A stretch of DNA of 64,000 nucleotides from Homoserinimonas sp. OAct 916 (lineage in GTDB: Bacteria; Actinomycetota; Actinomycetes; Actinomycetales; Microbacteriaceae). Both the position numbers and the translations under genes were made by a program. Of the stretch, positions 1 to 64,000 are shown piece by piece (within the stretch, counting starts at the first letter, position 1; each line of letters begins with the position of its first letter). The stretch spans positions 1 to 64,000 of the forward strand of contig NZ_QJHB01000005.1 in NCBI RefSeq assembly GCF_003260275.1. Direction: 5' to 3'. Under the pieces are notes generated by a model. The model was not told where the DNA came from. It worked only from the letters and a program-made list of their open reading frames with translations, and made no database searches.

Positions 1-317
1 CCGCCTATGCCAGCCGGCCCAAGGCCACACCACGTGGCTCCAGCGCCGGCGAACACAACCGGATCCGCCACGACTCCGTCGACAACAACGGAAAACTCAC
101 CCTGCGACACAACGGAAAGCTGCACCACATAGGCATCGGGCGAGCCCTCGCCCGAACCCCCGTGATCATGCTCATCCAAGACCTGGACATCCATATCGTC
201 AACGCCCAAACAGGAGAACTCCTCAGGGCACTGACCCTCGACCCCACCAGGGATTACCAACCCCAAAACGAAAGGAAACCGCTGAACCCAGGGGTTCAAC
301 GGTTTCCTATGTCCTGA
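1..317 (+). CDS. IS481-type transposase, C-terminal part (cut by window edge)
   Basis: An open frame runs from the window edge to a TGA at 315-317. It encodes about 104 residues that look like the C-terminal tail of IS481-family (rve/DDE) transposases: an HNRIRHDSVD stretch, a NGKLTLRHNGKLHHIGIGRA beta-rich segment, then ELLRALTLDPTRDYQP, the usual end of this family. The DDE catalytic core would lie upstream, outside the window, so it cannot be said whether the element is intact. About 17 residues after DYQP look like read-through into flanking DNA and overlap a hairpin. It points at the 3' end of tRNA-Leu. Confidence 0.7.
   Translation, partial: AYASRPKATPRGSSAGEHNRIRHDSVDNNGKLTLRHNGKLHHIGIGRALARTPVIMLIQDLDIHIVNAQTGELLRALTLDPTRDYQPQNERKPLNPGVQRFPMS
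273..308. terminator. 17-bp hairpin at transposase end
   Basis: Two 17-nt arms (273-289 and 292-308) are reverse complements with one mismatch and almost no loop. There is no T-tract on either side. It overlaps the last codons of the transposase frame and lies 22 nt from the 3' end of tRNA-Leu, so it could stop transcription from either direction or be part of the IS end. Confidence 0.45.
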
Positions 318-330
318 GACAGGACAAGTG

Positions 331-415
331 TGTCCGGAGGGGGACTTGAACCCCCACGCCCTATACGGGCACTAGCACCTCAAGCTAGCGCGTATACCAA
401 TTCCGCCACCCGGAC
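331..415 (-). tRNA. tRNA-Leu (anticodon GAG)
   Basis: Read on the minus strand the 85-nt sequence folds as a class II tRNA. The acceptor GTCCGGG pairs with TCCGGAC (one G-U), there is a D-arm GGCGGAATTGG, an anticodon stem CTAGC/GCTAG with loop TTGAGGT (anticodon GAG), a long variable arm typical of Leu, and a T-arm with a GGGGG/CCCCC stem around TTCAAGT. The discriminator base is A. CCA is not encoded. The 3' end faces the IS481-type remnant. Confidence 0.95.
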
Positions 416-525
416 AGGTGCTTCTCGATCCAATCCTCACATCTTCTGAAGTTTGGCTCGACGTACGACGATAGCACGAAATCGACGCACACTTACTCAT
501 AATCGACCGTTACGGTTCAGCCCGG

Positions 526-531
526 TAACGT
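526..531 (+). promoter_or_regulatory. -10 box of leaderless M20 peptidase gene
   Basis: TAACGT (a TANNNT box) is followed by 6 nt and then the ATG at 538. No Shine-Dalgarno is present, so the transcript probably begins at or next to the start codon. Confidence 0.45.
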
Positions 532-537
532 GAAGCC

Positions 538-1866
538 ATGACCCTCGACTCTTCTGCCGCCACAGCGGGTATCTCCTCACTCTCGCGCACCGCAACGATC
601 GCCCGCGATCTCATCCGCATCGACACCACCAACTTCGGTGAGGGCAAGTCGGTGGGGGAGACCGTGGCGGCCGAATATGTGGCCGCGAAGCTGACCGCCA
701 TGGGTTTGAAACCCGAGTTGTTCGACTCCGCCCCCGGGCGGACCAGCGTCGTCGCGCGGGTCGCCGGTGCCGATGCTTCGCAGGGCGCATTGGTTGTGCA
801 CGGGCACCTCGACGTTGTGCCCGCGATCGCAGACAACTGGTCGGTCGACCCGTTCGCCGGCGAGGTGAAAGACGGCATGCTCTGGGGCCGCGGCGCCGTC
901 GACATGAAGAACATGGATGCCATGATTCTCGAATCGTTGCACGGCATCCTCTCGTCGGGCCGCCAACCGGCACGCGATCTTGTGATCGCTTTCTTCGCCG
1001 ACGAAGAGGCCGGCGGAACGTACGGCGCGCACTACCTGGTCGACAAGCATCCCGAGTTGTTCGCCGGTGCCACCGACGCGATCAGCGAGGTGGGCGGTTA
1101 TTCCATCGACCTAGCCGGCCGCCGCGCGTACCTGGTGCAAACGGCGGAGAAGGCAATGATGTGGATCAAGCTGATCGCCACCGGCACCGCCGGGCACGGC
1201 TCGGCGATCAACCCTGACAACGCCATCACCCGCCTGTCTCAGGCGGTCGCCCGTATCGGCAGCCAGGAATGGCCCGTGCACCTCACCCGCACCACCCGCC
1301 AACTGCTCGACGGTGTGGCCCGCATCCTCGGCCACGACCCGCAGAAGATTTCGGCCGAAGACCTCGCCATCGCCACGGGCAGTGCCTCCAAGTTTCTCTC
1401 GGCGAGCCTGCGCACCACCACCAACCCGACAGTGTTCACCGCCGGATACAAGCACAACGTCATTCCCGACACCGCCGAGGCGCTGATCGATGTGCGCGTT
1501 CTGCCGGGGGAGGAGGACGCGGTTCTGGCGCGCATCCGTGAACTGGCTGGCGACGGCATCGAGATCGAGATGGTGCACCAGGATGTCGGGCTTGAGACTG
1601 ATTTCTCCGGCCCCCTCGTCGACGCGATGATCGCCAGCCTGAAGCGCCACGACCCGGATGCCGACGTGCTGCCCTACATGCTCGCGGGCGGAACCGACAA
1701 CAAGGCGCTGAGCAAGCTGGGCATTCGCGGCTACGGGTTTGCCCCGCTGCAACTGCCGGCCGACCTCGACTTCGTCTCGCTCTTCCACGGGGTTGACGAG
1801 CGCGTGCCGCTGAGCGCCCTCGAGTTCGGTACAGCCACACTGACCGACCTGCTGCTGCGGTACTGA
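538..1866 (+). CDS. M20 family metallopeptidase (ArgE/DapE-like)
   Basis: A 442-residue cytosolic zinc hydrolase of the M20 clan. It has the first metal motif GHLDVVP (H90, D92), the bridging aspartate in GRGAVDMKN (D122), the glutamate pair in FFADEEAGG (general base and ligand, about 156-157), the SEVGG segment, and a C-terminal histidine in LFHGVDER. Family members cleave the amide bond of dipeptides, acyl-amino acids or similar; the substrate cannot be read from sequence. The gene stands alone between tRNA-Leu and uppP. The start at 538 fits a TANNNT box 6 nt upstream. The stop codon lies inside the first copy of a 15-nt tandem repeat. Confidence 0.9.
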   Translation: MTLDSSAATAGISSLSRTATIARDLIRIDTTNFGEGKSVGETVAAEYVAAKLTAMGLKPELFDSAPGRTSVVARVAGADASQGALVVHGHLDVVPAIADNWSVDPFAGEVKDGMLWGRGAVDMKNMDAMILESLHGILSSGRQPARDLVIAFFADEEAGGTYGAHYLVDKHPELFAGATDAISEVGGYSIDLAGRRAYLVQTAEKAMMWIKLIATGTAGHGSAINPDNAITRLSQAVARIGSQEWPVHLTRTTRQLLDGVARILGHDPQKISAEDLAIATGSASKFLSASLRTTTNPTVFTAGYKHNVIPDTAEALIDVRVLPGEEDAVLARIRELAGDGIEIEMVHQDVGLETDFSGPLVDAMIASLKRHDPDADVLPYMLAGGTDNKALSKLGIRGYGFAPLQLPADLDFVSLFHGVDERVPLSALEFGTATLTDLLLRY

Positions 1867-1920
1867 TCTCTGCGGCACTGATTTCTGCGGTACTGATTTC
1901 TGCGGCCCTGATTTCAGGGG
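1861..1920. repeat. 15-nt tandem repeat, 4 copies, over the M20 stop codon
   Basis: Units start at 1861, 1876, 1891 and 1906. The first three read roughly NACTGATYTCTGCGG; the fourth diverges to CCCTGATTTCAGGGG, which is itself a small hairpin. The first unit contains the peptidase stop codon. Confidence 0.85.
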
Positions 1921-2133
1921 GATCGATGTTGGGGCGCTGAGGTCGAGGCGCGGAGCCGGTGGCCCTGATAACACTCCCAGAACGCCCTCAATCTGACCGA
2001 ATATTGCCGTGGGGCTGAGGATTCGTGCCGCAAGGCGTTACGCTGAACCCCGGCGATTGCACTGTGCCTCGGTCAGCCCGTCGCATGGGGTCAGCCAGTC
2101 GCATGACCGCACCTGTCGAGACAGAAAGTTTTT

Positions 2134-2988
2134 ATGGATCTTCTCAATGCCGCCATCCTCGGCCTGATCCAGGGGCTCACCGAGTTTCTGCCGATCTCTT
2201 CCAGCGCCCACCTGCGCATCGCCGGCGCGTTTCTCGGCACCGGCGCCGACCCCGGCGCGGCATTCACGGCCATCACGCAGCTGGGCACCGAGACCGCGGT
2301 GATCATCTACTTCTGGCGCGACATCACGCGCATCATCAGCGCCTGGTTTCGCTCGCTGGCCGGCAAGGTGCCCCGTAGCGACCCGGATGCCCGCATGGGC
2401 TGGTTCATCATCCTCGGCACCGTGCCGATCGTGGTGCTCGGACTGCTCTTCCAGACCCAGATCGAGACGACGCTGCGCTCCCTGTGGATCGTCGCCATCA
2501 CCCTGATCGTGTTCGGTCTCGTGCTCGGCGCCGCCGATCTGTTCGGCAAGAAGGAGCGCACGGTCCAGCAGCTGACCTGGCCGCGCGCGATCATCTTCGG
2601 GCTCGCCCAGTCGCTGGCCCTCATCCCCGGGGTGTCCCGCTCGGGCGCCACAATCTCGGCCGGGCTGTTCATGGGATTCAACCGGGAAGCCGCCGCACGC
2701 TACTCGTTCCTGCTGGCGATCCCCGCCGTGTTCGGCAGCGGGCTGTACCAGTTGTACAAAGTGGTCAAGGAGCCCTGCCTGGTCGCCGGCGCTACCTGCC
2801 AGCCCGAGATCTTCACCGGCTGGGAGACCGCCTTCGCCACGCTCATCGCCGGCGTTGTCGGTTTCATGGTGATCGCGTTCTTCATGCGCTACATCTCCAA
2901 GCACAGCTTCGCGCCGTTCGTGATCTACCGCATCCTGCTCGGCCTGACGCTCATCATCTTGCTCTCGACGGGGGTGCTGCTACCGTAG
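2134..2988 (+). CDS. uppP: Undecaprenyl-diphosphatase UppP (BacA)
   Basis: A 284-residue integral membrane phosphatase that removes one phosphate from undecaprenyl pyrophosphate, recycling the carrier for peptidoglycan and other wall polymers. The two family signatures are present: the first helix with [14 protein letters not shown] (catalytic-region glutamate E17) and PGVSRSGAT (165-173) with the essential arginine. Six to eight hydrophobic helices and normal family length support an intact enzyme. ATG at 2134 follows a weak purine stretch. It precedes mshC in the same direction with a 148-nt gap holding mshC's own -10 box. Confidence 0.95.
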
Positions 2989-3124
2989 TTCGCCTCGGGC
3001 GCTCGCCCCGTGCAGCAGATGCGCTCATCCGCCAGCGAAGATTTCGCTTCGGGTCCGACCGGCCGCAGATGTGATGGTGCATGAGCGCCGGGCGCGGGCG
3101 CACGGCGGCCTGCAGATATCTCGG

Positions 3125-3130
3125 TAGGGT
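3125..3130 (+). promoter_or_regulatory. -10 box of leaderless mshC
   Basis: TAGGGT lies exactly 6 nt before the GTG start at 3137. No Shine-Dalgarno is seen, and no good -35 is recognisable. Confidence 0.45.
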
Positions 3131-3136
3131 AGAAGC

Positions 3137-4432
3137 GTGCAGGCATGGACGAGACCCGAGATACCGAGACTGCCCGGATACTCGAAACCTCCGCTCCTGT
3201 ATGACACCGCCAGCCAACGGATGATCGAAGCCGGGCCGTCAGACGAAACCGCCCGCCTGTATGTCTGCGGCATCACCCCCTACGACGCCACCCACATGGG
3301 ACACGCGTCGACCTATGTCGCGTTCGACACCCTGCAAAGGGTCTGGCGGGACGCCGGCTATGCCGTTCGCTACACCCAGAACATCACCGACGTTGATGAC
3401 CCGCTGTTCGAGCGGGCCAATGCCACCGGGGTCGACTGGCGTGAACTCGGCGAGAGCCAGGTCGAGCTGTTTCGCAACGACATGGTCAACCTGCAGGTGA
3501 TCCCGCCCGATGACTTCATCGGCGTGACCGAGGTGGTCGACGACATCGCCCGGGCCGTGCAAAACCTGGTCGACCGCGGACTGGCGTACGAGGTGGCGGT
3601 TGACGATGACTCCGAGATCGCCGGTACGGGCACCCGGCGGGTCGACATCTACTTTGACAACACGCGCACCGAACAGGAAACCGAGTGGCGCCTCGGACAG
3701 TACAGCAATTACGACGAGACCACCATGCTGCGCCTGTCAGCCGAGCGCGGGGGAGACCCGGAGCGGCCCGGCAAGCGGGATCCGCTCGATCCGCTGCTCT
3801 GGAAGGCACAGCGCGAAGGCGAGCCCTCGTGGCCGTCGACGCTCGGCGCCGGGCGACCCGGCTGGCACATCGAGTGCTCGGTCATCGCGTTGGAAAGCCT
3901 CGGCCGCAACTTCGACGTGCAGGGCGGCGGCACCGACCTGATCTTTCCCCATCACGAGTTCAGCGCTGGCCACGCGACTGCTCTCTCGGGCGCTCCGTTG
4001 GCGAAGATCTTCAGCCACTCCGGCATGGTCGCCTACCACGGCGAGAAGATGAGCAAGTCGCTCGGCAACCTCGTTCTGGTGTCCCGGCTGATTGAAGGCG
4101 GCGTCGACCCGCGCGCAATTCGTCTGGTCATTCTCAGCCAGCACTATCGAAGTGACTGGGAGTGGACCGACCGGCTGCTCGCCGACAGCTTCTGCCGGCT
4201 TGGCGACTGGCTGGCCGCCTTCACCGAGACAGCGGATGCCGGCCCCCGATCAGGCGCAACACCGGCGAGCGCGATCAGTGTGGTCAACGAGATGCGCGAA
4301 GCGCTGAACCACGACCTCGATACGCCAGCCGCGATCGCGGTCGTGGATGGAGCGGTGCGCTCCGGCGTCGACGACCCTGGCCTGCTGGCGGCCGCTGTGA
4401 ACGCGCTCCTGGGCGTCAACCTGGAACGCTGA
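3137..4432 (+). CDS. mshC: Cysteine:GlcN-Ins ligase MshC (mycothiol biosynthesis)
   Basis: A 431-residue class I tRNA-synthetase paralogue. It ligates cysteine by ATP activation to glucosaminyl-inositol, the penultimate step of mycothiol synthesis. The sequence shows the zinc-ligand cysteine in CGITPYD (C44), the HIGH-like THMGHA (52-57), TQNITDVDDP, the WHIECS zinc-site segment near 245, and KMSKS (304-308). The short C-terminus without a tRNA anticodon-binding domain separates it from CysS. Slightly longer than the usual ~412 residues because of a longer C-terminal part. GTG start placed by the -10 box 6 nt upstream. Convergent with the PAC2 gene. Confidence 0.93.
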   Translation: MQAWTRPEIPRLPGYSKPPLLYDTASQRMIEAGPSDETARLYVCGITPYDATHMGHASTYVAFDTLQRVWRDAGYAVRYTQNITDVDDPLFERANATGVDWRELGESQVELFRNDMVNLQVIPPDDFIGVTEVVDDIARAVQNLVDRGLAYEVAVDDDSEIAGTGTRRVDIYFDNTRTEQETEWRLGQYSNYDETTMLRLSAERGGDPERPGKRDPLDPLLWKAQREGEPSWPSTLGAGRPGWHIECSVIALESLGRNFDVQGGGTDLIFPHHEFSAGHATALSGAPLAKIFSHSGMVAYHGEKMSKSLGNLVLVSRLIEGGVDPRAIRLVILSQHYRSDWEWTDRLLADSFCRLGDWLAAFTETADAGPRSGATPASAISVVNEMREALNHDLDTPAAIAVVDGAVRSGVDDPGLLAAAVNALLGVNLER

Positions 4433-4549
4433 GCCCACAAACATCAGGATGTGAGCCGTGCGGACGCCCTGTGAAGGTCGGCGGCCCTGTGCTCCTGAAC
4501 TTTTGCGGGTCCCAGGCGTTCGCTCAGCCAACGTAGGGGAGTCTGCGAA

Positions 4550-5518
4550 TCAGTCCTTGCCGCGCCAGGGCTCGTCCGGCTTGCCGTCACCACGGCCGTC
4601 GGCGCGGCCATCACTGCGACCGTCGCCCCGGCCGTCTCCGCGACCGTCGCTCCGCTTGCGCAGGTACTTCTCGAACTCGTTCGCGATCGCCTCGCCGCTC
4701 GCCTCCGGAGAATCGACGGTGTCTCTGGCCTGCTCCAACTGCTGGATGTATGCGGCCATCTCGTCGTCTTCCCCTGCCAGCACGTCGATCCCGCTCTGCC
4801 ATGCAGCCGCCTCATCGACCAGGTCGCCGCGGTCGATCACCACGTCGATCACTTCTTCGAGCTTGTCGATCAGGGCAAGCATCGCCTTCGGGCTGGGCGC
4901 GTTGTGCACGTAGTGAGGCACGGAGGCCCAGATCGAAACCGTCGGAATGCCCACCTTCTCGGCGGCCTCACCGATCACACTGAGGATTCCGACGGGACCT
5001 TCGTAGTTGCTGCGCTCAGCATCGAGCTCGGCGCGAACTTCGGCGTTCTCGCTGGAGACGAAGATGGAGATCGGACGCGTGTGCGGTACATCTGCCAGCA
5101 TCGCCCCGAGAAAGACCACCGCTGAGATGTCTTCGGCCAGCGCCGTGTCGATGATCTCGGCGGTAAAGCTCTTCCAGTTGCGGGAGGGCTCGGCGCCGAG
5201 CAACAGGTAGAGGTTGTTCACATTGCTACCGCTCACATTGAGTTCGGCATCCGCCGCCAACGCCACCCGTTCGGCTGCTCCCTCCGCGGGCCCGAAGATT
5301 GTCGCATCTGGCCACTGCAGGGTTCTGGCACCGTCTTCGTCCTGGCTCACCACGGGGCGGTTGAACTGAAAGTCGAAGTACGTCTCGGCGTCGAGCACCT
5401 TGATCGGCTGCGCCTGAACCTGCTCCTTCAGCAGGCGCACGGCGCCACTGGCGGCTTCGCCTGCGTCATTCCACCCCTCGAATGCCACCACAAGCAGTCG
5501 TCCGCCGAGGAAACCCAT
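4550..5518 (-). CDS. PAC2 family protein with DGR-repeat tail
   Basis: A 322-residue protein of the PAC2 (proteasome assembly chaperone 2-like) family, common in Actinobacteria beside mshC; its biochemical role is not settled. The N-terminus VVAFEGWNDAG and the later VGIPTVSIWASVPHYV segment are characteristic. The last 34 residues are a low-complexity tail of DGRG, DGRS and DGRA units ending in a lysine variant, encoded by 12-nt repeats, which is probably disordered. ATG at 5518 is preceded by a GAGATGGA stretch. Divergent from the HAD gene across a 189-nt gap with small inverted repeats. Confidence 0.85.
   Translation of the reverse strand: MGFLGGRLLVVAFEGWNDAGEAASGAVRLLKEQVQAQPIKVLDAETYFDFQFNRPVVSQDEDGARTLQWPDATIFGPAEGAAERVALAADAELNVSGSNVNNLYLLLGAEPSRNWKSFTAEIIDTALAEDISAVVFLGAMLADVPHTRPISIFVSSENAEVRAELDAERSNYEGPVGILSVIGEAAEKVGIPTVSIWASVPHYVHNAPSPKAMLALIDKLEEVIDVVIDRGDLVDEAAAWQSGIDVLAGEDDEMAAYIQQLEQARDTVDSPEASGEAIANEFEKYLRKRSDGRGDGRGDGRSDGRADGRGDGKPDEPWRGKD
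4580..4648 (-). repeat. 12-nt coding tandem repeat (DGRx units)
   Basis: Six in-frame 12-nt units code for DGRG, DGRG, DGRS, DGRA, DGRG and DGKP at the end of the PAC2 protein. Units differ mainly in the fourth residue and at wobble positions. Confidence 0.85.
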
Positions 5519-5578
5519 TCAGTCCATCTCTCTGATCACGCGCGTTCAGTGCCTAGTCGCTCAGTGCCTATTCTTTGA

Positions 5579-5624
5579 CCGGGCGCGCTTTCACGCCCGG
5601 ACAAAACCTTATCCTCCAAGGATA
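5579..5624. promoter_or_regulatory. Two inverted repeats between PAC2 and HAD genes
   Basis: CCGGGCG at 5579-5585 pairs with CGCCCGG at 5594-5600, and TATCC at 5610 pairs with GGATA ending at 5624. They lie in the divergent promoter region; function unknown. A CAGTGCCTA direct repeat occurs just before them. Confidence 0.3.
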
Positions 5625-5693
5625 GAACGTCGCATGCCCCAGCAACCGTGGTGCAGGGATGCGTTCGCTCAGGGCCGCATCAACCGTCACCGG

Positions 5694-5699
5694 TATCAT
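5694..5699 (+). promoter_or_regulatory. -10 box of HAD/trmI operon
   Basis: TATCAT lies 8 nt before the ATG at 5708, which has no Shine-Dalgarno. This supports 5708 rather than the upstream GTG at 5648 as the start. Confidence 0.4.
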
Positions 5700-5707
5700 T
5701 GGCGCAT

Positions 5708-6400
5708 ATGACTAAAATGCTTCCCGACGCCGTCTTATGGGATATGGACGGAACCATCATCGACTCCGAACCCGCGTGGATGCGCGCCGAATCCGAACTG
5801 GTCACCTCGTTCGGTCACGCGTGGACGGCTGAAGACGCCCAACTGACGGTCGGTTTCGGCCTCTGGGAGTGCGCGGGAATCCTCGTGTCCCGCGGCGTCG
5901 ACCTCAGCGAGGCCGAGATCATCGACCGCCTGACGGCGCGCGTGATCGAACTTTTGACCGTCGAGCAGTTGTGGCGGCCGGGCGCCCTGGAGATGATGAA
6001 GCAGGTTCAGGATGCCAGAATTCCACAGGCTCTGGTCACCGCGAGCTTTCGCTCGATGGCCCAACACGTGGCCGACAGCATCCCATTCGCGCCGTTCGAC
6101 GTGATCATTGCCGGCGATGACGTCACCCACAACAAGCCCCACCCCGAGCCCTACTTGATGGCCGCCCAGAAGTTGGGCGTCGACCCGACCCGGTCGATCG
6201 CGTTCGAGGACTCCGTGCCGGGAACGGCATCGGCGGTCGCCGCCGGTACGATGACCATCGCCGTTCCCCATCAGTCGCCGTTACCCGAAGGCGCCGGGTA
6301 CACCCTCTGGTCGACGCTGTCGGGCCGCGGCCTCGGCGACCTGGAACATGTCGTGAGGGGCACCCAAGAGACCCAGTTCCAGTCGACGGCCCGCGCATGA
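5708..6400 (+). CDS. HAD superfamily phosphatase
   Basis: A 230-residue haloacid-dehalogenase hydrolase of the beta-phosphoglucomutase/GPP type. It has motif I LWDMDGTIIDSEP (nucleophile Asp and the +2 Asp), motif II VTAS, motif III lysine in NKPHPEPYL and motif IV FEDSVPG, so all catalytic residues are present. Substrate unknown; such enzymes remove phosphate from sugars or similar metabolites. An in-frame GTG 60 nt upstream exists, but the family N-terminus begins right before motif I and a TATCAT box sits just upstream, so 5708 is preferred. Overlaps trmI by 4 nt (ATGA), implying one transcript. Confidence 0.87.
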   Translation: MTKMLPDAVLWDMDGTIIDSEPAWMRAESELVTSFGHAWTAEDAQLTVGFGLWECAGILVSRGVDLSEAEIIDRLTARVIELLTVEQLWRPGALEMMKQVQDARIPQALVTASFRSMAQHVADSIPFAPFDVIIAGDDVTHNKPHPEPYLMAAQKLGVDPTRSIAFEDSVPGTASAVAAGTMTIAVPHQSPLPEGAGYTLWSTLSGRGLGDLEHVVRGTQETQFQSTARA

Positions 6401-7641
6401 GTGGAGCACCGGATGAGGCAACAACGCCTCGGCCATCGGAACAGCCTCGGCCAACAGAACAGCCTGGGCCAGCGCAAGCACCTGTTGCACCCGAGATGCC
6501 TGTGCCCACGGGAGTGCCCAAGCGGAGCGGACCGTTCCGTGCCGGTGACAAGGTTCAACTGACCGGACCCAAGGGCCGGCGGAACACGATCACCCTCGAG
6601 GCGGGAAAGACCTTCCACACCCACCGCGGGATCCTCGACCACGACGCCATCATCGGCCAGCCCGACGGTTCGGTCATCGAGAACACGGTCGGGGTGGAAC
6701 ACCTGGCGTTGCGCCCACTGCTGGTCGACTTCGTGATGTCGATGCCGCGCGGGGCTGCGATCATCTATCCCAAGGACGCCGCACAGATTCTCGCACTGGC
6801 CGATATCTTTCCGGGCGCACGAGTGGTCGAGGCGGGCGTCGGCTCTGGCGCACTTTCGCTCTGGTTGCTTCGCGCCATCGGCGAGGGGGGAATGCTCTAC
6901 TCGTTCGAACGCCGCGAGGAGTTCGCGGCCGTCGCCCGCGGCAACGCGGCATCCTTCCTCGGCGCTGATCCCACCAACTGGATCGTCACGGTCGGCGACC
7001 TCGAGACCGCACTGCCCGAGACGGTGCCATCCGGCGGCGCCGACCGGGTCGTGCTCGACATGCTCGCGCCCTGGGAGTGCGTGCACGCAAGCGCTGACGC
7101 CCTCACCCCTGGTGGCGTTCTGCTTTGCTATGTGGCCACGGTCACCCAACTCTCGCGGGTCGCCGAGGCGATTCGGGCATCCGGCCTGTTCACCGAGCCG
7201 CAGTCGAACGAAACCATGGTGCGCGGCTGGCACGTGGAGGGGCTCGCGGTGCGTCCCGACCATCGGATGATCGGACACACCGGTTTTCTCATCACGGCCC
7301 GACGGCTCGCGCCCGACACCGTGCTGCCCGAACTCAAGCGCCGCCCGTCGAAGACGTCATTCGCCGACGAAGATGTCGAGGTCTGGACTCCCGGGGCGCT
7401 GGGAGAGCGGCAGGCCAGCCCCAAGGTGTTGCGCAAGCGGGTACGCCAGGCTGAAGCCGGCGCAGACCTTGCCCGCGGCGGATCGAGCGCGGAGGCGGCG
7501 CCGGAGCCGATTGAGCAGGACCACCTGGATCAGCAACCACCGGATCAGGCAACCCAGGATCAGCGAAACCAGGACCAGCACCCTCAGCATCAGCAACCCC
7601 ACAGCGACAATTCAGCCGGCACCCACGATCCGGTCGCATAG
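6397..7641 (+). CDS. trmI: tRNA (adenine-N1)-methyltransferase TrmI
   Basis: A 414-residue SAM-dependent enzyme that methylates A58 in the T-loop of tRNAs. The core (about 48-330) has the TrmI N-domain with GKTFHTHRGILDHDAIIG, the SAM motif VVEAGVGSGALSLWLL near 142, ERR after strand 2, and LDMLAPWE. Unlike the usual ~280-residue form, the core is flanked by a Pro/Thr/Gln-rich N-terminal tail of about 45 residues and a Gln-rich C-terminal tail of about 60 residues (QDQ and HQQ runs), likely disordered. Translationally coupled to the HAD gene. In many Actinobacteria the next genes would be arc, dop and pup; here an FKBP gene follows after 60 nt. Confidence 0.92.
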   Translation: MSGAPDEATTPRPSEQPRPTEQPGPAQAPVAPEMPVPTGVPKRSGPFRAGDKVQLTGPKGRRNTITLEAGKTFHTHRGILDHDAIIGQPDGSVIENTVGVEHLALRPLLVDFVMSMPRGAAIIYPKDAAQILALADIFPGARVVEAGVGSGALSLWLLRAIGEGGMLYSFERREEFAAVARGNAASFLGADPTNWIVTVGDLETALPETVPSGGADRVVLDMLAPWECVHASADALTPGGVLLCYVATVTQLSRVAEAIRASGLFTEPQSNETMVRGWHVEGLAVRPDHRMIGHTGFLITARRLAPDTVLPELKRRPSKTSFADEDVEVWTPGALGERQASPKVLRKRVRQAEAGADLARGGSSAEAAPEPIEQDHLDQQPPDQATQDQRNQDQHPQHQQPHSDNSAGTHDPVA

Positions 7642-7701
7642 GATGATTCACGGCGCATTCGTCACCGAGCGCCCCACTGACTTTCACTGAATAGAGGCTT
7701 C

Positions 7702-8652
7702 GTGCGCAAGACCGCCACCATCATCACCTCCCTTGTGCTGCTCGCGGGGCTGACCGCGTGCAGCGGCGGATCAGACAATCCTGTGGCGAGCGACTGCCAG
7801 CCCGCGGCCCAGCCGGGAAGCTCATCGGAAACCATCACCGCCACCGGAACGCTCGACACCCCGCCCAAAGTGAAGTTTCCCACCCCGCTCCACCCGAGCG
7901 AGACAGAGCGCAGCGTGCTGATCCCGGGCGAAGGAATCACCGCCGGGATGGGACAGAAGGTCGTCATCGAGCTGAACGTCTACAACGGCAGCACCGGTGC
8001 GGCGATCGAATCCTCCAAGTATGACAAGCAGTCTCCCGCCTCCTTCGTGCTGACCAAAGACGGGCTGCCGGGGCTCACCAAGTCGCTGGAGTGCGCACAG
8101 GCCGGCTCGCGCATCGCGTCGGCAGTTCCGCCCGCTGACGCATTCGGTCCGACCGGGGGCAACCCGCAGATCGGCGTCGGCGCCCACGACAGCCTGGTCT
8201 TCGTGATGGATGTCAAGCAGGTGTTCCCGGCCCGCGCTGACGGCAAACCGCAGGCAGCCCAGCCCGGATTCCCCAGTGTTGTTCTGGCTGAGAACGGTCA
8301 ACCGGGGATCACCATCCCGCCCATCAACGCACCCACCGAGTTGAAGGTGACCGCGCTGAGGGTGGGCGCTGGCCCCGAGGTGAAGAAGGGTGACAGCGTC
8401 ACCGTGCAGTACACGGGTGTGCTCTGGGACACCGGCAAGGTCTTCGACTCCAGCTGGGAGAAGGGGCAGCCGGCCACGTTTGCCACCGATCAGGTCGTTC
8501 CGGGCTTCGCGGATGCGCTCATCGGCCACACGGTCGGTTCGCAGATGCTCGCCGTGATTCCGCCCGACCAGGGCTACGGCGACAAGGCTCAGGGGGCGAT
8601 CCCGGCCAACTCGACGTTGGTCTTCGTGGTGGACATCCTCGGCATCGGCTAG
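7702..8652 (+). CDS. FKBP-type peptidyl-prolyl isomerase lipoprotein
   Basis: A 316-residue exported protein with a lipoprotein signal (hydrophobic stretch then LTAC lipobox, Cys near 20). The C-terminal ~100 residues are a standard FKBP domain: GDSVTVQYTGVLWDTGKVFDSS, FATDQVVPGFADALIG, VIPPDQGYGDKA and a VVDILGIG end. The preceding ~150 residues resemble a degenerate second FKBP domain (GQKVVIELNVYNG, VPPADAFGPTGG, VFVMDVKQV), giving a tandem layout. It probably helps extracytoplasmic proteins fold. GTG start with a GAGG upstream. A strong hairpin follows the stop. Confidence 0.9.
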   Translation: MRKTATIITSLVLLAGLTACSGGSDNPVASDCQPAAQPGSSSETITATGTLDTPPKVKFPTPLHPSETERSVLIPGEGITAGMGQKVVIELNVYNGSTGAAIESSKYDKQSPASFVLTKDGLPGLTKSLECAQAGSRIASAVPPADAFGPTGGNPQIGVGAHDSLVFVMDVKQVFPARADGKPQAAQPGFPSVVLAENGQPGITIPPINAPTELKVTALRVGAGPEVKKGDSVTVQYTGVLWDTGKVFDSSWEKGQPATFATDQVVPGFADALIGHTVGSQMLAVIPPDQGYGDKAQGAIPANSTLVFVVDILGIG

Positions 8653-8670
8653 TCATCGGGCAGGCTCGGC

Positions 8671-8696
8671 GTGTTGGCCGGTCTGCCGGCCAACAC
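8671..8696. terminator. Perfect 11-bp hairpin between FKBP gene and pafB
   Basis: GTGTTGGCCGG (8671-8681) and CCGGCCAACAC (8686-8696) flank a TCTG loop. There is no T-tract. It ends 3 nt before the TAGGAT box of pafB, so it may separate the FKBP and pafBC transcripts or overlap a regulator site. Confidence 0.55.
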
Positions 8697-8698
8697 CC

Positions 8699-8704
8699 TA
8701 GGAT
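8699..8704 (+). promoter_or_regulatory. -10 box of leaderless pafBC
   Basis: TAGGAT is followed by 6 nt and the GTG start of pafB at 8711. There is no Shine-Dalgarno. The -35 region would overlap the hairpin at 8671-8696. Confidence 0.5.
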
Positions 8705-8710
8705 TGCAAC

Positions 8711-9745
8711 GTGACCACTCCAGCGAAGAAGCCTCCACCACCGGTGGAGGAACGGCTGTTCTCTCTGGTGCTCGCACTCGTGGCCACCAGGATCGGTCTG
8801 ACCAAGAACGAGATCCTGCAGACGGTGCAGGGTTACAGCCAGCGTTACGTACATTCCGGAGACAACGAGAATCTGGAGCGGCAGTTCGAGCGTGACAAGG
8901 ACGAGCTGCGCGACCTCGGCGTGCCGCTCGAAGTCGTCGACGACCACACCGGAAACAACCACGACGCGCGTTACCGCATCTCGAAAGACGATTACGAGTT
9001 GCCGGCCGGCATCACCTTCACCCCAGATGAGATGACCCTGCTGTCGCTCGCCGCCATGGTCTGGAAAGAGGGGTCGCTCTCGGCCGACTCCCGCCGGGCG
9101 ATCACAAAATTGCGTTCTCTCGACCTGCATCCGGACGAACCGATCATCGGCTACGCGCCACAGCTGCGGGTACGGGACTCGGCGTTCGAGCCGCTGCAAC
9201 GCGCAATGGACCGCTATCAGGTGGTGTCGTTCGACTATGTGAAGCCAGGCGCCACGGCGCCCGGTAGGCGCACGGTGGAGCCGCTGGCCCTCGTGCAACA
9301 CGACGGGCGCTGGCTGCTCAACGGGAACGATCTGGAAGCCGGCGCCCGGCGCACCTTCCTGTTGTCTCGCATCGTGTCTCCCGTTCGCGCCACCGGAAAG
9401 AGCTTCCCCGCCCCGGGCAGCGGCCACGCCGACCGCACCATCGAAGAACTTGACGCCCTGCTGCGATCGAACTCTGCAGAACTCCGGGTCACCCCCGGCA
9501 GTGACGCGCAGTTGCGGCTTTCCAGGCGGGCAGAGGGCACCACCGCTGACGCGGAATCAATCACCGTGAACTACACCGATCTCGCGCTTCTCGCCGATGA
9601 GCTTGCCGGCTATGGCCCCGAGGTGCAGGTGGTGGCGCCAGACGAATTGCAGCGCGCCGTGCGGGATCGCTTGCTCCTCGTCGCCGAAGCCCATGCCGAG
9701 CCTGGCCGGCCCGCCGACCTGCGGGGAGGGGCCACGGATGGCTGA
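8711..9745 (+). CDS. pafB: WYL-domain transcriptional regulator PafB
   Basis: A 344-residue protein with an N-terminal winged helix (about 12-85: ERLFSLVLALVATRIGLTKNEI, then the ERQFERDKDELRDLGVPLE wing) followed by WYL and WCX domains (about 150-330). PafB works with PafC as a heterodimeric activator of the LexA-independent DNA-damage response in mycobacteria; the name comes from linkage to pafA, which is absent here. Starts at a GTG 6 nt after TAGGAT and overlaps pafC by 8 nt. Confidence 0.92.
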   Translation: MTTPAKKPPPPVEERLFSLVLALVATRIGLTKNEILQTVQGYSQRYVHSGDNENLERQFERDKDELRDLGVPLEVVDDHTGNNHDARYRISKDDYELPAGITFTPDEMTLLSLAAMVWKEGSLSADSRRAITKLRSLDLHPDEPIIGYAPQLRVRDSAFEPLQRAMDRYQVVSFDYVKPGATAPGRRTVEPLALVQHDGRWLLNGNDLEAGARRTFLLSRIVSPVRATGKSFPAPGSGHADRTIEELDALLRSNSAELRVTPGSDAQLRLSRRAEGTTADAESITVNYTDLALLADELAGYGPEVQVVAPDELQRAVRDRLLLVAEAHAEPGRPADLRGGATDG

Positions 9746-10721
9746 CAAGCCCGGTCAACTGTTGCGCGCGAGCGACAAGCTCACCTACCTGCTCACGCTC
9801 GTGCCGTACCTGATCGCCCAGAATCGCGTCAGTGTCACCGATGCTGCTGAACACTTCCAGGTGGAGCCGCAACAGATCCGCGACTGGGTGAAGCTCATCG
9901 CAATCTCAGGCATTCCCGGCGACACCGGCCAATACCTTCCCGACGATCTCTTCGACATCGTCTGGGACGACTTCGAGAACAACGACCAGATTGTGCTGAC
10001 CCACCGGGTGGCCATCGAGTACACACCGAAGTTCTCCGGCAAGGAGGCCGCAGCGCTCATCGCCGGGTTGCAATACCTGTCGGCGTTGCCGGAGCAGTCC
10101 GACCGAGAGGCAGTGGCGAGCCTGATGGCCAAGCTGACACGCGGCACCTCCCAGACCCCGAGCGAAGTGGCCGTCGCAGACACGGTCCACGAGCGGGATG
10201 TGCCCCTCATCGGCGACGCGGTGAAACGAGGCCTCCAGATCGAGTTCGACTACCTGTCGGCGCGCGGGGAGCACGAGCGACGTATCGTCGACCCGTTGAG
10301 AATCGATTCGACCGACAACAGTTGGTACCTGCGTGCCTGGTGTCATTTGCGCGAGAGCGTGCGCACCTTCAGGCTCGACCGAATGAGCGATGTGCAACTG
10401 CGCGACGCACCCATCACCCGCCACGCCGGTGAGGTGGTGCTTCCGGAGACGCTCTTCGACGGGTCTGACGAGGATGTCAATGTGCTTCTCGAACTTCCGA
10501 GCACCGCATTGAGCCTGATCGCCGACTTCGCGCCCGAACCCGTCGGCGAAGCCGATGCGGACGGCCTGGTGCACGTGACCATCAGGGCCGCAGGTTTCCA
10601 CGGGCTCAAACGACTCGTCGCCGGCCTGTCCGGCGTGGTACGAGTGGTTGCGCCAGACGAGGCCCGCACGGTGGTCGCCGAGTGGGCCAGTGCCGGGGCA
10701 GCCGCCTACGAGGGGGTGTGA
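9738..10721 (+). CDS. pafC: WYL-domain transcriptional regulator PafC
   Basis: A 327-residue partner of PafB. The N-terminal helix-turn-helix (about 10-70, SVTDAAEHFQVEPQQIRDWVKL) is followed by a WYL domain (IEFDYLSARGEHERRIVDPLRI, then WYLRAWCH) and a WCX tail. The ATG at 9738 lies inside the end of pafB and has GGGGAGGG upstream, so the two subunits are translationally coupled, as expected for an obligate pair. A longer frame opens at 9597 but would run over pafB and lacks family similarity. Confidence 0.92.
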   Translation: MADKPGQLLRASDKLTYLLTLVPYLIAQNRVSVTDAAEHFQVEPQQIRDWVKLIAISGIPGDTGQYLPDDLFDIVWDDFENNDQIVLTHRVAIEYTPKFSGKEAAALIAGLQYLSALPEQSDREAVASLMAKLTRGTSQTPSEVAVADTVHERDVPLIGDAVKRGLQIEFDYLSARGEHERRIVDPLRIDSTDNSWYLRAWCHLRESVRTFRLDRMSDVQLRDAPITRHAGEVVLPETLFDGSDEDVNVLLELPSTALSLIADFAPEPVGEADADGLVHVTIRAAGFHGLKRLVAGLSGVVRVVAPDEARTVVAEWASAGAAAYEGV

Positions 10722-10725
10722 CCCG

Positions 10726-11076
10726 ATGCCGTGGTGGTCATGGGTGTTGATCTGGTTCGGGTTGTTCCTGCTGCTGGTCGGGGTGCTGGCGTTGTTCGCC
10801 TGGCGCCTCTTCCAGAAGCTGATGGTGGCCCTCCGCGAGCTCGAGAAGTTGGCCGCTGCTGCAGAGATCCTGCACGCTGCCGGAGACAACACTCCCGAGC
10901 AACCGTTCCGATCTGCAGTCTCCCAGGACATGGCCGACGTGCACGCCCGACGCGAGGCGGAACGTGAGAAACGGGCCGAACGCGTGGAGATTCGCAGGAA
11001 TAACAGAGTGAACCGGGGTAAACTCCTGACACGCGCCGATTACCGGCAATACTTGTACCTGACGAAAAGGACTTGA
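10726..11076 (+). CDS. Small membrane protein between pafC and tatA
   Basis: A 116-residue protein starting 4 nt after the pafC stop. One transmembrane helix (about 3-28, WSWVLIWFGLFLLLVGVLALFAW) is followed by an alpha-helical, charged cytosolic part (ALRELEKLAAAAEIL, then ARREAEREKRAERVEIRRNN) that may form a coiled coil. I do not recognise a named domain. Its fixed place between a DNA-damage regulator pair and the Tat genes suggests co-expression; a function cannot be assigned. Confidence 0.75.
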   Translation: MPWWSWVLIWFGLFLLLVGVLALFAWRLFQKLMVALRELEKLAAAAEILHAAGDNTPEQPFRSAVSQDMADVHARREAEREKRAERVEIRRNNRVNRGKLLTRADYRQYLYLTKRT

Positions 11077-11082
11077 CCCTCC

Positions 11083-11349
11083 ATGGGAATCTTCGGCAAT
11101 ACGTTTACGGGCTTCCACCTGATCATCATTCTGGTGGTCATCTTGCTCCTGTTCGGTGCGCCGAAACTCCCGGGACTCGCCCGAAGTGTCGGACAGTCGA
11201 TGCGCATCTTCAAGAGCGAAGTGAAGACCATGAAGGAGGAGAACGCCGATCCGGTCGATTCCACTGTCGACGCGAACGTTGACGCAGGCCGTACGAGCAG
11301 CGAACCCTCCAACATTGTCACCGGGCCGGAAACCCCGCCCAAACCCTGA
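11083..11349 (+). CDS. tatA: Sec-independent translocase subunit TatA
   Basis: An 88-residue Tat pore subunit: a single N-terminal helix ([18 protein letters not shown]), the FGAPKLP hinge, and an amphipathic helix ([17 protein letters not shown]), then an acidic tail. It oligomerises to move folded twin-arginine substrates across the membrane. tatC begins 5 nt after its stop. The Rieske protein QcrA elsewhere in the window is a likely client. Confidence 0.95.
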
Positions 11350-11354
11350 CTGAA

Positions 11355-12161
11355 GTGGCAACCCTCTTCAACCGGGGCAAGTCCGGCGAAGGGAAGATGT
11401 CGCTGGGCCGGCATCTGATCGAACTTCGCAATCGCCTCTATATCTCTGCCGGCGGCATTCTGGTGGCGACCATCGTCGGCTGGTTCCTCTCTGCGTATAT
11501 CCTCGATGCGATCAGCAAGCCGATCGAGCAGATAGCCCTCGAATACGGGCGGGTCTCGTCATTCAACTTCGGGGCGATCACCACCGGGTTCGACCTGCGC
11601 TTCCAGATCGCGATCACCGTCGGCATCCTTCTGGCGAGCCCGCTGTGGCTCTACCAGATCTGGGCCTTCTTGATGCCCGGGCTGAACAAGAAGGAGAAAC
11701 AGTACGGCCTGGGCTTCATGCTGACGGCCATTCCATTGTTCTTCATGGGCGCGTACGCCGGTTGGTTCGTGTTTCCGAACATCGTCGCCCTATTGACCAG
11801 CTTCGTTCCCGACGGCGCCAGCAACATCATGGATGCGCGAATGTACTACGACTTCGCCCTCAAGCTGATCATCATTGTCGGCGTCGCGTTCGTGCTCCCC
11901 GTCTTTCTCGTACTCCTCAACTTCGTCGGGGTGCTCAGTGCGGCCTCGATCCTGAAATCATGGCGGGTGGCGATCCTCGTGATCATCCTCTTCACCGCCA
12001 CCGCAACGCCGTCGGTCGACGTGATCAGCATGTTCATGCTCGCCGTACCGATGATCATCCTGTATTTCTCCGCAGCGTTCGTCGCCTGGTTGCACGATCG
12101 ACGGGTTGCCAAGCGCGCGGCAGCTTTCGACGACTCTCTCGGCATAGGAGAGCCTGCGTGA
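11355..12161 (+). CDS. tatC: Sec-independent translocase subunit TatC
   Basis: A 268-residue protein with six membrane helices that recognises the twin-arginine signal. It shows the conserved GRHLIELRNRLY cytosolic start (with the LxELR motif), FKxEF-like FGAITTGFDLRFQIAITVG, and PGLNKKEK. GTG start at 11355, 5 nt after tatA. The last codon region overlaps helY by 4 nt (GTGA). Confidence 0.95.
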   Translation: MATLFNRGKSGEGKMSLGRHLIELRNRLYISAGGILVATIVGWFLSAYILDAISKPIEQIALEYGRVSSFNFGAITTGFDLRFQIAITVGILLASPLWLYQIWAFLMPGLNKKEKQYGLGFMLTAIPLFFMGAYAGWFVFPNIVALLTSFVPDGASNIMDARMYYDFALKLIIIVGVAFVLPVFLVLLNFVGVLSAASILKSWRVAILVIILFTATATPSVDVISMFMLAVPMIILYFSAAFVAWLHDRRVAKRAAAFDDSLGIGEPA

Positions 12162-14578
12162 CCGAGACCGCCTCGCCGGCCGAGCGCTATCAGGCGCACC
12201 AGGCCGGTGTCCGCTTTCCGCGGCTTGCCGAATTTCGCGAGCGGCAGCGATTCGATCTCGACCCGTTCCAGGTGAGCGCGTGCGAGTCGTTGGAGAACGG
12301 CCGAAGCGTACTGGTCGCTGCCCCTACCGGGGCAGGCAAGACGGTCGTTGCCGACTTCGCGGTGCACCTGGCGTTCCAAGAACCGGCCGCGAAGGTGTTC
12401 TACACCGCGCCGATGAAGGCGCTCAGCAACCAGAAGTTTCAAGACTTCGTGGCTCTCTACGGGCCGGAAGACATCGGCCTCCTCACCGGAGACACCTCGA
12501 TCAACCCGCGCGCCCGGGTGGTTGTGATGACCACCGAGGTGCTGCGCAACATGCTCTACGCCGACTCTGACCTGCTGGATGACCTCGCCTTCGTCGTCAT
12601 GGACGAAGTTCACTATCTGGCCGACCGCTTTCGCGGTGCCGTCTGGGAAGAAGTCATCATCCACCTGCCCCTGGCAGTGCGGCTGGTCTCCTTGAGCGCG
12701 ACCGTCTCCAACGCGGAGGAGTTCGGTGACTGGCTGCAAGTGGTGCGCGGTGAGACCGATGTGATCGTCTCTGAAGACCGCCCTGTTCCGCTGGAACAGC
12801 ACGTGCTGATGCGCTCTCGGCTGCTGCCGCTGTTCGCGACCACCCGCCACGCGGACAACCAGCGCGTGAACCCCGAATTGATGCAGCTGGCGAAGATCGG
12901 CGGGCGACCCCAGTCGCGCAGATCCCAGCGCGAACAGGTTCGCAACCGGCACGGTTTCGACCAGTCCCGCATGAATCGCTTTCAGGTGGCCGATCTGCTG
13001 CACAGCCGCAACCTGCTGCCCGCCATCTTCTTCGTGTTCAGCCGCAAGGGGTGCGACCAGGCGGTGGCGCAGGTACTGCGCTCCGGGGCACAGTTCACCG
13101 ACAGCAACGAGCGGGATGAGATTCGGGAGACGGTCGAGGAGCGCTGTCGCACGATCCTCGACGAAGATCTGGCCGTGCTCGGCTACTGGGACTTTCTGCG
13201 AGGTCTTGAGCGCGGTGTGGCCGCCCACCACGCCGGAATGCTGCCGGCGTTCAAGGAAGTTGTCGAAGACCTGTTCCGACGTAAGTTGGTGAAGGTGGTG
13301 TTCGCCACCGAAACGCTGGCACTGGGCATCAACATGCCTGCCCGCACCGTCGTGCTGGAGAAGCTGGAGAAGTTCAACGGTGTGGAGCGCGTACCGATCA
13401 CACCGGGGGAGTACACCCAACTGACCGGGCGGGCCGGTCGCCGCGGGATCGACATCGAGGGCCACGCCGTCATCCAATGGCAGCCCGGATTGAACCCCCA
13501 AGCCATGGCATCACTCGCATCCCGGCGCACCTACCCTCTCAACTCGAGTTTCAGCCCCACCTATAACATGGCGGTCAACCTGATCGATCAGTTCGGCCGT
13601 GAACGCACCCGGGATATCCTGGAATCTTCATTCGCACAGTTCCAGGCCGACCGGGCAGTCGTCGATCTCGCGCAGAAGGTACGAAGCCAGGAGGAGTCGC
13701 TCGCCGGATTCCAGAAGTCGATGGCGTGTGACCGGGGTGACTTCGGCGAGTACCAGACGCTGCGACGCGAACTCAGTGATTTGGAGCGCGCCGGCGCCGG
13801 GCGGGCAGACACCGAAACCCACCACGTGCGCAGCACACGCCAACAGGCCCTTTCCGACCTGCGCGCCCGCCTGAAGGCGCACCCCTGCCACGGGTGCCCG
13901 GATCGAGACAAACACGCGCGCTGGGCCGAGCGGTGGATTCGCCTGCAACGAGAGAACAAGGCGCTCCGAAAGCAGATCGGTGCGCGCACGGGCGCCGTCG
14001 CCCGGGTGTTCGACCGCGTCACCGACGTGCTGGTCTCCTGTGACTACCTCAAGGCCTCCGACGATGGCACTCTCGTGCTGACTCCGGCAGGGCAGATGCT
14101 GCGCCGCATCTACGGGGAACGCGACCTGCTCATCACCGAGGCGTTGCGGGTGGGCGCGTGGGAGGGTTTGGATGCCGCCGGTATGGCCGCGATGGCGTGC
14201 GCCCTGGTGTATCAGCCGCGACGCGACGACGTGGGCGAAGCCGCCCTGCCACGTGGCCGCTTCCGCGCCGCGCTGGAGGCGACCGAAGCCCTCTGGGAGC
14301 GCCTTGACGCGCTGGAGCGGGAGCACCGGCTGCCCGGTAGCCTACCTCTGTCGCCGGCACTCAGCCTGGCCATGCACACCTGGGCCTCGGGCGGCAGCCT
14401 CAGCGACGTTCTCTACGAGTCCGATCTGCCGGCCGGCGACTTCATCCGTTGGACCAAGCAGACCATCGACCTGCTCGATCAGTTGTCGATCGTCGCCGAC
14501 GGCGACCTCGGGCGCAACGCCCGGGCGGCGCTGGAGAAGATTCGCCGAGGCATCGTGGCCTACTCGTCGGTGGCCTAG
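12158..14578 (+). CDS. helY: DEAD/DEAH-box RNA helicase HelY (Ski2/Mtr4-like)
   Basis: An 806-residue superfamily 2 helicase. Walker A is APTGAGKT (near 54-61), motif II is DEVH (DEVHYLADRFRGAVWEE, near 149), motif III is SLSATVSNAEEFGDWL, and motifs IV-VI include FATETLALGINMPA and QLTGRAGRRG. The C-terminal half carries an HCxGC-like PCHGCPDR segment and the DSHCT-type domain seen in Ski2-like enzymes. Likely role in RNA processing or turnover. Start is the GTG at 12158 overlapping the tatC stop; a longer open frame upstream runs over tatC and is discounted. Confidence 0.92.
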   Translation: MTETASPAERYQAHQAGVRFPRLAEFRERQRFDLDPFQVSACESLENGRSVLVAAPTGAGKTVVADFAVHLAFQEPAAKVFYTAPMKALSNQKFQDFVALYGPEDIGLLTGDTSINPRARVVVMTTEVLRNMLYADSDLLDDLAFVVMDEVHYLADRFRGAVWEEVIIHLPLAVRLVSLSATVSNAEEFGDWLQVVRGETDVIVSEDRPVPLEQHVLMRSRLLPLFATTRHADNQRVNPELMQLAKIGGRPQSRRSQREQVRNRHGFDQSRMNRFQVADLLHSRNLLPAIFFVFSRKGCDQAVAQVLRSGAQFTDSNERDEIRETVEERCRTILDEDLAVLGYWDFLRGLERGVAAHHAGMLPAFKEVVEDLFRRKLVKVVFATETLALGINMPARTVVLEKLEKFNGVERVPITPGEYTQLTGRAGRRGIDIEGHAVIQWQPGLNPQAMASLASRRTYPLNSSFSPTYNMAVNLIDQFGRERTRDILESSFAQFQADRAVVDLAQKVRSQEESLAGFQKSMACDRGDFGEYQTLRRELSDLERAGAGRADTETHHVRSTRQQALSDLRARLKAHPCHGCPDRDKHARWAERWIRLQRENKALRKQIGARTGAVARVFDRVTDVLVSCDYLKASDDGTLVLTPAGQMLRRIYGERDLLITEALRVGAWEGLDAAGMAAMACALVYQPRRDDVGEAALPRGRFRAALEATEALWERLDALEREHRLPGSLPLSPALSLAMHTWASGGSLSDVLYESDLPAGDFIRWTKQTIDLLDQLSIVADGDLGRNARAALEKIRRGIVAYSSVA

Positions 14579-14594
14579 GCCGCGAAGAATCCAA

Positions 14595-16211
14595 ATGACC
14601 TCCTCCCGCACGGCGATGTCTTCCGTCATCGAACCAGAAGCCAACGGAAGCACAATTTTGGGCGTTCCGGCTCCACGATGGAGGCTGCCCGGGCCCCTTT
14701 CAGCGCTGACCGCTGCAGCCGCCGGCGTCATGATGGACTGGGGGTTTCCCGACGGCGACATCTGGCCGCTCACCCTCGTCGGCGTCGGCCTGTTCCTGTG
14801 GGCGTTGGTCGGCCGTACCTTTGGCGGCGGTCTGCTGATCGGGCTGATCGGCGGACTCGCCTTCTATCTGATCCACATTGAATGGGCCACCACCTACCTC
14901 GGCCCGCTGCCGTGGGTAGCCTTGTCCACGCTGCAGGCCCTCTTCGTCGCCGTCGGCGGGGGACTGATCGCGCTGGCCTACCGGTTCGTACCGCGAGCAT
15001 GGCCGGGCACCTTCGGACGTCTGGTTCTGCTGCCGGTCATCGTGGCCGGCCTGTGGACGGCCAGGGAGGCGATCTCCAGCGTCTGGCCCTACGGCGGCTT
15101 CGCCTGGGGGAGGGTGGCGCTGTCTCAGACAGAGGGGTTCTTCGCACCGCTGCTGGCCTGGTTCGGAATATCCGGACTCAGCTTTCTCCTCGTGCTCATG
15201 GTGGCTGTTCTCCTCCAATGCCTGCTCGAGTATTCTCTGCCCCGAGTGACACGGGCGCTGGTGGCCGCCACTGCGGTGGTGGCCGTTCTGGCCATTCCGG
15301 CGTTCCCGGTCGAAACCTCGGGCAGCACGAGAATCGCGGCGATCCAGGGCAACGCCAAAGCCGGTTACTTCGATCAGCGTCAACCGGGCGACATTCTGAA
15401 TGCCCACGTCTCGGCGACCCTGCCGCTGGTCGGTGAAGACGTCGACATGGTGGTCTGGCCGGAGAACGGTACCGACCTCGACCCGATGACCGTGCCCGCG
15501 GCCGCGAAGGTGTTCGACTACCTGACGGGGGCGATGAACGCCCCACTCGTGGCCGGCACCATTACACACCGCGATGACAAATGGTTCAACACCTCGTTCG
15601 TCTGGGAGCACGGCGTGGGTGCCACGCAGCTCTACGACAAGAAGCATCCGGTACCGTTCGGGGAGTACGTGCCCGACCGTGCGTTCTGGCGGCCGTTCGC
15701 CCCCGAGCTGATTGACCTGATCGCCCGGGACTACACCCCGGGAACCCTGCCCAACGTCTTCGACGTCAACGGGATCCGTGCCGGGGTCGCCATCTGTTTC
15801 GACATCGCAGACGACCAGCTGATCCAGGAGATGATGCAGGGTGACGCCCAGGTGATCCTGGCACAGACGAACAATGCCGACTTCGGGCACACCGACGAGA
15901 GCGTGCAACAACTGGCTATCGCGCGGTCGCGCGCGATCGAGACCGGGCGCAGCGTGGTCAACATCTCCACCGTCGGCACCAGCGCGATCATCGCCCCGGA
16001 CGGCAGCACTCTGGCCCAACTGGAGTGGTTCACCGCAGGGGCGATGGTCGAGGATGTTCCGCTCGGCACGAGCACGACGGGTGCAACCCTCATCGGCCGC
16101 CAACTGGAATGGCTGGTCTCGGGCCTCGCCCTCGGCGGGCTGGCGATCGCGCTGTTTCCCCGGGGGAAGAAGATTCGGCACCAAGGAACTGCTCGAAATC
16201 AACTGAGCTGA
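14595..16211 (+). CDS. lnt: Apolipoprotein N-acyltransferase Lnt
   Basis: A 538-residue membrane enzyme that N-acylates the lipid-modified cysteine of lipoproteins. About seven to eight helices (40-250) precede a periplasm-facing nitrilase domain. The catalytic triad is visible: E290 in VWPENGTD, K349 in YDKKHPVPFGEYVP and C401 in AICFDIAD. Acts after Lgt and LspA (lspA is at 58 kb). The ATG at 14595 is chosen because helY ends just upstream; a second ATG at 14616 is possible. In many relatives a Ppm1-type polyprenol mannosyltransferase follows; here a different GT2 follows. Confidence 0.92.
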   Translation: MTSSRTAMSSVIEPEANGSTILGVPAPRWRLPGPLSALTAAAAGVMMDWGFPDGDIWPLTLVGVGLFLWALVGRTFGGGLLIGLIGGLAFYLIHIEWATTYLGPLPWVALSTLQALFVAVGGGLIALAYRFVPRAWPGTFGRLVLLPVIVAGLWTAREAISSVWPYGGFAWGRVALSQTEGFFAPLLAWFGISGLSFLLVLMVAVLLQCLLEYSLPRVTRALVAATAVVAVLAIPAFPVETSGSTRIAAIQGNAKAGYFDQRQPGDILNAHVSATLPLVGEDVDMVVWPENGTDLDPMTVPAAAKVFDYLTGAMNAPLVAGTITHRDDKWFNTSFVWEHGVGATQLYDKKHPVPFGEYVPDRAFWRPFAPELIDLIARDYTPGTLPNVFDVNGIRAGVAICFDIADDQLIQEMMQGDAQVILAQTNNADFGHTDESVQQLAIARSRAIETGRSVVNISTVGTSAIIAPDGSTLAQLEWFTAGAMVEDVPLGTSTTGATLIGRQLEWLVSGLALGGLAIALFPRGKKIRHQGTARNQLS

Positions 16212-16280
16212 GTCTCCCAAAACCCAGAGCGCTCCACCGGTCTAGTATCCGTGGTCTTGGAGTCCAGCCGCGCCTCCGGG

Positions 16281-16286
16281 TAAGCT
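16281..16286 (+). promoter_or_regulatory. -10 box of leaderless GT2 gene
   Basis: TAAGCT lies 7 nt before the ATG at 16294. No distinct Shine-Dalgarno is present. Confidence 0.35.
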
Positions 16287-16293
16287 AAAGAAT

Positions 16294-17328
16294 ATGAAGC
16301 TTTCTGTTGTCGTGCCTTGCTTCAACGAGGAAGCCAGCATCCAACGTCTGGTCGATGTGTTGACTGCAACGCTTTCGAGCATGGTGGATTCTTTCGAAGT
16401 CATATTGGTGGACGACGGGAGTCGCGATGGGACTCTTGACCGACTACGAACCGTAGCTCGACGCGACGATCGGTTCCGGTACCTGTCGTTCAGTAGGAAC
16501 TTTGGGAAGGAAGCCGCCATTCTGGCTGGCCTGAGCGAAGCGACTGGTGACGCCGTTGCCGTTCTGGACGCCGACTTGCAGCATCCGCCGGCGCTGCTCG
16601 CCGAGATGCTGCCTTTCCTTGATCGAGGCTACGACCAGGTGGTCGCCGTCAGAACACGGACGGGTGACCCTGCGGCTCGGACGCTCGCTTCGCGACTCTA
16701 CTACCGCCTGGTGAACCGCATGGTGGACGTAAAATTCGAAGACGGCGTGGGCGATTTCCGTGTATTGAGTAGAAAGGCGACGAACTCGTTGCTGGCTCTG
16801 CGAGAGTACAACCGCTTCTCGAAGGGTTTGTTCTCTTGGATCGGGTTCGCGACGGCCACTGTCGACTACGAAAACGTCACCCGCGAAACCGGCGAGAGCA
16901 AATGGGGATTCCGAACTCTGTTGAATTACGGGATCGACGGAATCTTGTCTTTCAATAGCAGGCCACTTCGTGCTGCCATCCATGTAGGTCTAGTCGTTAT
17001 GGTTCTAGGAGTTCTTTACGCTGCATGGGTGGTGGTCGATGCGATCATCAGCGGCGTAACCGTGTCTGGCTACGTCACCACCATTTCTGCCGTTGTGCTG
17101 TTCGGTGGACTGCAAATGATCTTGTTGGGCATTATCGGTGAGTACCTCGGGCGAATCTATCTGGAAACCAAGGCGAGGCCTCACTATATCCTCCAAGAGG
17201 TCAGTACGCCGGTTACAGGTTCGGGTGCTTTGACTGAGGAAATAGAAGCCCGGAGCACGTGTTGCCAGCAGAGTCCGAACATGGCGAGTGAGAAGGCACG
17301 ACCAACGATCTCCGAGAGGACGGCGTGA
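16294..17328 (+). CDS. GT2 glycosyltransferase, bactoprenol-sugar type (GtrB-like)
   Basis: A 344-residue family 2 glycosyltransferase. N-terminal GT-A domain: VVPCFNEEAS, LVDDGSRDGT, the DXD in VLDADLQHPP, and a GDFRVLSRKA segment. Two C-terminal membrane helices (about 230-255 and 262-290) followed by EYLGRIYLETKARP are typical of GtrB/ArnC/CsbB enzymes that load a sugar onto polyprenyl phosphate on the cytosolic face. Ppm1-type enzymes usually lack this C-terminal helix pair, so it is probably not the conserved Lnt partner. Codon use is less GC-rich than lnt. A GT-C acceptor enzyme would be expected; the DUF6056-like protein nearby is a candidate. Confidence 0.85.
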   Translation: MKLSVVVPCFNEEASIQRLVDVLTATLSSMVDSFEVILVDDGSRDGTLDRLRTVARRDDRFRYLSFSRNFGKEAAILAGLSEATGDAVAVLDADLQHPPALLAEMLPFLDRGYDQVVAVRTRTGDPAARTLASRLYYRLVNRMVDVKFEDGVGDFRVLSRKATNSLLALREYNRFSKGLFSWIGFATATVDYENVTRETGESKWGFRTLLNYGIDGILSFNSRPLRAAIHVGLVVMVLGVLYAAWVVVDAIISGVTVSGYVTTISAVVLFGGLQMILLGIIGEYLGRIYLETKARPHYILQEVSTPVTGSGALTEEIEARSTCCQQSPNMASEKARPTISERTA

Positions 17329-17920
17329 GCTCAAGCCCACAGTTATAAGCGGGCAGAGTGGAACCTTTCAGTATCGGCCGGCTTGCCGAGTCTGGGGCTA
17401 TCCGCGTGATCAACACAGGCGTTTAGTACGGTCTGTATTTATTACTGCACTCGACTTCACCGCACTTGTTTGCGCACTCGAGCCTTCGCCCTAACAATGG
17501 TTGGTTCATACTTCCTAAATTGTTGGGTTACGTTGCGAATTTACCTTCACCCGCATTGTGGTCCTCTACGTGATGTTGGGGCGTGGCAGCAGTTGCCCAA
17601 TGCTTGATGTCAGTACCTCTTCGGAGATCTAACCGTCGCGGCCGATGAGCCTCTCTTGCAAAGAGCGAGTCGTTCATGTCCGGTGTGCGGAAGGCTTGGC
17701 GTTAGAGGACCATTCCGCAATTACGAGGGCTGTGGCAAACCAGGTGCGAGTAAACTACAGAATCTGCCGTGACCGGAGCGATTTCACAGCGTGTGAACTT
17801 GGAGCCAATTTGTATGAATTGTCGTTGGCCATGTCTCCGCTGGCAGCGCAGTCATGACAAACTCGACGAGGTAGCCGCGGTATCAAATCTATGGTGCTCT
17901 GAGAAGATCACATAGCCGAA
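17329..17920. other. 592-bp gap without convincing gene
   Basis: Lower-GC DNA between two convergent genes. The only frame above 60 codons (17645-17857, +) has no recognisable domain, membrane segment or ribosome site. The stretch looks like decayed or acquired DNA. No tRNA, repeat array or clear terminator was seen. Confidence 0.5.
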
Positions 17921-19489
17921 CTATTTAAGCTGGATTGTCAGATCCGGTGGTAGATGGTAAAACAGCTTATACCGAGTCGCCCAAACTCCCTCGGTTGGGT
18001 CAGGTGCGTGCACGTATTTAGGGAATGGCAATTTCGGAACCACTACTTGTTGCTCGCCCGCTGCGACATGTTGCCGGATGTCGGAAAGCCGGTCTGCAGA
18101 CACGGCCGAAATTGAGATGTAGATGACGAAGTAACTGCACAACAGGCCCACCGTCACGGCCATCGCCACTGCGGCAAGTCCTGACATGACTGTTCTTCCG
18201 ATGTTCTCTGCAACCTCTTGAAAGAGCAAATTCACGATCACCAGCGTTATGGCATAGGTCACTAGGAAGAGGCGCGGTCCGATGGGATCGACGAAAGCAA
18301 GAGGCCCGACGAGCATGATCATTGCCGCGATGCACGCGAGCAACAAATGCTTTCTACTTTTCGAAAGCGAACCCGAGATTGTGAAAAGCCCGGCCAGCAG
18401 AAGTAACGCTGCGATCCCGCTGATCTTGCGCCAGGATGGAGGTAATCCCGTCAACGCATCGACCCTATTCAGCGCGAACGCAACTGCAATGAACGCGAAG
18501 ATGAGTATCGTCGGCACGAGCATTTTGCCCCACCCTCTGCTGCGCGCGAGAAACGTGCCGAGCAGAATTACCGCGGATGCCAATGCCACGTTCAGAGCCA
18601 GGTTATCAATGATCGCAGACTGACTAACCGGGCCGAAAAGCTTCGAAATTGCACGCTGAATTCCTGAAACTTGCTGATACCCTTCGTCGCCGCCAAATGC
18701 GCGCTGGTAGGCCTCGTTTGAGAACATTGCAATGGCGCCCGCTAGGAAACCCGCTGCCCACCCCCAGGCGTCCGCTGATACCTTACCCAGTGCGAGCCTT
18801 TGCAGCGGTAGGAGAATCAGAGATGCCGCTACGAAAAAGACCGTCACATTTTCCATGAACTGGGCTGCCAAGAATGCCAGCGACACAATTGCCGTCACAC
18901 GGAATATCTTCGGGCGAGAGGTGGACAGTTGGCCTAACCAATCTGCCTGCACCGCTCGCGCAAAGATCAGAACGAGCAGAGTGCTCAACGCGTAGTTCAC
19001 GAAACCCGAAAGCCACGAGATCGTCTGATTCCACAGCAAATTAGGCATGGCAAGCAACAAGGCGGACGTGATCGCGTATCCCCAAGCGGTACGGTTCTTG
19101 CTGATGTCAAGGATGAGAAACAGAATCGACGTGAAGGTTGCTGCAACCACGAACGGCGCAATTAGGGGAAGTCGAGTCAGGGCGAGAACGATCAGATTAC
19201 CGACGTAACGCCCGTTGTAATTCTCGAAGAATGCATCCAGGCGGTCGATGCCAATTTGTGAGCCCCATGCCCAGTCATCACCGCTCAGAGGGAACAGGAA
19301 AGCGAGAACCGTCAGCAGGGCAAACGTACTACCAAGCCAATAAAGATCGATCCGCTGGAGAATACGACGCGGGCCGGTTTCGAGATTCGAAACGCTGTGT
19401 GAAGGGCGCGGCGCTGTGTGATCGCCATTCGTCGTTTCAGCAGTCTGCTCGAGAATTGAACTTTGAGCTTGTTTTGTATGGTCAGGCAT
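17921..19489 (-). CDS. DUF6056-like polytopic membrane protein (possible GT-C enzyme)
   Basis: About 522 residues with a hydrophilic N-terminus (~45 residues) and roughly 11-12 membrane helices. Just after the first helix it has SGDDWAWGS, then ENYNGRYVGNLI, the pattern I associate with the DUF6056 family; acidic residues in that first external loop are also typical of GT-C glycosyltransferases. Function is inferred only: it could transfer a lipid-linked sugar made by the GT2 gene next door. GGTGGG upstream suits the second of two adjacent ATGs (19489; the other is 19492). Base composition is lower in GC than the core genes, suggesting acquisition. Confidence 0.65.
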   Translation of the reverse strand: MPDHTKQAQSSILEQTAETTNGDHTAPRPSHSVSNLETGPRRILQRIDLYWLGSTFALLTVLAFLFPLSGDDWAWGSQIGIDRLDAFFENYNGRYVGNLIVLALTRLPLIAPFVVAATFTSILFLILDISKNRTAWGYAITSALLLAMPNLLWNQTISWLSGFVNYALSTLLVLIFARAVQADWLGQLSTSRPKIFRVTAIVSLAFLAAQFMENVTVFFVAASLILLPLQRLALGKVSADAWGWAAGFLAGAIAMFSNEAYQRAFGGDEGYQQVSGIQRAISKLFGPVSQSAIIDNLALNVALASAVILLGTFLARSRGWGKMLVPTILIFAFIAVAFALNRVDALTGLPPSWRKISGIAALLLLAGLFTISGSLSKSRKHLLLACIAAMIMLVGPLAFVDPIGPRLFLVTYAITLVIVNLLFQEVAENIGRTVMSGLAAVAMAVTVGLLCSYFVIYISISAVSADRLSDIRQHVAAGEQQVVVPKLPFPKYVHAPDPTEGVWATRYKLFYHLPPDLTIQLK

Positions 19490-19634
19490 CATGATCCCAC
19501 CAACGTACCGCACCGCAGCACCATGGAATCGCCGCCCGCACCTGGAGCGAATGCCCACTACGTTCTCAGTTGTAGTTACGCAACGGACGGATCCTCAAAT
19601 ACCCGCCCCGGGCACCGGTTTCCATGACCTCGCC

Positions 19635-19728
19635 AGGACCGATCTGGACGAAGTCATCACCGGAATCAACAACCGACCGCACGAGCCTCGGTCGGACGAC
19701 CTACGCCGAAGCGCTCCAAGGACTATGC
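19635..19728 (+). pseudogene. IS30-type transposase C-terminal relic
   Basis: One frame reads RTDLDEVITGINNRP up to about 19679 and the next frame continues RTSLGRTTYAEALQGL to 19725. Joined, they match the C-terminal end of IS30-family transposases (DL-x-INxRPRxxLGxxTPAEAL). A frameshift and the missing catalytic domain show it is dead. Confidence 0.6.
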
Positions 19729-19837
19729 TCGCAACCAGACCGCTCCTGTACTTTGCACTCCCAACTAGCACCCGGGTGGGCGGCGGCCCGCAGAGGATGT
19801 AGATAGCGTCGATTGCCGAACCGCCTCCGTCAGGCAG

Positions 19838-19875
19838 AAAAAAGGTTCAGGACGCCCCGAAACTCGCCCTGAACC
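19838..19875 (-). terminator. Intrinsic terminator of rbpA
   Basis: On the minus strand GGTTCAGG (19875-19868) pairs with CCTGAACC (19851-19844) and is followed by six T (19843-19838). It lies 44 nt after the rbpA stop, the classic position. Confidence 0.85.
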
Positions 19876-19919
19876 ATTTCCAGACCGGAAAGATGGATTC
19901 TCCGGTCACGTGTTATCGC

Positions 19920-20381
19920 CTATGCCTTGGACACCGTCTTCTTCTTTGGCTGACTCTTTGCTGCCGGCGCCTTGGACCTCTGGCCGCTCGACTTCACCTC
20001 ACCGTTTGACGACTTCTCGTCAGCGGCTTTGAGGGTTCCCCGACGGGAGCGAAGAAACGTCAGCCGCTCCTCCAACAGCTCTTCGAGCTCTTCCCGGGTG
20101 CGCCGCTCCAGCAGCATGTCCCAATGCGAACGCGGGATCTTGGCTTCCGGGCGATCCAGTGTCACCGGCTCTGTGCCTTCCAGCAACACGGCCTCTTCGC
20201 CACAGGTACGACACTCCCACGTCTGGGGAGCCTCCGCGTCAGCAGAGAACGTGACCTGGCTCAACTTGCCGCACACGGTGCACTGGTAGCGATACTCGGT
20301 CCTCGGCGAGAACGTGACCCCTTCTTCGCTCTGTAAACTCTGGGATCCGAGCCTCATTCCGCGCAAACTGCGATCTGCCAT
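19920..20381 (-). CDS. rbpA: RNA polymerase-binding protein RbpA
   Basis: A 153-residue actinobacterial transcription factor that binds group 1 and 2 sigma factors and stabilises open promoter complexes. A zinc ribbon is formed by C34-x2-C37 and C57-x2-C60; the basic linker and the sigma-interacting helix follow (SHWDMLLERRTREELEELLEERL). The usual length is about 110-130; here some 35-40 extra residues rich in Lys, Ser and Ala form a basic tail. GAGAGGAGACC precedes the ATG. The intrinsic terminator lies at 19838-19875. Confidence 0.95.
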   Translation of the reverse strand: MADRSLRGMRLGSQSLQSEEGVTFSPRTEYRYQCTVCGKLSQVTFSADAEAPQTWECRTCGEEAVLLEGTEPVTLDRPEAKIPRSHWDMLLERRTREELEELLEERLTFLRSRRGTLKAADEKSSNGEVKSSGQRSKAPAAKSQPKKKTVSKA

Positions 20382-20476
20382 TGTCTGGTCTCCTCTCGCG
20401 TCGCTTCACCAGTTATAAACCCCTGAGCTGTGTAATCCCCTCCCGATGCAGAGCTATTGTGTGCAAACTACCAGTT

Positions 20477-21202
20477 TCAGCCCGACGGTGCAGTACCTTT
20501 TATCACCGATACCGCGATGTCGGTGCGATCGGTGACTAAACCGTCGACGCCCAACGCGAGCAGACGACTCATGGCAGCGGGGTCGTTCACCGTCCACACA
20601 TGCACCTCGACACCCACCGCATGGAACATTGCAACGCTTCGACTCGTGACCACCTGGATGCCGGAGTACCGCTCGGGAATCTGCACCGCATCCATCCCTC
20701 GGAGCGCCGCCCGCACCCCAGGCGTTATTCGAGCCTTCGAGGCCGCGAGTGCGGCCACGAACCGAGCAGACGACGAACTGGTCGCCACCCCAGGCAGCAA
20801 CTGAACCGCACCGCGGCGGCGGCGCTCGGAGAATGAAGTGATCAGCACGCGATCCACCGCACCGGCATTCTGTACAGCGTCGGCAGTCGGGTAGACGGCC
20901 CGTGGCTCCTTGATGTCGATGTTGAATCGGCCTTCCGGGAGCGCGGCCAGCGCTTCGGCGACCGTCGGCACCCGCTCGCCGCCACCGAGGTCAATGGAGC
21001 GCAGTTCTGCCAGGGTGAGCTCGGCGACGGGGATGCGGACGCCCTGGTGAACGACCTCCGCATCATGCACGAGCACGGCGACACCGTCACGCGTGGCATG
21101 CACATCGGTCTCGAGGTGCGTGGCGCCCGCCGTCACGGCTGCGTCGAACGCCGCGAGCGTGTTCTCGGGAACAGTCAGCGCCAGCCCGCGGTGCGCTAGC
21201 AC
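20477..21202 (-). CDS. Glycerophosphodiester phosphodiesterase
   Basis: A 241-residue TIM-barrel GDPD that hydrolyses glycerophosphodiesters to glycerol-3-phosphate and an alcohol. It shows AHRG at the very N-terminus (His and Arg catalytic), the metal-binding ETDVHATRDG, VLVHD, FNIDIKEP, and VWTVNDP near the end. No signal peptide, so cytosolic. The GTG at 21202 starts directly at MLAHRG with no ribosome site. A CTG at 21235 overlapping the upstream stop (CTGA) with GGAG 11 nt before it would add TDYFSPTGPR, a more natural N-terminus. Follows the SPFH/NfeD pair on the same strand. Confidence 0.88.
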   Translation of the reverse strand: MLAHRGLALTVPENTLAAFDAAVTAGATHLETDVHATRDGVAVLVHDAEVVHQGVRIPVAELTLAELRSIDLGGGERVPTVAEALAALPEGRFNIDIKEPRAVYPTADAVQNAGAVDRVLITSFSERRRRGAVQLLPGVATSSSSARFVAALAASKARITPGVRAALRGMDAVQIPERYSGIQVVTSRSVAMFHAVGVEVHVWTVNDPAAMSRLLALGVDGLVTDRTDIAVSVIKGTAPSG

Positions 21203-21231
21203 TCGTGGGCCGGTGGGGGAGAAGTAGTCGG

Positions 21232-22158
21232 TCAGAGCCCAGTGCTCTCCGGGCCCTTGGTGGGGCCGAGTTTGTCGACGAATGCAGAGCTGATGCCTCG
21301 CAGCGCCTCGGTGAACTCTCCCGGAATGACCCAGGTGGTGTTGCCGGCGCCCTCGGCCAACTTCGGCAGGGTGAGCAGGTACTGGTAGGCAAGCAGTTTC
21401 GGATCGGGATCGCCGGCATGGATCGCGCCGAAGACCGTCTCGATCGCCTTCCCCTCACCCTCGGCACGTAGGATCGCCGCCTTGGCGAAACCCTCGGCCT
21501 CAAGAATGGCGGCCTGTCGGGCACCCTCGGCGGTGAGGATTGCGCTCTGCTTCGTGCCCTCCGCGGTGAGGATCAGCGCGCGGCGGTCACGCTCGGCACG
21601 CATCTGCTTCTCCATCGCGTCCTGGATCGACAGGGGCGGGTCGATCGCCTTCAGCTCTACGCGGCCGACACGGATTCCCCACTTGCCGGTGGCCTCGTCA
21701 AGCACGATACGCAGCTTGCTGTTGATCGAGTCGCGACTGGTGAGGGTCTCTTCCAGGTTGAGCCCGCCGACCACGTTACGAAGTGTGGTGGTGGCCAGCT
21801 GTTCCACGGCATAGAGGTAGTTCTGGATCTCGTAGGTGGCGGCTCGGGCATCCGTCACCTGCAGGTAGACGACGGTGTCGATCGATACGACCAGGTTGTC
21901 TTCGGTGATCACCGGCTGCGGCGCGAACGAAATGACTTGTTCACGCAGGTCGAGCAGCGGAAGCAGGCGGTCGATGAAGGGCACCAGAATGTTGAGGCCC
22001 GGCAGAAGCGTCTTGTGATACTTGCCCAGCCGCTCCACCACCCCAGCCCTGGATTGTGGAATGATGCGGATCGCCTTGGCGAGGGTCACCAGTACAAAGA
22101 TGACAATGACGACGATCGCTGTGACGACAACGACCCCGCCGACGGTTATGGTGTTCAA
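21232..22158 (-). CDS. SPFH/band 7 membrane protein (paraslipin, QmcA-like)
   Basis: A 308-residue stomatin-like protein: one N-terminal membrane helix (about 5-28), an SPFH domain (PQSRAGVVERLGKYHKTLLPGLN to about 190), then a coiled-coil region with repeated ILTAEG, ILEAEG and ILRAEG units (about 195-245) used for oligomer formation. Such proteins scaffold ordered membrane domains together with a NfeD partner. It overlaps the NfeD gene by 4 nt, matching the widespread NfeD-SPFH pairing. Confidence 0.93.
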   Translation of the reverse strand: MNTITVGGVVVVTAIVVIVIFVLVTLAKAIRIIPQSRAGVVERLGKYHKTLLPGLNILVPFIDRLLPLLDLREQVISFAPQPVITEDNLVVSIDTVVYLQVTDARAATYEIQNYLYAVEQLATTTLRNVVGGLNLEETLTSRDSINSKLRIVLDEATGKWGIRVGRVELKAIDPPLSIQDAMEKQMRAERDRRALILTAEGTKQSAILTAEGARQAAILEAEGFAKAAILRAEGEGKAIETVFGAIHAGDPDPKLLAYQYLLTLPKLAEGAGNTTWVIPGEFTEALRGISSAFVDKLGPTKGPESTGL

Positions 22159-22625
22159 TTCTCAAATGTCCTTTCCACCGGGGAGACGATGACCGTCGCC
22201 CCGTCGATCCCGTAGACGGTGACGTGTTCTCCGAGGGCGAGTTCAGTGTTCGCCGGCTGGTCGAGTCGTGCGCTCCAGATCTCACCGTTGGCAAGCCGAA
22301 CCTGACCGGAGCCGAGCGTCAGCGGAATGATGACGATGCCGTCGAGACCGATCACGGCGTCGGTGTTCGATCTGGCCGGGTCGCCGCCTTTCTTCAACGC
22401 TTGAAGGAGAGGCGGCCTGAGCACTGTCAGCAGCAGGAGAGCTAGAACCGCTGCGACGATGATCTGCCCCCACCAGGGCACGCCCATCAGCCCGGAGAGC
22501 AGGCCGCCGAGGCTTCCCAACGCGATCATGAGGAATGTGAACTCCAGGGTGAACATCTCGATCACGACAAAGATCAGGATCAAGGCCAGCCACACAATCC
22601 AGGCGTAGCTCAGAATGTCGTTCAT
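22155..22625 (-). CDS. NfeD family membrane protein
   Basis: About 156 residues. Three hydrophobic helices (about 5-80, including WIVWLALILIFVVIEMFTLEFTF) precede a C-terminal OB-fold domain (GLDGIVIIPLTLGSGQVRLANGEIWSARL, then GEHVTVYGIDGATVIVSP). This is the short NfeD form without protease domain, partner of SPFH proteins. The ATG at 22625 has AAAGGGGG 8 nt upstream; an ATG at 22634 is too close to that site, and the frame opens further upstream without support. Confidence 0.9.
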   Translation of the reverse strand: MNDILSYAWIVWLALILIFVVIEMFTLEFTFLMIALGSLGGLLSGLMGVPWWGQIIVAAVLALLLLTVLRPPLLQALKKGGDPARSNTDAVIGLDGIVIIPLTLGSGQVRLANGEIWSARLDQPANTELALGEHVTVYGIDGATVIVSPVERTFEN

Positions 22626-22690
22626 CTGGTTCATCCCCCTTTCGACCATCGGTCCTATCACCTATGAAACTAGCAGTCGAACCCGCAGAC

Positions 22691-22720
22691 TTGACGTGAA
22701 AAGGGGTATTCTCGTAACTT
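22691..22720 (+). promoter_or_regulatory. Promoter of SDR gene
   Basis: TTGACG (22691-22696), an 18-nt spacer and TAACTT (22715-22720) resemble a housekeeping sigma promoter. An AAGGAG ribosome site follows near 22786 ahead of the GTG at 22798. Confidence 0.45.
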
Positions 22721-22797
22721 CGGTGTCGAATGCGTGCGACACTTTCACGCACGTGCCCGAACCGACCCCAGCACCTCAGTCACCCAAGGAGCACACC

Positions 22798-23562
22798 GTG
22801 TCACAACCCCTGGTTCAAGGATCCCTCAACGGCAAGCGGGCTCTGGTCACCGGAAGCTCGCGGGGCATCGGCGCCGAGACGGTCTCCTATTTTGCTGAGG
22901 CGGGCGCGAAGGTCGTCATCAACTACCGCAATAAAGAGGCGCGAGCCCTCAAACTGGCCGCGCAGTTGGCCGAAAAGGGCGCCACCGTGATCACTGCCGG
23001 GGCCGACCTCACCGACCCCGCGTCGGTTGCCGGCATGTTCGAGCAGATCAATGCAGCATACGGCGGACTCGACATTCTGGTGTTGAACGCCTCGGGCGGA
23101 ATGGAATCGGGGATGGCCGCCGACTATGCAATGGTGCTGAACCGGGATGCCCAGGTGAACGTCTTGACGCAGGCACTTCCCCTACTCGGCCAGGGCTCAC
23201 GAGTCGTTTTTGTGACCAGTCACCAGGCGCACTTCATCCGCACCACCGAGACGATGGCCGAATATGACGTGGTGGCCCGGAGCAAGCGTGCCGGAGAAGA
23301 TGCATTGCGCGAGATGCTGCCGGAGCTGGAAGCGCGGGGGATCGAGTTCGTTGTGGTCTCCGGTGACATGATCGAAGGCACCATCACCGCAACGTTGCTG
23401 GAACGCATGAATCCGGGCGCGATCTCCTCACGCAAGGAATCGGCTGGCCGCCTGTACAACGTCAGTGAGTTCGCCGCCGAGGTGGCCCTCGCCGCGGTCG
23501 AACCGGTTCCGGCCGATAACACCCGCTACGTCGGTGACACTTCGAGTTTCGTCGCTGAATAG
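22798..23562 (+). CDS. SDR family oxidoreductase with Y-X6-K site
   Basis: A 254-residue short-chain dehydrogenase. NAD(P) motif TGSSRGIGAE (19-27), LNASGG (97-101), a serine near 141 (VTSHQAHF), and Y156/K163 spaced by six residues rather than the classical three. Y-X6-K is the spacing seen in enoyl-ACP reductases FabI/FabL. Substrate unknown. GTG start with AAGGAG 6 nt upstream; the open frame begins much further upstream, but that part has no SDR similarity. It converges on the cyclohexanecarboxylate-type operon with only 2 nt between the stop codons. Confidence 0.85.
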   Translation: MSQPLVQGSLNGKRALVTGSSRGIGAETVSYFAEAGAKVVINYRNKEARALKLAAQLAEKGATVITAGADLTDPASVAGMFEQINAAYGGLDILVLNASGGMESGMAADYAMVLNRDAQVNVLTQALPLLGQGSRVVFVTSHQAHFIRTTETMAEYDVVARSKRAGEDALREMLPELEARGIEFVVVSGDMIEGTITATLLERMNPGAISSRKESAGRLYNVSEFAAEVALAAVEPVPADNTRYVGDTSSFVAE

Positions 23563-23564
23563 TC

Positions 23565-25727
23565 TCACTTCCAGCCGCGCCCGATTGCGGTGCCCACACG
23601 CAGACCATCCTCGAACGCGGCGACCGCGTTCATGCCATCAATGCGCCTGGCCCCGCCGATCACGGTGTGGGGGATGTTTGTACCCGCCAGTGCCCGGGCG
23701 GGCTCGCGCAGGGATTCCTGGCCGGCGGCCAGCACCAGGGTGTCGGCCTCGACCAATTCTTCGTTGCCGTCCGCAGAAATCCAGACTCCGCGCGGTTCGA
23801 CACTGAGATAATCGACACCGGTCAGGGTGCGCACTCCGGCCGCCCGGATCGTCTGCACCACCGCCCACCTGGTGGTCACGCCCATTCCGCGGCCGATCGA
23901 TCCGCTGCGGCGCATGAGAGTGATCTGCCTGGCTGGCCTGGCCAGCGGCTGCGTCGAATCGGGGTCGTCCGAAACGCGGGCCCGGGCGCGAAACTCCCGG
24001 CGCCTGTTCGCTGACCCTGGTGCCTGATACCCGTATCGACAGCCATCGGCGCACTCCACCAACAGATGTGCCAGATCGACGCCGATCCCGCCGGCTCCGA
24101 TGATCGCCACCCGTTCGCCGATGGCATCCGGGTCACGAAAGGCCGTGGCGTAGTCGACCATCTTCACCTCGTCGCCACCCGGCAGCCAAACCTCGCGCGG
24201 ACGCACCCCCGAGGCGATGATCACGTGATCGAATTCGGCGACCTGCGCGGCCTCGTTGACCCGCGCATTCAGCAGCACCTGCACGCCGAGTCGTTCCAAT
24301 TCGTTCTCGAAGTACCGCACCGTCTGAAGAAAGTCGGCCTTGCCGGGCACCATGCCAGCCATCAAGAACTGACCACCGATGCGCGCGTCGGCCTCGAACA
24401 GGGACACCCGAGCACCCGCTGCCGCCAATGCGCGGGCTGCCTCCATCCCTGCAGGGCCGGCACCGACCACGGCGACCGCGGGGCCGGTGCGGCTGATAGA
24501 CCTGGCTGGCTCAGGCTGTGGCGCGGGTACCTCGAACTCCCGTTCACGTCCGGCGCGCGGATTGACCAGGCATGAAACCGGCTGCGTGCCGAACGACCGG
24601 TCGATGCAGGCCTCGTTACAGCCGATGCACGTGTTCACGAGCTGTTGCCGGCCGCTGAATGACTTTGCCACGATCTCGGGGTCGGCAAGAAAGGGGCGGG
24701 CCATCGAGATGAGATCGGCGTGGCCGGCAGCAAGGATGGTCTCGGCCTGCTCCAGCTTGTTGATGCGCCCGGAGGCGATCACCGGTTGCGTGCGGCCCGC
24801 ACTTCGCAGCACTCCACGGATGCGTGACGCCGTGTCGACCCAGATGCCGTGCGGTACCAGGGTCTGCACGGTCGGAACCCGCGACTCGTGCCAGCCGATG
24901 CCGATATCGAGGGCATCCGCTCCGGCCGCGACGAGTGTGAGCGCCTGGTCGTCAACCTCGGCCTCCGTGGACGAGCCGGGCATCAGATCATCACCGGACA
25001 GGCGCACCAGGAGCGGGAGGATGCCGATCGCTGCCCTGACCGCGGTGACCACGGCGACCGGGAATGCCAGCCTGCGCCCGGCGTCGCCACCCCAGCGGTC
25101 CTTTCTGCGGTTGGTCAGCGGGGACACGAACTGGTTGAGCAGGTATCCTTCTGAACCCATCACCTCGACCGCGTCGAAGCCGAGGCGAGCGGCGTGCTCC
25201 GCACCTCGGGCGAAATCAGCGATGGTCTCCCGAAGGTGGTGTTCGTCAAGTGCAACCGGGGTGCGTCGTGAGAATGTGCTGTAGACGGCTGACGGTGCAA
25301 CCGCGTCGAGGCCTTCGTCGGTGGGCAGGGCATAGCGGCCGGCGTGGAAAAGTTGCAGCGCGATCTTTCCCCCAGCGGCGTGCACCGCGTCGACGACGAC
25401 GGCCAGGCGTTCCTGGTGGCGGGGTTCGTTGATCAGCATGTAGCCGGGACCGCCGGCGCCCTCGCGGTTCACAGCGGCCCCGCCGGTGACGATCAGTGCG
25501 GTGCCGCCGGCCACCCGCTCGGCATAGAACGCGGCAAGGGCCTCACCGTCGTCGACGGTCTCGAGGTTGAGATGCATGGAACCGGTCATGATGCGGTGGG
25601 GGAGAGCAAGGGTTCCGATGGTGACCGGGGACCTGGCGTAGGGGAATTGCGCTTGCGGAGTCTGGGCATGTGGAGCCTGGCCGGTGATCGGTTCACCTGC
25701 CGTCTCGGCACTGCCTGCCGCAGTCAC
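23565..25727 (-). CDS. 2,4-dienoyl-CoA reductase-like FMN/Fe-S/FAD oxidoreductase
   Basis: A 720-residue enzyme of the FadH/old-yellow-enzyme group. The N-terminal TIM barrel (about 30-370) has LFHAGRYA, SPLTNRRKDRWGG and SMARPFLADPE; the Fe-S cluster cysteines are in CIGCNEACIDRSFGTQPVSC; the C-terminal half has an FAD site (VVGAGPAGMEAARAL) and a second nucleotide site (AIIGAGGIGVDLA). It reduces conjugated C=C bonds of acyl-CoA-type substrates. Last gene of the four-gene operon, overlapping the upstream SDR by 4 nt. In the proposed cyclohexanecarboxyl-CoA pathway it would reduce a cyclohexadiene or cyclohexene intermediate. Confidence 0.88.
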   Translation of the reverse strand: MTAAGSAETAGEPITGQAPHAQTPQAQFPYARSPVTIGTLALPHRIMTGSMHLNLETVDDGEALAAFYAERVAGGTALIVTGGAAVNREGAGGPGYMLINEPRHQERLAVVVDAVHAAGGKIALQLFHAGRYALPTDEGLDAVAPSAVYSTFSRRTPVALDEHHLRETIADFARGAEHAARLGFDAVEVMGSEGYLLNQFVSPLTNRRKDRWGGDAGRRLAFPVAVVTAVRAAIGILPLLVRLSGDDLMPGSSTEAEVDDQALTLVAAGADALDIGIGWHESRVPTVQTLVPHGIWVDTASRIRGVLRSAGRTQPVIASGRINKLEQAETILAAGHADLISMARPFLADPEIVAKSFSGRQQLVNTCIGCNEACIDRSFGTQPVSCLVNPRAGREREFEVPAPQPEPARSISRTGPAVAVVGAGPAGMEAARALAAAGARVSLFEADARIGGQFLMAGMVPGKADFLQTVRYFENELERLGVQVLLNARVNEAAQVAEFDHVIIASGVRPREVWLPGGDEVKMVDYATAFRDPDAIGERVAIIGAGGIGVDLAHLLVECADGCRYGYQAPGSANRRREFRARARVSDDPDSTQPLARPARQITLMRRSGSIGRGMGVTTRWAVVQTIRAAGVRTLTGVDYLSVEPRGVWISADGNEELVEADTLVLAAGQESLREPARALAGTNIPHTVIGGARRIDGMNAVAAFEDGLRVGTAIGRGWK

Positions 25728-26587
25728 GACGAAGCGTGCGGCAAGTCATCGGGCCGGGTGCCGTGGGTTGGCCGCTCCGGCAGCCGGAGCGGATCGCTGG
25801 TGTCGTGGTAGTACGGGGGTGCGGCCACGGTCATCCCGCCGTCGACGGCCAGCACCTGGCCGGTGATGTAGCCCGCCTTCTCGGAGAGCAGAAACTCGAT
25901 CGCGTTCGCCATGTCATCGACGGTGCCGGCCCGACCAAGCGGGATGGCCGCCAACACGGTCTCCACCGGGGCCATGCCGGGCATCGAATAGAAGTAGTGC
26001 AGAGAGTCCGATTCGATCAGTCCGCCGTTCACCGCGTTCACCGTGATGCCGTAACCGGCGAACTCAACGGCCATGAAGCGCACGAACGACTCGATCGCGG
26101 CCTTGTACGACCCCAGCGCCGCGTACGTGGCGAAGGCGCGCGTGGAGCCGTAGCTGGAGACGGCCACGATCCTTCCGCCGTGATCCATCAGCGAGACCGC
26201 CTGCTGGGCTCCCAGCACGAACGGGCGCACGTTCATGCCGTAGGAACGATCAAGATGGTGGATCTTCAGGTCGAGAATCTTCCTGAATGCCGACGCCGCG
26301 GCGTTGTTGATGAAGTGATCGAGCCTGCCGTACCGGTCGGCGACCTCGTCGAAAAGCCGCATGATGTCTTCCGGGTTCTCCATATCAGCCTGCACGGCGA
26401 ACCCGCCCCCGCCCAGCCGTACCGCCTCAGCGACCACCTCGTCGGCGAGGTCTTTGTTGGTGCGGTAGTTGACCACGACGGAGGCGCCCTGGGCTGCCAA
26501 GAGGAGGGCCAGTCGGCGTCCGATTCCCCGGGACGACCCGGTGATCACCGCAACCATGTCCCGGCGGCTCGCATCCGTTGTGGTCAT
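25724..26587 (-). CDS. SDR enoyl reductase, ChcA/FabL-like (Y-X6-K)
   Basis: A 287-residue SDR. It has TGSSRGIGRR (17-25), NNAAASAF (94-101), VAVSSYGS with the catalytic-region serine (144-145), Y155 and K162 with six residues between them, then VDGGMTVAAPP near the end. The Y-X6-K spacing is typical of FabI/FabL enoyl reductases. Size and context fit 1-cyclohexenylcarbonyl-CoA reductase (ChcA) of ansatrienin and phoslactomycin producers, which performs enoyl reductions on the way to cyclohexanecarboxyl-CoA; this assignment is inference. Overlaps its neighbours on both sides by 4 nt. Confidence 0.82.
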   Translation of the reverse strand: MTTTDASRRDMVAVITGSSRGIGRRLALLLAAQGASVVVNYRTNKDLADEVVAEAVRLGGGGFAVQADMENPEDIMRLFDEVADRYGRLDHFINNAAASAFRKILDLKIHHLDRSYGMNVRPFVLGAQQAVSLMDHGGRIVAVSSYGSTRAFATYAALGSYKAAIESFVRFMAVEFAGYGITVNAVNGGLIESDSLHYFYSMPGMAPVETVLAAIPLGRAGTVDDMANAIEFLLSEKAGYITGQVLAVDGGMTVAAPPYYHDTSDPLRLPERPTHGTRPDDLPHASS

Positions 26588-27771
26588 GGTTGGTCCTTTC
26601 GATCACGAGCCCGTTCGAACACGTCGTGGGCGACAACCGTCTTCTGGATCTCGTTGGTGCCCTCCTCGAAGCGCTGGGCGCGCGCGTCTCGGTACACCCG
26701 CTCGATCGGCTCCGACTTCATGTAGCCCCGGCCGCCGTGCACCTGGAGGGCCTTGTCGGTGACCCGGGTGAGCATGTCGACGGCAACCATCTTCGCCATC
26801 GATGACAGGGCGCCCGCACGGTCGGTTCCGCGTTCCCATTCGTCGGCGGCGTGCAGCACCAGTGCCCGGGCCGCCTCGATGTCGGCCTCGTTCTCGGCGA
26901 TCATGAACGCGATCGCCTGGCGGGAGCTGATGGGCTTGCCGAAGGTGACCCGGTGCCTGGAGTAGTCGACCGCCAACTGCTGGGCACGCTGGGCGAGGCC
27001 GACACAACTCATCGCCACCGAGATACGGCTCGGGGTGAGAAACCCGCCGAGGGCAATGGTGAGTCCGTCACCTTCGGCACCGAGCCGGTTCGTTACCGGA
27101 ACCGGGGTGTCTGAGAACGTCAGGCTGGCGTGGTCGGTGCCGTGCACGCCCATTGTTCTCGAAGTGTCTTCGACTGTCACACCCGGCGCATGCCGGTCGA
27201 CCAGCAGGGCGACGGTGCCCTGTTTGCCGCTTGAGCCAGCGAGGCGGGCGAACAGGAGCCAGTAGTCGCACCTCACTCCGAAGGTGATCAGGTGTTTGCG
27301 CCCGGTGAGCAGGTAGCCGTCTTCGGCCGGGCGCGCCGTGCAGGTGATGTCGGCGCCGGAGCCGTTGTCAGGTTCGGTGAGGGTGAATGCCACCAGGATG
27401 TCGCCGCGCACCGATGGGGTCACGAACGTTTCCCGCTGCCACGGGTCGGCGTACGGGTTCATCGACCGCCAGGTGCCGTTGATCACGTGCACGAGCATGC
27501 GCACGGAGGCGTGGGTGCGGGAGAAGAGCTCCATCAGCAGCATCCACTGGCTGAAGCTCAGCCCGGCGCCACCCAGGTCGACCGGTGCTGCTAGCCCAAG
27601 AAAGCCCTCGGTCCTGAGGGCGTCAAACAGTTCTCCAGGCGCGACATCGTCAGCCTCGATCCGGCTGCCCCACAGTTCGCCGGGACCTTCCACCCATTCA
27701 CGCACCCGGTCACGGAGAACGCTGAATTCGTGCTGCACCAGCTGCTGTCCGCGGCCGTCCGGTGTCGACAT
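26584..27771 (-). CDS. Acyl-CoA dehydrogenase (cyclohexyl-CoA type, proposed)
   Basis: A 395-residue FAD flavoenzyme of the acyl-CoA dehydrogenase family. It has the FAD-binding FTLTEPDNGSGAD, FGVRCDYWLLFA, RISVAMSCVGLAQRA, LQVHGGRGYMKSEPIERVYRDAR and the catalytic base E370 in FEEGTNEIQK. It would introduce or move a double bond alpha-beta to a CoA thioester. The equivalent in ansatrienin/phoslactomycin loci is the acyl-CoA dehydrogenase called L. The ATG at 27771 lies 62 nt inside the end of the upstream fusion gene and has AGAGAGGTAGG before it. Confidence 0.88.
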   Translation of the reverse strand: MSTPDGRGQQLVQHEFSVLRDRVREWVEGPGELWGSRIEADDVAPGELFDALRTEGFLGLAAPVDLGGAGLSFSQWMLLMELFSRTHASVRMLVHVINGTWRSMNPYADPWQRETFVTPSVRGDILVAFTLTEPDNGSGADITCTARPAEDGYLLTGRKHLITFGVRCDYWLLFARLAGSSGKQGTVALLVDRHAPGVTVEDTSRTMGVHGTDHASLTFSDTPVPVTNRLGAEGDGLTIALGGFLTPSRISVAMSCVGLAQRAQQLAVDYSRHRVTFGKPISSRQAIAFMIAENEADIEAARALVLHAADEWERGTDRAGALSSMAKMVAVDMLTRVTDKALQVHGGRGYMKSEPIERVYRDARAQRFEEGTNEIQKTVVAHDVFERARDRKDQP

Positions 27772-30700
27772 TGATACCTACCTCTCTCTCATGGTCTGCC
27801 ACCACTGAGAGTCGTTGCGGGACAAACCCGGCCGCACGATCGCGCAGGATGAATTTCTGGATCTTGCCGACCGCGTTGCGCGGGATCTCATCGATCACCT
27901 CAAGTCGTTCGGGCCAGAAATACTTGGACACGCCGTTCTCGTCCAGGAACTGCTGCAGCTGCCGGAAGGTCAGGCGTTTGTCCGGGGCCAAGGTGATGAA
28001 TGCACAGGCACGTTCACCGAGCCGGGGATCCGGCATGGCCACGATCGCCACATCGCTGACGGCATCATGGGTGTACAACAGTTGTTCGATCGAGGCGACC
28101 GGGATCTTCTCGCCTCCCCGGTTGATCACGTCACGTACACGGCCGGTGATGCGAAGGAAGCCACCGTCGTGGAGGGTGGCCAGGTCGCCGGTGCGGTACC
28201 AGCCGTCGGAGGTGAACACTTCGGCGGTGAGATCGGGACGTTCCAGGTAGCCGTCGAATACTGTGGGGCCGTTGACCTCGAGGTTGCCCTCGACACCTGC
28301 TGGGAGCACCGACCCGCTGTCATCGGTGATCCGCAACTGCACTCCTGGCAGGGCGCGGCCTTCGGTGCCCCAGACCTTTGTGGACTCATCAAGCGGGGTG
28401 GCCAGGGTGGCAAGCCCGGTCTCGGTCGTGCCGAAGGCGCCGCAGACCATGGTCTGAAGCGTGCGGGTGGCGCGTTCGGCGAGCACTCGGGGAACGGCGG
28501 CGCCGGTCGCGACGAAGATCCGCAACGTGCGCGGTGGGGGAGCGCCCTCGGCCACGGCCTGCACCAGGTCGGACAGGAACGGCGTCGCTGCTTGGACAAA
28601 CGTGCCTTCCCACCGGTTCAACACCTCGAGGGCACGACGCGGATTCCAGGTCCCCTGCACGATCTGGGGTGACCCGAGAGCGAATGCCAACCACATGCCG
28701 TAGAGGAACCCGGTCTGGTGGGCCAGCGGAGACGGCACGTAGATCACATCATTGGCATTCAGGCCGAGGTGCTCGATCTCCATCTGCACGGCGCGGCTCA
28801 GGGTGCGATGCGTGTGCACCACGAGTTTCGGTTCTCCGGAGGTGCCCGAGGTGAACAGCAGTTGCGCGGGGTCGTCTGGGTTCGGCTCCACGGCTTCGAT
28901 TCGAGCGCGGTCGACGATGGCTTCGGACATCGCGCGGTGCCAGCCGTGCCACTGCACAGTCGCATGCTGGCACTCCGGCAGGACGCGCGCAGTGCCTGGA
29001 GTGTCGTGCATCACCACCACGTGTTGCAATGAAAACGGCTCCGGGTCCGGGGAACCGGGAGCCCGGCTGGCGGCCGCCACGGCGGCCTCATCGAGCATGC
29101 GTGCGATCTCATGGGCATGGGCGCGCGCACGGAAGTTGTCGATGACCACGAGCACGCGTGCGCGTGAGCGCCTCAGCGCGAAAGACACCTCATGGGTGCG
29201 GAAGATCGGCATGATCGGGCAGATCACCGCACCGATGCGCATGGCCGCCGCCGCCACGATCACGAACTCCTTGTCGTTCGGCAATTGCACAGCCACCCGG
29301 TCACCGGGCTCAACCCCCAAGCTCAACAGTAGAGCTGCAACGCGGTCCACTTTCTCGTCGAGTTCACCCCAGCACACGTGGACGGTGCGGTCCCAACGCG
29401 CATCCACGACGGCAAGGGCGTGCGGCCGAGCGTTCGCCCAGTGCCGGATCCACCCGGGCCCAGTCATCGTTTCTGCGGTGGCCGGGGTCTCCGCAGGGCC
29501 AACCGCGTGCAGCGGGCGGCCCGCAGAGGTCGCCGGCCTCTTCTCGACCTGAAAATCGAGACCCATGGTCTGCATGGCCTCGATGAACCGCGGGTAGGAG
29601 ATGCGGTAGGCGTTCGGGTAGGTGAGGGTGGAGCGCCCGGTGGCCGCCGATGCTGCGACCGCCAACGACATCAACACCCGGTGATCGTTGAACGAGGACA
29701 GGTGGGCGTTGTCCAACTGCTCCACCCCGCGGATGAGCAGGTTGCCACCGTCGACCGTGACGTCGGCGCCCATGCTGTTCAATTGCAGCATTGCAGTCAC
29801 CCGGTCGGATTCCTTCAACCGCACGTGCTCCACGTTGCGCAGGATGCTTTCACCACGAGCGGTCGCCGCCAGGGTCGACAGGATTGGCAACATGTCCGGA
29901 AGGTCGCGGCAGTCGACGTCGATCGGCTCGAGGGGCCCACCGTCGTGGCTCACGCGCAACCCACCACTTCGCCGTTCGACACGCATGGGCAGGCCCATAC
30001 CTCGGATCACGTCGAGGAAGCCGGCTTCGGGATGGTCGTAGTCGGTTGCGCGCATGCCGGGCATTCCGGTGAGCAACACGTCGGCCGGGTGCAATGCGGC
30101 CACAGCCAGGCCGAACGCGGCCGAGCCGATGTCGGGCGGCAGGGCGAGTTGGGCGGGAACGGCGTGCTGGTTCGGTTTGATGTCAAAACGACGCCAATCC
30201 GCCGATGCGGTCACGATCAGCCCGAATTGGCGCATCATCGTCACCGTCAGTTCGACGTAGTTGCGCTCATTCAGCTCGCCATTGACCACAATCGTGGTGT
30301 GCTTCGTCGCGAACGGTGCCACCAGCAGCAACGATGAGATCCACTGGGAGAGCGTGCCGCTGATGTGCACGACGCCTCCGCGAGGGCGTCCGGGGGTAAC
30401 GGTGATGGGCGGGCGGTCATCCGCCGACTTCGTCTCGATTCCCATCTCGCCCAATGCGCGCAGCAGGGGACCAATGGGTCGGTGCTCGAAGTAGCGCTGC
30501 CCGGTGATTGTCAGTGGTGTTTCGCATAGCGCGGCCAGCCCGACCATGAAGTAGAGGGTGGTGCCGGAACTGCCCACCGAGAGGGCATCACTGGCGGGCC
30601 GGTATCGGCCTCCGTGCACGAGCATCGTGTCGCCGTGGATGTCGATGTCTGCGCCGAGTTGTTTCAGTAGTTGCACCGTGTAGTGCACGTGCGTGGCGTC

Positions 30701-30835
30701 ACTCAGCCCGGTGATCGAACTGGTGCCCCGGGCCAGCGAGGCGAGGATCAGTGCCCGGTGGGCGTGATACTTCGAGTTCGGTACCTGAACGGTGCCGGTG
30801 ACCTTTGCTGATGTGCCGACGACTGCGAGATGCAT
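27710..30835 (-). CDS. EPSP synthase-like / acyl-CoA ligase fusion (cyclohexanecarboxylate pathway)
   Basis: A 1041-residue fusion. Residues 1-430 form an EPSP-synthase (AroA) fold: PNSKYHAHR (K22, with Tyr instead of the usual Ser after Lys), GSSGTT (88-93), HRP (118-120), SQW (Q164), LKESDR (K341) and NDHR (383-386). A Pro/Ala linker (about 432-458) joins an AMP-forming ligase: FTSGTSGEPK (661-670), YRTGDLA, GRVRDVINRGGEK, and catalytic lysine in RNAVGK (K991). The AroA-like part is diverged and probably acts on shikimate itself; the ligase makes the CoA ester. Matches the JK protein of phoslactomycin loci as I recall it. First gene of the operon; GGATGGGA precedes the ATG. Confidence 0.88.
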   Translation of the reverse strand: MHLAVVGTSAKVTGTVQVPNSKYHAHRALILASLARGTSSITGLSDATHVHYTVQLLKQLGADIDIHGDTMLVHGGRYRPASDALSVGSSGTTLYFMVGLAALCETPLTITGQRYFEHRPIGPLLRALGEMGIETKSADDRPPITVTPGRPRGGVVHISGTLSQWISSLLLVAPFATKHTTIVVNGELNERNYVELTVTMMRQFGLIVTASADWRRFDIKPNQHAVPAQLALPPDIGSAAFGLAVAALHPADVLLTGMPGMRATDYDHPEAGFLDVIRGMGLPMRVERRSGGLRVSHDGGPLEPIDVDCRDLPDMLPILSTLAATARGESILRNVEHVRLKESDRVTAMLQLNSMGADVTVDGGNLLIRGVEQLDNAHLSSFNDHRVLMSLAVAASAATGRSTLTYPNAYRISYPRFIEAMQTMGLDFQVEKRPATSAGRPLHAVGPAETPATAETMTGPGWIRHWANARPHALAVVDARWDRTVHVCWGELDEKVDRVAALLLSLGVEPGDRVAVQLPNDKEFVIVAAAAMRIGAVICPIMPIFRTHEVSFALRRSRARVLVVIDNFRARAHAHEIARMLDEAAVAAASRAPGSPDPEPFSLQHVVVMHDTPGTARVLPECQHATVQWHGWHRAMSEAIVDRARIEAVEPNPDDPAQLLFTSGTSGEPKLVVHTHRTLSRAVQMEIEHLGLNANDVIYVPSPLAHQTGFLYGMWLAFALGSPQIVQGTWNPRRALEVLNRWEGTFVQAATPFLSDLVQAVAEGAPPPRTLRIFVATGAAVPRVLAERATRTLQTMVCGAFGTTETGLATLATPLDESTKVWGTEGRALPGVQLRITDDSGSVLPAGVEGNLEVNGPTVFDGYLERPDLTAEVFTSDGWYRTGDLATLHDGGFLRITGRVRDVINRGGEKIPVASIEQLLYTHDAVSDVAIVAMPDPRLGERACAFITLAPDKRLTFRQLQQFLDENGVSKYFWPERLEVIDEIPRNAVGKIQKFILRDRAAGFVPQRLSVVADHEREVGINVDTGRPRTAAGAARIQRSP

Positions 30836-30929
30836 GCTGAATGTCCCATCCAGTTGCTCCGTCCAGCCCGGAGGCTGCGATAACTTTCACAGTACCCGGT
30901 CGGGTCTTTTTCGGCAGGGGAGAGGCCGC

Positions 30930-31307
30930 TCAGAGGCTGATTGCGAACCAGAAGCCGAGGCCGGCTGCCAGAATCGCGAGCACCATCATTCCGAGTCCAT
31001 GAACCAGTGCCGCGGCTGCCCGTTCCTCTTGAAACAGTCGAACGGTTTCGAAGGTGGCGGTGCTGAAGGTGGTGAACCCGCCGAGAAAGCCGGTGCCGAT
31101 CACAAACAGCCATTCGTCTGGCAGCGTGCCGACCAACGCGATCCCGGTGAGAAAGCCGAGCAGGAGGGAGCCGGTGATGTTGATCACGCCGGTTTCCAGC
31201 GGAAACGTGTGTACGCGCAAACCCCGCAATACGCCATCAATGAAGAATCGGCATCCGACGCCGATTCCGCCGGCGACGGCCGCGGCGATGAACAGCAGCG
31301 GAGTCAT
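30930..31307 (-). CDS. crcB: Fluoride channel CrcB/Fluc, subunit 1
   Basis: A 125-residue four-helix membrane protein. It has the pore motif NITGSLLLGF (43-52) and GGFTTFSTATFE (76-87) with the phenylalanines that line the fluoride path. Two Fluc paralogues side by side are usual in Gram-positive bacteria, where they may form antiparallel heterodimers. The ATG at 31307 overlaps the stop of the second crcB by 4 nt; the open frame extends upstream in antisense-like sequence and is discounted. Confidence 0.92.
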   Translation of the reverse strand: MTPLLFIAAAVAGGIGVGCRFFIDGVLRGLRVHTFPLETGVINITGSLLLGFLTGIALVGTLPDEWLFVIGTGFLGGFTTFSTATFETVRLFQEERAAAALVHGLGMMVLAILAAGLGFWFAISL

Positions 31308-31765
31308 CGTGGGCCACCGCCTGTAAGAGTGGGGCCAGTCCTGGTGCCGGGGCCCAGAAGGCCGGCGCACAGTAGCCCCGCCCATGTTGCCAGTACGCCG
31401 AGGATGAGGGTACCGAACGCGTAGGCGAGCCCGAGCCCGACATTGTCGCCGACAATCAACAGCACGGTGTCTGTTGCGAAAGCACTGTAGGTGGTGAAAC
31501 CACCGAGCGCGCCGGTGCCGACCGCCAGTCGGAGGCGATGGGCGGTGACGTCGCCGGCGGAGCGGCGTGCGAGCCTCCCGAGAAGAAACGCAAGCAGGAA
31601 GGCACCAATCACGTTGATGGTGGCAATGGCCACCGGAACGGGGCCTGCGGCCGGGATCATCAGACCGAGGGCCTCCCGGCCGGCGGTGCCAAGGATGCCG
31701 CCGAGCGCCACCAACCCCAGATTTCCCCAATGCCGGTGCGCAGGTGGTGTGCGTCTGGGCGTCAT
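31304..31765 (-). CDS. crcB: Fluoride channel CrcB/Fluc, subunit 2
   Basis: A 153-residue paralogue of the preceding channel. It shows RWG-like HWGNLGLVALGGILGTAGREAL, NVIGAFLLAFLLG and GGFTTYSAFATD. A hydrophilic N-terminus of about 13 residues precedes the first helix; the ATG at 31765 is preferred over one 54 nt upstream. A TTGACA lies 23 nt before the start within a 14-nt repeat. No crcB riboswitch was recognised. Confidence 0.9.
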   Translation of the reverse strand: MTPRRTPPAHRHWGNLGLVALGGILGTAGREALGLMIPAAGPVPVAIATINVIGAFLLAFLLGRLARRSAGDVTAHRLRLAVGTGALGGFTTYSAFATDTVLLIVGDNVGLGLAYAFGTLILGVLATWAGLLCAGLLGPGTRTGPTLTGGGPR

Positions 31766-31785
31766 GCTTAGCGACTGAAGTCTTG

Positions 31786-31799
31786 TTATGTCAAGTAAT
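31786..31799. repeat. 14-nt direct repeat, copy A
   Basis: TTATGTCAAGTAAT, identical to 32545-32558. It contains TTGACA on the minus strand ahead of the crcB pair, and abuts the stop codon of the HdeD-like gene. Confidence 0.7.
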
Positions 31800-32405
31800 T
31801 TAGAGCGCGGCCACGACATCCCGGCCGAAGCGGAAAGCGCGGAACAGTTGGCTGATGCCGGCCACGATGAGGAAGATTCCCGCGACGATCGCCAGCGTGC
31901 TGATCGCCTGCATCGGCACGGACAGCACGACGATGCCGGCGAGGATGCTGATCACGCCGAAGACGATGCCGACCCAACGTGACGAGTCGTCGGCGGATTC
32001 GGCGATCGAAGCGACGCCTTCGATGATCCAGGCGATTCCGACCATCAGGCTCAGCAGAACCAGCGTTGTGTCGGGGTTGCGCAGCATGAAGATACCGGCG
32101 ACAAGAACCAGAACTCCGAGCAAGAGGTCGAGTATGCGCGCGCCGGCGTTCAGGCCGGTGGCGACCAGCCCGGTGACCACGCGGATCGCGCCGATCACGA
32201 GAAAGTACAGGCCGAACAGCACTGCGATGACATTCAGCGTCGCCGCGGTGGAGAACACCGCCCAGGCGCCCAGGATGACCGCCACGAGGCCACCGACGAA
32301 CATGGCGACCCGAATCAGGTTGATCGTTGACTTGCCGAGCTCGCTGGCACGTTTCTGAAACGCGAATGACTGGTTGAACTGCGGTTGCCCTGATTGCGTG
32401 GACAT
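31800..32405 (-). CDS. HdeD/DUF308 family membrane protein
   Basis: A 201-residue protein with six predicted membrane helices in three pairs (VAMFVGGLVAVILGAWAVF, LDLLLGVLVLVAGIFML, GIVFGVISILAGIVVLSVP), the architecture of HdeD-like DUF308 proteins. In enterobacteria HdeD is linked to acid resistance; the role here is unknown. The ATG at 32405 has AGGAG upstream. The gene is bracketed by two identical 14-nt repeats. Confidence 0.82.
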   Translation of the reverse strand: MSTQSGQPQFNQSFAFQKRASELGKSTINLIRVAMFVGGLVAVILGAWAVFSTAATLNVIAVLFGLYFLVIGAIRVVTGLVATGLNAGARILDLLLGVLVLVAGIFMLRNPDTTLVLLSLMVGIAWIIEGVASIAESADDSSRWVGIVFGVISILAGIVVLSVPMQAISTLAIVAGIFLIVAGISQLFRAFRFGRDVVAAL

Positions 32406-32534
32406 TCTGGCTCCTGACCGATTGCCTGGGGGCTCGCGAACGACGACCCTCACTAAAACATAGTGGAGCGGCGCCGCGCGTGGCGTGCGGCTGCCGACGA
32501 GTCCACCAGGGCCCCGCCTCACTCAAATGCGCCG

Positions 32535-32558
32535 ATAATGCACATTATGTCAAGTAAT
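32535..32558. repeat. 14-nt direct repeat, copy B, fused to an ATAATG palindrome
   Basis: 32545-32558 repeats TTATGTCAAGTAAT. It overlaps ATAATG-CA-CATTAT (32535-32548), an inverted repeat with 6-nt arms. On the minus strand this gives TTGACATAAT ahead of the HdeD-like gene, so it may hold its promoter and an operator. Confidence 0.5.
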
Positions 32559-32591
32559 AGATTTTGCCCACAACCCGCGCGCCCCCTGCGC

Positions 32592-32966
32592 TCACTCGAA
32601 CGGTAGTGCGCTCCAGTCGCGCGGCCCAGGTGCGCGTCGAAGTGGTTCGCGGGTATTCCTCCCCGACGAGCCAGACGAGCCCGGCAAGCCCGACGACTCC
32701 GTCACCACAGCCCGCACCGATCTCGGCATCGCGAAAGACTTCGGCGGATACAGTGCGGCTTCCGATCGCCGCCTCCCCCATCGCCGGCCCCGACTCAGAC
32801 GAATCCGTTCCCCGCACCAGCGCATCGAGGTGATCAGGCCCACGCACAGGAAGAATGCGAGCAGCGCGGCACCGACCATCGCACCTATCGGATGCCAGAC
32901 GAGCACGAGGATCAGCTCGACAAGCGATTGCAGCAGATTCTGGAGAGCCGTGAAGAGTTCGGACAA
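32592..32966 (-). CDS. Small membrane protein, hypothetical
   Basis: A 124-residue frame starting at a TTG. Residues 8-48 hold two hydrophobic segments (LLQSLVELILVLVWHPIGA and VGAALLAFFLCVGLITSM), followed by a basic segment and a polar tail rich in Arg, Ser and Gly. I recognise no family. The start lacks a good ribosome site, so the gene is uncertain. A longer frame on the same strand (to 33066) has no protein-like character and is dismissed. Confidence 0.42.
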   Translation of the reverse strand: MSELFTALQNLLQSLVELILVLVWHPIGAMVGAALLAFFLCVGLITSMRWCGERIRLSRGRRWGRRRSEAALYPPKSFAMPRSVRAVVTESSGLPGSSGSSGRNTREPLRRAPGPRDWSALPFE

Positions 32967-33038
32967 ATCTTCGACCGTAGCCGCTCGGAAGCAGCGGGCT
33001 CCATCCCCAGTTCAGGCCACGTATGGGTCGCCGCCCCA

Positions 33039-33067
33039 TTGTGAATGTATCACAATATTGATACATT
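33039..33067 (+). promoter_or_regulatory. Promoter with YtrA-type operator
   Basis: Perfect 9-nt arms AATGTATCA (33044-33052) and TGATACATT (33059-33067) flank CAATAT. The palindrome covers the spacer and -10 of a promoter TTGTGA (33039-33044), 17 nt, TACATT (33062-33067). The GntR gene two positions downstream in the operon is the likely repressor. Confidence 0.75.
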
Positions 33068-33105
33068 GAGATTCTTAGATCAGCGGTTATGAAATGGGGT
33101 CACCG

Positions 33106-34164
33106 ATGTCTCTGCAGATGCTGTTGATGTCGGCTCTGACCCTGGCTGCGCCAGTCGTGGTCGCCCTGGGTATTCTCACTCACCTTGCCCGGCGAAACGA
33201 CCCAGTCGGACAGGCCGGCATGCGGGCGCTCGGCCGCGAGTCGTTTCGCCAGTGGTCGCGATTGGTATCCCGGTATGCTGCCGCCACCAGGGTCATCTGC
33301 GTGCTCTTGTTCGCAGCGGTGTTGGTTCGGTTCTTTGTGATCGAGATCCAATATGTTCTGAGTGACCTGCTTGGAACGGGATTCGTTGATCACTGGGGCT
33401 GGGGTTTCTACGCGTTTCCGGTCGCCACGGCGTCTCTGGGCGTACTGGCTCACACGTGGCTCACCGTTGACCACGGTGCAACCGCGGCTGACGGGCCGAT
33501 CACGGTGACACTTGAGCCCCGAACGACCTGGAGCTTTGCATCGACCCCATGGATTGTTACGTGGGTGGCTTCCGCGACTGTGCTCGTGACCACGGTCGTC
33601 ACCGCCGGACTAATAGCGGATGTCGACGATGAAGGACGGCACGCCGCCCTCTCGACCGGTACCGGTGCGCTCGGAGGCCACAGTGAGTTTCTCGGGTGGT
33701 ACTACGGTGTGCCGATGCTGATCGCCGTAGCCGCGCTGGCAGCCGTCACCGTTGTCTCTCTCACATTCGGGGCGCGGGGCCCCATACCCGCCACGGCATC
33801 GACGGGGCGCACCGTCGATATCGTGCTGCGCACGCTCGGTGCTCGGGCAATCCTGTCGATGGGCGCTGGAGCGATGCTGGTCGCCACCGGGCTCTCCTGG
33901 ACATTCATCTCCAGCGCGGTGAGATTGCAGTCGTGGGTTGACCTCGGCTCGGCCGGAACGGTGCGTTTCGATACGGGGCTCGCCGGACTCTCCTGGTGGC
34001 TGCAAGTCGGCGCGTGGCTCTTCGAAGGCCTCGGCTTTGCTGCCCTACTGCTTCCTGCAGTGACGCGGCGGCCGACGGTGCGCGAAGAAGGGGCACCGGC
34101 AGGCTCAGAATCCTCCGGTGAACTGGCCGAAGACTCATCGGCACTGCGCCGAGCGATCGGCTGA
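33106..34164 (+). CDS. Polytopic membrane protein co-transcribed with GntR regulator
   Basis: A 352-residue protein with about five to six hydrophobic helices (near 5-22, 62-83, 100-118, 145-170, 200-222, 245-265 and 290-310) and short polar ends. It resembles DUF1648-type membrane proteins found beside YtrA-family regulators, though the match is by context more than motif. The ATG at 33106 has GGGGT 6 nt upstream; an earlier in-frame ATG at 33094 overlaps that site. The GntR gene starts 2 nt after its stop. Confidence 0.7.
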   Translation: MSLQMLLMSALTLAAPVVVALGILTHLARRNDPVGQAGMRALGRESFRQWSRLVSRYAAATRVICVLLFAAVLVRFFVIEIQYVLSDLLGTGFVDHWGWGFYAFPVATASLGVLAHTWLTVDHGATAADGPITVTLEPRTTWSFASTPWIVTWVASATVLVTTVVTAGLIADVDDEGRHAALSTGTGALGGHSEFLGWYYGVPMLIAVAALAAVTVVSLTFGARGPIPATASTGRTVDIVLRTLGARAILSMGAGAMLVATGLSWTFISSAVRLQSWVDLGSAGTVRFDTGLAGLSWWLQVGAWLFEGLGFAALLLPAVTRRPTVREEGAPAGSESSGELAEDSSALRRAIG

Positions 34165-34166
34165 CT

Positions 34167-34526
34167 GTGGCCGAACTCACCATCACCGAGCGCGGCCTCC
34201 CGTCCGACCAGGTCTATGACCAGTTGCAGGCCATGATCCGTGGCGGCGCACTCGCAACCGGCGAACGACTGCCCTCTGTCCGCCAGTTGGCGCGTGACCT
34301 CGCGGTGGCCACCGGAACTGTGGCCAAGGCCTACCGGCTCCTCGAGGCCGAGGGCCTGGTCGTCTCCCGCGCGGGCGCCGGCACGAGGGTGAGCAGTCAG
34401 GTGGCCGCTCCCCCCTCCCCCGTACTCGAAGCCGCGCGCGCACTTGCCCGCGTTGCTGATGCCCACGACATCTCGCTGGAAGAAGCAGTCAGCGCCCTTC
34501 GCATCTCCTGGCTTCACGAGGAATAG
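34167..34526 (+). CDS. GntR family transcriptional regulator, YtrA subfamily
   Basis: A 119-residue regulator: a winged helix (about 8-78: QVYDQLQAMIRGGALATGERLPSVRQLARDLAVATGTVAKAYRLLEAEG) and only ~40 C-terminal residues for dimerisation (ARALARVADAHDISLEEAVSALR). This short architecture defines the YtrA subfamily, which typically represses its own operon through TGTA-TACA palindromes. Such a site lies at 33044-33067. GTG start 2 nt after the membrane-protein stop. Confidence 0.9.
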   Translation: MAELTITERGLPSDQVYDQLQAMIRGGALATGERLPSVRQLARDLAVATGTVAKAYRLLEAEGLVVSRAGAGTRVSSQVAAPPSPVLEAARALARVADAHDISLEEAVSALRISWLHEE

Positions 34527-34569
34527 GCTCTGACCGGTCCACAGCCCTGGCACGCGTCACCGAGGCGCA

Positions 34570-35730
34570 CTACGTATCGATCACCGTTTCTGCGGCCGCC
34601 GCCTCATCCTGCTCACGCACACCGTGCCGCCAACGCCCGCTCGCGATGTAGACGACAACGACGTTGAGCACGGCGACAGTAGGCACTGCAAAAAGTGCGC
34701 CGGGGATTCCAGCGATCAACGTGCCCGCCGCGACCGAGAACACCACAGCGAGCGGATGCACCTTGACGGCGCTCCCCATCACGAGCGGCTGTACGACATG
34801 TGCCTCCAAGAGGTGCACGAGCAGAACCCCGGCGAGCATCACGAGCGCCTGGATGGGCCCGACGTAGAACAGTGCGACAGCGACGACGGCTATTCCGGTG
34901 ACGATCGCTCCGACAACCGGGATGAACGAGGCGAGAAACACGACGACGGCGAGCGGGATGGCCAGAGGCAGGCCGAGAAAGAAGGCGAAGAGCCCGATCC
35001 CCACGCCATCTCCTGCCGCAATCAAGATCTGTACTCGCACGAAGGTCGTCAGAGTGAACCAGGCGGATTCACCTGCGCCGTCGACGGCTGCGCGTGCCCG
35101 GAGCGGAAACAGCCGTACGATCCACGCCCAGATCCCCCAGCCGTCGATCAGCATGAAGATCGTTGCGAAAGCAGCCAACAGGCCACCGACCACGAAGTGG
35201 CCAGCGGTCGAGCCGACCGTCAACGCTCCGCTGAGAATCCTCGAACTGTTCTCCTGTATGAGTGCAACCGCCTGCGCAATGTATCCATCGATCTGAGCGT
35301 CCCCGATCTGAAGTGGTGACCTGAGCAGAAAAGTCTTGAAATCCGCGTAGCGCTGCGCAGACTCCTTCTCAAGCTGCGGCAGCCCAGCACGAACTTCGAA
35401 GGTGACGAGCACGATGAGCCCCCCGATCACCACGAGCAGGAGCCCCAGTGCTGTGACGATTGCAAGCCATTTCGGCCAGCGGTGGCTGCGTAGGAAACTC
35501 ACAAAGGGTGTGAGGAGCGCGCTGACCAGGAGCGCTACAAGAAACGGGACGACAAGGTCTTTGAGCGTCGCCAAGAGCCAGAAGACGGTGGCGAGGAGCG
35601 CCATGATGACCAACAGTCTCCACGCCCACTGGCCGGCGATCTCAACTCCGACAGGGATTGATCGTTCGGCCTCGGCCCGGCGCCCCGGGAGGGTGGATTC
35701 AGGTGTCGATCTCGCGTGAGGGAGTTTCAT
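34570..35730 (-). CDS. AI-2E family transporter (PerM-like)
   Basis: A 386-residue membrane protein of the AI-2 exporter/PerM family. Around eight helices, including WRLLVIMALLATVFWLLATLK and LVVPFLVALLVSALLTP, and the characteristic C-terminal blocks FLASFIPVVGAIVTG, LLEAHVVQPLVMG and HPLAVVFSVAAGTLIAGIPGALFAVP. Substrate unknown; some relatives are Na+/H+ antiporters, others were linked to AI-2 export. The ATG at 35730 is the last in-frame start before family similarity. Confidence 0.88.
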   Translation of the reverse strand: MKLPHARSTPESTLPGRRAEAERSIPVGVEIAGQWAWRLLVIMALLATVFWLLATLKDLVVPFLVALLVSALLTPFVSFLRSHRWPKWLAIVTALGLLLVVIGGLIVLVTFEVRAGLPQLEKESAQRYADFKTFLLRSPLQIGDAQIDGYIAQAVALIQENSSRILSGALTVGSTAGHFVVGGLLAAFATIFMLIDGWGIWAWIVRLFPLRARAAVDGAGESAWFTLTTFVRVQILIAAGDGVGIGLFAFFLGLPLAIPLAVVVFLASFIPVVGAIVTGIAVVAVALFYVGPIQALVMLAGVLLVHLLEAHVVQPLVMGSAVKVHPLAVVFSVAAGTLIAGIPGALFAVPTVAVLNVVVVYIASGRWRHGVREQDEAAAAETVIDT

Positions 35731-35810
35731 TCGCCCAGTGTGCGCGCGTCGGAATACCACTGCCAGTGGCCCGCAGGCTGGCGACCGAAGCCCTCACGCT
35801 CGAGGGCCAC

Positions 35811-35846
35811 AATAAAAGGTGGGACCGCACACTGTGCGGCCCCACC
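35811..35846 (-). terminator. Intrinsic terminator
   Basis: On the minus strand GGTGGGGCCGCAC pairs with a GTGCGGTCCCACC arm and is followed by TTTTATT. It lies 200 nt past the DUF4190 gene and upstream of the AI-2E gene, so it probably ends the former's transcript. The remaining gap 35847-36044 shows no gene. Confidence 0.75.
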
Positions 35847-36044
35847 CAGGTGCCTTGCGGCCTTGCCTCATGCACAAGAAACTAACCCGAATAGTCGCTT
35901 GTGCGGCTGAGTAGCTTCACCGTACCAGCTGATATATTACTGCCGCCATTCCCCTGTTCGGGGCACAATTGTATTCTCGAAAACCCTGACTCATCTGCTC
36001 TTTCACCACTCTTTTTCAGCCCCGCGAGTCGAAGATTCCCTCGC

Positions 36045-36509
36045 TCAGTTGCCGTAATACGGCACACCGTTTCGCATGGCTGTCGCAAACGCTGCAATCA
36101 GGATGATGGAGACGATGATGCCCACGACTATCAAGACGGCGCTGATGATGATTCCGGCCAGCGCCAACGGGTTCTTGTAGCCGGCTCGCTTCGACTGGAG
36201 GTACGCGATGATGCTGACCACCAGCCCCGCGAGCTGGAACACGAAGGCAAGAACGAAGCCGATGATTCCAAGCGTCTTACCCGGGTCAACCTGGACCGGA
36301 GGAGCACCATACCCGCCGGAGAGGGGTGCCATCGGATAGCCATAGTCGGGCGCCGGCTGATAGCCGCCCGGTGGGGGTACCTGAGGGTAGCCCGGTTGCT
36401 GCCCTCCAGGGTACGCGGGCGGAACCGGTGCACCCGGATCGGAGCCGGGGTTGCCGTTCGGCGGAACCGGCGGAGTGTTCGGGTGGTTCGGGGTGCTTGG
36501 ATCGCTCAT
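36045..36509 (-). CDS. DUF4190-type membrane protein with Pro-rich N-terminus
   Basis: A 154-residue protein. Residues 1-75 are a disordered Pro/Gly/Tyr-rich tail (PGGQQPGYPQVPPPGGYQP). Two membrane helices follow (about 80-102, TLGIIGFVLAFVFQLAGLVVSIIAY, and 112-143), with a polar SKRAGYKN loop between, as in DUF4190 proteins. Function unknown. The ATG at 36509 is chosen where the Pro-rich region begins. Confidence 0.8.
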   Translation of the reverse strand: MSDPSTPNHPNTPPVPPNGNPGSDPGAPVPPAYPGGQQPGYPQVPPPGGYQPAPDYGYPMAPLSGGYGAPPVQVDPGKTLGIIGFVLAFVFQLAGLVVSIIAYLQSKRAGYKNPLALAGIIISAVLIVVGIIVSIILIAAFATAMRNGVPYYGN

Positions 36510-36641
36510 GAGATCACTCTTCGAATGAGAGGCATCACTCAGCGGCGCGCGGAACGCCGTCACCTCTATTCACCCCACGGTAACCCCACAATCTCGGCAG
36601 GTTCCTGAGAGTTGAGACAAATCTCCTGGGCGTGGCCAAAG

Positions 36642-37304
36642 TCATCGAGCCGAGGTGCATACACACAATTCGTTGCCCTCGGCGTCGGCCATCACCCACC
36701 AGGAGGGTGCGTGTTCGTCGGTGACCAGGGTGCCGCCGGCCGCAACGATCGCGTCGACCCGGCCGCGGGCATCCTGGGTGGGAACATAGACGTCGAGATG
36801 GATACGACTGCGTTCTGTGCGCGGCGGATCCATCTTCTGGAACCAGATCTTCGGGCCACTCCCCCGCGGGTCGCGCAGCTCCACGTCGCCGTCACCGTCC
36901 AGGTCTTCAATGTAGTCGCAGCCCACCCGCCAGAAATCGCGGATCGCGTCGGCGTCCGAGCAGTCAATTGCGATCTCGTAGTTGGTCGGCCGTGTGGTGT
37001 TCGCCTTCGCGCCGGCACGGTGCGCCAGTTGCTCGATCTCCTCGGCCAGGCGCAGGTCGCGACCGGTCACTCCCCCGGCGTCATGGGAGCTCACGGTGAA
37101 CGCTATCTGGCCGTAGCCGAGGCTCACATCGGGGTGGTGGTTGGCGCGTTCTGCAGCTTCCGCGACCTCGGCCACCAGCTGCGCAGCCCGGGCGAAGTCG
37201 TCGGTGGAGTAGGACGCGTACAGCGCACCGTCGAGGTGCACGAATGCGCCGGTCAGGGCATCGCGGGTCTGGGCTGGAGAGAGTACGGCGTCTGCAGGGA
37301 TCAT
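36642..37304 (-). CDS. Pterin-4a-carbinolamine dehydratase/VOC-domain fusion
   Basis: A 220-residue two-domain protein. Residues 15-100 match pterin-4a-carbinolamine dehydratase (PhhB/PCD): the ERANHHPDVSLGYGQIAFTVSSHDAGGVT block contains the paired histidines and the conserved acidic and tyrosine-type positions. Residues 105-220 form a glyoxalase-like (VOC) domain: YEIAIDCSDADAIRDFWRV, WFQKMDPPR, RIHLDVYVP and GNELCVC. The dehydratase recycles oxidised tetrahydropterin; the VOC part may bind a related small molecule. ATG at 37304 with GTAGGGGA directly before it. Confidence 0.88.
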   Translation of the reverse strand: MIPADAVLSPAQTRDALTGAFVHLDGALYASYSTDDFARAAQLVAEVAEAAERANHHPDVSLGYGQIAFTVSSHDAGGVTGRDLRLAEEIEQLAHRAGAKANTTRPTNYEIAIDCSDADAIRDFWRVGCDYIEDLDGDGDVELRDPRGSGPKIWFQKMDPPRTERSRIHLDVYVPTQDARGRVDAIVAAGGTLVTDEHAPSWWVMADAEGNELCVCTSAR

Positions 37305-37325
37305 TCCCCTACTGTGCCCCGCGTA

Positions 37326-37685
37326 TTACAACGAGGCAAGCCTCTGGGCGAACTCGTCCGGCAGCACGACATTCGACGGAGCATGCGCAAACAGCGGCGC
37401 GATCTGGTCAGGGGTGAATCCGGCGATGCCGCACCCGATCTTGGTGACAAGGAAGCGGAGATCCGGATGCTTGACGGCAAACTCGAGGAACGTCAGCACC
37501 TCGTCGCGGATCGTCTCGAACCCACTCATCGTGTCAATGGCGTACGACTGGCCGTGCAGCCCGTGCCCCTCGCCCCAGACGGCTCCGAATCTCTCGTACG
37601 CGGTGCGAGCAGCACCGGCACCGTGTTGCCCTGAGGCGTTCGAGCCAAAAACAAAGACCTCGCCTGGCGACAGTTCCGTGATCAT
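37326..37685 (-). CDS. Macro-like nucleotide-binding protein (A1S_2505 phage type)
   Basis: A 119-residue protein with FVFGSNASGQHGAGAARTAYERFGA at the N-terminus and FLVTKIGCGIAGFTPDQIAPLF near the end. The pattern fits small macro-fold proteins found in phages and bacteria, expected to bind ADP-ribose-like ligands; activity is not known. The ATG at 37685 is preferred to a GTG 9 nt upstream because a TACAGT box lies 7 nt before it. Divergent from glpK across a tandem-repeat region. Confidence 0.78.
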   Translation of the reverse strand: MITELSPGEVFVFGSNASGQHGAGAARTAYERFGAVWGEGHGLHGQSYAIDTMSGFETIRDEVLTFLEFAVKHPDLRFLVTKIGCGIAGFTPDQIAPLFAHAPSNVVLPDEFAQRLASL

Positions 37686-37692
37686 ACGCACC

Positions 37693-37698
37693 ACTGTA
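37693..37698 (-). promoter_or_regulatory. -10 box of macro-like gene
   Basis: TACAGT on the minus strand, 7 nt before the ATG at 37685. Its -35 region abuts the 16-nt tandem repeat. Confidence 0.35.
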
Positions 37699-37709
37699 AC
37701 CTGCGCCGT

Positions 37710-37805
37710 TTACTCGGAGTGCCGGTTACTCGGAGTGCCGGTTACTCGGAGTGCCGGTTACTCGGAGTGCCGGTTACTCGGAGTGCCGGTTACTCGGACT
37801 GCAGG
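37710..37805. repeat. 16-nt tandem repeat, 6 copies, upstream of glpK
   Basis: Units of TTACTCGGAGTGCCGG start at 37710, 37726, 37742, 37758, 37774 and 37790. The first five are identical; the sixth has two changes. It lies between the divergent macro-like gene and glpK. No spacer structure, so not a CRISPR. Confidence 0.95.
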
Positions 37806-37885
37806 CGAGCTGGCCCACCCGATAGTGTGAACAAAACTCCGGCGCGGGATGGCCCCGGGCAACCGCGATCCTAAGGACGCATCTC

Positions 37886-39409
37886 GTGAACAAATACATT
37901 CTCTCCATCGACCAGGGAACCACCAGTACCCGGGCCATGATCTTCGACCACGGCGGCCGAGTCATCTCCAGCGGTCAACTCGAGCACAAACAGATCCTTC
38001 CGCAGGCAGGCTGGGTGGAGCACGACGCTCTCGAGATCTGGGACAACACCCGCGAGGTGATCGGCCGGGCCCTGGGCATCGGCGATATCACCCGGCACGC
38101 GATCCACGCGGTGGGCATCACCAACCAGCGCGAGACCTGCGTGGTCTGGGACAGGCGTACGGGCGCCCCCGTGTACAACGCCATCGTGTGGCAGGACACC
38201 CGCACCCAGGCGATCGTCGACCGGGTGGCCAAGGCTGAGACCGGCGACCCCGATTTCAACCGGTTCAAGGAGCTCACCGGGCTGCCACTGAGCACCTATT
38301 TCTCGGCGAGCAAAATTGTCTGGATCCTGGAGAATGTTCCCGGTGCCCGGGCAGATGCCGAGGCCGGCCACTTGCTGTTCGGCACCACCGACAGCTGGCT
38401 GATCTGGAACCTGACCGGCGGCGTCGACGGCGGTGTGCATGTCACCGACGTCACCAACGCCTCGCGCACACTTCTGATGAACCTGCACACCCTCGAGTGG
38501 GACGACTCGCTGCTGGCCGCCTTCGACGTGCCGCGGTCGATGCTCCCCTCCATTCGCTCATCCAGCGAGGTGTACGGCACGGTGAAATCGTCCAGCCTCC
38601 TCAGGCAGACTCCGATCGCGGGAATCCTCGGCGACCAGCAGGCGGCCACCTTCGGTCAGGCCGCGTTCGAGACCGGCCAGGCGAAGAACACGTACGGCAC
38701 CGGAAACTTTCTGATCGTGAATACGGGCGAAGACATCGTCTTCTCGAAGAACGGCCTGCTGACCACCGTCGCCTACCAGTTGGGCGAGGATGCTCCACGT
38801 TACGCCTTGGAGGGCTCCATCGCGGTGACCGGATCACTGGTCCACTGGCTGCGCGACAACCTCGGCATCATCCACTCCTCCTCTGAGGTGGAACAACTCG
38901 CCGGCACCGTCGACGACACCGGCGGAATCTATTTCGTGCCCGCGTTCTCGGGCCTCTTCGCGCCCTATTGGAGATCGGATGCCCGTGGCGTCCTCGTCGG
39001 GATGAGCCGGTTCACCAACAAGGGCCACATCGCTCGCGCCGCACTCGAGGCCACGGCATACCAGACGCGGGAGGTGCTCGACGCGGTGAACAAGGACACC
39101 GGGGTACCACTTGAAGAGCTCAGGGTCGACGGCGGCATGATCGCCAACGAGTTGCTGATGCAGTTCCAAGCCGACATTCTCGGCGTGCCGGTGGTGCGCC
39201 CGCAGATCGCCGAGACCACCGCCCTGGGCGCGGCCTATGCCGCCGGTCTCGCCACCGGCTTCTGGAAAGATCTGGACGATCTGCGGGCGAACTGGCACGA
39301 ATCAGCCCGCTGGGAGCCGCGCACCACTGAGGCCCAGCGCGACACCTCGCTGCGCGGCTGGCAGAAGGCGGTCACCCGCACGTTCGACTGGGTCGACCCG
39401 GCCGACTGA
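37886..39409 (+). CDS. glpK: Glycerol kinase GlpK
   Basis: A 507-residue FGGY-family kinase that phosphorylates glycerol to glycerol-3-phosphate. It has [15 protein letters not shown] at the N-terminus, [48 protein letters not shown] and the FGGY signature around [21 protein letters not shown]. Length is normal. GTG start with AAGGA 8 nt upstream. It lies 80 nt after a tandem-repeat block. No glpF or glpD is adjacent. A GDPD gene at 20 kb produces the same product from phosphodiesters. Confidence 0.96.
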
Positions 39410-39495
39410 CCCGTTGACTGTCTGCCAACGGGCGGACCGGAGCATGGGCTGGCACTCCCTCTCGTTGGTTTCGGCAACAGCTGACCCAGGTTCAC

Positions 39496-39512
39496 GGCCC
39501 CGCTCCGGGGCC
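39496..39512. terminator. GC-rich hairpin between convergent glpK and trpD
   Basis: GGCCCCG and CGGGGCC flank CTC. No T-tract on either strand. It sits in the 111-nt convergent gap and may stop both transcripts. Confidence 0.45.
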
Positions 39513-39520
39513 CGTCAGTG

Positions 39521-40573
39521 TCAGGCGTGCTGCGCGCGCACCCACTCCTCAAGTTTGGCGGCGGCCCTGCCGGAGTCGATCGCATCGGCGGCAACCACCA
39601 TCTCCTCCCGAAACCGGTCAAGAATGCTTCGATCCCCTTCTGTGACATCCTGAGACAGCCGGTACGAGACCAGGCCCGCCGCCGCGTTCAACAACACGAT
39701 GTCCCGCACGGGCCCGGCAGCCCCTGTCAAGGTCTCCCTCACCACGCGCGCATTGTGTTCGGAATCCCCACCGAGGAGATCCTGTATCTGCGCCCGCTCG
39801 ATACCCAGGTCACGCGGTTCGAGGTCGTGTTCGGTGACCATTCCGAGGCTGATCTCCCAGATGTGACTGTGCCCCGTCGTGGTCAACTCGTCCAGCCCGT
39901 CGTCGCCGCGGAAGACCAACGCGGTGGCCCCACGGGTCTGCAGCACGCCCACGATCAGTGGCACCCGGTCCAATTGAGACACGCCGATTGCCGAAGCCTC
40001 CGGTCTGGCCGGGTTACACAACGGCCCGAGGTAGTTGAACACCGTCGGTATGCCGATCTCACGGCGTGTTGTGGCTGCGTTCGCGAATCCGGGATGAAAC
40101 TTTGCGGCGTAGGCGAACGTGATCCCCGTCTCTGAAAGGATCTGTGCCACCCGCTCGGTGGGCAGAGACAGATCGAGGCCCAACGCCGCCAGCACATCGG
40201 ATGAGCCCGATTGTGAACTGGCCGCGCGGTTGCCGTGCTTGATGACGGGCACCCCCGCCGACGCGGCCACAATAGCCGCCATCGTCGACACGTTGACGGT
40301 TCCGAAACGATCGCCGCCGGTTCCGACGATGTCCAAACCGATCGGATCCACGGTTAGCGGCACGGCCTCTTCCAACACCGCATCTCGAAAACCCACCATT
40401 TCGTCAACGGTTTCCCCCTTGACACGCAGTGCCACCAAAAAGGATGCGATCTGTGCGGGCGTGGCATCGCCGCGCATTATTTCGCGCATCGCCCACGTCG
40501 CTTCCGCAACGCTCAGGTCTTCTCCATCCAAGAGTGAGGTGAGAAGATTCGGCCAAGTCGGAGTAAGAAACAT
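39521..40573 (-). CDS. trpD: Anthranilate phosphoribosyltransferase TrpD
   Basis: A 350-residue enzyme that joins anthranilate and PRPP in tryptophan synthesis. The N-terminal helical domain is followed by the PRPP/anthranilate site: [46 protein letters not shown] and [27 protein letters not shown] completes the family pattern. Stands alone away from other trp genes and divergent from ctaE. The ATG at 40573 matches the family N-terminus; the open frame continues upstream over the ctaE promoter and is not used. Confidence 0.95.
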
Positions 40574-40637
40574 GTACTCCAGCGTAGTTGGACACGGCAC
40601 ACTCTCATTGAATGCGGAACTTGGACCAAAAATCGGC

Positions 40638-40643
40638 CATAAT
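40638..40643 (+). promoter_or_regulatory. -10 box of leaderless ctaE-qcrCAB
   Basis: CATAAT lies 6 nt before the GTG start at 40650. No Shine-Dalgarno precedes the GTG. Confidence 0.45.
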
Positions 40644-40649
40644 GGAACG

Positions 40650-41279
40650 GTGACGAGCACATCAATTACTCCTGTGGCGAATACGCCCGTGGTCAATCGA
40701 CCGAATCCTGTTGCGGTGGGCACCATCGTGTGGCTTGGCAGCGAGGTGATGTTTTTCGCGGGCCTTTTTGCGATCTACTTCACCCTTCGCGCCATGTCTC
40801 CCGAGCTCTGGAGCTTCGAGACCTCGAAGCTCGACGTGACCTATGCCACCATCAACACCCTGATCCTCGTGAGCTCTTCGTTCACCTGCCAGTTCGGGGT
40901 GTTCGCCGCAGAGCGTCTCCAGTCACGCTCCACGGGTTGGCGGCCCTCCCAGTGGGGGATGGTCGAGTGGTTCTTCCTCACCTACGCATTGGGTGCAATC
41001 TTCGTCTCCGGCCAGGTTCTCGAATATGCCACGCTCGTAACCGAAGGCATCGCATTCGACACCAATGCCTACACATCGGCGTTCTACTTCACCACCGGAT
41101 TCCACGCTATTCACGTGACAGGTGGGCTCTTCGCGTTCCTCTTGGTCATCGGTCGAGCATTCGCGGTGCGAAGGTTCACCCACAAGGAAGCCACGACTGC
41201 GATCGTGGTCTCGTACTACTGGCACTTCGTCGATGTGGTGTGGATCGCACTGTTCCTCGTCATCTACGTCCTCAAATAG
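40650..41279 (+). CDS. ctaE: Cytochrome c oxidase subunit III CtaE
   Basis: A 209-residue, five-helix subunit of the aa3 oxidase. It shows [51 protein letters not shown] and the C-terminal [21 protein letters not shown]. First gene of ctaE-qcrC-qcrA-qcrB, the standard actinobacterial order. GTG at 40650 lies 6 nt after CATAAT. The longer frame upstream is antisense to trpD. Confidence 0.95.
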
Positions 41280-41302
41280 CAAGCAGGAGCGGACACTTCA
41301 GA

Positions 41303-42115
41303 ATGCGTAAGACAACTCAACCCTCCAGACGCGGACGCACCAAGACCGGCAGACGTCACCCACTGGCCACAGTCGCGCTGATCGCGATCGGCTTGATGAT
41401 GACCGGCGGCGCCTATGCGGCCATCAACGCCGGAACCGCCACGGCCGACACCGACATCAATACGCAAGTCAATATTGATGAGGGTGCGAAGCTCTTCCAG
41501 GCCAACTGCGCCACGTGCCACGGCATGGAGGCCGACGGCACAGTCGACGCCCCGAGCCTGGTGGGCGTGGGCGCGGCATCCGTCGACTTCCAGGTCGGAA
41601 CGGGCCGTATGCCGATGCAGATGCAGGGTCCCCAGGCTCAGCAGAAGCCAGTGCAGTTCACCGACCTGCAGGTCAAGCAGTTGGCCGTCTACGTCGGCTC
41701 GCTCGCACCGGGGCCCGGCATTCCCGACGCCCAGTACCTCACGGGTGACGGCGATCTCGCCAACGGTGGAGAACTGTTCCGCATCAACTGCGCCATGTGT
41801 CACAACGTCGCCGCCGCCGGCGGGGCGTTGACCCAGGGCAAGTTCGCTCCCCCGCTCGCGGGCGTCTCGGCTGTTCACAAGTACGAGGCGATGGTGACCG
41901 GCCCGCAGAACATGCCCGTCTTCAACGACCTCGTCATCACCCCCACCGAGAAGAGCGACATCATCTCGTACCTGCAGCACCTGGAGGCAGCTCCCTCTGC
42001 AGGCGGTTTCGGGCTTGGCTCGATCGGGCCGGTCTCCGAGGGTCTATTCCTCTGGATCTTCGGACTCGGATCGATCGTTGCGCTGACGATCTGGATAACC
42101 GCACGATCCAATTGA
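41303..42115 (+). CDS. qcrC: Dihaem cytochrome c subunit QcrC of the bc1 complex
   Basis: A 270-residue membrane-anchored cytochrome cc. A basic cytosolic start and N-terminal helix (about 20-42) are followed by two class I c domains with CATCH (C69, C72, H73) and CAMCH (C163, C166, H167), and a C-terminal anchor (LFLWIFGLGSIVALTIWITA). Electrons pass from the Rieske centre through both haems directly to CtaC in the bcc-aa3 supercomplex, so no soluble cytochrome c is needed. AGGAG lies upstream. Confidence 0.95.
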   Translation: MRKTTQPSRRGRTKTGRRHPLATVALIAIGLMMTGGAYAAINAGTATADTDINTQVNIDEGAKLFQANCATCHGMEADGTVDAPSLVGVGAASVDFQVGTGRMPMQMQGPQAQQKPVQFTDLQVKQLAVYVGSLAPGPGIPDAQYLTGDGDLANGGELFRINCAMCHNVAAAGGALTQGKFAPPLAGVSAVHKYEAMVTGPQNMPVFNDLVITPTEKSDIISYLQHLEAAPSAGGFGLGSIGPVSEGLFLWIFGLGSIVALTIWITARSN

Positions 42116-42193
42116 CCACCGTATTCTCGGCTCAACCTGCCGTTGAACGAACTCAGACGAAGTCAGACCAGAACAGGCACGAAAAGGAGAACC

Positions 42194-43270
42194 ATGGCAC
42201 AGGACGATAACGGCGGGAAGGATTCGGTGTCGAGCGGGCAGCACGTTTCGCACGACGCCCTCGGCGCCTCGCCCGGCACAGCCGTGATCGTTCGGGACGC
42301 CGTTCAGGATCCCGGACTGCCACCGCACCGACCGCGCACCACCGACATCAATCCCAAGGCCGAGAAGCGTGCCGAACGGGTCGTCTACACACTGTTCTAC
42401 CTGTCGCTGGCCGGCAGCATCTTCGCGATCGCCGCATACATCGCCTTCCCGATCATTGAAGGCGACTCCGGCTCGGTGCGCCTGAACAACATGTTCGTCG
42501 GGCTCGGAATGACGCTCGCACTGCTCGGACTGGGCGTGGGTGCCGTGCACTGGGGTAAGGCCCTCATGCACGACCACGAGGGAATCGACATCCGCCACCC
42601 GCAGCCGGGCACCACTGAAGAGCGTGCGGCTGCGATCAACGTCATCGATGAGGCCAACCGCGAATCCGGTTTCGGCCGGCGCACCATGATCCGCAACAGC
42701 CTCTTGGGCGCGTTGATCGTGTTCCCACTGCCTGCCGTCGTCTTGTTCCGTGGTCTCGCACCGATGGATCAGGATCCTGTCGCTCTGCTCAAGCACACCA
42801 TGTGGGAAAAGGGAACACGCTTGACGCACGACCCCTCCGGTGTTCCGATCAAGGCTTCTGATCTGACTCTCGGTTCGTCCGTCCAGGTGATTCCCGAAGG
42901 CCTGGCGGAACTGGAGCACCACAAGATCGAGGAAAAGGCCAAGGCCGCTGTGTTGTTGATGCGCCTTGATCCCAAGGACCTCAACCCGCTGCCAGGTCGC
43001 GAGACCTGGGCCTACGACGGCATCGTCGCCTACTCCAAGGTCTGCACGCACGTCGGCTGCCCGGTCGCTCTCTACGAGCAGCAGAAGCACCACCTGCTCT
43101 GCCCCTGCCACCAGTCGCAGTTCGATGTGACCAACAACTGTGAGGTCATCTTCGGACCGGCCAAGCGAGCACTCCCCCAACTGCCGATCACCGTCGACAG
43201 TGAGGGTTACCTCATCGCCCAGAGCGATTTCACTGAGCCTGTCGGCCCGAGCTTCTGGGAGCGCGCATGA
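42194..43270 (+). CDS. qcrA: Rieske iron-sulfur subunit QcrA
   Basis: A 358-residue Rieske protein with the long actinobacterial N-terminus and three membrane helices (near 62-85, 98-118, 170-190). A twin-arginine-like FGRRTMIRNSL precedes the third helix, consistent with Tat-dependent export of the folded cluster domain. Cluster ligands: CTHVGC (284-289) and CPCHQS (303-308). AAAGGAGA sits 6 nt before the ATG. Overlaps qcrB by 4 nt. Confidence 0.95.
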   Translation: MAQDDNGGKDSVSSGQHVSHDALGASPGTAVIVRDAVQDPGLPPHRPRTTDINPKAEKRAERVVYTLFYLSLAGSIFAIAAYIAFPIIEGDSGSVRLNNMFVGLGMTLALLGLGVGAVHWGKALMHDHEGIDIRHPQPGTTEERAAAINVIDEANRESGFGRRTMIRNSLLGALIVFPLPAVVLFRGLAPMDQDPVALLKHTMWEKGTRLTHDPSGVPIKASDLTLGSSVQVIPEGLAELEHHKIEEKAKAAVLLMRLDPKDLNPLPGRETWAYDGIVAYSKVCTHVGCPVALYEQQKHHLLCPCHQSQFDVTNNCEVIFGPAKRALPQLPITVDSEGYLIAQSDFTEPVGPSFWERA

Positions 43271-44892
43271 ACACCGTGACCACCACCGGCCAAACCCGCA
43301 CTGCTGCTGCACCCCGCGAGGGCGGTTTCACCGCAGCAGCTGCGGGGTACATCGACGACCGCACCAAGATCTCTGTCGTCGTTCGTGACTATGGTCGCAA
43401 GATCTTCCCCGACCACTGGTCGTTCCTGCTCGGAGAGGTCGCGCTGTACAGCTTCGTCGTGATCCTGCTCTCGGGCAGCTTCCTGACGTTCTTCTTCCAG
43501 GCGTCGATGACCCAGCTGGTCTATGACGGCTCCTTCGTGCCGCTCAAGGGAATCACGATGTCGGCTGCGATGCAATCGACGGTGGATATCTCCTTCGACG
43601 TTCGCGGCGGCCTGCTGATGCGCCAGGTACACCACTGGGCGGCCCTGCTGTTCGTGGCTGCAATCGGCCTGCACATGCTGCGCATCTTCTTCACGGGTGC
43701 GTTCCGCAAGCCGCGCGAACTGAACTGGGTCATCGGTTTCGTCCTGTTCATCCTGGCCATGGCCGAAGGCTTCACCGGCTACTCGCTCCCGGATGACCTG
43801 CTCTCCGGCAACGGACTGCGCATCATCGACGGAATGGTCAAGGGCATCCCGATAATCGGAACCTGGACCTCGTTCCTGATATTCGGTGGAGAGTTCCCGG
43901 GCGAAGACATTGTCGGGCGACTGTATTCCCTGCACATACTGTTCCTGCCGGCGCTCGTCGTCGCATTCATCGCGCTGCATCTGTTGTTCGTGGTCACCCA
44001 CAAGCACACCCAGTTCCCCGGAGCCGGGCGCACGCAGGACAACGTGGTCGGCTACCCGGTGATGCCGGTGTACGCAGCGAAGGCCGGTGGGTTCTTCTTC
44101 ATCGTCTTCGGTGTGATCATGTTGATCTCATCGCTGTTCTCGATCAACGCGGTATGGGTCTACGGGCCATACGACCCATCGCCGATCTCTGCCGGTACCC
44201 AACCGGACTGGTATATCGGATTCCTCGATGGTGCGCTGAGGCTGGTGCCACCAGGCTGGGAGTTCGTCTGGCTGGGATTCACCTGGTCGTTCAACATCCT
44301 GATGCCCATGATCATCATCGGGATCTTCATCGCGGTCGTGATGTTCTATCCGTTCATCGAAGGCTGGATCACGGGAGACAAGCGCGAGCACCACTTGCTG
44401 GACCGCCCGCGCAACGCCCCGACCCGCACTGCCATCGGTGCTGCCGGAGTCACGTTCTACGCAGTCCTCTGGGCGGCAGCGAGCTCCGACCTGATCGCGA
44501 CGCACTTCCATCTGGCGATCGAGGGCGTGACGCACACGCTTCAGGCACTGTTGTTCGTCGGGCCGCTCATCGCCTTCGTCCTCACGAAGCGCACGTGCCT
44601 CGCCCTGCAACGCAAGGACCGCTCGATCGCCCTGCACGGCTACGAGTCGGGTCGGATCGTGCGCCTGCCTGGTGGCGAGTACATCGAGGTGCACCAGCCG
44701 GCCGACGAGTACCAGAAGTGGGAGCTAGTCAGCTACAACGAATACAAGCCGTTGATGCTGCGGCCGAACGCCGAGGGCAAGATCACCATGGCCGAGCGCA
44801 CCCGCGCAGGACTGTCGCGGTGGTTCTTCGAGGACCGCATCGCGCCGGCCTCGCAGACCGAGATCGAGGCTTCGCACGGAGATCATCACTAA
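43267..44892 (+). CDS. qcrB: Cytochrome b subunit QcrB
   Basis: A 541-residue menaquinol-oxidising cytochrome b. It has the haem-ligand pairs in RQVHHWAALLFVAAIGLHMLR and in LHILFLPALVVAFIALHLLFVVTHKHTQFPG, the MAEGFTGYSLPDDLLSG Qo-region segment, and a PDWYIGF motif. The C-terminal ~100 residues form the hydrophilic actinobacterial extension (YIEVHQPADEYQKWELV). Last gene of the operon; a UUCG hairpin follows 26 nt downstream. Confidence 0.95.
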   Translation: MNTVTTTGQTRTAAAPREGGFTAAAAGYIDDRTKISVVVRDYGRKIFPDHWSFLLGEVALYSFVVILLSGSFLTFFFQASMTQLVYDGSFVPLKGITMSAAMQSTVDISFDVRGGLLMRQVHHWAALLFVAAIGLHMLRIFFTGAFRKPRELNWVIGFVLFILAMAEGFTGYSLPDDLLSGNGLRIIDGMVKGIPIIGTWTSFLIFGGEFPGEDIVGRLYSLHILFLPALVVAFIALHLLFVVTHKHTQFPGAGRTQDNVVGYPVMPVYAAKAGGFFFIVFGVIMLISSLFSINAVWVYGPYDPSPISAGTQPDWYIGFLDGALRLVPPGWEFVWLGFTWSFNILMPMIIIGIFIAVVMFYPFIEGWITGDKREHHLLDRPRNAPTRTAIGAAGVTFYAVLWAAASSDLIATHFHLAIEGVTHTLQALLFVGPLIAFVLTKRTCLALQRKDRSIALHGYESGRIVRLPGGEYIEVHQPADEYQKWELVSYNEYKPLMLRPNAEGKITMAERTRAGLSRWFFEDRIAPASQTEIEASHGDHH

Positions 44893-44917
44893 GAGTAGTT
44901 ACAGTAGCTCAGTTCTG

Positions 44918-44957
44918 CAGCAAAGGGTCCCGGCGTTCGCGCCGGGGCCCTTTGCTG
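44918..44957 (+). terminator. Terminator-like 18-bp hairpin after qcrB
   Basis: Arms at 44918-44935 and 44940-44957 pair with one mismatch around a TTCG tetraloop. No T-run follows, but stem length and the UUCG loop favour transcription stop or mRNA protection for ctaE-qcrCAB. Confidence 0.7.
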
Positions 44958-45239
44958 TGAGGCGGCGTAGTCGGGTGCGACGATGTCGGGTGCGGCGATG
45001 TCGCTGAGCTGATCTTCCTTGAGCTCGCGCCACGTGGAACGCTTCGCTCCTGATCGATCTGCAGCGAAGCGCGCCACCTGGCGCGCGCCTGCTCAGCGGC
45101 CTCGCGCGTCAACTCCTGAGGCGATGTAGGAGCGCACGTGGGCCGCCCTCGGGACGACCACGTGGGCCGCGCTCGGGACGACGAGGGCGCTACGGTCGTG
45201 GGCCGTCACGCGACTGTGAGGAGTACGAAGGCACGTACC
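44958..45239. other. Gap without gene; holds a 24-nt tandem repeat
   Basis: No supportable coding frame. Two 24-nt units at 45135-45158 and 45159-45182 (CACGTGGGCC...GGGACGAC, one mismatch) are the only clear structure. Confidence 0.6.
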
Positions 45240-45449
45240 CTACGCTTTGGTCAGTGCGCTGCCCTTGTGCATTGCGACATGGTCGGTCTTGTCGCTCGTG
45301 ATCTCATACTGGGGGTCGTCCTCGCTGCAATGGCGGGTGTACCCCTTGAACTGGAAGTCACTGGTGTGCTTCTTGGTTATTGTGCCGCTCACGCGCCCTG
45401 CTTCTGAGTTCCACGACACGTGGTCACCCAGAGCGAACTTCTTGGACAT
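45240..45449 (-). CDS. DUF2945 (HVA1/TUDOR-like) small protein
   Basis: A 69-residue protein with FALGDHVSWNSEAGRVSGTITKK, DFQFKGYTRHCSEDDPQYEI and DHVAMHKGSALTKA. This matches the small beta-barrel DUF2945 family (hypervirulence-associated, TUDOR-like). Molecular role unknown. GGGAGGG precedes the ATG. It sits alone between the two converging respiratory operons. Confidence 0.88.
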   Translation of the reverse strand: MSKKFALGDHVSWNSEAGRVSGTITKKHTSDFQFKGYTRHCSEDDPQYEITSDKTDHVAMHKGSALTKA

Positions 45450-45600
45450 ACGTTGCCCTCCCTCGAATCATGTGTGCCGGTGCACCGACCATACTCCGCA
45501 TTCGTACGTTCCGCATGCACCCACCAGGGCGACGATTCAGGCTGACGGGGTCACGGGACGTCTAGGAGCCGCGGCTGGTGTCTCTTCCTGAAATTCAGTG

Positions 45601-45696
45601 TTTCCCGGCGGTACGCGAGTGGGGCCCGTTGGTTTCCCGGCGGTACGCGAGTGGGGCCCGTTGGTTTCCCAGCGGTACGCGAGTGGGACCCGTTGG
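45601..45696. repeat. 32-nt tandem repeat, 3 copies
   Basis: Units at 45601-45632, 45633-45664 and 45665-45696 begin TTTCCCGGCGGTACGCGAGT. The first two are identical and the third has two changes. It lies downstream of ctaF in a 306-bp gap with no gene. Confidence 0.95.
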
Positions 45697-45705
45697 TGCC
45701 TGGGC

Positions 45706-45741
45706 AAACGAAAGCGGCCGGCCCCCGAAGGGACCGACCGC
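45706..45741 (-). terminator. Intrinsic terminator of ctaCDF
   Basis: On the minus strand GCGGTCGGTCCC pairs with a GGGGCCGGCCGC-type arm around TTCG and is followed by TTTCGTTTG. It begins 14 nt after the ctaF stop. Confidence 0.8.
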
Positions 45742-45755
45742 CTGTCGTGATGCCT

Positions 45756-46178
45756 TTAGCGGGCGAAGTATCCGCGGTAGTACTCGTACACCCAACCGAC
45801 GATGGTTATCGCAATCAGTGTGACGCCGATGTAGGCGATCCAGAACCCGACCGCGATACCCAGAAAGAGCAGTGCGACTGCGGCGGCGAGGGCGATCGGC
45901 CACCAGCTCCACGGGCTGAAGTGTCCGAGCTCGGGGTCTCCGTCATCGATGTTCGCGGTGCTGATGTCCTCGGGCAGCTCCGCACCCTGGCCGCGGTGTA
46001 CCAGCTTGAGGTAGAACGCGATGAAGACGAACATGACCGCGAGCAGACCGAGGGCAATCGTGCCGGCCCACTCGATAGTGTGGTGGAACGGATCCGACAG
46101 GCTCCACACGGCGTAGAGCACTGTTGAAAAAGCGTAGAACGCGGCCAGTATCCAAAAAACATTCGTGCTCGTTCTCAC
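45756..46178 (-). CDS. ctaF: Cytochrome c oxidase subunit IV CtaF
   Basis: A 140-residue actinobacterial oxidase subunit with four membrane helices: FWILAAFYAFSTVLYAVWSL, GTIALGLLAVMFVFIAFYL, WWPIALAAAVALLFLGIAVG and IGVTLIAITIVGWVYEYYRGYFAR. It stabilises the aa3 core and the supercomplex. Starts 1 nt after the ctaD stop, so it is translationally linked to ctaD. Confidence 0.93.
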   Translation of the reverse strand: MRTSTNVFWILAAFYAFSTVLYAVWSLSDPFHHTIEWAGTIALGLLAVMFVFIAFYLKLVHRGQGAELPEDISTANIDDGDPELGHFSPWSWWPIALAAAVALLFLGIAVGFWIAYIGVTLIAITIVGWVYEYYRGYFAR

Positions 46179-46179
46179 G

Positions 46180-47928
46180 CTACTTCACCTCTCCGTCGAA
46201 CTTGTCGTAGACCGTAGCTTCCGGCGCATCCTTCATCGGGCCGATCCCGACAGGCATGCCAACTTCTGGGTGATTCAGGTCGAAAGCAGGAGACTCGCTA
46301 CGAATCCTTGGAATCGAGGTGAAGTTGTGCCGTGGCGGCGGGCAACTGGTCGCCCACTCGAGCGACCGGCCGTGGCCCCAGGGGTCGTTCACCGTGACCT
46401 TCGGCGCACTGCGATGGGTGATGTACACGTTCAGGAAGAACGGGATCATCGACGCACCGAGAATCATCGCGCCCACAGTTGACAGCTGGTTCATCCAGGT
46501 GAAGCCATCGGTGGGAAGGTAGCTCGCGTAGCGACGCGGCATCCCGATGACACCAAGCCAGTGCTGGATGAGGAACGTGGTGTGGAAGCCGATGAACAGC
46601 AACCAGAAGTGCCACTTGCCGAGGGTCTCGTTGAGCATGCGCCCGGTCCACTTGGGCCACCAGAAGTAGAACCCACTGAACATGGCGAACACGACGGTAC
46701 CGAACACGACGTAGTGGAAGTGCGCCACAACGAAGTAGGAGTCCGTCACGTGGAAGTCAAGCGGCGGCGAGGCCAGGATGACACCGGTGAGGCCACCGAA
46801 GGTGAAGGTGAGCAGGAAGCCGATCGCCCACATCATGGGGGTCTCGAACGTCACTGAGCCCCGGAACATCGTTCCGATCCAGTTGAAGATCTTCACCCCA
46901 GTGGGCACCGCGATGAGCATCGACAACAGGGAGAAGAACGGCAGCAACACCGATCCGGTCGCGTACATGTGGTGAGCCCACACCGTCACAGACAGCGCGG
47001 CGATCGCGATCGTCGCGAAGATCAGGGTCTTGTAACCGAAGATGGGTTTGCGGCTGAATACGGGGAACACTTCTGTCACGATGCCGAAGAATGGCAACGC
47101 GATGATGTAGACCTCCGGATGCCCGAAGAACCAGAACAGGTGTTGCCACAGCATTGCCCCGCCGTTGGCGGCGTCGTAGATGTGCGCACCGAAGATCCGG
47201 TCAGCGGCCAGAGCCAGCAGCGCGGCAGCCAGAACCGGGAACACCATGATCACGAGGATCGCGGTGACCAGCGTGTTCCACGTGAAGATCGGCATCCGGA
47301 ACATGGTCATACCCGGTGCCCGCAACGTGATGATCGTCGCAATGAAGTTCACCGAACCGAGGATCGTACCGAAGCCACCGAGGGCCAGACCCATCACCCA
47401 CAGGTCACCACCCGCGCCTGGCGAGAACGTGGCGCTGGATAGTGGAGCATAGGCGAACCAGCCGAAAGCTGCGGCACCCTGCGGTGTGAGGAAGCCCGCG
47501 ACCGCGATGAGGCCACCGAAGCTGTAGAGCCAGTACGCGAACGCATTGAGCCTCGGGAACACTACGTCGGGAGCACCGATCTGCAACGGCATGATGACGT
47601 TGGCGAAGCCGGCGAACAGGGGTGTCGCGAACAGCAGCAACATGATGGTGCCGTGCATCGTGAACATCTGGTTGTACTGCTCTTTGGTGGCCAGCAGCTC
47701 AAGGCCCGGCTCGAACAGCTGGGCGCGCATGATCAGGGCCATCACGCCACCGATGCAGAAGAAGATGAACGAGGTGACCAGGTACATGTACCCGATCATT
47801 TTGTGGTCCGTCGTCGTGACAATGTTGACGAGCAGGTGCCCCTTGGTCTGCGCCTTGGCCGTCCCCTGGGAGCTGGGAGGTGTTCCGGGAGCAGTTGCCT
47901 GACCCGGCGCCGTTGTCGTTGTAGTCAT
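46180..47928 (-). CDS. ctaD: Cytochrome c oxidase subunit I CtaD
   Basis: A 582-residue haem-copper subunit with twelve helices. Visible are the low-spin haem histidine in [14 protein letters not shown], the Tyr-His cross-link motif [17 protein letters not shown], the CuB histidines in AHHMYATG, and [11 protein letters not shown]. The C-terminal tail after helix XII ([16 protein letters not shown]) is hydrophilic. It reduces O2 and pumps protons. Lies 11 nt after ctaC. Confidence 0.97.
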
Positions 47929-47939
47929 CGGAATAACCT

Positions 47940-48824
47940 CTACTTCTCGGATGCGTCAGGCGCTGTGACACCCGGCAGGTTCGTGTTGCGGTCGAATTCA
48001 ACGCCCAGCTGGCCTACATAGCCGGCAGCACGGAGGGATGCGATGTGCGCGTCGTATTCGGCCTGCGACACGACTTTCACGTCAAACAGCATCAACGAGT
48101 GGTATTCACCGCAGAGCTCAGCACACTTACCCATGAAGGTGCCTTCACGCTCAGGAATGATCGACATGTAGTTGGTCTTGCCGGGCAGGACGTCCTTCTT
48201 GTACAGGAAGTCGGGAACCCAGAACGAGTGCACCACGTCTCGAGAATCGAGAATGATCTCGACCGACTTGTTGACCGGAAGATACAGGGTCGGGAGCAAT
48301 GCCTCATCGATCGAGCCCTGCGGCCCGGTATCGATTGGCTGCGCCTGGATCCCCGGTGAGTAGACGTCTTCGTTGACATAGTTGAAGTCCCACGCCCACT
48401 GCTTGGCGAGCAGGTGGATCGTTACGTCTGGGTTGTCGAACCGGGTCTCGATCTCATACGAGTCTCTGGCCGAGAAGGAGAAGAAACCGATCACGAGGAT
48501 CAGCGGGATCACCGTGTAGAAGATCTCGATCGGCATGTTGTAACGCAGCTGCACGGGAAGACCGGTCTGGCCCTTACGCCTGCGGTAGACGACCATGACC
48601 CAGATCGTGAGACCCCAGGCGACAAGGCCGACCACCAACAGGACGGTCCAGGATGTCACCCACAGACCGGTGATCCGGTCGGTCTGGTTCGTGGCCGGCG
48701 GCGCACCTTCAATGTGCCCGGGCAGGTACCCGTTCAGTTGAGCCTGGGTACAACCAGCCAGGACAAAAGCCAACGCGGCTGCTGCCGGAATCGCAGCCCA
48801 TCGGAATCGACGTGTAGATCGCAC
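47940..48824 (-). CDS. ctaC: Cytochrome c oxidase subunit II CtaC
   Basis: A 294-residue CuA subunit. A signal peptide ends in LAGC (lipobox), suggesting lipid anchoring in addition to two helices ([21 protein letters not shown] and [17 protein letters not shown]). The CuA centre is formed by [11 protein letters not shown] and [12 protein letters not shown]. It takes electrons from QcrC. The GTG at 48824 has GAAGGG 6 nt upstream and is preferred over a TTG 33 nt earlier. Confidence 0.95.
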
Positions 48825-48954
48825 CAGTGACCCTTCAAAAACTCGTGAACAGTTCAATTACAACTGTATTTGCTCAGTACACACCCTACCGGGCGACACG
48901 CGCCTCATCGTGCACTTAGGAACCTCAGCTTAACCGATTTCCGGCCAGAATTCC

Positions 48955-49347
48955 CTAGTTGAACGAGTCTCCGCAGGCACAACTGCCTCCGGCGTTGGGG
49001 TTGTCAATAGTGAATCCCTGCTTCTGAATGGTGTCTTCAAAGTCGATGGTGGCCCCGGAAAGGTACGGAACACTCATCTTGTCCACGACAACGCCCACCC
49101 CGTCGAAATCGACGCTCACGTCGTCGTCAAGGGTGCGTTCGTCGAAGAACAATTGATAGATCAGGCCGGAACATCCTCCCGGTTGCACGGCTATGCGCAG
49201 GCGCAGATCGTCTCGGCCTTCTTGGGCCAGGAGGCTCTTGACCTTGCCGATCGCGGTATCGGTGATGTCGACCCCGTGCGCGGGGGCGTCGACAGCCTGA
49301 GCGTCACCGAGTTCTGTCAGGGTGTCGTTGGTCGTCGTGTCGGTCAT
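48955..49347 (-). CDS. erpA: Iron-sulfur cluster carrier ErpA/HesB-IscA family
   Basis: A 130-residue A-type carrier. Its three cysteines are all present: C59 in GGCSG and C123/C125 in SCACGDSFN. A 25-residue polar N-terminal extension precedes the fold. It delivers Fe-S clusters to client proteins; the Rieske protein is a plausible one given the neighbourhood. GGAG precedes the ATG. Transcribed towards M20 dipeptidase's opposite side, upstream of ctaC on the same strand reading away from it. Confidence 0.93.
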   Translation of the reverse strand: MTDTTTNDTLTELGDAQAVDAPAHGVDITDTAIGKVKSLLAQEGRDDLRLRIAVQPGGCSGLIYQLFFDERTLDDDVSVDFDGVGVVVDKMSVPYLSGATIDFEDTIQKQGFTIDNPNAGGSCACGDSFN

Positions 49348-49522
49348 GAATGCTCCTTGCCCATCGTTGCCGCCGGGCGCGATGCTCCGGCGGATTCGTT
49401 ACCTGAATCTTACCCGCGACAGCCGAAAGACCGCTGATTCGGTATGCGATCGAAAGGACGCGGGAATGCAGGTCGGTGGTTCCTGGGGCGCTTCGCGGGC
49501 GCCCTGCCCACTACAGTCGGGC

Positions 49523-50962
49523 TCAGGCCCGCTCGTTCAGCCGGACCAGGAGCAGAGCCTCGGTGAGGATCGCCCGTTCGAACACGCCGAGGTGCAGCGA
49601 CTCGTTGGGGCTGTGGGCCCGGGAATCCGGATCCTCGACTCCGGTCACCAGAATCTCCGCCTCGGGGAAGACCCGTACGAGGTCGGAGATGAACGGGATC
49701 GAACCGCCGATCCCCGCTTCAACAGGTTCCGCTCCCCAGGCATCCTTCATCGCCCGCTTCGCTTCGGCGACCGCCCACCCCGACGTGTCGACCAGGAACG
49801 GCTGCCCCTGGTCGACCTCGGAGATGACGACCTGGGCGCCGAAGGGGGCGTTCGCCTTCACATGCTCTTCGACAGCCCGGTAGGCGTCTGCGGAGTCCTG
49901 TCCGGGGGCGACCCGCACACTGACCCGCGCCGCGATCTCCGGTGAAAGCGTGTTGGAGGCGTTCGCCACCGTCGGCGCGTCAATCCCGGTCACCGTGATC
50001 GCCGGCTGCGCCCACAACCTGCTGAGGATGGTGCCATCGCCGATGGGGCTCACCCCATCGGCCAGACCCGCCTCCAGGCGAAGCTGGGCCTCGTCGTAGT
50101 CGGGGGTCTCCATCTCATACCGGTTGAGGCCGGCCACCGCCACCGAGCCCTGTTCATCGTGCAGCGTGGCCAATAATCGGATCATGGCGAGCATGCCGTC
50201 GGGCACCGCTCCCCCGAACATGCCCGAATGCGAGGCGTGCTTCAACGTGCGCACGGAGAGCTTGAAGGTGACGTTTCCGCGCAGTGCGACCGTCAGCGCC
50301 GGCGTTTCGGTGTCCCAGTTGTCTGAGTCGGCGACGACAATGACGTCGGCGGCGAGTTCATCACGATTGTCGGCCAGGAAGTTCGCGAAGGAGCGCGAAC
50401 CGAACTCCTCCTCCCCCTCGATGAAGAGGGCGAGCCCCAGATCGAAGTCTGCACCCGCTGCGGCGACCAGCGCGCGAATCGACGCGACATGCGCCATCAC
50501 ACCGGCCTTGTCATCGGCGGCACCCCGGCCGTACAGGCGCCCGGAACGGGTGACCGGGTCGAAGGGAGCTGAATCCCAATCCTCGTCCTTACCGGGTGGC
50601 TGCACGTCGTGGTGGGCGTAGAGCATCACCGTCGGTCGCCCGTTGCGGGCAGCCCGCGTGGCGAGAACTGCGGGCTGTCCGAGCACGTCGGCCTCGCCGA
50701 TCCGGGCCTGTTTGATCTGAACCGTATCGAACACATCCAGCCCTCTGACCAGTTCGGCCACCGCCTCGGCGCTGGCAGCCACGTGTTGCGGATCAAACGC
50801 GTCCCAGGACACAGACGGGATGCGCACCAGCGCTTTCAACTCGTCGATCGCCTGGTCGAGCCCGGCAATCACCGCTCTCCGAGCTGCCGATTCGGTGGCA
50901 CTGGCGCCTCCGAGCACTGAACCGCCGGTATTTGTGTCCTGGGTCTGCTCTGATTCGGTCAT
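49523..50962 (-). CDS. M20 family dipeptidase
   Basis: A 479-residue zinc hydrolase of the PepV/CNDP-like dipeptidase group. It has YAHHDVQP (metal His and Asp), LYGRGAADDKAGVMAH (bridging Asp), FIEGEEEFGS (general base and ligand), VVADSDNW (Asp ligand) and a C-terminal AHSPNESLHL with the last histidine. Longer than the M20 protein at 0.5 kb and of a different subfamily. A TAAGAT box lies 7 nt before the ATG, suggesting a leaderless mRNA. Divergent from the DUF3043 gene by 39 nt. Confidence 0.92.
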   Translation of the reverse strand: MTESEQTQDTNTGGSVLGGASATESAARRAVIAGLDQAIDELKALVRIPSVSWDAFDPQHVAASAEAVAELVRGLDVFDTVQIKQARIGEADVLGQPAVLATRAARNGRPTVMLYAHHDVQPPGKDEDWDSAPFDPVTRSGRLYGRGAADDKAGVMAHVASIRALVAAAGADFDLGLALFIEGEEEFGSRSFANFLADNRDELAADVIVVADSDNWDTETPALTVALRGNVTFKLSVRTLKHASHSGMFGGAVPDGMLAMIRLLATLHDEQGSVAVAGLNRYEMETPDYDEAQLRLEAGLADGVSPIGDGTILSRLWAQPAITVTGIDAPTVANASNTLSPEIAARVSVRVAPGQDSADAYRAVEEHVKANAPFGAQVVISEVDQGQPFLVDTSGWAVAEAKRAMKDAWGAEPVEAGIGGSIPFISDLVRVFPEAEILVTGVEDPDSRAHSPNESLHLGVFERAILTEALLLVRLNERA

Positions 50963-50969
50963 ACCGGTA

Positions 50970-50975
50970 ATCTTA
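50970..50975 (-). promoter_or_regulatory. -10 box of leaderless dipeptidase gene
   Basis: TAAGAT on the minus strand, 7 nt before the ATG at 50962. Confidence 0.4.
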
Positions 50976-51001
50976 AGGCAGAGACGAACTCAAGGACTGA
51001 T

Positions 51002-51577
51002 GTGGCCAAGAAGACTAACCCGACCAACCTGCCTGACCCTGCCAAGCCCGAGGTGCCCCCGACGGGGAAGGGTGCGCCCACACCGACCCGCAAACAGCAG
51101 GAGGCGGCGCTCATGCGTCCGCTGGTTTCCGGCGATCGCAAACAGGCGAACAAAGACGCCCGGGCGAAGATGAGCCATGCCCGCGACCGCGCGCGGGTGG
51201 GAATGGCTGCTGGCGAGGAGAAATTCTTGCCGGAGAGGGACAAGGGTGCCCAACGGCGGTTCGTTCGCGACTGGGTGGATGCCCGCTTCAATGTGGGCGA
51301 GTTCATGATCCCCATCATGTTCGTGGTGATCATTTTGACCTTCCTGCCCGACCTGACCATCCAGAGCGTGGGCATCCTGGTGCTGTGGATCTTCTTCGCG
51401 GCCGCCGTGCTCGACTGCATCTGGCTGAGTATGCGGGTGAAAGCGAAGATCAAGGAGCGCTTCAAGGTCGAGACCGCGCAGAAGGGCACCGCCTGGTACG
51501 CATCCATGCGGGCCCTGCAGCTGCGGGTGATGCGCCTGCCGAAGCCCCAGGTCAAGCGCGGCCAGTACCCGGCCTGA
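51002..51577 (+). CDS. DUF3043 family membrane protein
   Basis: A 191-residue actinobacterial protein: a Lys/Pro-rich N-terminus with KGAPTPTRKQQEAAL, a basic segment RDWVDARFNVGEF, two membrane helices (about 100-118 and 121-142, MIPIMFVVIILTFLP and GILVLWIFFAAAVLDCIWL), and a basic C-terminus ending RLPKPQVKRGQYPA. This is the conserved DUF3043 layout; function unknown. GTG start with AAGGA upstream. Confidence 0.9.
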   Translation: MAKKTNPTNLPDPAKPEVPPTGKGAPTPTRKQQEAALMRPLVSGDRKQANKDARAKMSHARDRARVGMAAGEEKFLPERDKGAQRRFVRDWVDARFNVGEFMIPIMFVVIILTFLPDLTIQSVGILVLWIFFAAAVLDCIWLSMRVKAKIKERFKVETAQKGTAWYASMRALQLRVMRLPKPQVKRGQYPA

Positions 51578-51652
51578 GATCGGCTCGCTGATCCTGGCGG
51601 TGGTGGCAGATTCGGCGCTGATCGACGATCGGCGTTCACGGTGAGTGTGCGG

Positions 51653-52687
51653 TCAGCGCCCTTGCCGCAACGCGAGCAGACCGCGATTGATCTGCCTCGC
51701 CCACAACGGACCCTGGTAGATGAACCCCGAGTAGCCCTGCACCAGCGTCGCGCCGGCATCCAGCCGCTCCTCGACCTGGGCGGCAGTCTCTACTCCCCCG
51801 ACCGAGATGACGCAGAGCGAGGCGGGCACCACAGCTCGAATCAGCTTCAGCACCTCGAGGGAGCGCGCGTACAGTGGTGCCCCGGAGAGACCGCCAGCGC
51901 CTGCAGCGGCGACCAGGGAGGCCGGTGACTCGAGGTGTTCGCGGCTCAGGGTCGTATTGGTCGCGATGATGCCTTCCAAGCCGAGAGTGACCACCAGTTG
52001 CGCGACCGTGCGAACCTCGTCATCAGTGAGGTCCGGCGCGATCTTGACCAATAGGGGGGTGTCGAGCGTGGCCTCTTTGACTGCGGTCAACAGTGGCGCG
52101 AGTTGTTCCAACTCCTGCAGCCCGCGAAGACCTGGGGTGTTCGGGCTCGACACGTTGACCACCAGATAGTCGGCATGGCCGGCGAGAAGGCGCGCGCTGG
52201 TGACGTAGTCGGCGGTGGCATCGGCTACATCCACAACCCGGCTCTTGCCGATGTTGACGCCGATCACCGGCCGGGTGCGCCTGCGGCGGAGCGCGGCCAG
52301 TCTCGGCTGGGCTGATTCGGCGCCCTCATTGTTGAAACCCATCCGGTTGATCACCGCACGGTCAGCGACCAGGCGAAACAGCCGGGGTTTCTCGTTGCCA
52401 GCTTGCGCCAACGCCGTGATCGTGCCCACTTCGATGTGTCCGAACCCCAACTGGCCGAGACCGATGACCGCCCGGGCATCTTTGTCGAACCCCGCAGCGA
52501 CCCCGAACGGGCTGTCGAACCAGACGCCGAGAGCCTGCACCGCGAGACTGCGATCGGGCCGGGTGAATCGGCTGAGCAGGGCACCCAACCCGAGAGCCGG
52601 CAGGGCTCGAATCACGGCCAGTGCCAGATGGTGCGCGCGCTCCGGGTCGAGCCTGCGAAGAAGGAGTTGAAAGATCAGAGAGTACAT
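51653..52687 (-). CDS. pyrD: Dihydroorotate dehydrogenase (quinone) PyrD
   Basis: A 344-residue class 2 enzyme that oxidises dihydroorotate to orotate and passes electrons to menaquinone. An N-terminal amphipathic segment (MYSLIFQLLLRRLDPERAHH) anchors it to the membrane. FMN/active-site blocks: GVAAGFDKDA, GTITALAQAGNEKPRLFR, NRMGFNNEGA, VVNVSSPNTPGLR with the catalytic serine, LVKIAPDL and YSGFIYQGP. ATG at 52687 marks the family start. Apart from other pyr genes. Confidence 0.95.
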   Translation of the reverse strand: MYSLIFQLLLRRLDPERAHHLALAVIRALPALGLGALLSRFTRPDRSLAVQALGVWFDSPFGVAAGFDKDARAVIGLGQLGFGHIEVGTITALAQAGNEKPRLFRLVADRAVINRMGFNNEGAESAQPRLAALRRRRTRPVIGVNIGKSRVVDVADATADYVTSARLLAGHADYLVVNVSSPNTPGLRGLQELEQLAPLLTAVKEATLDTPLLVKIAPDLTDDEVRTVAQLVVTLGLEGIIATNTTLSREHLESPASLVAAAGAGGLSGAPLYARSLEVLKLIRAVVPASLCVISVGGVETAAQVEERLDAGATLVQGYSGFIYQGPLWARQINRGLLALRQGR

Positions 52688-52711
52688 TGCTGCCCAGACT
52701 ATCGGGCGGCC

Positions 52712-52802
52712 ACACGCTGGTCTCACACGCTGGTCTCACACGCTGGTCTCACACGCTGGTCCCACACTTTGTCCCCACAAGCGTGGCCCCACAAGCGTGG
52801 CC
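52712..52802. repeat. 13-nt (x4) and 14-nt (x2) tandem repeats between nrdR and pyrD
   Basis: ACACGCTGGTCTC units start at 52712, 52725, 52738 and 52751 (last with one change). After 11 nt, CCACAAGCGTGGCC occurs at 52775 and 52789. They fill most of the 162-nt gap between the nrdR stop and the pyrD start. Confidence 0.9.
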
Positions 52803-52849
52803 CCGCACGTCGCCGCAACGGTCAGAACCGAACGATCAGAACCGATCGA

Positions 52850-53317
52850 TCAGCTCTCGACGTCGTCTCCCACCCGCTCGACGCGGAGGTCAGAAATCGC
52901 GCTCTCGAAGTCCTCCAATGAATCGAAGGCCTGGTACACACTCGCGAACCGCAGATAGGCGACCTCGTCGAGTTCGCGCAGCGGCGACAGGATGGTCAGC
53001 CCGATCTCATTGGCGTCGATCTGGGAGACTCCGGTGGCTCGGATGTTCTCCTCCACCTTCTGGGCCAGCATGGCCAGGTCGGTGTCGGTCACCGGCCGAC
53101 CCTGGCAGGCCTTGCGAACCCCGGAGATGATCTTCTCTCGACTGAACGGCTCGGTCACCCCGTTGCGTTTGACCACGTTGAGGCTCGCCGTCTCGATGGT
53201 CGAGAAGCGGCGACCGCACTCAGGACATTGGCGGCGACGTCTGATTGCGACGCCGTCGTCGGTGGTGCGGGAGTCGATGACACGAGAGTCCGGATGCCGG
53301 CAGAATGGGCAGTGCAT
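52850..53317 (-). CDS. nrdR: Transcriptional repressor NrdR
   Basis: A 155-residue regulator of ribonucleotide reductase genes. A zinc ribbon (C3-x2-C6 and C31-x2-C34) with [10 protein letters not shown] is followed by an ATP-cone (about 49-139; [24 protein letters not shown]) that senses ATP/dATP. No nrd genes lie in the window, so it acts in trans. TAATCT lies 6 nt before the ATG, pointing to a leaderless mRNA. Confidence 0.96.
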
Positions 53318-53323
53318 CCCAAT

Positions 53324-53329
53324 AGATTA
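53324..53329 (-). promoter_or_regulatory. -10 box of leaderless nrdR
   Basis: TAATCT on the minus strand, 6 nt before the ATG at 53317; no Shine-Dalgarno. It lies in the 60-nt gap after dnaE. Confidence 0.45.
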
Positions 53330-53377
53330 CCCGCCGAACCCGCCACTGGCTGTATGACGCCCAGCCTGTGCGGCCGC

Positions 53378-56300
53378 TCAGGTCAGGCAGTTCGGACCGA
53401 GCAGCGACTTCAGCTCGCCGTACAGGTCGGCTGACACCGTGACCGGATAGGGAATCTCGAACACCCGGGCCACGTCGCCCTTGACCAGCTTCAACCTGAC
53501 CTCATTCGGTCCGCGGTGACGAATCAGCACGTCACACAGGCTTTGCACCGTATCGGTTGTGGCTCGCGACTCCTCCAACGAAAGCACGAACGGCCCGCTG
53601 CCGAAACTCTGCCCGAGGTCGGGAGTGAACATGCTGAACGCGTGCAGGTTCATGCCGTCGTCTCTCATGCTCACTCGACCGCGTACGGCCACGACGCTGT
53701 CATTGACCAGCGCCGGGGAGAACTCCTGATAGGCCTTGCCCATGAACATCACGGTGATCTCCCCGCCGAAATCCTCCACTTCGGCCATCCCGTACATGTT
53801 TCCGGATTTGCGCGCCATGCGATGCTGCACCCCGGTGATCAGCCCTGCCACTGTCACCGTTTCACCGTCTTGGATGTGCTCGGAACTCAGAAGGTCGCTG
53901 ATGGTGATACTCGCGTGTTTGGCCAGTTGGACCTCCAACCCGGCCAACGGGTGATCCGAGACATAGAGCCCGAGCATTTCACGTTCGAAGGCGAGCTTGT
54001 CGCGCTTCGACCACTCCGGCCGCTCCGGCACCGGATTCGGGTCTTCCTCGAGATCGAAGCCGAAGTCGAAGGCCATCAGGCCGAACTCCTCGTTCTTCTT
54101 CAGCTTGACCGCCTCGTCGACGAAATCCTCGTGCACCTCGAGCAGGGCGCGGCGGGTCGAGCCGAGCGAATCGAAGGCGCCCGCCTTGATCAAGGATTCG
54201 ATGCTTCGCTTGTTGGTCGCCTGCACCGACACCTTCTTCAGGTAGTCGGAGAACGAGGTGAATTGCCCTTCCTTGGCGCGGGCGGTCTTGATCGCCTCTA
54301 CCACGTTGTTTCCGACGTTGCGCACCGCCCCGAGGCCGAACCGGATGTCGCTGCCGACCGCGGAGAAGACCCCGTTCGACTCGTTCACATCCGGCGACAG
54401 CACCCGGATGCCCATGCGCCGGCACTCGCTCAGGTACATTCCGAGTTTGTCCTTCGAGTCACCCACACTGGTCAGCAGGGCGGCCATGTACTCGGCCGGG
54501 TAGTTGGCCTTGAGGTACGCCGTCCAGTAACTGAGCACGCCGTAGCCGGCACTGTGCGCCTTGTTGAAGGCGTAGTCGGCGAACGGCATCAAGGTGTCCC
54601 AGAGGGTCTTGATCGCATTCTTGCTGTAGCCGTTGGCCTCCATGCCCGCGGAGTAGCCGGCGAACTGCTTGTCGAGCTCTTCCTTCTTCTTCTTGCCCAT
54701 CGCGCGGCGCAGAACGTCGGCTTGTCCGAGGCTGAAGCCGGCCACCTTCTGCGCGACCGCCATCACCTGCTCCTGGTAGACGATGAGCCCGTACGTCGTG
54801 TCGAGGATCTCTGCCAGCGGCTCGGCCAGTTCGGGGTGGATCGCCTCGATCTTCTGCAACCCGTTCTTGCGCAGGGCGTAGTTGGTGTGCGAATTCATTC
54901 CCATCGGGCCCGGGCGATACAGCGCGATCACGGCTGAGATGTCTTCGAAATGGGTCGGCTTCAACTGCCGAAGAAGCGAACGCATCGGACCGCCGTCGAG
55001 TTGGAACACGCCGAGCGTGTCACCACGCGACAGAAGTTCGTAGGTCTTCTGGTCGGCGTCGAGGTCAAGCTCCTCCAACACCACCTCGTCACCGTTGTTC
55101 TCACGGATGTTCGCCAGCGCATCTTGGATCACCGTGAGGTTGCGAAGTCCCAAGAAGTCCATCTTGAGCAGGCCCAGGCTTTCGCACGGGGGCTGGTCGA
55201 ACTGGGTGATGATGGCGCCGTCGTCTTCGCGCTTCATGATCGGGATCACATCGAGCAGCGGTTCCGCGCTCATGATCACTCCGGCCGCGTGCACACCCCA
55301 TTGCCGTTTCAGGTTCTCCAACCCGCGCGCGGTCTCGAATACCCGGGCAGCCTCGGGCTCGTTTTCGATCAACGCCCGGAAGTCGGCGCCCTCCTTGTAC
55401 CGTTTGGCTGCCGGGTCGGTCAGCTCGGTCAGGGTGACATCCTTGCCCATCACCGACGGCGGCATCGCCTTGGTCAGCCTGTCGCCCACCGAATAGGGCA
55501 TGCCCAGAACCCGGGAAGAGTCTTTCAACGCCTGTTTGGCCTTGATCGTGCCGTACGTCACGATCTGCGCCACTCGATCGTCACCGTATTTCTCGGTCAC
55601 ATACCGGATGACCTCGCCGCGCCGCCGGTCGTCGAAGTCGACATCGACGTCGGGCATGGAGACACGTTCGGGGTTGAGGAAGCGTTCGAAGATGAGCCCG
55701 TGCGCCAACGGGTCGAGCTCGGTGATGCCCATCGCGTAGGACGCGAGCGAGCCGGCCGCGGACCCCCGGCCGGGTCCGACCCGGATTCCTTGCTGTTTGG
55801 CCCAGGTGATGAAGTCGGCGACGACCAGGAAGTAGCCGGGAAACCCCATCTGGTTGATCACGTCGACCTCGTATTTGGCCTGGGCGACGTGCGCGTCAGA
55901 AACTCCACCGGGGAAGCGCACCGCCAGCCCGCGGTCCACCTCCTTCTGGAACCAGCTCGACTCCGTCTCACCTTCTGGCACCGGGAAACGAGGCATCAGG
56001 TCGCGTTTGGCGAAGCTCGTGTTGCAACGCTCAGCGATCAGGAGGGTGTTGTCACAGGCCTCCGGGTTGTCCCGGAACAGGTGCCGCATCTGCGCGGCCG
56101 TCTTCAGGTAGAACTCGTCCGAGTCGAACTTGAACCGGTTCGGGTCGTCCAGGGTCGACGCAGACTGCACGCAGAGCAGCGCAGCATGGGCCTTGGCATC
56201 CTCCGCGTGGGTGTAGTGCAGGTCGTTCGTGGCCAGCAGCGGCATGGACAGCTCCTTGGCCAGCCGCAAGAGGTCGCTCATGGTGCGCCGCTCGACGTCG

Positions 56301-56893
56301 ATGCCGTGGTCCATCACCTCGCAGAAGAAGTTCTCCTTGCCGAAGATGTCCTGGAACTCGGCGGCGGCCTTCTTGGCCTCCTGGTACTGCCCGAGGCGCA
56401 GCCGGGTCTGGATCTCGCCACCGGCGCATCCGGTGGTGGCGATCACCCCCGGGGCGTAGCGGGTCAGCAGGTCGCGGTCCATCCTTGGCTTGAAGTAGAA
56501 ACCTTCAAGTGAGGCCAATGACGACATGCGGAACAGGTTGTGCATGCCCTCTGTGGTCTCGGCCAGCAAGGTCATGTGGGTGTACGAGCCGCCGCCGGAG
56601 ACGTCGTCTCGGCCGCTCGTGGAGTCGCCCCAGCGCACCCGGGTCTTGTCGCCGCGCGCCGTGCCGGGGGTGATGTAGGCCTCAGTGCCGATGATCGGCT
56701 TGATGCCGGCGTCGGTGGCGGTGTTCCAGAAGTCGTAGGCCCCGAACATGTTGCCGTGGTCGGTGACCGCGATGGCGGGCATCTTCTGCGCCACGGCGGC
56801 TTCAACCAGCGGTTTTACCCTGGCAGCTCCATCGAGCATCGAGTATTCACTGTGAACGTGGAGATGAGCGAACGAGTCGCCGGTGGTGGGCAC
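53378..56893 (-). CDS. dnaE: DNA polymerase III alpha subunit DnaE1
   Basis: A 1171-residue replicative polymerase. The N-terminal PHP domain begins FAHLHVHSEYSMLDGAARV and keeps metal-binding histidines (VTDHGNMFG), so a proofreading nuclease role as known for actinobacterial DnaE1 is likely. The palm has MPDVDVDFDDRRRGEVI with catalytic aspartates, and the fingers have GPGRGSAAGSL. A helix-hairpin-helix region and an OB domain (ETVTVAGLITGVQHRMARKSGNMYGMAEVEDFGG) follow. The C-terminus is short. GTG start with AGGAG upstream. Downstream of the pseudouridine synthase gene. Confidence 0.97.
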   Translation of the reverse strand: MPTTGDSFAHLHVHSEYSMLDGAARVKPLVEAAVAQKMPAIAVTDHGNMFGAYDFWNTATDAGIKPIIGTEAYITPGTARGDKTRVRWGDSTSGRDDVSGGGSYTHMTLLAETTEGMHNLFRMSSLASLEGFYFKPRMDRDLLTRYAPGVIATTGCAGGEIQTRLRLGQYQEAKKAAAEFQDIFGKENFFCEVMDHGIDVERRTMSDLLRLAKELSMPLLATNDLHYTHAEDAKAHAALLCVQSASTLDDPNRFKFDSDEFYLKTAAQMRHLFRDNPEACDNTLLIAERCNTSFAKRDLMPRFPVPEGETESSWFQKEVDRGLAVRFPGGVSDAHVAQAKYEVDVINQMGFPGYFLVVADFITWAKQQGIRVGPGRGSAAGSLASYAMGITELDPLAHGLIFERFLNPERVSMPDVDVDFDDRRRGEVIRYVTEKYGDDRVAQIVTYGTIKAKQALKDSSRVLGMPYSVGDRLTKAMPPSVMGKDVTLTELTDPAAKRYKEGADFRALIENEPEAARVFETARGLENLKRQWGVHAAGVIMSAEPLLDVIPIMKREDDGAIITQFDQPPCESLGLLKMDFLGLRNLTVIQDALANIRENNGDEVVLEELDLDADQKTYELLSRGDTLGVFQLDGGPMRSLLRQLKPTHFEDISAVIALYRPGPMGMNSHTNYALRKNGLQKIEAIHPELAEPLAEILDTTYGLIVYQEQVMAVAQKVAGFSLGQADVLRRAMGKKKKEELDKQFAGYSAGMEANGYSKNAIKTLWDTLMPFADYAFNKAHSAGYGVLSYWTAYLKANYPAEYMAALLTSVGDSKDKLGMYLSECRRMGIRVLSPDVNESNGVFSAVGSDIRFGLGAVRNVGNNVVEAIKTARAKEGQFTSFSDYLKKVSVQATNKRSIESLIKAGAFDSLGSTRRALLEVHEDFVDEAVKLKKNEEFGLMAFDFGFDLEEDPNPVPERPEWSKRDKLAFEREMLGLYVSDHPLAGLEVQLAKHASITISDLLSSEHIQDGETVTVAGLITGVQHRMARKSGNMYGMAEVEDFGGEITVMFMGKAYQEFSPALVNDSVVAVRGRVSMRDDGMNLHAFSMFTPDLGQSFGSGPFVLSLEESRATTDTVQSLCDVLIRHRGPNEVRLKLVKGDVARVFEIPYPVTVSADLYGELKSLLGPNCLT

Positions 56894-57010
56894 GAATTGA
56901 ACTCCTGAGGTTGACTGTCACCAGCCTAAACCGAACTCCTGGCGATCCCCTATCGGCCTCGTCCGGCGGGCGCGTCAGGCAGGGCTCTCGGCGTCGAGGG
57001 TCAGCGGTCG

Positions 57011-57940
57011 TCAGCGTTGGTCGACGTCGAGCACATCGAGGGCATGCTGCAGGTCGGCAGGGTACGGAGACTCGAAGACGACGTGTTGTCCGGAATCAGG
57101 GTGGGTGAATCCCAGCTGTTTCGCGTGCAGCCACTGCCTGGTGAGACCCAGCCGAGCACTGATCGTCGGATCGGCGCCATACATCGAATCGCCCACGCAG
57201 GGATGCCGTTGGGCGGCCATGTGCACGCGGATCTGGTGCGTGCGCCCGGTCTCCAATTGGATCTCCAGCAGCGATGCACTCGGAAACGCCTCGAGCGTCT
57301 CGTAGTGGGTGATCGAGCGTTTGCCGTCAGCGACCACCGCAAAGCGCCAACCGCCGCGTGGATGACGGCCGATCGGAGCGTCGATGGTGCCGGTGAGCGG
57401 ATCGGGGTGCCCCTGGACAACGGCATGGTAGACCTTGTCGACCTCCCGGTCGTGGAAGGCCCGCTTCAACACGGAGTAGGCGTGCTCAGACCGCGCCACC
57501 ACCATCAGCCCGCTCGTGCCCGCATCGAGCCGGTGCACGATCCCGGCGCGTTCCGCAGGGCCGCTGGTGGCCACCTGGTACCCGGCTGCCGCCAAGGCGC
57601 CCAGCACGGTCGGGCCGGTCCAACCGATCGACGGGTGGGCTGCCACACCGACCGGCTTGTCGATCACAAGAATGCTGTCGTCCTCGTAGACCACCGTGAG
57701 ATCGGGCACGGCGACCGGAATCACCCGAACCGGCTCCTTCGGTTGCCAACTGACTTCCAACCAGCCTCCTGCCGTGAGGCGGTCCGATTTGCCCAACACG
57801 CGACCGTCGATGCTGATCCCGCCGGCTTCTGCGACCTCCGCCGCGAAGGTGCGGGAGAAACCGAGAAGCTTGGCGATGCCCGCATCGACCCTCGTGCCGT
57901 CGAGGCCCTCCGGAACCGGGAGCGAACGCGTTTCGGTCAC
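57011..57940 (-). CDS. RluA-family pseudouridine synthase (RluD-like)
   Basis: A 309-residue rRNA pseudouridine synthase. An N-terminal S4 RNA-binding domain (about 10-75, [31 protein letters not shown]) precedes the catalytic domain with [14 protein letters not shown] (catalytic Asp), [12 protein letters not shown] and [12 protein letters not shown]. RluD is the closest functional guess, modifying helix 69 of 23S rRNA. Starts 4 nt after the lspA stop, the common lspA-rluD pairing. Confidence 0.93.
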
Positions 57941-57944
57941 TGCA

Positions 57945-58541
57945 CTACCCTTTCAACTCCGGGTTCGGTTGCTGGTGATCCGGGCCGAGAGCATCCTGAT
58001 CCGCGTGCGGCTCTCGATCCGCCACAGTCTCGTCGGGGGAACCACCGGCGCGTTTGACGTGCCTGGTCCCATCGAGCGCCACGCCTCGGATGGTCAGAAT
58101 GATGAACAGTCCCATGCTTGAGACGATGCCGACATCGGCAATGTTGAAGATCGCCGGCAGAAAGGGGATCTTTAAAAAATCAACGACATGCCCGACGGCG
58201 AACCCCGGGTCGCGGAACAGTCGATCGGTGAGGTTGCCGAGAACGCCGCCCAGCAGCAGACCGAACATGATCGCCCAGCCCATCGAACGGATTCGCGGGG
58301 CGAACCAAATAATGAACACCGTCACCATTGCAGCCACGATCGAGAAGATCCAGGTGGCACCGGATGCCAGCGAGAACGCCGCACCCGGGTTCTTCACGAA
58401 TTGCACTGTCAAGAGAGGACCGAGAACCTGGTGCGGGACACCCAGCTCCAGATTCTCGGTCACCCAGATCTTGGCTGTTTGATCGAGTGTGTAGACAACG
58501 AGGGCGACAGCGGCCAGAACGACCAGCGCCCACGCTCTCAC
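57945..58541 (-). CDS. lspA: Lipoprotein signal peptidase LspA
   Basis: A 198-residue aspartic protease of the membrane that cuts prolipoproteins after lipidation. Four helices; catalytic aspartates in GNLTDRLF and [22 protein letters not shown] also conserved. The C-terminus carries an unusual ~35-residue acidic, Pro-rich tail. The GTG at 58541 lies 13 nt after divIVA; no ATG alternative exists in frame. It works between Lgt and Lnt (14.6 kb) on the FKBP and CtaC lipoproteins among others. Confidence 0.93.
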
Positions 58542-58554
58542 CTTCGCAGCTGCG

Positions 58555-59301
58555 TCAGCCCCCAAAGCCCTGGTACGTCTGTGCGCGTGCCTCGTCGGCC
58601 GAGTCGCCGGCGTTAGCCGGTGCCAGACCGGAGGAGGACGCGGACGCATCCAATTCGTGCAGCTGCCCCTCGATGTAGCCGCGCAACTTCTGGCGGTACT
58701 CGCGTTCGAAGGTGCGCAGTTCGTCGATCTTGTGCTCGAGCTTCGACTTCTCCGCTTCGAGCACATTCATCTGCTCGCGCTGTTTGCTCTCTGCCTCGGC
58801 AACCACCCGGGCCGCCGTGGCGTGCCCTTCAGCGATCAAGGAGTCGCGCTTCTCGGCGCCTTCCTTGACGTGCTCGTCGTGCAGACGGCGGGCGAGCTGC
58901 AACAGGTTGTTGGTGCTCTGGCTCTCGTCGAAGCCATCAGTCGGGGCAGCATACGCTGCGGGCTGTGCAACCGGAGCGGCTTGAACGGGCTCGGGAACGA
59001 CGGTCTCGGCCTCCACGGGCTCGGCCACGGGCTCCTGCACCGCGGCCACAGGGTCCGCGTGATGCGGCTCGGCGTCGATTTCCGACTGCGCGGCCGGTTG
59101 TGCACCACTTCGCTGCAGTTCGGCGAACCGGGACTCATCGGCGATCAGACGCTGACGCAGTTCCTCGTTCTCCTGGTTCAGTCGGCGCAGTTCGACGACG
59201 ACTTCGTCAAGGAAGTCATCGACTTCGTCCTGATCGTAGCCCTCCCGAAACTTTGTCGGCTGGAACCGCTTGTTGACAACATCTTCCGGAGTTAGCGCCA
59301 T
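58555..59301 (-). CDS. divIVA: Polar growth/septum protein DivIVA (Wag31)
   Basis: A 248-residue cytoskeletal protein that marks the poles and recruits wall synthesis. The N-terminal membrane-binding domain (LTPEDVVNKRFQPTKFREGYDQDEVDDFLDEV) leads into a first coiled coil (about 35-60), an Ala/Pro/Val/Glu-rich linker (about 70-125) and a second long coiled coil (about 130-225). This linker layout is typical of actinobacterial Wag31. GGGTGGGAAG precedes the ATG. Confidence 0.95.
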   Translation of the reverse strand: MALTPEDVVNKRFQPTKFREGYDQDEVDDFLDEVVVELRRLNQENEELRQRLIADESRFAELQRSGAQPAAQSEIDAEPHHADPVAAVQEPVAEPVEAETVVPEPVQAAPVAQPAAYAAPTDGFDESQSTNNLLQLARRLHDEHVKEGAEKRDSLIAEGHATAARVVAEAESKQREQMNVLEAEKSKLEHKIDELRTFEREYRQKLRGYIEGQLHELDASASSSGLAPANAGDSADEARAQTYQGFGG

Positions 59302-59471
59302 GGCTTCCCACCCTTAAAACTCGAGACTGAATGAACACGTGTACACACTTCCTCCACGCTAGCAAACTCTGCCGCGTGCACGCTGACTGACTCACGTGCA
59401 GTCAATCGAAGTGTGTTTCAAAGAATACACTGCCGCCAGCCGGCGCCACTGTTCAGGTCAGCGCACCGAAG

Positions 59472-59759
59472 TCACCGCAGACCCCCGGTGATGACCATGC
59501 CGATCAGGCAGATCAGCATCGTGAGTGTGAACCCGAGGTCCAATGCGATCGGTCCCAACCTGATCGGAGGGATGATGCGCCGAAAGAATTTGATTGGTGG
59601 ATCGGTGATCGAGTAGACCGCCTCGGTCGCAACCAGTCCGAACCCGTGTGGGCGCCAGGACCTGTTGAATGCCCGGATCAGATCGAGGATGAATCGGGCC
59701 CAGAGCGCGAAGAAGTAGAGCAGGAACGCAAAGTAGAGGATCGTCGCGATGAACGACAT
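59472..59759 (-). CDS. YggT family membrane protein
   Basis: A 95-residue protein with two hydrophobic regions (about 3-25, FIATILYFAFLLYFFALWARF, and 67-92) and the family block ITDPPIKFFRRIIPPIRLGPIALDLGF. It lies between sepF and divIVA as in most Gram-positive bacteria and probably assists division or envelope processes. A GTG at 59765 is an alternative start. Confidence 0.9.
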   Translation of the reverse strand: MSFIATILYFAFLLYFFALWARFILDLIRAFNRSWRPHGFGLVATEAVYSITDPPIKFFRRIIPPIRLGPIALDLGFTLTMLICLIGMVITGGLR

Positions 59760-59796
59760 GGTCACCCGGCCTTATGACGCTTCGAGGCTCCGACGC

Positions 59797-60261
59797 TCAC
59801 GAAGTCTGTGAGAAGAACGAGGAGTCACCCTCGGCCTGATTGTTCCCCCGGTCGCCGGAGATCGACACGTGAGATGGCGACAACAGAAAGACTTGCTTCG
59901 TGACGCGCTCGATCTTTCCGTACAACCCCTGGGACAGGCCGCTGGCGAAGTCGATCAGCCTACGGGCGTCTGACTCACTCATCTGTGAAAGGTTGATGAT
60001 GACCGGGATCCCATCGCGAAAGCTCTCCGCAATCGACTGTGCGTCACGGTACTCCCGCGGGTGAACGGTGAGGATCTCATTCATTTCAGCTGGCGCCGCA
60101 TTTCTTGTGTTCGTCGACTTGCGCAGAGGGGTCACCGGGGCACGCGTCGCCACGGGAGTGGGAGCCGGCACGGCCGTCACCGCCTGCTCGGGCTCGTCGT
60201 ACTCGAGCTCTTCGTCTGCCAGGCCAAGGTAGACCATCGTCTTCTTCAGCGGGTTGGCCAT
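59797..60261 (-). CDS. sepF: Cell division protein SepF
   Basis: A 154-residue FtsZ membrane anchor. The N-terminal amphipathic helix begins [18 protein letters not shown], a Pro/Ala-rich linker follows (about 22-58), and the C-terminal FtsZ-binding domain has [50 protein letters not shown] precedes the ATG. Position between yggS and yggT is canonical. Confidence 0.95.
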
Positions 60262-60300
60262 GTCGTTCCTCCGTATCGAAAATTACTGCTCATCTTGAGA

Positions 60301-61017
60301 TTAACCGTGTTCGGGGCGATTTCCGGTGATTGCGCTGCCGATGCGCAGGTGTGTCGCCCCGTGCGCGATCGCGGATTCGAAATCGTGTGACATGCCGGCG
60401 GAGATGAATCGGGCCTCCGGAGCCATCGCCAGCACTCGCTCTGAGTACGTGCGCACCTCGGCGAAGGCGCGGGCAGGTTCGCCGTCTGCCGGTGCCACCG
60501 CCATGACTCCCAGCAGCCGCAGACAGTCGGTAGTGAGAACCTTTTCGACCAAGGGCTCCAGACTCTCGGGAGCGACACCCCCGCGTCGCGGGTCGGTGGT
60601 GAGGTTCACCTGCACGAAACAGTCCGTCACCGGCCGGGCCACAGCATCGACGCCGTCGGCACCGGCACCGCCGGCCAGAGACTTCACCACCGAGTCTCGA
60701 TCGATCGAGTGGATGACGTGGGCATAGCCTGCAACCTGGCGCGCCTTCTTGCTCTGCAATTGTCCGACGAAGTGCCAGGTGACCGGCTCGCCCGCAAGCT
60801 CGCGGGCCTTCTGCTGCGCCTCCTGGTGTCGATTCTCGCCAAAGTCATGAGCACCGAGGGCAATGAGTTCACGCACCAGCGACACCGGATGGAACTTGGT
60901 GACAATGATCGTGGTGATCTCGGCCGGGTCGCGCCCAGAGGCCGTGGCGGCGGCCGAGATCCGCTGACGGACCTCGGCCAGCCGATCAGCCGGTGACCGG
61001 AGGGCACTCAACGACAT
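60301..61017 (-). CDS. PLP homeostasis protein YggS/PLPBP family
   Basis: A 238-residue single-domain alanine-racemase fold protein binding pyridoxal phosphate. The PLP lysine is in IIVTKFHP (near 40); HFVGQLQSKK, SMGMS-like ISAGMSHDFESAIAHGATHLRIGSAI also fit. Not an enzyme as far as known; it buffers PLP. Starts 4 nt after ftsZ stop. The pgeF gene often found between ftsZ and yggS is missing here. Confidence 0.94.
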   Translation of the reverse strand: MSLSALRSPADRLAEVRQRISAAATASGRDPAEITTIIVTKFHPVSLVRELIALGAHDFGENRHQEAQQKARELAGEPVTWHFVGQLQSKKARQVAGYAHVIHSIDRDSVVKSLAGGAGADGVDAVARPVTDCFVQVNLTTDPRRGGVAPESLEPLVEKVLTTDCLRLLGVMAVAPADGEPARAFAEVRTYSERVLAMAPEARFISAGMSHDFESAIAHGATHLRIGSAITGNRPEHG

Positions 61018-61021
61018 CTGA

Positions 61022-62194
61022 TCACTTCAAGAAATCGGGTATGTCGAGATCGTCGTCGTCTTCGTCGAATGACGAGTCGCCGCCGACCACCGCGTGTACG
61101 GGAACCGGGGAACTCCATTCGGGAGCATCGGCTGTCGCACCCTCGGTCACAGCTGGGCCCTGTGCAACGGCGTGGGCCGTCAGCACATCTGGCTCAGACA
61201 CATCAGGAACACGCGCTCCGGTTGGCTCGGAACTGACCTGGCGTGGCTCTCCCCCGTCGAAGCCTGCGGCGATGACAGTCACCCGCACCTCGTCGCCGAG
61301 GGTGTCGTCGATGACCGCACCGAAGATGATGTTCGCTTCGGGATGCACGACCTCCTGAACCAGCTTGGCCGCGTCGTGGATCTCGAAGATACCCAGGTTG
61401 GAGCCACCCTGGATCGAGAGCAGCACGCCATGGGCGCCTTCGATGCTCGCCTCAAGCAAGGGTGATGCCACCGCCAGTTCAGCGGCTTTGATCGCTCGAT
61501 CTGCTCCCCGCGACGAGCCGATGCCCATCAACGCGGAACCGGCGCCCTGCATGACCGACTTGACGTCGGCGAAGTCGAGGTTGATCAGCCCGGGGGTCGT
61601 GATCAGGTCGGTGATCCCCTGCACACCGGCGAGCAGAACCTGGTCGGCCGTGGCGAATGCTTCCAGCATGCTGATGCCGCGATCACTGATCTCGAGCAGG
61701 CGGTCGTTGGGAACCACGATCAGCGTGTCTACTTCGTTCTTCAAAGTGGAGACCCCGGTTTCGGCCTGAGCGGCACGCCGCTTGCCTTCGAAGCTGAACG
61801 GGCGCGTGACGACGCCGATGGTCAGGGCGCCGATCGACTTCGCGATGCGGGCAACAACGGGCGCGCCACCGGTTCCGGTGCCGCCACCCTCTCCCGCGGT
61901 GACGAACACCATGTCAGCGCCGGCGAGGGCCTCTTCGATCTCTTCCGCGTGGTCTTCGGCGGCGCGGCGGCCCACCTCGGGGTCGGCGCCGGCGCCGAGG
62001 CCCCGGGTGATCTCCCGTCCCACGTCGAGCTTCACATCGGCGTCACTCATCAGCAGGGCTTGGGCGTCTGTGTTGATCGCGATGAACTCCACCCCGCGCA
62101 GACCGAGTTCGATCATGCGGTTGACCGCGTTGACACCCCCTCCGCCGATTCCGACAACCTTGATGATGGCAAGGTAATTCTGGTTTGATGTCAC
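61022..62194 (-). CDS. ftsZ: Cell division GTPase FtsZ
   Basis: A 390-residue tubulin homologue that forms the Z ring. It has [28 protein letters not shown], the tubulin signature [12 protein letters not shown], the synergy-loop [11 protein letters not shown], a variable linker and the C-terminal peptide LDIPDFLK that binds SepF and FtsW. GTG start with GGAGG 5 nt upstream. Preceded by a 216-bp gap that should hold its promoters. Confidence 0.97.
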
Positions 62195-62410
62195 GTCGGC
62201 CTCCGGTGGAAACGTTAAACCTCTAGTCGAAGTTTAAAGTTATGCTGGGTATACAATTACTTGTCTTGTACGGTATGCGCTCCTGCCGTTCGAGCAGTGC
62301 CCCTCTCAGGCGTGTCGCGAAACTCGCGATGAATTCCCATGGAAACTTCTGGGATGCGGCGGATGCCGCAGTGGCGCCCTTCCTCGGTGCGCTGGCCCGC
62401 CTGCGCCCGG

Positions 62411-63496
62411 TCAGCGGACGACGGCGCTCTCGGGCGACGACACGTCGAACTCGCTCACTGACTTGGGGTCGTTGTTCTTCATCAGCTGTTCCAACACCAC
62501 GGCTTTCAATTCAGAGTCGTCGGCGCTGCCCCAAACCACTCTGGCCCCTCCCGCGAGGATGAGGGTCACGTCGTCTCGTGTTCCCGCGGTCACGGTGTCG
62601 ACTGTTTTACGCAATTGTCCGGGCAACGCGTCGATCACGGCGATGGCTGCCGTGAATCCCGTGTCGTCGCCATCTTTTTCTGCGGTTGTGATCAGCGGGT
62701 AGCCCTCGGGGCGTTTCGGCGTCTGCTCGATCACCACTTTTGCCTGGTCGACCAGCTGGAAATCGTCGGCGACCTTCAGCACGGCTACGGGAGTACGCTC
62801 GATGATTCTGAGGATCAGGGTGTTCGGTGGGCTCGCCTCGGTGGAGTAACTGCGGATCAGCGGGAATGTTCCCAAGACCCGCTCGACCTCGCCGTAGTCG
62901 ATCAGTGTCAAGGGCCTGCCCAACTGGCCATCCAGAGCCTGAGCGATGTCGTCCTCGCTGATGCGGTCCGCCCCCTGCACGTCAATCGTGTGTAACGCCA
63001 TCAGCGGCGAGAATGCGCCGATCAGGACGAATGCGACCAGCAGCGCAACGGCTCCGAGGCAGACGGTCCAGATGGTGCGTCGGCGCCGGCTGCGCAGGGT
63101 GAATCGGCGCACCTCATCACGTTCGTAGCGCCGCCGATCCCGGGTTGCAGCCCGCGCGTGTCTCCGGGCGGCTCGCGCCTCCTGTCCCGCGCGCCGCGTG
63201 GCCCCTCCCCGTCGATCGTCGTGCTGGGCGTCCGATGCCTCAGGGTCGCTCGACGGCTTCCACAGGGGCAACACAGGGGCCAATGGCTCCCCCGTTTGGG
63301 CTCCGGGAGTATTCGGCGCCGCCGGCGAATCGCCGTTCACCGTTTGCTTTGTGGCCCGCGGCGTCTTCTGTCGGGTGGCTCCCGGCGCCTTCTGCGCGGC
63401 GGCCTGCTGGGCCGCCGGCGGCGCAGACGTCTTCTTCTTCGCGCGCGAAACCGGTGGCGTCTCGGTGGGCACGTCGAAACCCTGGGGGCGTTTCAT
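62411..63496 (-). CDS. ftsQ: Cell division protein FtsQ/DivIB
   Basis: A 361-residue bitopic divisome protein. A long cytosolic region (about 1-135) rich in Ala, Pro, Lys and Arg precedes one helix ([21 protein letters not shown]), a POTRA domain ([21 protein letters not shown]) and the beta domain ([35 protein letters not shown]). It links FtsB/FtsL with septal wall synthesis. Its ATG overlaps the murC stop by 4 nt. Confidence 0.93.
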
Positions 63497-64000
63497 CCGC
63501 CGGTGGTCTTCGCCGCGTCGGCCAATGATTCAAGCAATTGCGGCACGATCCGGTACACATCGCCGCAACCCAGGGTGATCACGTAATCACCGGGGCGAGC
63601 CACCTGTGCGGTGTATTCGGCAGCCTGATGCCAGTCCCGGATGAAGGCGACCTTGCTCGCATCCCGAAACTTCGCGGAAACCAGCTCACCGGTCACCCCC
63701 GGCTCCGGATCCTCCCGTGCACCACAGATATCGAGCACGATCGTATGGTCGGCGCACTCTTCCAGAACCTCGGCGAACTCGCCGCAGAACAACCGGGTTC
63801 GGCTGTACAGGTGCGGTTGGTGCACCGCGATGATGCGTCCGTCGCCCACGACCGTGCGTGCGGCGGTGAGCGCGGCCCGCACCTCAGTCGGGTGATGCGC
63901 GTAATCGTCGAAGACGCTGACCCCGCCCACGGTGCCGTGCAGTTCGAACCGCCGCTGGGTGCCGCCGAACGACTCAATCGCGGCCACGCTCTTCACGGGG
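63493..64000 (-). CDS. murC: UDP-N-acetylmuramate-L-alanine ligase MurC, C-terminal part
   Basis: The last ~169 residues of MurC; the start lies beyond the window. The visible part is the C-terminal Mur ligase domain with [29 protein letters not shown]-like [14 protein letters not shown] and [15 protein letters not shown]. MurC adds the first amino acid of the peptidoglycan stem peptide in the cytosol. Upstream of ftsQ in the conserved division and cell-wall cluster. Confidence 0.95.

What the first reader, a model, noticed from the sequence alone, without database searches (positions are those of the whole stretch)
23565..30835. Probable cyclohexanecarboxyl-CoA operon from shikimate, for omega-cyclohexyl fatty acids
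Four overlapping minus-strand genes encode an AroA-like/acyl-CoA ligase fusion, an acyl-CoA dehydrogenase, a Y-X6-K SDR and a dienoyl-CoA-reductase-like flavoenzyme. The same enzyme set (J, K, L, M and ChcA) builds cyclohexanecarboxyl-CoA from shikimate in ansatrienin and phoslactomycin producers. Here no polyketide synthase is nearby. Some Microbacteriaceae (Curtobacterium) contain omega-cyclohexyl undecanoic acid, so the product probably primes fatty acid synthesis and changes membrane packing.
Basis: partly seen in the sequence, partly recalled or inferred. Interest (0 to 1): 0.92.

Follow-up and report, generated by a model that had tools for sequence, protein, structure and literature searches.

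The report
Cyclohexyl-ring building operon without polyketide synthase
Four adjoining bacterial genes match, in order, the set that antibiotic-making Streptomyces use to turn shikimate into a cyclohexane-ring starter; this genome has no modular polyketide synthase, so the ring most likely ends up in membrane fatty acids, whose genes in such bacteria we could not find identified in the papers we could search.

Summary
Four overlapping minus-strand genes (23565-30835) encode an AroA-like/acyl-CoA ligase fusion, an acyl-CoA dehydrogenase, a Y-X6-K SDR and a 4Fe-4S dienoyl-CoA-reductase-like flavoenzyme. This is the same set, in the same order, as plmJK-plmL-chcA-plmM, the cyclohexanecarboxyl-CoA (CHC-CoA) genes of phoslactomycin clusters. 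It is 50-68% identical to copies in ansamycin-type and phoslactomycin-type clusters. Catalytic residues are conserved across 78-101 relatives, and the AroA-like domain carries an invariant non-EPSPS signature.

The cassette is widespread without a polyketide synthase: 42 of 400 Microbacteriaceae genomes sampled, plus Micrococcaceae, Cellulomonas, Solirubrobacterales and Eremiobacterota. Context supports shikimate as source and fatty acid synthesis as sink: a DAHP synthase adjoins it in 10 Eremiobacterota loci, a FabF-type KAS II in many, and a second ligase co-occurs with it in 37 of 42 genomes (5 expected). The window's genome carries that KAS-ligase pair elsewhere and has no modular PKS.

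CHC-CoA as product is well supported. Omega-cyclohexyl fatty acids as the end use is likely but unproven: there are no lipid data for this strain, and a type III PKS is a possible alternative consumer. New member of a known kind, in a largely unrecognised setting.

The parts
27710..30835 (-). Gene 1 (plmJK-type): AroA-like domain fused to an acyl-CoA ligase, 1041 aa
   Evidence: PF00275 1.6e-81 (aa 9-421), PF00501 3.3e-72 (aa 464-864), PF13193; best ligase model TIGR03208 cyclohexanecarboxylate-CoA ligase (442 bits, below its 792 cut-off)
29546..30835 (-). AroA-like domain (aa 1-430), not a housekeeping EPSP synthase
   Evidence: S23Y, N26H, R100Y, S169 deleted, S197E in 101/101 and K411I in 100/101 homologues (E. 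coli numbering); the genome has a separate AroA at C51
27806..29470 (-). Acyl-CoA ligase domain (aa 456-1010)
   Evidence: P-loop and A10 lysine conserved in 93-95 of 95 homologues
26584..27771 (-). Gene 2 (plmL-type): acyl-CoA dehydrogenase, 395 aa
   Evidence: Acyl-CoA_dh domains; catalytic-position Glu370 invariant in 93 homologues
25724..26587 (-). Gene 3 (chcA-type): SDR with S145/Y155-X6-K162, FabL-like, 287 aa
   Evidence: closest solved structure is the enoyl-ACP reductase 3oic; triad invariant in 78 homologues
23565..25727 (-). Gene 4 (plmM-type): OYE / 2,4-dienoyl-CoA reductase-like 4Fe-4S flavoenzyme, 720 aa
   Evidence: closest solved structure 1ps9 (2,4-dienoyl-CoA reductase, 4e-140); Y195, H280 and four Cys invariant in 80 homologues

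Best explanation
The operon makes cyclohexanecarboxyl-CoA from shikimate. Inferred steps: the AroA-like domain removes water from shikimate (1,4-elimination) instead of adding enolpyruvate; the fused ligase activates the resulting acid as a CoA thioester; the dienoyl-CoA-reductase-like enzyme and the FabL-like SDR (ChcA type) reduce the ring double bonds; and the acyl-CoA dehydrogenase sets or removes a double bond between eliminations. With no modular polyketide synthase in the genome, the CoA ester most likely primes type II fatty acid synthesis through FabH, giving omega-cyclohexyl fatty acids such as 11-cyclohexylundecanoic acid. The unlinked accessory KAS II and ligase 2 (G000:C62, about 220.5-223.6 kb) probably assist this use. 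Shown here: gene content, order, active-site conservation, homology to cassettes in polyketide clusters, and co-occurrence. Inferred: each reaction, its order, and the lipid product.
For: Same order as plmJK-plmL-chcA-plmM (PMC5852498). Window proteins are 50-68% identical to copies beside an AHBA-synthase-like gene and a PKS in S. seoulensis A01, beside AHBA-like genes in five more Streptomyces, and downstream of modular PKSs in L090, L107 and L112. AroA-like domain: invariant changes at shikimate-3-phosphate and PEP contacts, other contacts kept; separate housekeeping AroA. Catalytic residues conserved. DAHP synthase next to the cassette in 10 Eremiobacterota loci. FabF-type KAS II adjacent in many loci. 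Ligase 2 in 37 of 42 cassette genomes against 5.1 expected, p 3e-36; 12 of 14 genera, p 2e-7. No modular PKS in the genome; FabH present. A Herbiconiux bin carries the cassette core (L129) and cyclohexyl-C17:0 'may be present' in that genus (PMC10011130); C. pusillum has omega-cyclohexyl fatty acids (PMC5023266).
Against: No lipid data for this strain. Many Arthrobacter and Streptomyces carry the cassette without, to my knowledge, reported omega-cyclohexyl lipids. A type III PKS gene in the genome could also use CHC-CoA. None of the four proteins passes an NCBIfam equivalog cut-off for a CHC enzyme. PlmJK, AnsJ-M and ChcA sequences themselves were not available for direct comparison. The delta3,delta2-enoyl-CoA isomerase (ChcB, known to me from S. 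collinus) was not looked for.
Confidence: 0.67

Rival explanations
1. The operon makes CHC-CoA, but its main use is a small specialised metabolite, for instance as starter for the type III polyketide synthase at G000:C22:133972, not membrane fatty acids.
For: The genome holds a chalcone-synthase-like type III PKS and an additional KAS III-like gene (PRK09258). In Streptomyces the cassette serves polyketides.
Against: The type III PKS is on another contig and its closest named family is DpgA, which uses malonyl-CoA (substrate from general knowledge). The partner genes that track the cassette are a FabF-type KAS II and an acyl-CoA ligase. In several Arthrobacter the cassette sits between tuf and ribosomal protein genes, an unusual place for a specialised-metabolite cluster.
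Confidence: 0.15
2. The pathway stops at, or is tuned to, another ring acid (cyclohexenyl or hydroxylated cyclohexyl carboxyl-CoA) rather than fully reduced CHC-CoA.
For: Some cassettes lack the SDR (12 Arthrobacter/Cellulomonas loci) or the flavoenzyme (6 Arthrobacter-group loci), so the degree of reduction may vary. No ChcB-type isomerase was identified.
Against: The window's operon has all four genes with intact active sites in the order of the phoslactomycin cassette, which supplies CHC-CoA.
Confidence: 0.1
3. It is a catabolic operon for cyclohexanecarboxylate or shikimate-like acids run in the degradative direction.
For: The ligase's nearest model is cyclohexanecarboxylate-CoA ligase (AliA type) and the dehydrogenase resembles cyclohexane-1-carbonyl-CoA dehydrogenase among others. 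In six Arthrobacter-group loci thiolase and FadB-like genes lie upstream.
Against: No plasmid record matched the fusion over 80% of its length; the listed aliA matches cover only the ligase half. Cassette copies lie in ansamycin-type and PKS contexts, and DAHP synthase and KAS II adjoin it elsewhere. The gene neighbours in the window (CrcB pair, convergent SDR) do not suggest a catabolic operon.
Confidence: 0.06

Closest known systems
plmJK-plmL-chcA-plmM / lmP1-P4 / pnP1-P4, CHC-CoA cassette of phoslactomycin-type clusters (Streptomyces sp. HK803, ACT232, S. platensis SAM-0654)
   Same: Same enzyme set, same fusion of the first gene, same gene order.
   Different: No PKS nearby and no modular PKS in the genome; 50-68% identical to the copies beside modular PKSs; KAS II and ligase 2 are present in trans.
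Ansatrienin-type CHC-CoA genes (ansJ-M, chcA) of Streptomyces collinus
   Same: Same pathway by enzyme content (known to me from the literature); copies in six Streptomyces lie next to an AHBA-synthase-like gene.
   Different: The S. collinus sequences themselves were not available here; the window has no ansamycin genes.
Cyclohexanecarboxylate catabolism (aliA-type ligase, cyclohexanecarboxyl-CoA dehydrogenase)
   Same: Ligase and dehydrogenase families are related (plasmid hits annotated aliA).
   Different: No AroA-like domain found fused there; scores far below those families' cut-offs (442 of 792 and 123 of 575 bits).
Omega-cyclohexyl fatty acids of Alicyclobacillus, Curtobacterium pusillum and Propionibacterium cyclohexanicum
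   Same: Proposed end product; mesophilic Microbacteriaceae precedent (PMC5023266, PMC3426160).
   Different: I found no paper assigning genes for it in these actinobacteria (searches; only open-licence papers are held); presence in Alicyclobacillus or Curtobacterium genomes could not be tested.

Membership tests
CHC-CoA biosynthetic cassette (plmJK-L-chcA-M type) | AroA-like domain fused to an acyl-CoA ligase | tested here: met
   one ORF with both domains, conserved in relatives; that PlmJK itself contains the AroA-like half is from general knowledge
CHC-CoA biosynthetic cassette (plmJK-L-chcA-M type) | Acyl-CoA dehydrogenase, ChcA-type SDR and NADH:FMN oxidoreductase follow in that order | tested here: met
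   against the table of PMC5852498; 68 of 100 loci show the order
CHC-CoA biosynthetic cassette (plmJK-L-chcA-M type) | Homology to copies inside CHC-type polyketide clusters | tested here: met
   same AroA-like family, 50-68% identity to L061, L107, L112, L116; those clusters are typed by gene content, not by product
CHC-CoA biosynthetic cassette (plmJK-L-chcA-M type) | Intact catalytic residues in all four enzymes | tested here: met
CHC-CoA biosynthetic cassette (plmJK-L-chcA-M type) | Direct sequence match to PlmJK, PlmL, PlmM, AnsJ-M, ChcA | not tested
   Those records are not in the collections at hand
CHC-CoA biosynthetic cassette (plmJK-L-chcA-M type) | Conversion of shikimate to CHC-CoA | not testable with these tools
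   Needs biochemistry
Omega-cyclohexyl fatty acid pathway | Omega-cyclohexyl chains in the membrane lipids of this strain | not testable with these tools
   Needs GC-MS
Omega-cyclohexyl fatty acid pathway | Type II fatty acid synthesis with FabH, and no competing modular PKS | tested here: met
   a type III PKS is present
Omega-cyclohexyl fatty acid pathway | Gene presence matches known fatty acid profiles across Microbacteriaceae | tested here: inconclusive
Housekeeping EPSP synthase (AroA) | Shikimate-3-phosphate and PEP contact residues kept | tested here: not met
   S23, S169 and S197 lost in 101 of 101 and K411 in 101 of 101 (Ile 100, Val 1), although TIGR01356 scores above cut-off (312 of 287 bits)
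Cyclohexanecarboxylate catabolism | Scores above the equivalog cut-offs of the cyclohexanecarboxylate-CoA ligase and cyclohexanecarboxyl-CoA dehydrogenase models | tested here: not met

The most novel reading that the evidence does not exclude
The cassette is primarily an old membrane-lipid pathway, spread over actinobacteria and Eremiobacterota with its own KAS II and second ligase, from which antibiotic producers later borrowed the cyclohexyl starter. In the tree the polyketide-linked copies sit inside a Streptomyces/Actinoplanes group in which most neighbouring branches carry KAS II and ligase 2 instead of a PKS.
Probability: 0.42. Interest if true: 0.72.

Novelty: new member of a known kind. 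Interest (0 to 1): 0.6.

Why it matters
Omega-cyclohexyl fatty acids have been known in a few mesophilic actinobacteria since 1981, and I found no paper in the open-licence library that names their genes in those bacteria. This operon gives a concrete, testable gene set, predicts which genera should make such lipids, adds two candidate partner genes (a KAS II and a second ligase), and suggests that a starter unit used in antibiotics may have come from lipid metabolism. It also extends the cassette to uncultured Eremiobacterota with a neighbouring DAHP synthase.

Tried and rejected
Direct comparison with PlmJK, AnsJ-M and ChcA: no such records in reach, and the J. Bacteriol. 1996 and asukamycin J. 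Biol. Chem. 2010 papers are not held. Plasmid search found no full-length relative. A paper search for Curtobacterium plus cyclohexyl undecanoic acid gave nothing. Considered and rejected: the AroA-like domain as the cell's EPSP synthase (separate copy at C51; altered contacts); the convergent SDR at 22615-23562 as a fifth gene (opposite strand, another SDR subfamily, no counterpart at that place in the relatives' loci). Promoter and terminator scans were no better than shuffled sequence. Accessory KAS II alone as a marker across the family is only weakly associated (4 of its 10 genomes have the cassette, p 0.014) and occurs without the cassette in one genus. No structure prediction was run: the families are clear from sequence.
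Full report
Observation. The four minus-strand ORFs are real and at the stated coordinates. They overlap by 62, 4 and 4 bases, which fits one transcript. Pfam and NCBIfam give an EPSP-synthase domain fused to an AMP-binding ligase, an acyl-CoA dehydrogenase, an SDR, and an Oxidored_FMN/Pyr_redox enzyme. The closest solved structures are a 2,4-dienoyl-CoA reductase (1ps9) for the last and the enoyl-ACP reductase 3oic (FabL) for the SDR. The ligase's best model is cyclohexanecarboxylate-CoA ligase, but at 442 bits against a cut-off of 792, so it is a relative and not that enzyme.

Same cassette as in phoslactomycin clusters. The gene table of the lactomycin/phoslactomycin cluster (PMC5852498) lists plmJK (ligase), plmL (short-chain-CoA dehydrogenase), ChcA (cyclohexenylcarbonyl-CoA reductase) and plmM (NADH:FMN oxidoreductase) in that order; the window has the same order. 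A CHC-CoA cassette was moved into S. avermitilis to make doramectin without feeding (PMC4581413, citing Cropp et al. 2000). Reading the first gene as JK with an AroA-like half, and shikimate as precursor in ansatrienin, rests on my own knowledge of that literature.

Distribution. Among 400 Microbacteriaceae genomes 42 have the cassette (43 matches, of which one, G064, is a ligase-only hit at 41%). A scan of about 85,000 species genomes with the AroA-like domain found 215 relatives; the best 80 include Arthrobacter, Sinomonas, Cellulomonas, Streptomyces, Actinoplanes, Lentzea, Solirubrobacterales, Eremiobacterota and three Gammaproteobacteria bins. In 68 of 100 loci the order AroA-ligase-dehydrogenase-SDR-OYE is complete; 12 Arthrobacter/Cellulomonas loci lack the SDR, six Arthrobacter-group loci lack the OYE, and several loci are cut by contig ends.

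Polyketide context of relatives. In S. seoulensis A01 the cassette (227.5-234.9 kb) lies next to a DegT/DnrJ/EryC1 aminotransferase with an AHBA-synthase-like start, about 46 kb of PKS (170-216 kb), and an N-acetyltransferase-type amide synthase candidate at 168.7 kb. The same aminotransferase is present at 90-93% identity in five more Streptomyces loci, one of them checked to have a type II dehydroquinase gene beside it. I read these as ansamycin clusters of the ansatrienin kind; NCBIfam gave no AHBA synthase model, so this is by context. L090 and L112 have a modular PKS directly upstream and a LuxR/LAL-type regulator downstream, an order like the phoslactomycin cluster; L107 also has a PKS upstream. 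Window proteins are 50-68% identical to these copies.

Active sites. Across 101 AroA-like domains, relative to E. coli AroA, S23 is Tyr, N26 His, R100 Tyr, S169 deleted and S197 Glu in all, and K411 is Ile in 100 (Val in one). K22, R27, G96, R124, S170, Q171, D313, K340, E341, R344 and R386 are kept in all. By the established roles of these positions (general knowledge of EPSP synthase), the pocket for the 3-phosphate and one PEP contact are changed while much of the core remains, as expected for an enzyme that acts on shikimate without making EPSP; the dehydration itself is inferred. The genome has its own AroA elsewhere. Glu370 of the dehydrogenase, S145/Y155/K162 of the SDR, and Y195/H280 and four cluster cysteines of the OYE are invariant, and the ligase P-loop and A10 lysines are present in all but one or two sequences.

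Sink. The window contains no PKS. In the whole genome (given as 100% complete) only FabF and an accessory KAS II match the ketoacyl-synthase family at full length; two short, weak matches remain. FabH is present. The accessory KAS II at G000:C62:220552-221772 is 71% identical to the KAS II that directly follows the operon in Microbacterium sp. STN6. Beside it lies a FadD-like ligase ('ligase 2') that is 61-64% identical to the ligase that follows operon and KAS II in seven Streptomyces loci, and 54-56% to one near the operon in Herbiconiux-type genomes. In the family, ligase 2 occurs in 37 of 42 cassette genomes and 49 of 400 overall (5.1 expected, p 3e-36; by genus 12 of 14 against 21 of 85, p 2e-7). 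Genomes are not independent, so the genus figure is the fairer one. KAS II alone is only weakly associated (p 0.014). In 10 Eremiobacterota loci a DAHP synthase, the entry enzyme of the shikimate pathway, is next to the cassette, and a more distant KAS II is often adjacent. In eleven Arthrobacter/Sinomonas loci a tuf gene, and in most of them ribosomal protein genes, flank the cassette, a place more typical of core genes than of an antibiotic cluster.

Lipid precedent. Omega-cyclohexyl fatty acids are reported in Curtobacterium pusillum (PMC5023266; PMC3426160), and cyclohexyl-C17:0 'may be present' in Herbiconiux (PMC10011130); a Herbiconiux bin carries the AroA-ligase-dehydrogenase part plus ligase 2 (L129).

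Phylogeny. In a tree of the AroA-like domains (quick search, SH-aLRT) the window groups with Micrococcaceae, Cellulomonas and Microbacterium STN6-like genomes (25 rows, support 98), apart from the 18 other Microbacteriaceae, so the cassette probably moved between lineages. The PKS- and ansamycin-linked copies fall in a Streptomyces/Actinoplanes group of 20 rows (support 99), most of whose other members carry KAS II and ligase 2. The root is unsure because the outgroup branch is extremely long.

Verdict. CHC-CoA from shikimate is well supported (I would put it near 0.87); omega-cyclohexyl fatty acids as the main use in this strain is the likeliest sink, but unproven. The enzymes are a known kind; the PKS-free, widespread setting and the tracked partner genes are what is worth following up.

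Noticed in passing
G000:C62:220549-223565 (L148:8547-11566, minus strand), outside the window: Accessory KAS II plus FadD-like ligase 2 pair; ligase 2 co-occurs strongly with the cassette in the family although unlinked in many genomes.
   Followed up: yes
L072, L092, L093, L101, L102, L104, L106, L110, L115, L121: Eremiobacterota cassettes with a DAHP synthase on the opposite strand upstream, and often a KAS II.
   Followed up: partly
L064, L067, L073, L078, L081-L083, L089, L094, L108: Arthrobacter cassettes without the SDR gene, near tuf and, in those inspected, ribosomal protein genes; another SDR must replace it if the pathway is complete.
   Followed up: no
L054-L059: Arthrobacter-group cassettes without the OYE gene, with thiolase and FadB-like genes upstream.
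   Followed up: no
window 22615-23562, plus strand: SDR of the PRK07806 family converging on the operon, stop codons 2 bases apart; no sign that it belongs to the operon.
   Followed up: partly
window 30933-31819, minus strand: Two adjacent CrcB (fluoride channel) genes directly upstream of the operon.
   Followed up: no
G000:C22:133972 (L137:1480-2646) and G000:C93:136903-137754 (L136:955-2052): Type III PKS-like gene and a KAS III-like gene (PRK09258); the first is a possible alternative user of CHC-CoA.
   Followed up: partly
L119 and L132 (S. albus B-1811, S. sulphureus): Second, fusion-only copies (no dehydrogenase, SDR or OYE) next to a LAL-type regulator, in genomes that also hold a full cassette.
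   Followed up: no
G239, G279, G314, G370, G393 (genus g78): Accessory KAS II of the same kind (66-68% identical) without the cassette; in G239 it lies near a murI-like gene.
   Followed up: partly

What the first reader, a model, noticed from the sequence alone, without database searches (positions are those of the whole stretch)
27710..30835. Diverged EPSP synthase fused to an AMP-forming ligase
One 1041-residue chain carries an AroA fold with K22, Q164, K341 and the NDHR segment, but with Tyr after the first lysine where EPSP synthase has Ser. The same chain then carries a complete acyl-CoA ligase. The fusion would channel a shikimate-derived ring acid directly to its CoA ester. The AroA domain likely performs an elimination or other reaction on shikimate, not enolpyruvyl transfer.
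Basis: partly seen in the sequence, partly recalled or inferred. Interest (0 to 1): 0.75.

Follow-up and report, generated by a model that had tools for sequence, protein, structure and literature searches.

The report
Shikimate-to-cyclohexane enzyme fusion, not AroA
A bacterial gene that databases would call a normal aromatic-amino-acid enzyme is instead, most likely, a two-headed enzyme starting a side route that turns shikimate into a saturated six-membered ring used to build lipids or antibiotics.

Summary
In detail: one intact 1041-codon ORF (minus strand, 27710-30835) joins an EPSP-synthase-fold domain to an AMP-forming acyl-CoA ligase, with K22, Q164, K341, NDHR and Tyr23 as stated. It is not the housekeeping enzyme: the genome has its own AroA and MurA elsewhere. 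It opens a tight operon (fusion, acyl-CoA dehydrogenase, ChcA-like Yx6K reductase, OYE-type reductase) that recurs in Streptomyces, Arthrobacter, Microbacteriaceae, Eremiobacterota and gammaproteobacterial MAGs. In Streptomyces seoulensis it sits beside AHBA (ansamycin) genes; the ansamycin ansatrienin carries a cyclohexanecarboxyl group made from shikimate. Best reading: cyclohexanecarboxyl-CoA biosynthesis. In 103 family domains the 3-phosphate pocket of EPSP synthase is rebuilt (R100 to Tyr, S197 to Glu, S169 to Leu) while K22, D313 and E341 stay, which fits elimination on unphosphorylated shikimate. Against that, most PEP-phosphate contacts are also kept, so the reaction itself is inferred, not shown. 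The curated aroA model is reached by all 45 fusions scanned, so automatic annotation probably misnames them. CHC-CoA cassettes are known since 2000; whether the published one has this fusion could not be checked.

The parts
27710..30835 (-). Fusion ORF, 1041 aa: AroA-like domain plus AMP-forming acyl-CoA ligase; first gene of the operon
29552..30835 (-). AroA-like (EPSP-synthase-fold) domain, residues 1-428; passes TIGR01356 cut-off but with the 3-phosphate pocket rebuilt
30767..30772 (-). codons of Lys22-Tyr23 (E. coli Lys22-Ser23)
   Evidence: K 103 of 103, Y 103 of 103; Ser in 24 of 24 AroA
30551..30553 (-). codon of Tyr95 (E. coli Arg100, a side-chain ligand of the shikimate 3-phosphate)
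   Evidence: Y 103 of 103; Arg in 24 of 24 AroA; role from PMC12256929
30266..30268 (-). codon of Glu190 (E. coli Ser197, a side-chain ligand of the 3-phosphate); proposed general acid for loss of the 3-hydroxyl
   Evidence: E 103 of 103; Ser in 24 of 24 AroA; catalytic role inferred
29447..29551 (-). linker, residues 429-463, partly low confidence in the model
   Evidence: pLDDT under 50 at 434-448
27830..29446 (-). acyl-CoA ligase domain, residues 464-1002; nearest curated model cyclohexanecarboxylate-CoA ligase
   Evidence: (TIGR03208 442 bits, cut-off 792)
26584..27771 (-). acyl-CoA dehydrogenase family gene, 395 aa; overlaps the end of the fusion ORF
   Evidence: co-occurs with the AroA-like domain in the same 42 of 398 genomes
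25724..26587 (-). SDR enoyl-reductase-like gene (ChcA-like by proposal), 287 aa, Y155-x6-K162; 4-nt overlap with the gene before
23565..25727 (-). Old-yellow-enzyme / dienoyl-CoA-reductase-like gene, 720 aa; 4-nt overlap with the gene before

Best explanation
The locus is a cyclohexanecarboxyl-CoA (CHC-CoA) biosynthesis operon. The N-terminal domain is an EPSP-synthase-fold enzyme that has lost the 3-phosphate pocket. It binds free shikimate and catalyses a 1,4-conjugate elimination (loss of the 3-hydroxyl and a C6 hydrogen), giving 3,4-dihydroxycyclohexa-1,5-diene-1-carboxylate. Glu190 would protonate the leaving hydroxyl; Asp314, Glu342 or Lys22 would take the C6 proton. The fused ligase makes the CoA thioester. 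The SDR (ChcA-like), the OYE-type reductase and the acyl-CoA dehydrogenase homologue then finish the route; by formula, shikimate to CHC needs three dehydrations and four two-electron reductions. CHC-CoA serves as starter for omega-cyclohexyl fatty acids here, and for polyketides in Streptomyces. Shown: fusion, operon, conservation, co-occurrence, separate AroA, switched residues, ansamycin-gene context of an orthologue. Inferred: the elimination, the residue roles, the order of steps, the product and its use in this organism.
For: Operon: of 80 related loci, 72 have the ACAD, 57 the SDR and 61 the OYE within reach; of the 65 with 5.2 kb or more downstream, 43 have EPSP-LIG-ACAD-SDR-OYE in that order, 12 lack the SDR, 7 the OYE, 3 have less. 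Co-occurrence: in the same 398 genomes the ACAD (E<=1e-100) is in exactly the 42 that have the AroA-like domain; the SDR at 60% identity or more in 41 of the 42. Six Arthrobacter/Cellulomonas genomes whose operon lacks the SDR have one 65-71% orthologue elsewhere. Product: the S. seoulensis A01 orthologue lies next to AHBA-synthase-like, oxidoreductase and class II DAHP synthase genes and large PKS-like ORFs; a type I PKS lies upstream in S. pacificus L053; a FabF-type KAS II gene lies in the flanks in 31 of 80. [2-13C]shikimate labels the CHC part of ansatrienin (PMC8788734); a CHC-CoA cassette replaces CHC feeding (PMC4581413). Active site: R100Y, S197E, S169L, S23Y in 103 of 103, K411I in 102 of 103; 6 of 12 fixed switches fall among 24 active-site residues (P 2e-5).
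Against: No activity was measured. Of the four PEP-phosphate contacts named in PMC12256929 three are kept (R124, E341, T97 as Thr or Ser), and R344 and R386 too, so a PEP or phosphate role cannot be excluded. K340, a 3-phosphate ligand, is kept. Y23 and PDIGSAAF were search patterns, so Y23 is partly pre-selected there (it also holds in the loci from the genome search). The published S. collinus cassette could not be compared. No CHC or cyclohexyl lipid is known from this organism; the window has no recognised KAS or PKS next to the operon. The role of the ACAD homologue is unexplained. Two Streptomyces second copies (L079, L091) have the fusion without the other genes.
Confidence: 0.62

Rival explanations
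1. The N-terminal domain works on shikimate-3-phosphate and eliminates phosphate (a phospho-lyase), giving the same diene; the ligase and the rest act as in the best explanation.
For: Phosphate is a better leaving group than hydroxide; K340 is kept in 103 of 103, and K22, R27, S170, Q171 too. S3P is made by every shikimate pathway (general knowledge).
Against: Arg100 and Ser197, both 3-phosphate ligands in PMC12256929, are Tyr and Glu in 103 of 103; a carboxylate there should repel a phosphate.
Confidence: 0.15
2. The domain is still an enolpyruvyl transferase: it moves enolpyruvate from PEP onto unphosphorylated shikimate, and a later enzyme removes it as pyruvate.
For: R124, E341, T97 (T or S), R344, H385, R386, K22 and D313 are kept; the domain passes the aroA equivalog cut-off.
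Against: K411 to Ile in 102 of 103 and Val in one, D49 to His or Gln in 103 of 103; no pyruvate-releasing enzyme was recognised in the operon; it would waste PEP.
Confidence: 0.1
3. A plain second EPSP synthase, or the housekeeping one, fused to a ligase by accident.
For: Same fold (Foldseek TMt 0.87 to E. coli EPSPS 3fk0); passes the TIGR01356 cut-off in the window protein.
Against: Separate AroA in 20 of 20 fusion-bearing genomes examined; fixed active-site switches; family one clade apart from AroA, support 99; operon and co-occurrence.
Confidence: 0.03
4. The operon makes an unsaturated or aromatic ring-CoA (cyclohexenyl-, cyclohexadienyl- or hydroxybenzoyl-CoA) rather than CHC-CoA, or degrades a ring acid.
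For: 12 of 65 loci lack the SDR and 7 the OYE in the operon; the ligase and ACAD score below the cut-offs of the cyclohexanecarboxylate models; the ACAD role is unclear.
Against: SDR orthologue present elsewhere in 6 of 6 such genomes tested; neighbouring PKS, KAS and AHBA genes point to building, not breakdown.
Confidence: 0.1

Closest known systems
CHC-CoA biosynthetic cassette of Streptomyces collinus (Cropp, Wilson, Reynolds 2000; seen here only as a citation in PMC4581413; the species is recalled)
   Same: Gene set for making CHC-CoA without CHC feeding; our orthologue in S. seoulensis lies beside AHBA (ansamycin) genes, the class to which ansatrienin belongs (PMC8788734)
   Different: Its sequence was not held, so gene content, names and whether it has the fusion could not be compared; here the operon lies in an ordinary chromosomal region, not a natural-product cluster
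EPSP synthase, AroA (EC 2.5.1.19)
   Same: Fold, length, K22, R27, R124, Q171, D313, E341, R344, H385, R386; TIGR01356 312 bits over cut-off 287
   Different: S23Y, R100Y, S169L, S197E, K411I, D49H/Q; fused to a ligase; a separate AroA is present
FkbO-type chorismatases (PMC4685789, passages)
   Same: Make 3,4-trans-dihydroxycyclohexa-1,5-dienecarboxylate, the same kind of product proposed here
   Different: Start from chorismate and release pyruvate; no chorismatase was recognised in this operon
Cyclohexanecarboxylate-CoA ligase (TIGR03208)
   Same: Best curated match of the ligase half of the window protein, and matched by 45 of 45 fusions scanned
   Different: 442 bits against a cut-off of 792; that model belongs to a breakdown pathway (my recollection)
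Omega-cyclohexyl fatty acid synthesis in Alicyclobacillus and Curtobacterium pusillum
   Same: Cyclohexyl ring from shikimate (De Rosa 1972, seen as a reference title in PMC3035248); Curtobacterium is, by recollection, of the same family, Microbacteriaceae (fatty acid noted in PMC3426160)
   Different: No Alicyclobacillus or named Curtobacterium genome could be reached, so the genes there were not compared

Membership tests
EPSP synthase (AroA) | Fold and curated family model (TIGR01356) | tested here: met
   312 bits, cut-off 287; Foldseek TMt 0.87 to 3fk0
EPSP synthase (AroA) | Side-chain ligands of the shikimate 3-phosphate (E. coli R100, S197, K340) | tested here: not met
   R100 to Y and S197 to E in 103 of 103; K340 kept; ligand list from PMC12256929
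EPSP synthase (AroA) | PEP ligands (D49, T97, R124, E341; K411) | tested here: inconclusive
   R124, E341 kept 103 of 103, T97 as T 77 / S 26; D49 lost 103 of 103, K411 lost 103 of 103 (I 102, V 1)
EPSP synthase (AroA) | Catalytic K22, D313, E341 | tested here: met
   103 of 103 each
EPSP synthase (AroA) | EPSP synthase activity / complementation of aroA | not testable with these tools
   wet-lab test
AMP-forming acyl-CoA ligase (ANL) | Both Pfam domains and core motifs | tested here: met
   PF00501, PF13193; GTTE, YRTGD, GRVRDVINRGGEK and PRNAVGK motifs; P-loop FTSGTSGEPK followed by Leu instead of Gly
Cyclohexanecarboxylate-CoA ligase (TIGR03208) | Curated cut-off | tested here: not met
   442 bits, cut-off 792
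CHC-CoA biosynthesis cassette | Enoyl-CoA reductase of ChcA type in the same operon | tested here: inconclusive
   SDR with Y-x6-K, FabL-like; the S. collinus ChcA sequence was not held, so the name rests on recollection
CHC-CoA biosynthesis cassette | Orthologous operon inside a cluster for a CHC-bearing product | tested here: inconclusive
   S. seoulensis operon beside AHBA genes and large PKS-like ORFs; that its product is an ansatrienin is inferred
CHC-CoA biosynthesis cassette | Gene-for-gene match to the S. collinus cassette | not tested
   neither the paper nor the sequence was held
CHC-CoA biosynthesis cassette | CHC-CoA or cyclohexyl lipid made by the organism | not testable with these tools
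   needs lipid or metabolite analysis

The most novel reading that the evidence does not exclude
The AroA-like domain is a PEP-independent shikimate 1,4-dehydratase: an enolpyruvyl-transferase fold turned into a lyase by exchanging the phosphate clamp (R100, S197, S169) for Tyr, Glu and Leu, with the new Glu as acid for the departing 3-hydroxyl. It would be the missing first enzyme of the shikimate-to-cyclohexane route, spread over at least three phyla, and routinely misnamed aroA.
Probability: 0.5. Interest if true: 0.72.

Novelty: new member of a known kind. Interest (0 to 1): 0.5.

Why it matters
How shikimate is opened towards cyclohexyl rings has been studied since the 1970s (De Rosa 1972, a reference in PMC3035248). 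This family offers one protein on which the first two steps can be assayed at once, and a short list of residues that should separate lyase from transferase chemistry in the EPSP synthase fold. It also warns that the curated aroA model names these proteins EPSP synthase: all 45 fusions scanned reach E<=1.6e-85, which I calculate to equal the cut-off. That matters for counts of aroA copies and for predictions of glyphosate response. The conserved operon is a genome marker for likely makers of cyclohexyl lipids and cyclohexyl-primed polyketides.

Tried and rejected
Housekeeping AroA: rejected (separate AroA, switched residues). Degenerate gene: rejected; the window fusion departs from 95%-conserved columns at 8 places (median of 45 rows 4, most 12). 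Loss of the reductase in Arthrobacter/Cellulomonas: rejected, the SDR is elsewhere in the genome. Plasmid spread: no match in 72,556 plasmid records at E<=1e-60. Rfam on the window: one tRNA only. Literature: eight searches of the open-licence library listed no paper on the fusion, but the three CHC papers looked up by id are not held, so this says little about print. Alicyclobacillus could not be reached. L058, listed as not fused, looks like a frameshift inside the ligase of a MAG. Single-linkage gene cluster c0 (KAS II) mixes FabF-like subtypes, so '31 of 80' means a FabF-family gene, not one orthologue. Structure: the model has pTM 0.60; I draw nothing from the arrangement of the two halves.

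Full report
What is there. The ORF lies on the minus strand, 27710-30835, 1041 aa. Residues 9-421 match the EPSP synthase family and 464-991 the AMP-binding and C-terminal ligase domains. The predicted structure has mean pLDDT 83.7, pTM 0.60. Its matches in the PDB are aryl-acid adenylating enzymes and acyl-CoA ligases for the second half and EPSP synthases, best the S3P-bound E. coli form 3fk0 (TMt 0.87), for the first.

Surroundings. Three genes follow on the same strand with overlaps of 62, 4 and 4 nt: acyl-CoA dehydrogenase family, SDR of the FabL type with Y155-x6-K162, and an OYE-type flavin reductase. Upstream lies crcB; the wider window looks like ordinary chromosome. The same genome has AroA on contig C51 and MurA on C125.

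Relatives. A scan of named genomes with the AroA-like domain gave 188 relatives, the best 80 kept: Arthrobacter, Sinomonas, Cellulomonas, Microbacterium, Streptomyces, Actinoplanes, Microlunatus, Solirubrobacterales, and Eremiobacterota and gammaproteobacterial MAGs. 73 of 80 are fused; 7 are not, of which one looks like a frameshift. Of 65 loci with at least 5.2 kb downstream, 43 have all five parts in one order, 12 lack the SDR, 7 lack the OYE, 2 have only the fusion and 1 has the AroA-like part, ligase and ACAD only. In the window's family (it holds Microbacterium sp. STN6, so Microbacteriaceae by inference) 42 of 398 genomes have the domain, 32 in an open frame of 991 codons or more and 10 in a shorter one. 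The ACAD is in exactly the same 42; the SDR at 60% identity or more is in 41 of them, with 9 weaker matches of 48-54% elsewhere. In a phylum-wide draw of 396 genomes 5 have it, the window's own included; the other four, 50-52% identical, have it in a short open frame. Of those four I fetched three; in each the ligase, ACAD and SDR stand next to it and the motifs SKYHAH, Y95, LSQW, NE, DHPE and YRISYP are kept. So the fusion is common but not obligatory.

Lineage. In a tree of 68 rows the 40 family rows form one clade (SH-aLRT 99) with a stem of 2.28 changes per column, apart from 24 AroA (80) and 4 MurA (quick tree, long branches flagged).

Active site. 103 family domains (102 distinct) were aligned with 24 AroA, namely E. 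coli and 23 from fusion-bearing genomes; 4 of 27 control loci were dropped as MurA. PMC12256929 (passages read) names the S3P phosphate contacts of tobacco EPSPS as Lys358, Arg105, Ser206 and the Ser179 amide, and the PEP phosphate contacts as Glu359, Arg131, Asp50 and Thr102. In E. coli numbering the family has R100Y and S197E (103 of 103), K340 kept, S170 kept, S169L; for PEP, E341 and R124 kept, T97 as T 77 / S 26, D49 lost. K22, R27, D313, R344, H385, R386 are kept in 103 of 103; K411 is Ile 102, Val 1. Of 392 compared columns 12 are fixed in both groups but different; 6 of the 12 lie among 24 active-site residues (hypergeometric P 2e-5). Caution: SKYHAH and PDIGSAAF were search patterns, so Y23 is partly selected there; R100Y, S197E, S169L and K411I were not patterns.

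Product. In S. seoulensis A01 the operon lies directly beside a DegT-type aminotransferase, a Gfo/Idh/MocA oxidoreductase and a class II DAHP synthase, the AHBA set (the parallel to rif genes is partly recalled), with large PKS-like ORFs within 40 kb (judged by eye from their starts, not scanned). A type I PKS lies upstream in S. pacificus. PMC8788734 (passages) states that labelled shikimate marks the cyclohexanecarboxylic acid part of ansatrienin. PMC4581413 (passages) cites a CHC-CoA cassette that makes doramectin without CHC feeding. A FabF-family KAS gene lies in the flanks in 31 of 80 loci. In genomes whose operon lacks the SDR an orthologue of 65-71% identity lies elsewhere (6 of 6 tested). 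[quoted passage not shown]

Mechanism. That the route starts with a 1,4-conjugate elimination to a 3,4-dihydroxycyclohexa-1,5-diene acid is my recollection of labelling work; PMC4685789 (passages) shows that this compound is a known starter acid made from chorismate by FkbO. In EPSP synthase the residue at 197 holds the phosphate on O3, so a Glu there is well placed to help a hydroxyl leave and badly placed to hold a phosphate. This is inference. The kept PEP-side residues are the main weakness.

Annotation. All 45 fusions scanned match TIGR01356 at E<=1.6e-85, which I calculated to equal its cut-off; the window scores 312 against 287. They would probably be named EPSP synthase.

Verdict. Real, widespread, functional-looking; best seen as the first enzyme of CHC-CoA biosynthesis. 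The pathway is known; the chemistry of this domain appears open, though the key papers could not be read.

Noticed in passing
window 30930-31730 (-): A CrcB-family (fluoride exporter) gene lies just upstream of the operon; the 30751-31113 ORF beside it has no Pfam match.
   Followed up: partly
L079, L091: Streptomyces albus and S. sulphureus carry a second copy of the fusion without the ACAD, SDR and OYE genes, next to a large regulator-like gene; in L079 also a P450. The other copy in each genome (L064, L082) has the full operon.
   Followed up: partly
L153 8381-9652, L154, L155: Stand-alone, about 50% identical forms of the domain in another actinobacterial family, beside separate ligase, ACAD and SDR genes: a possible unfused ancestral state.
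   Followed up: partly
residues 267-270 of the fusion (DHPE), window 30026-30037 (-): An Asp-His-Pro-Glu motif kept across the family differs from AroA (E. coli Gln271 becomes His268 in 102 of 102 distinct rows); role unknown.
   Followed up: no
L018-L022, L053, L085: Seven of 65 loci lack the OYE gene in the operon; whether it lies elsewhere in those genomes was not tested.
   Followed up: no
window 36645-37304 (-): Fusion of a pterin-4a-carbinolamine dehydratase and a glyoxalase-like domain.
   Followed up: no
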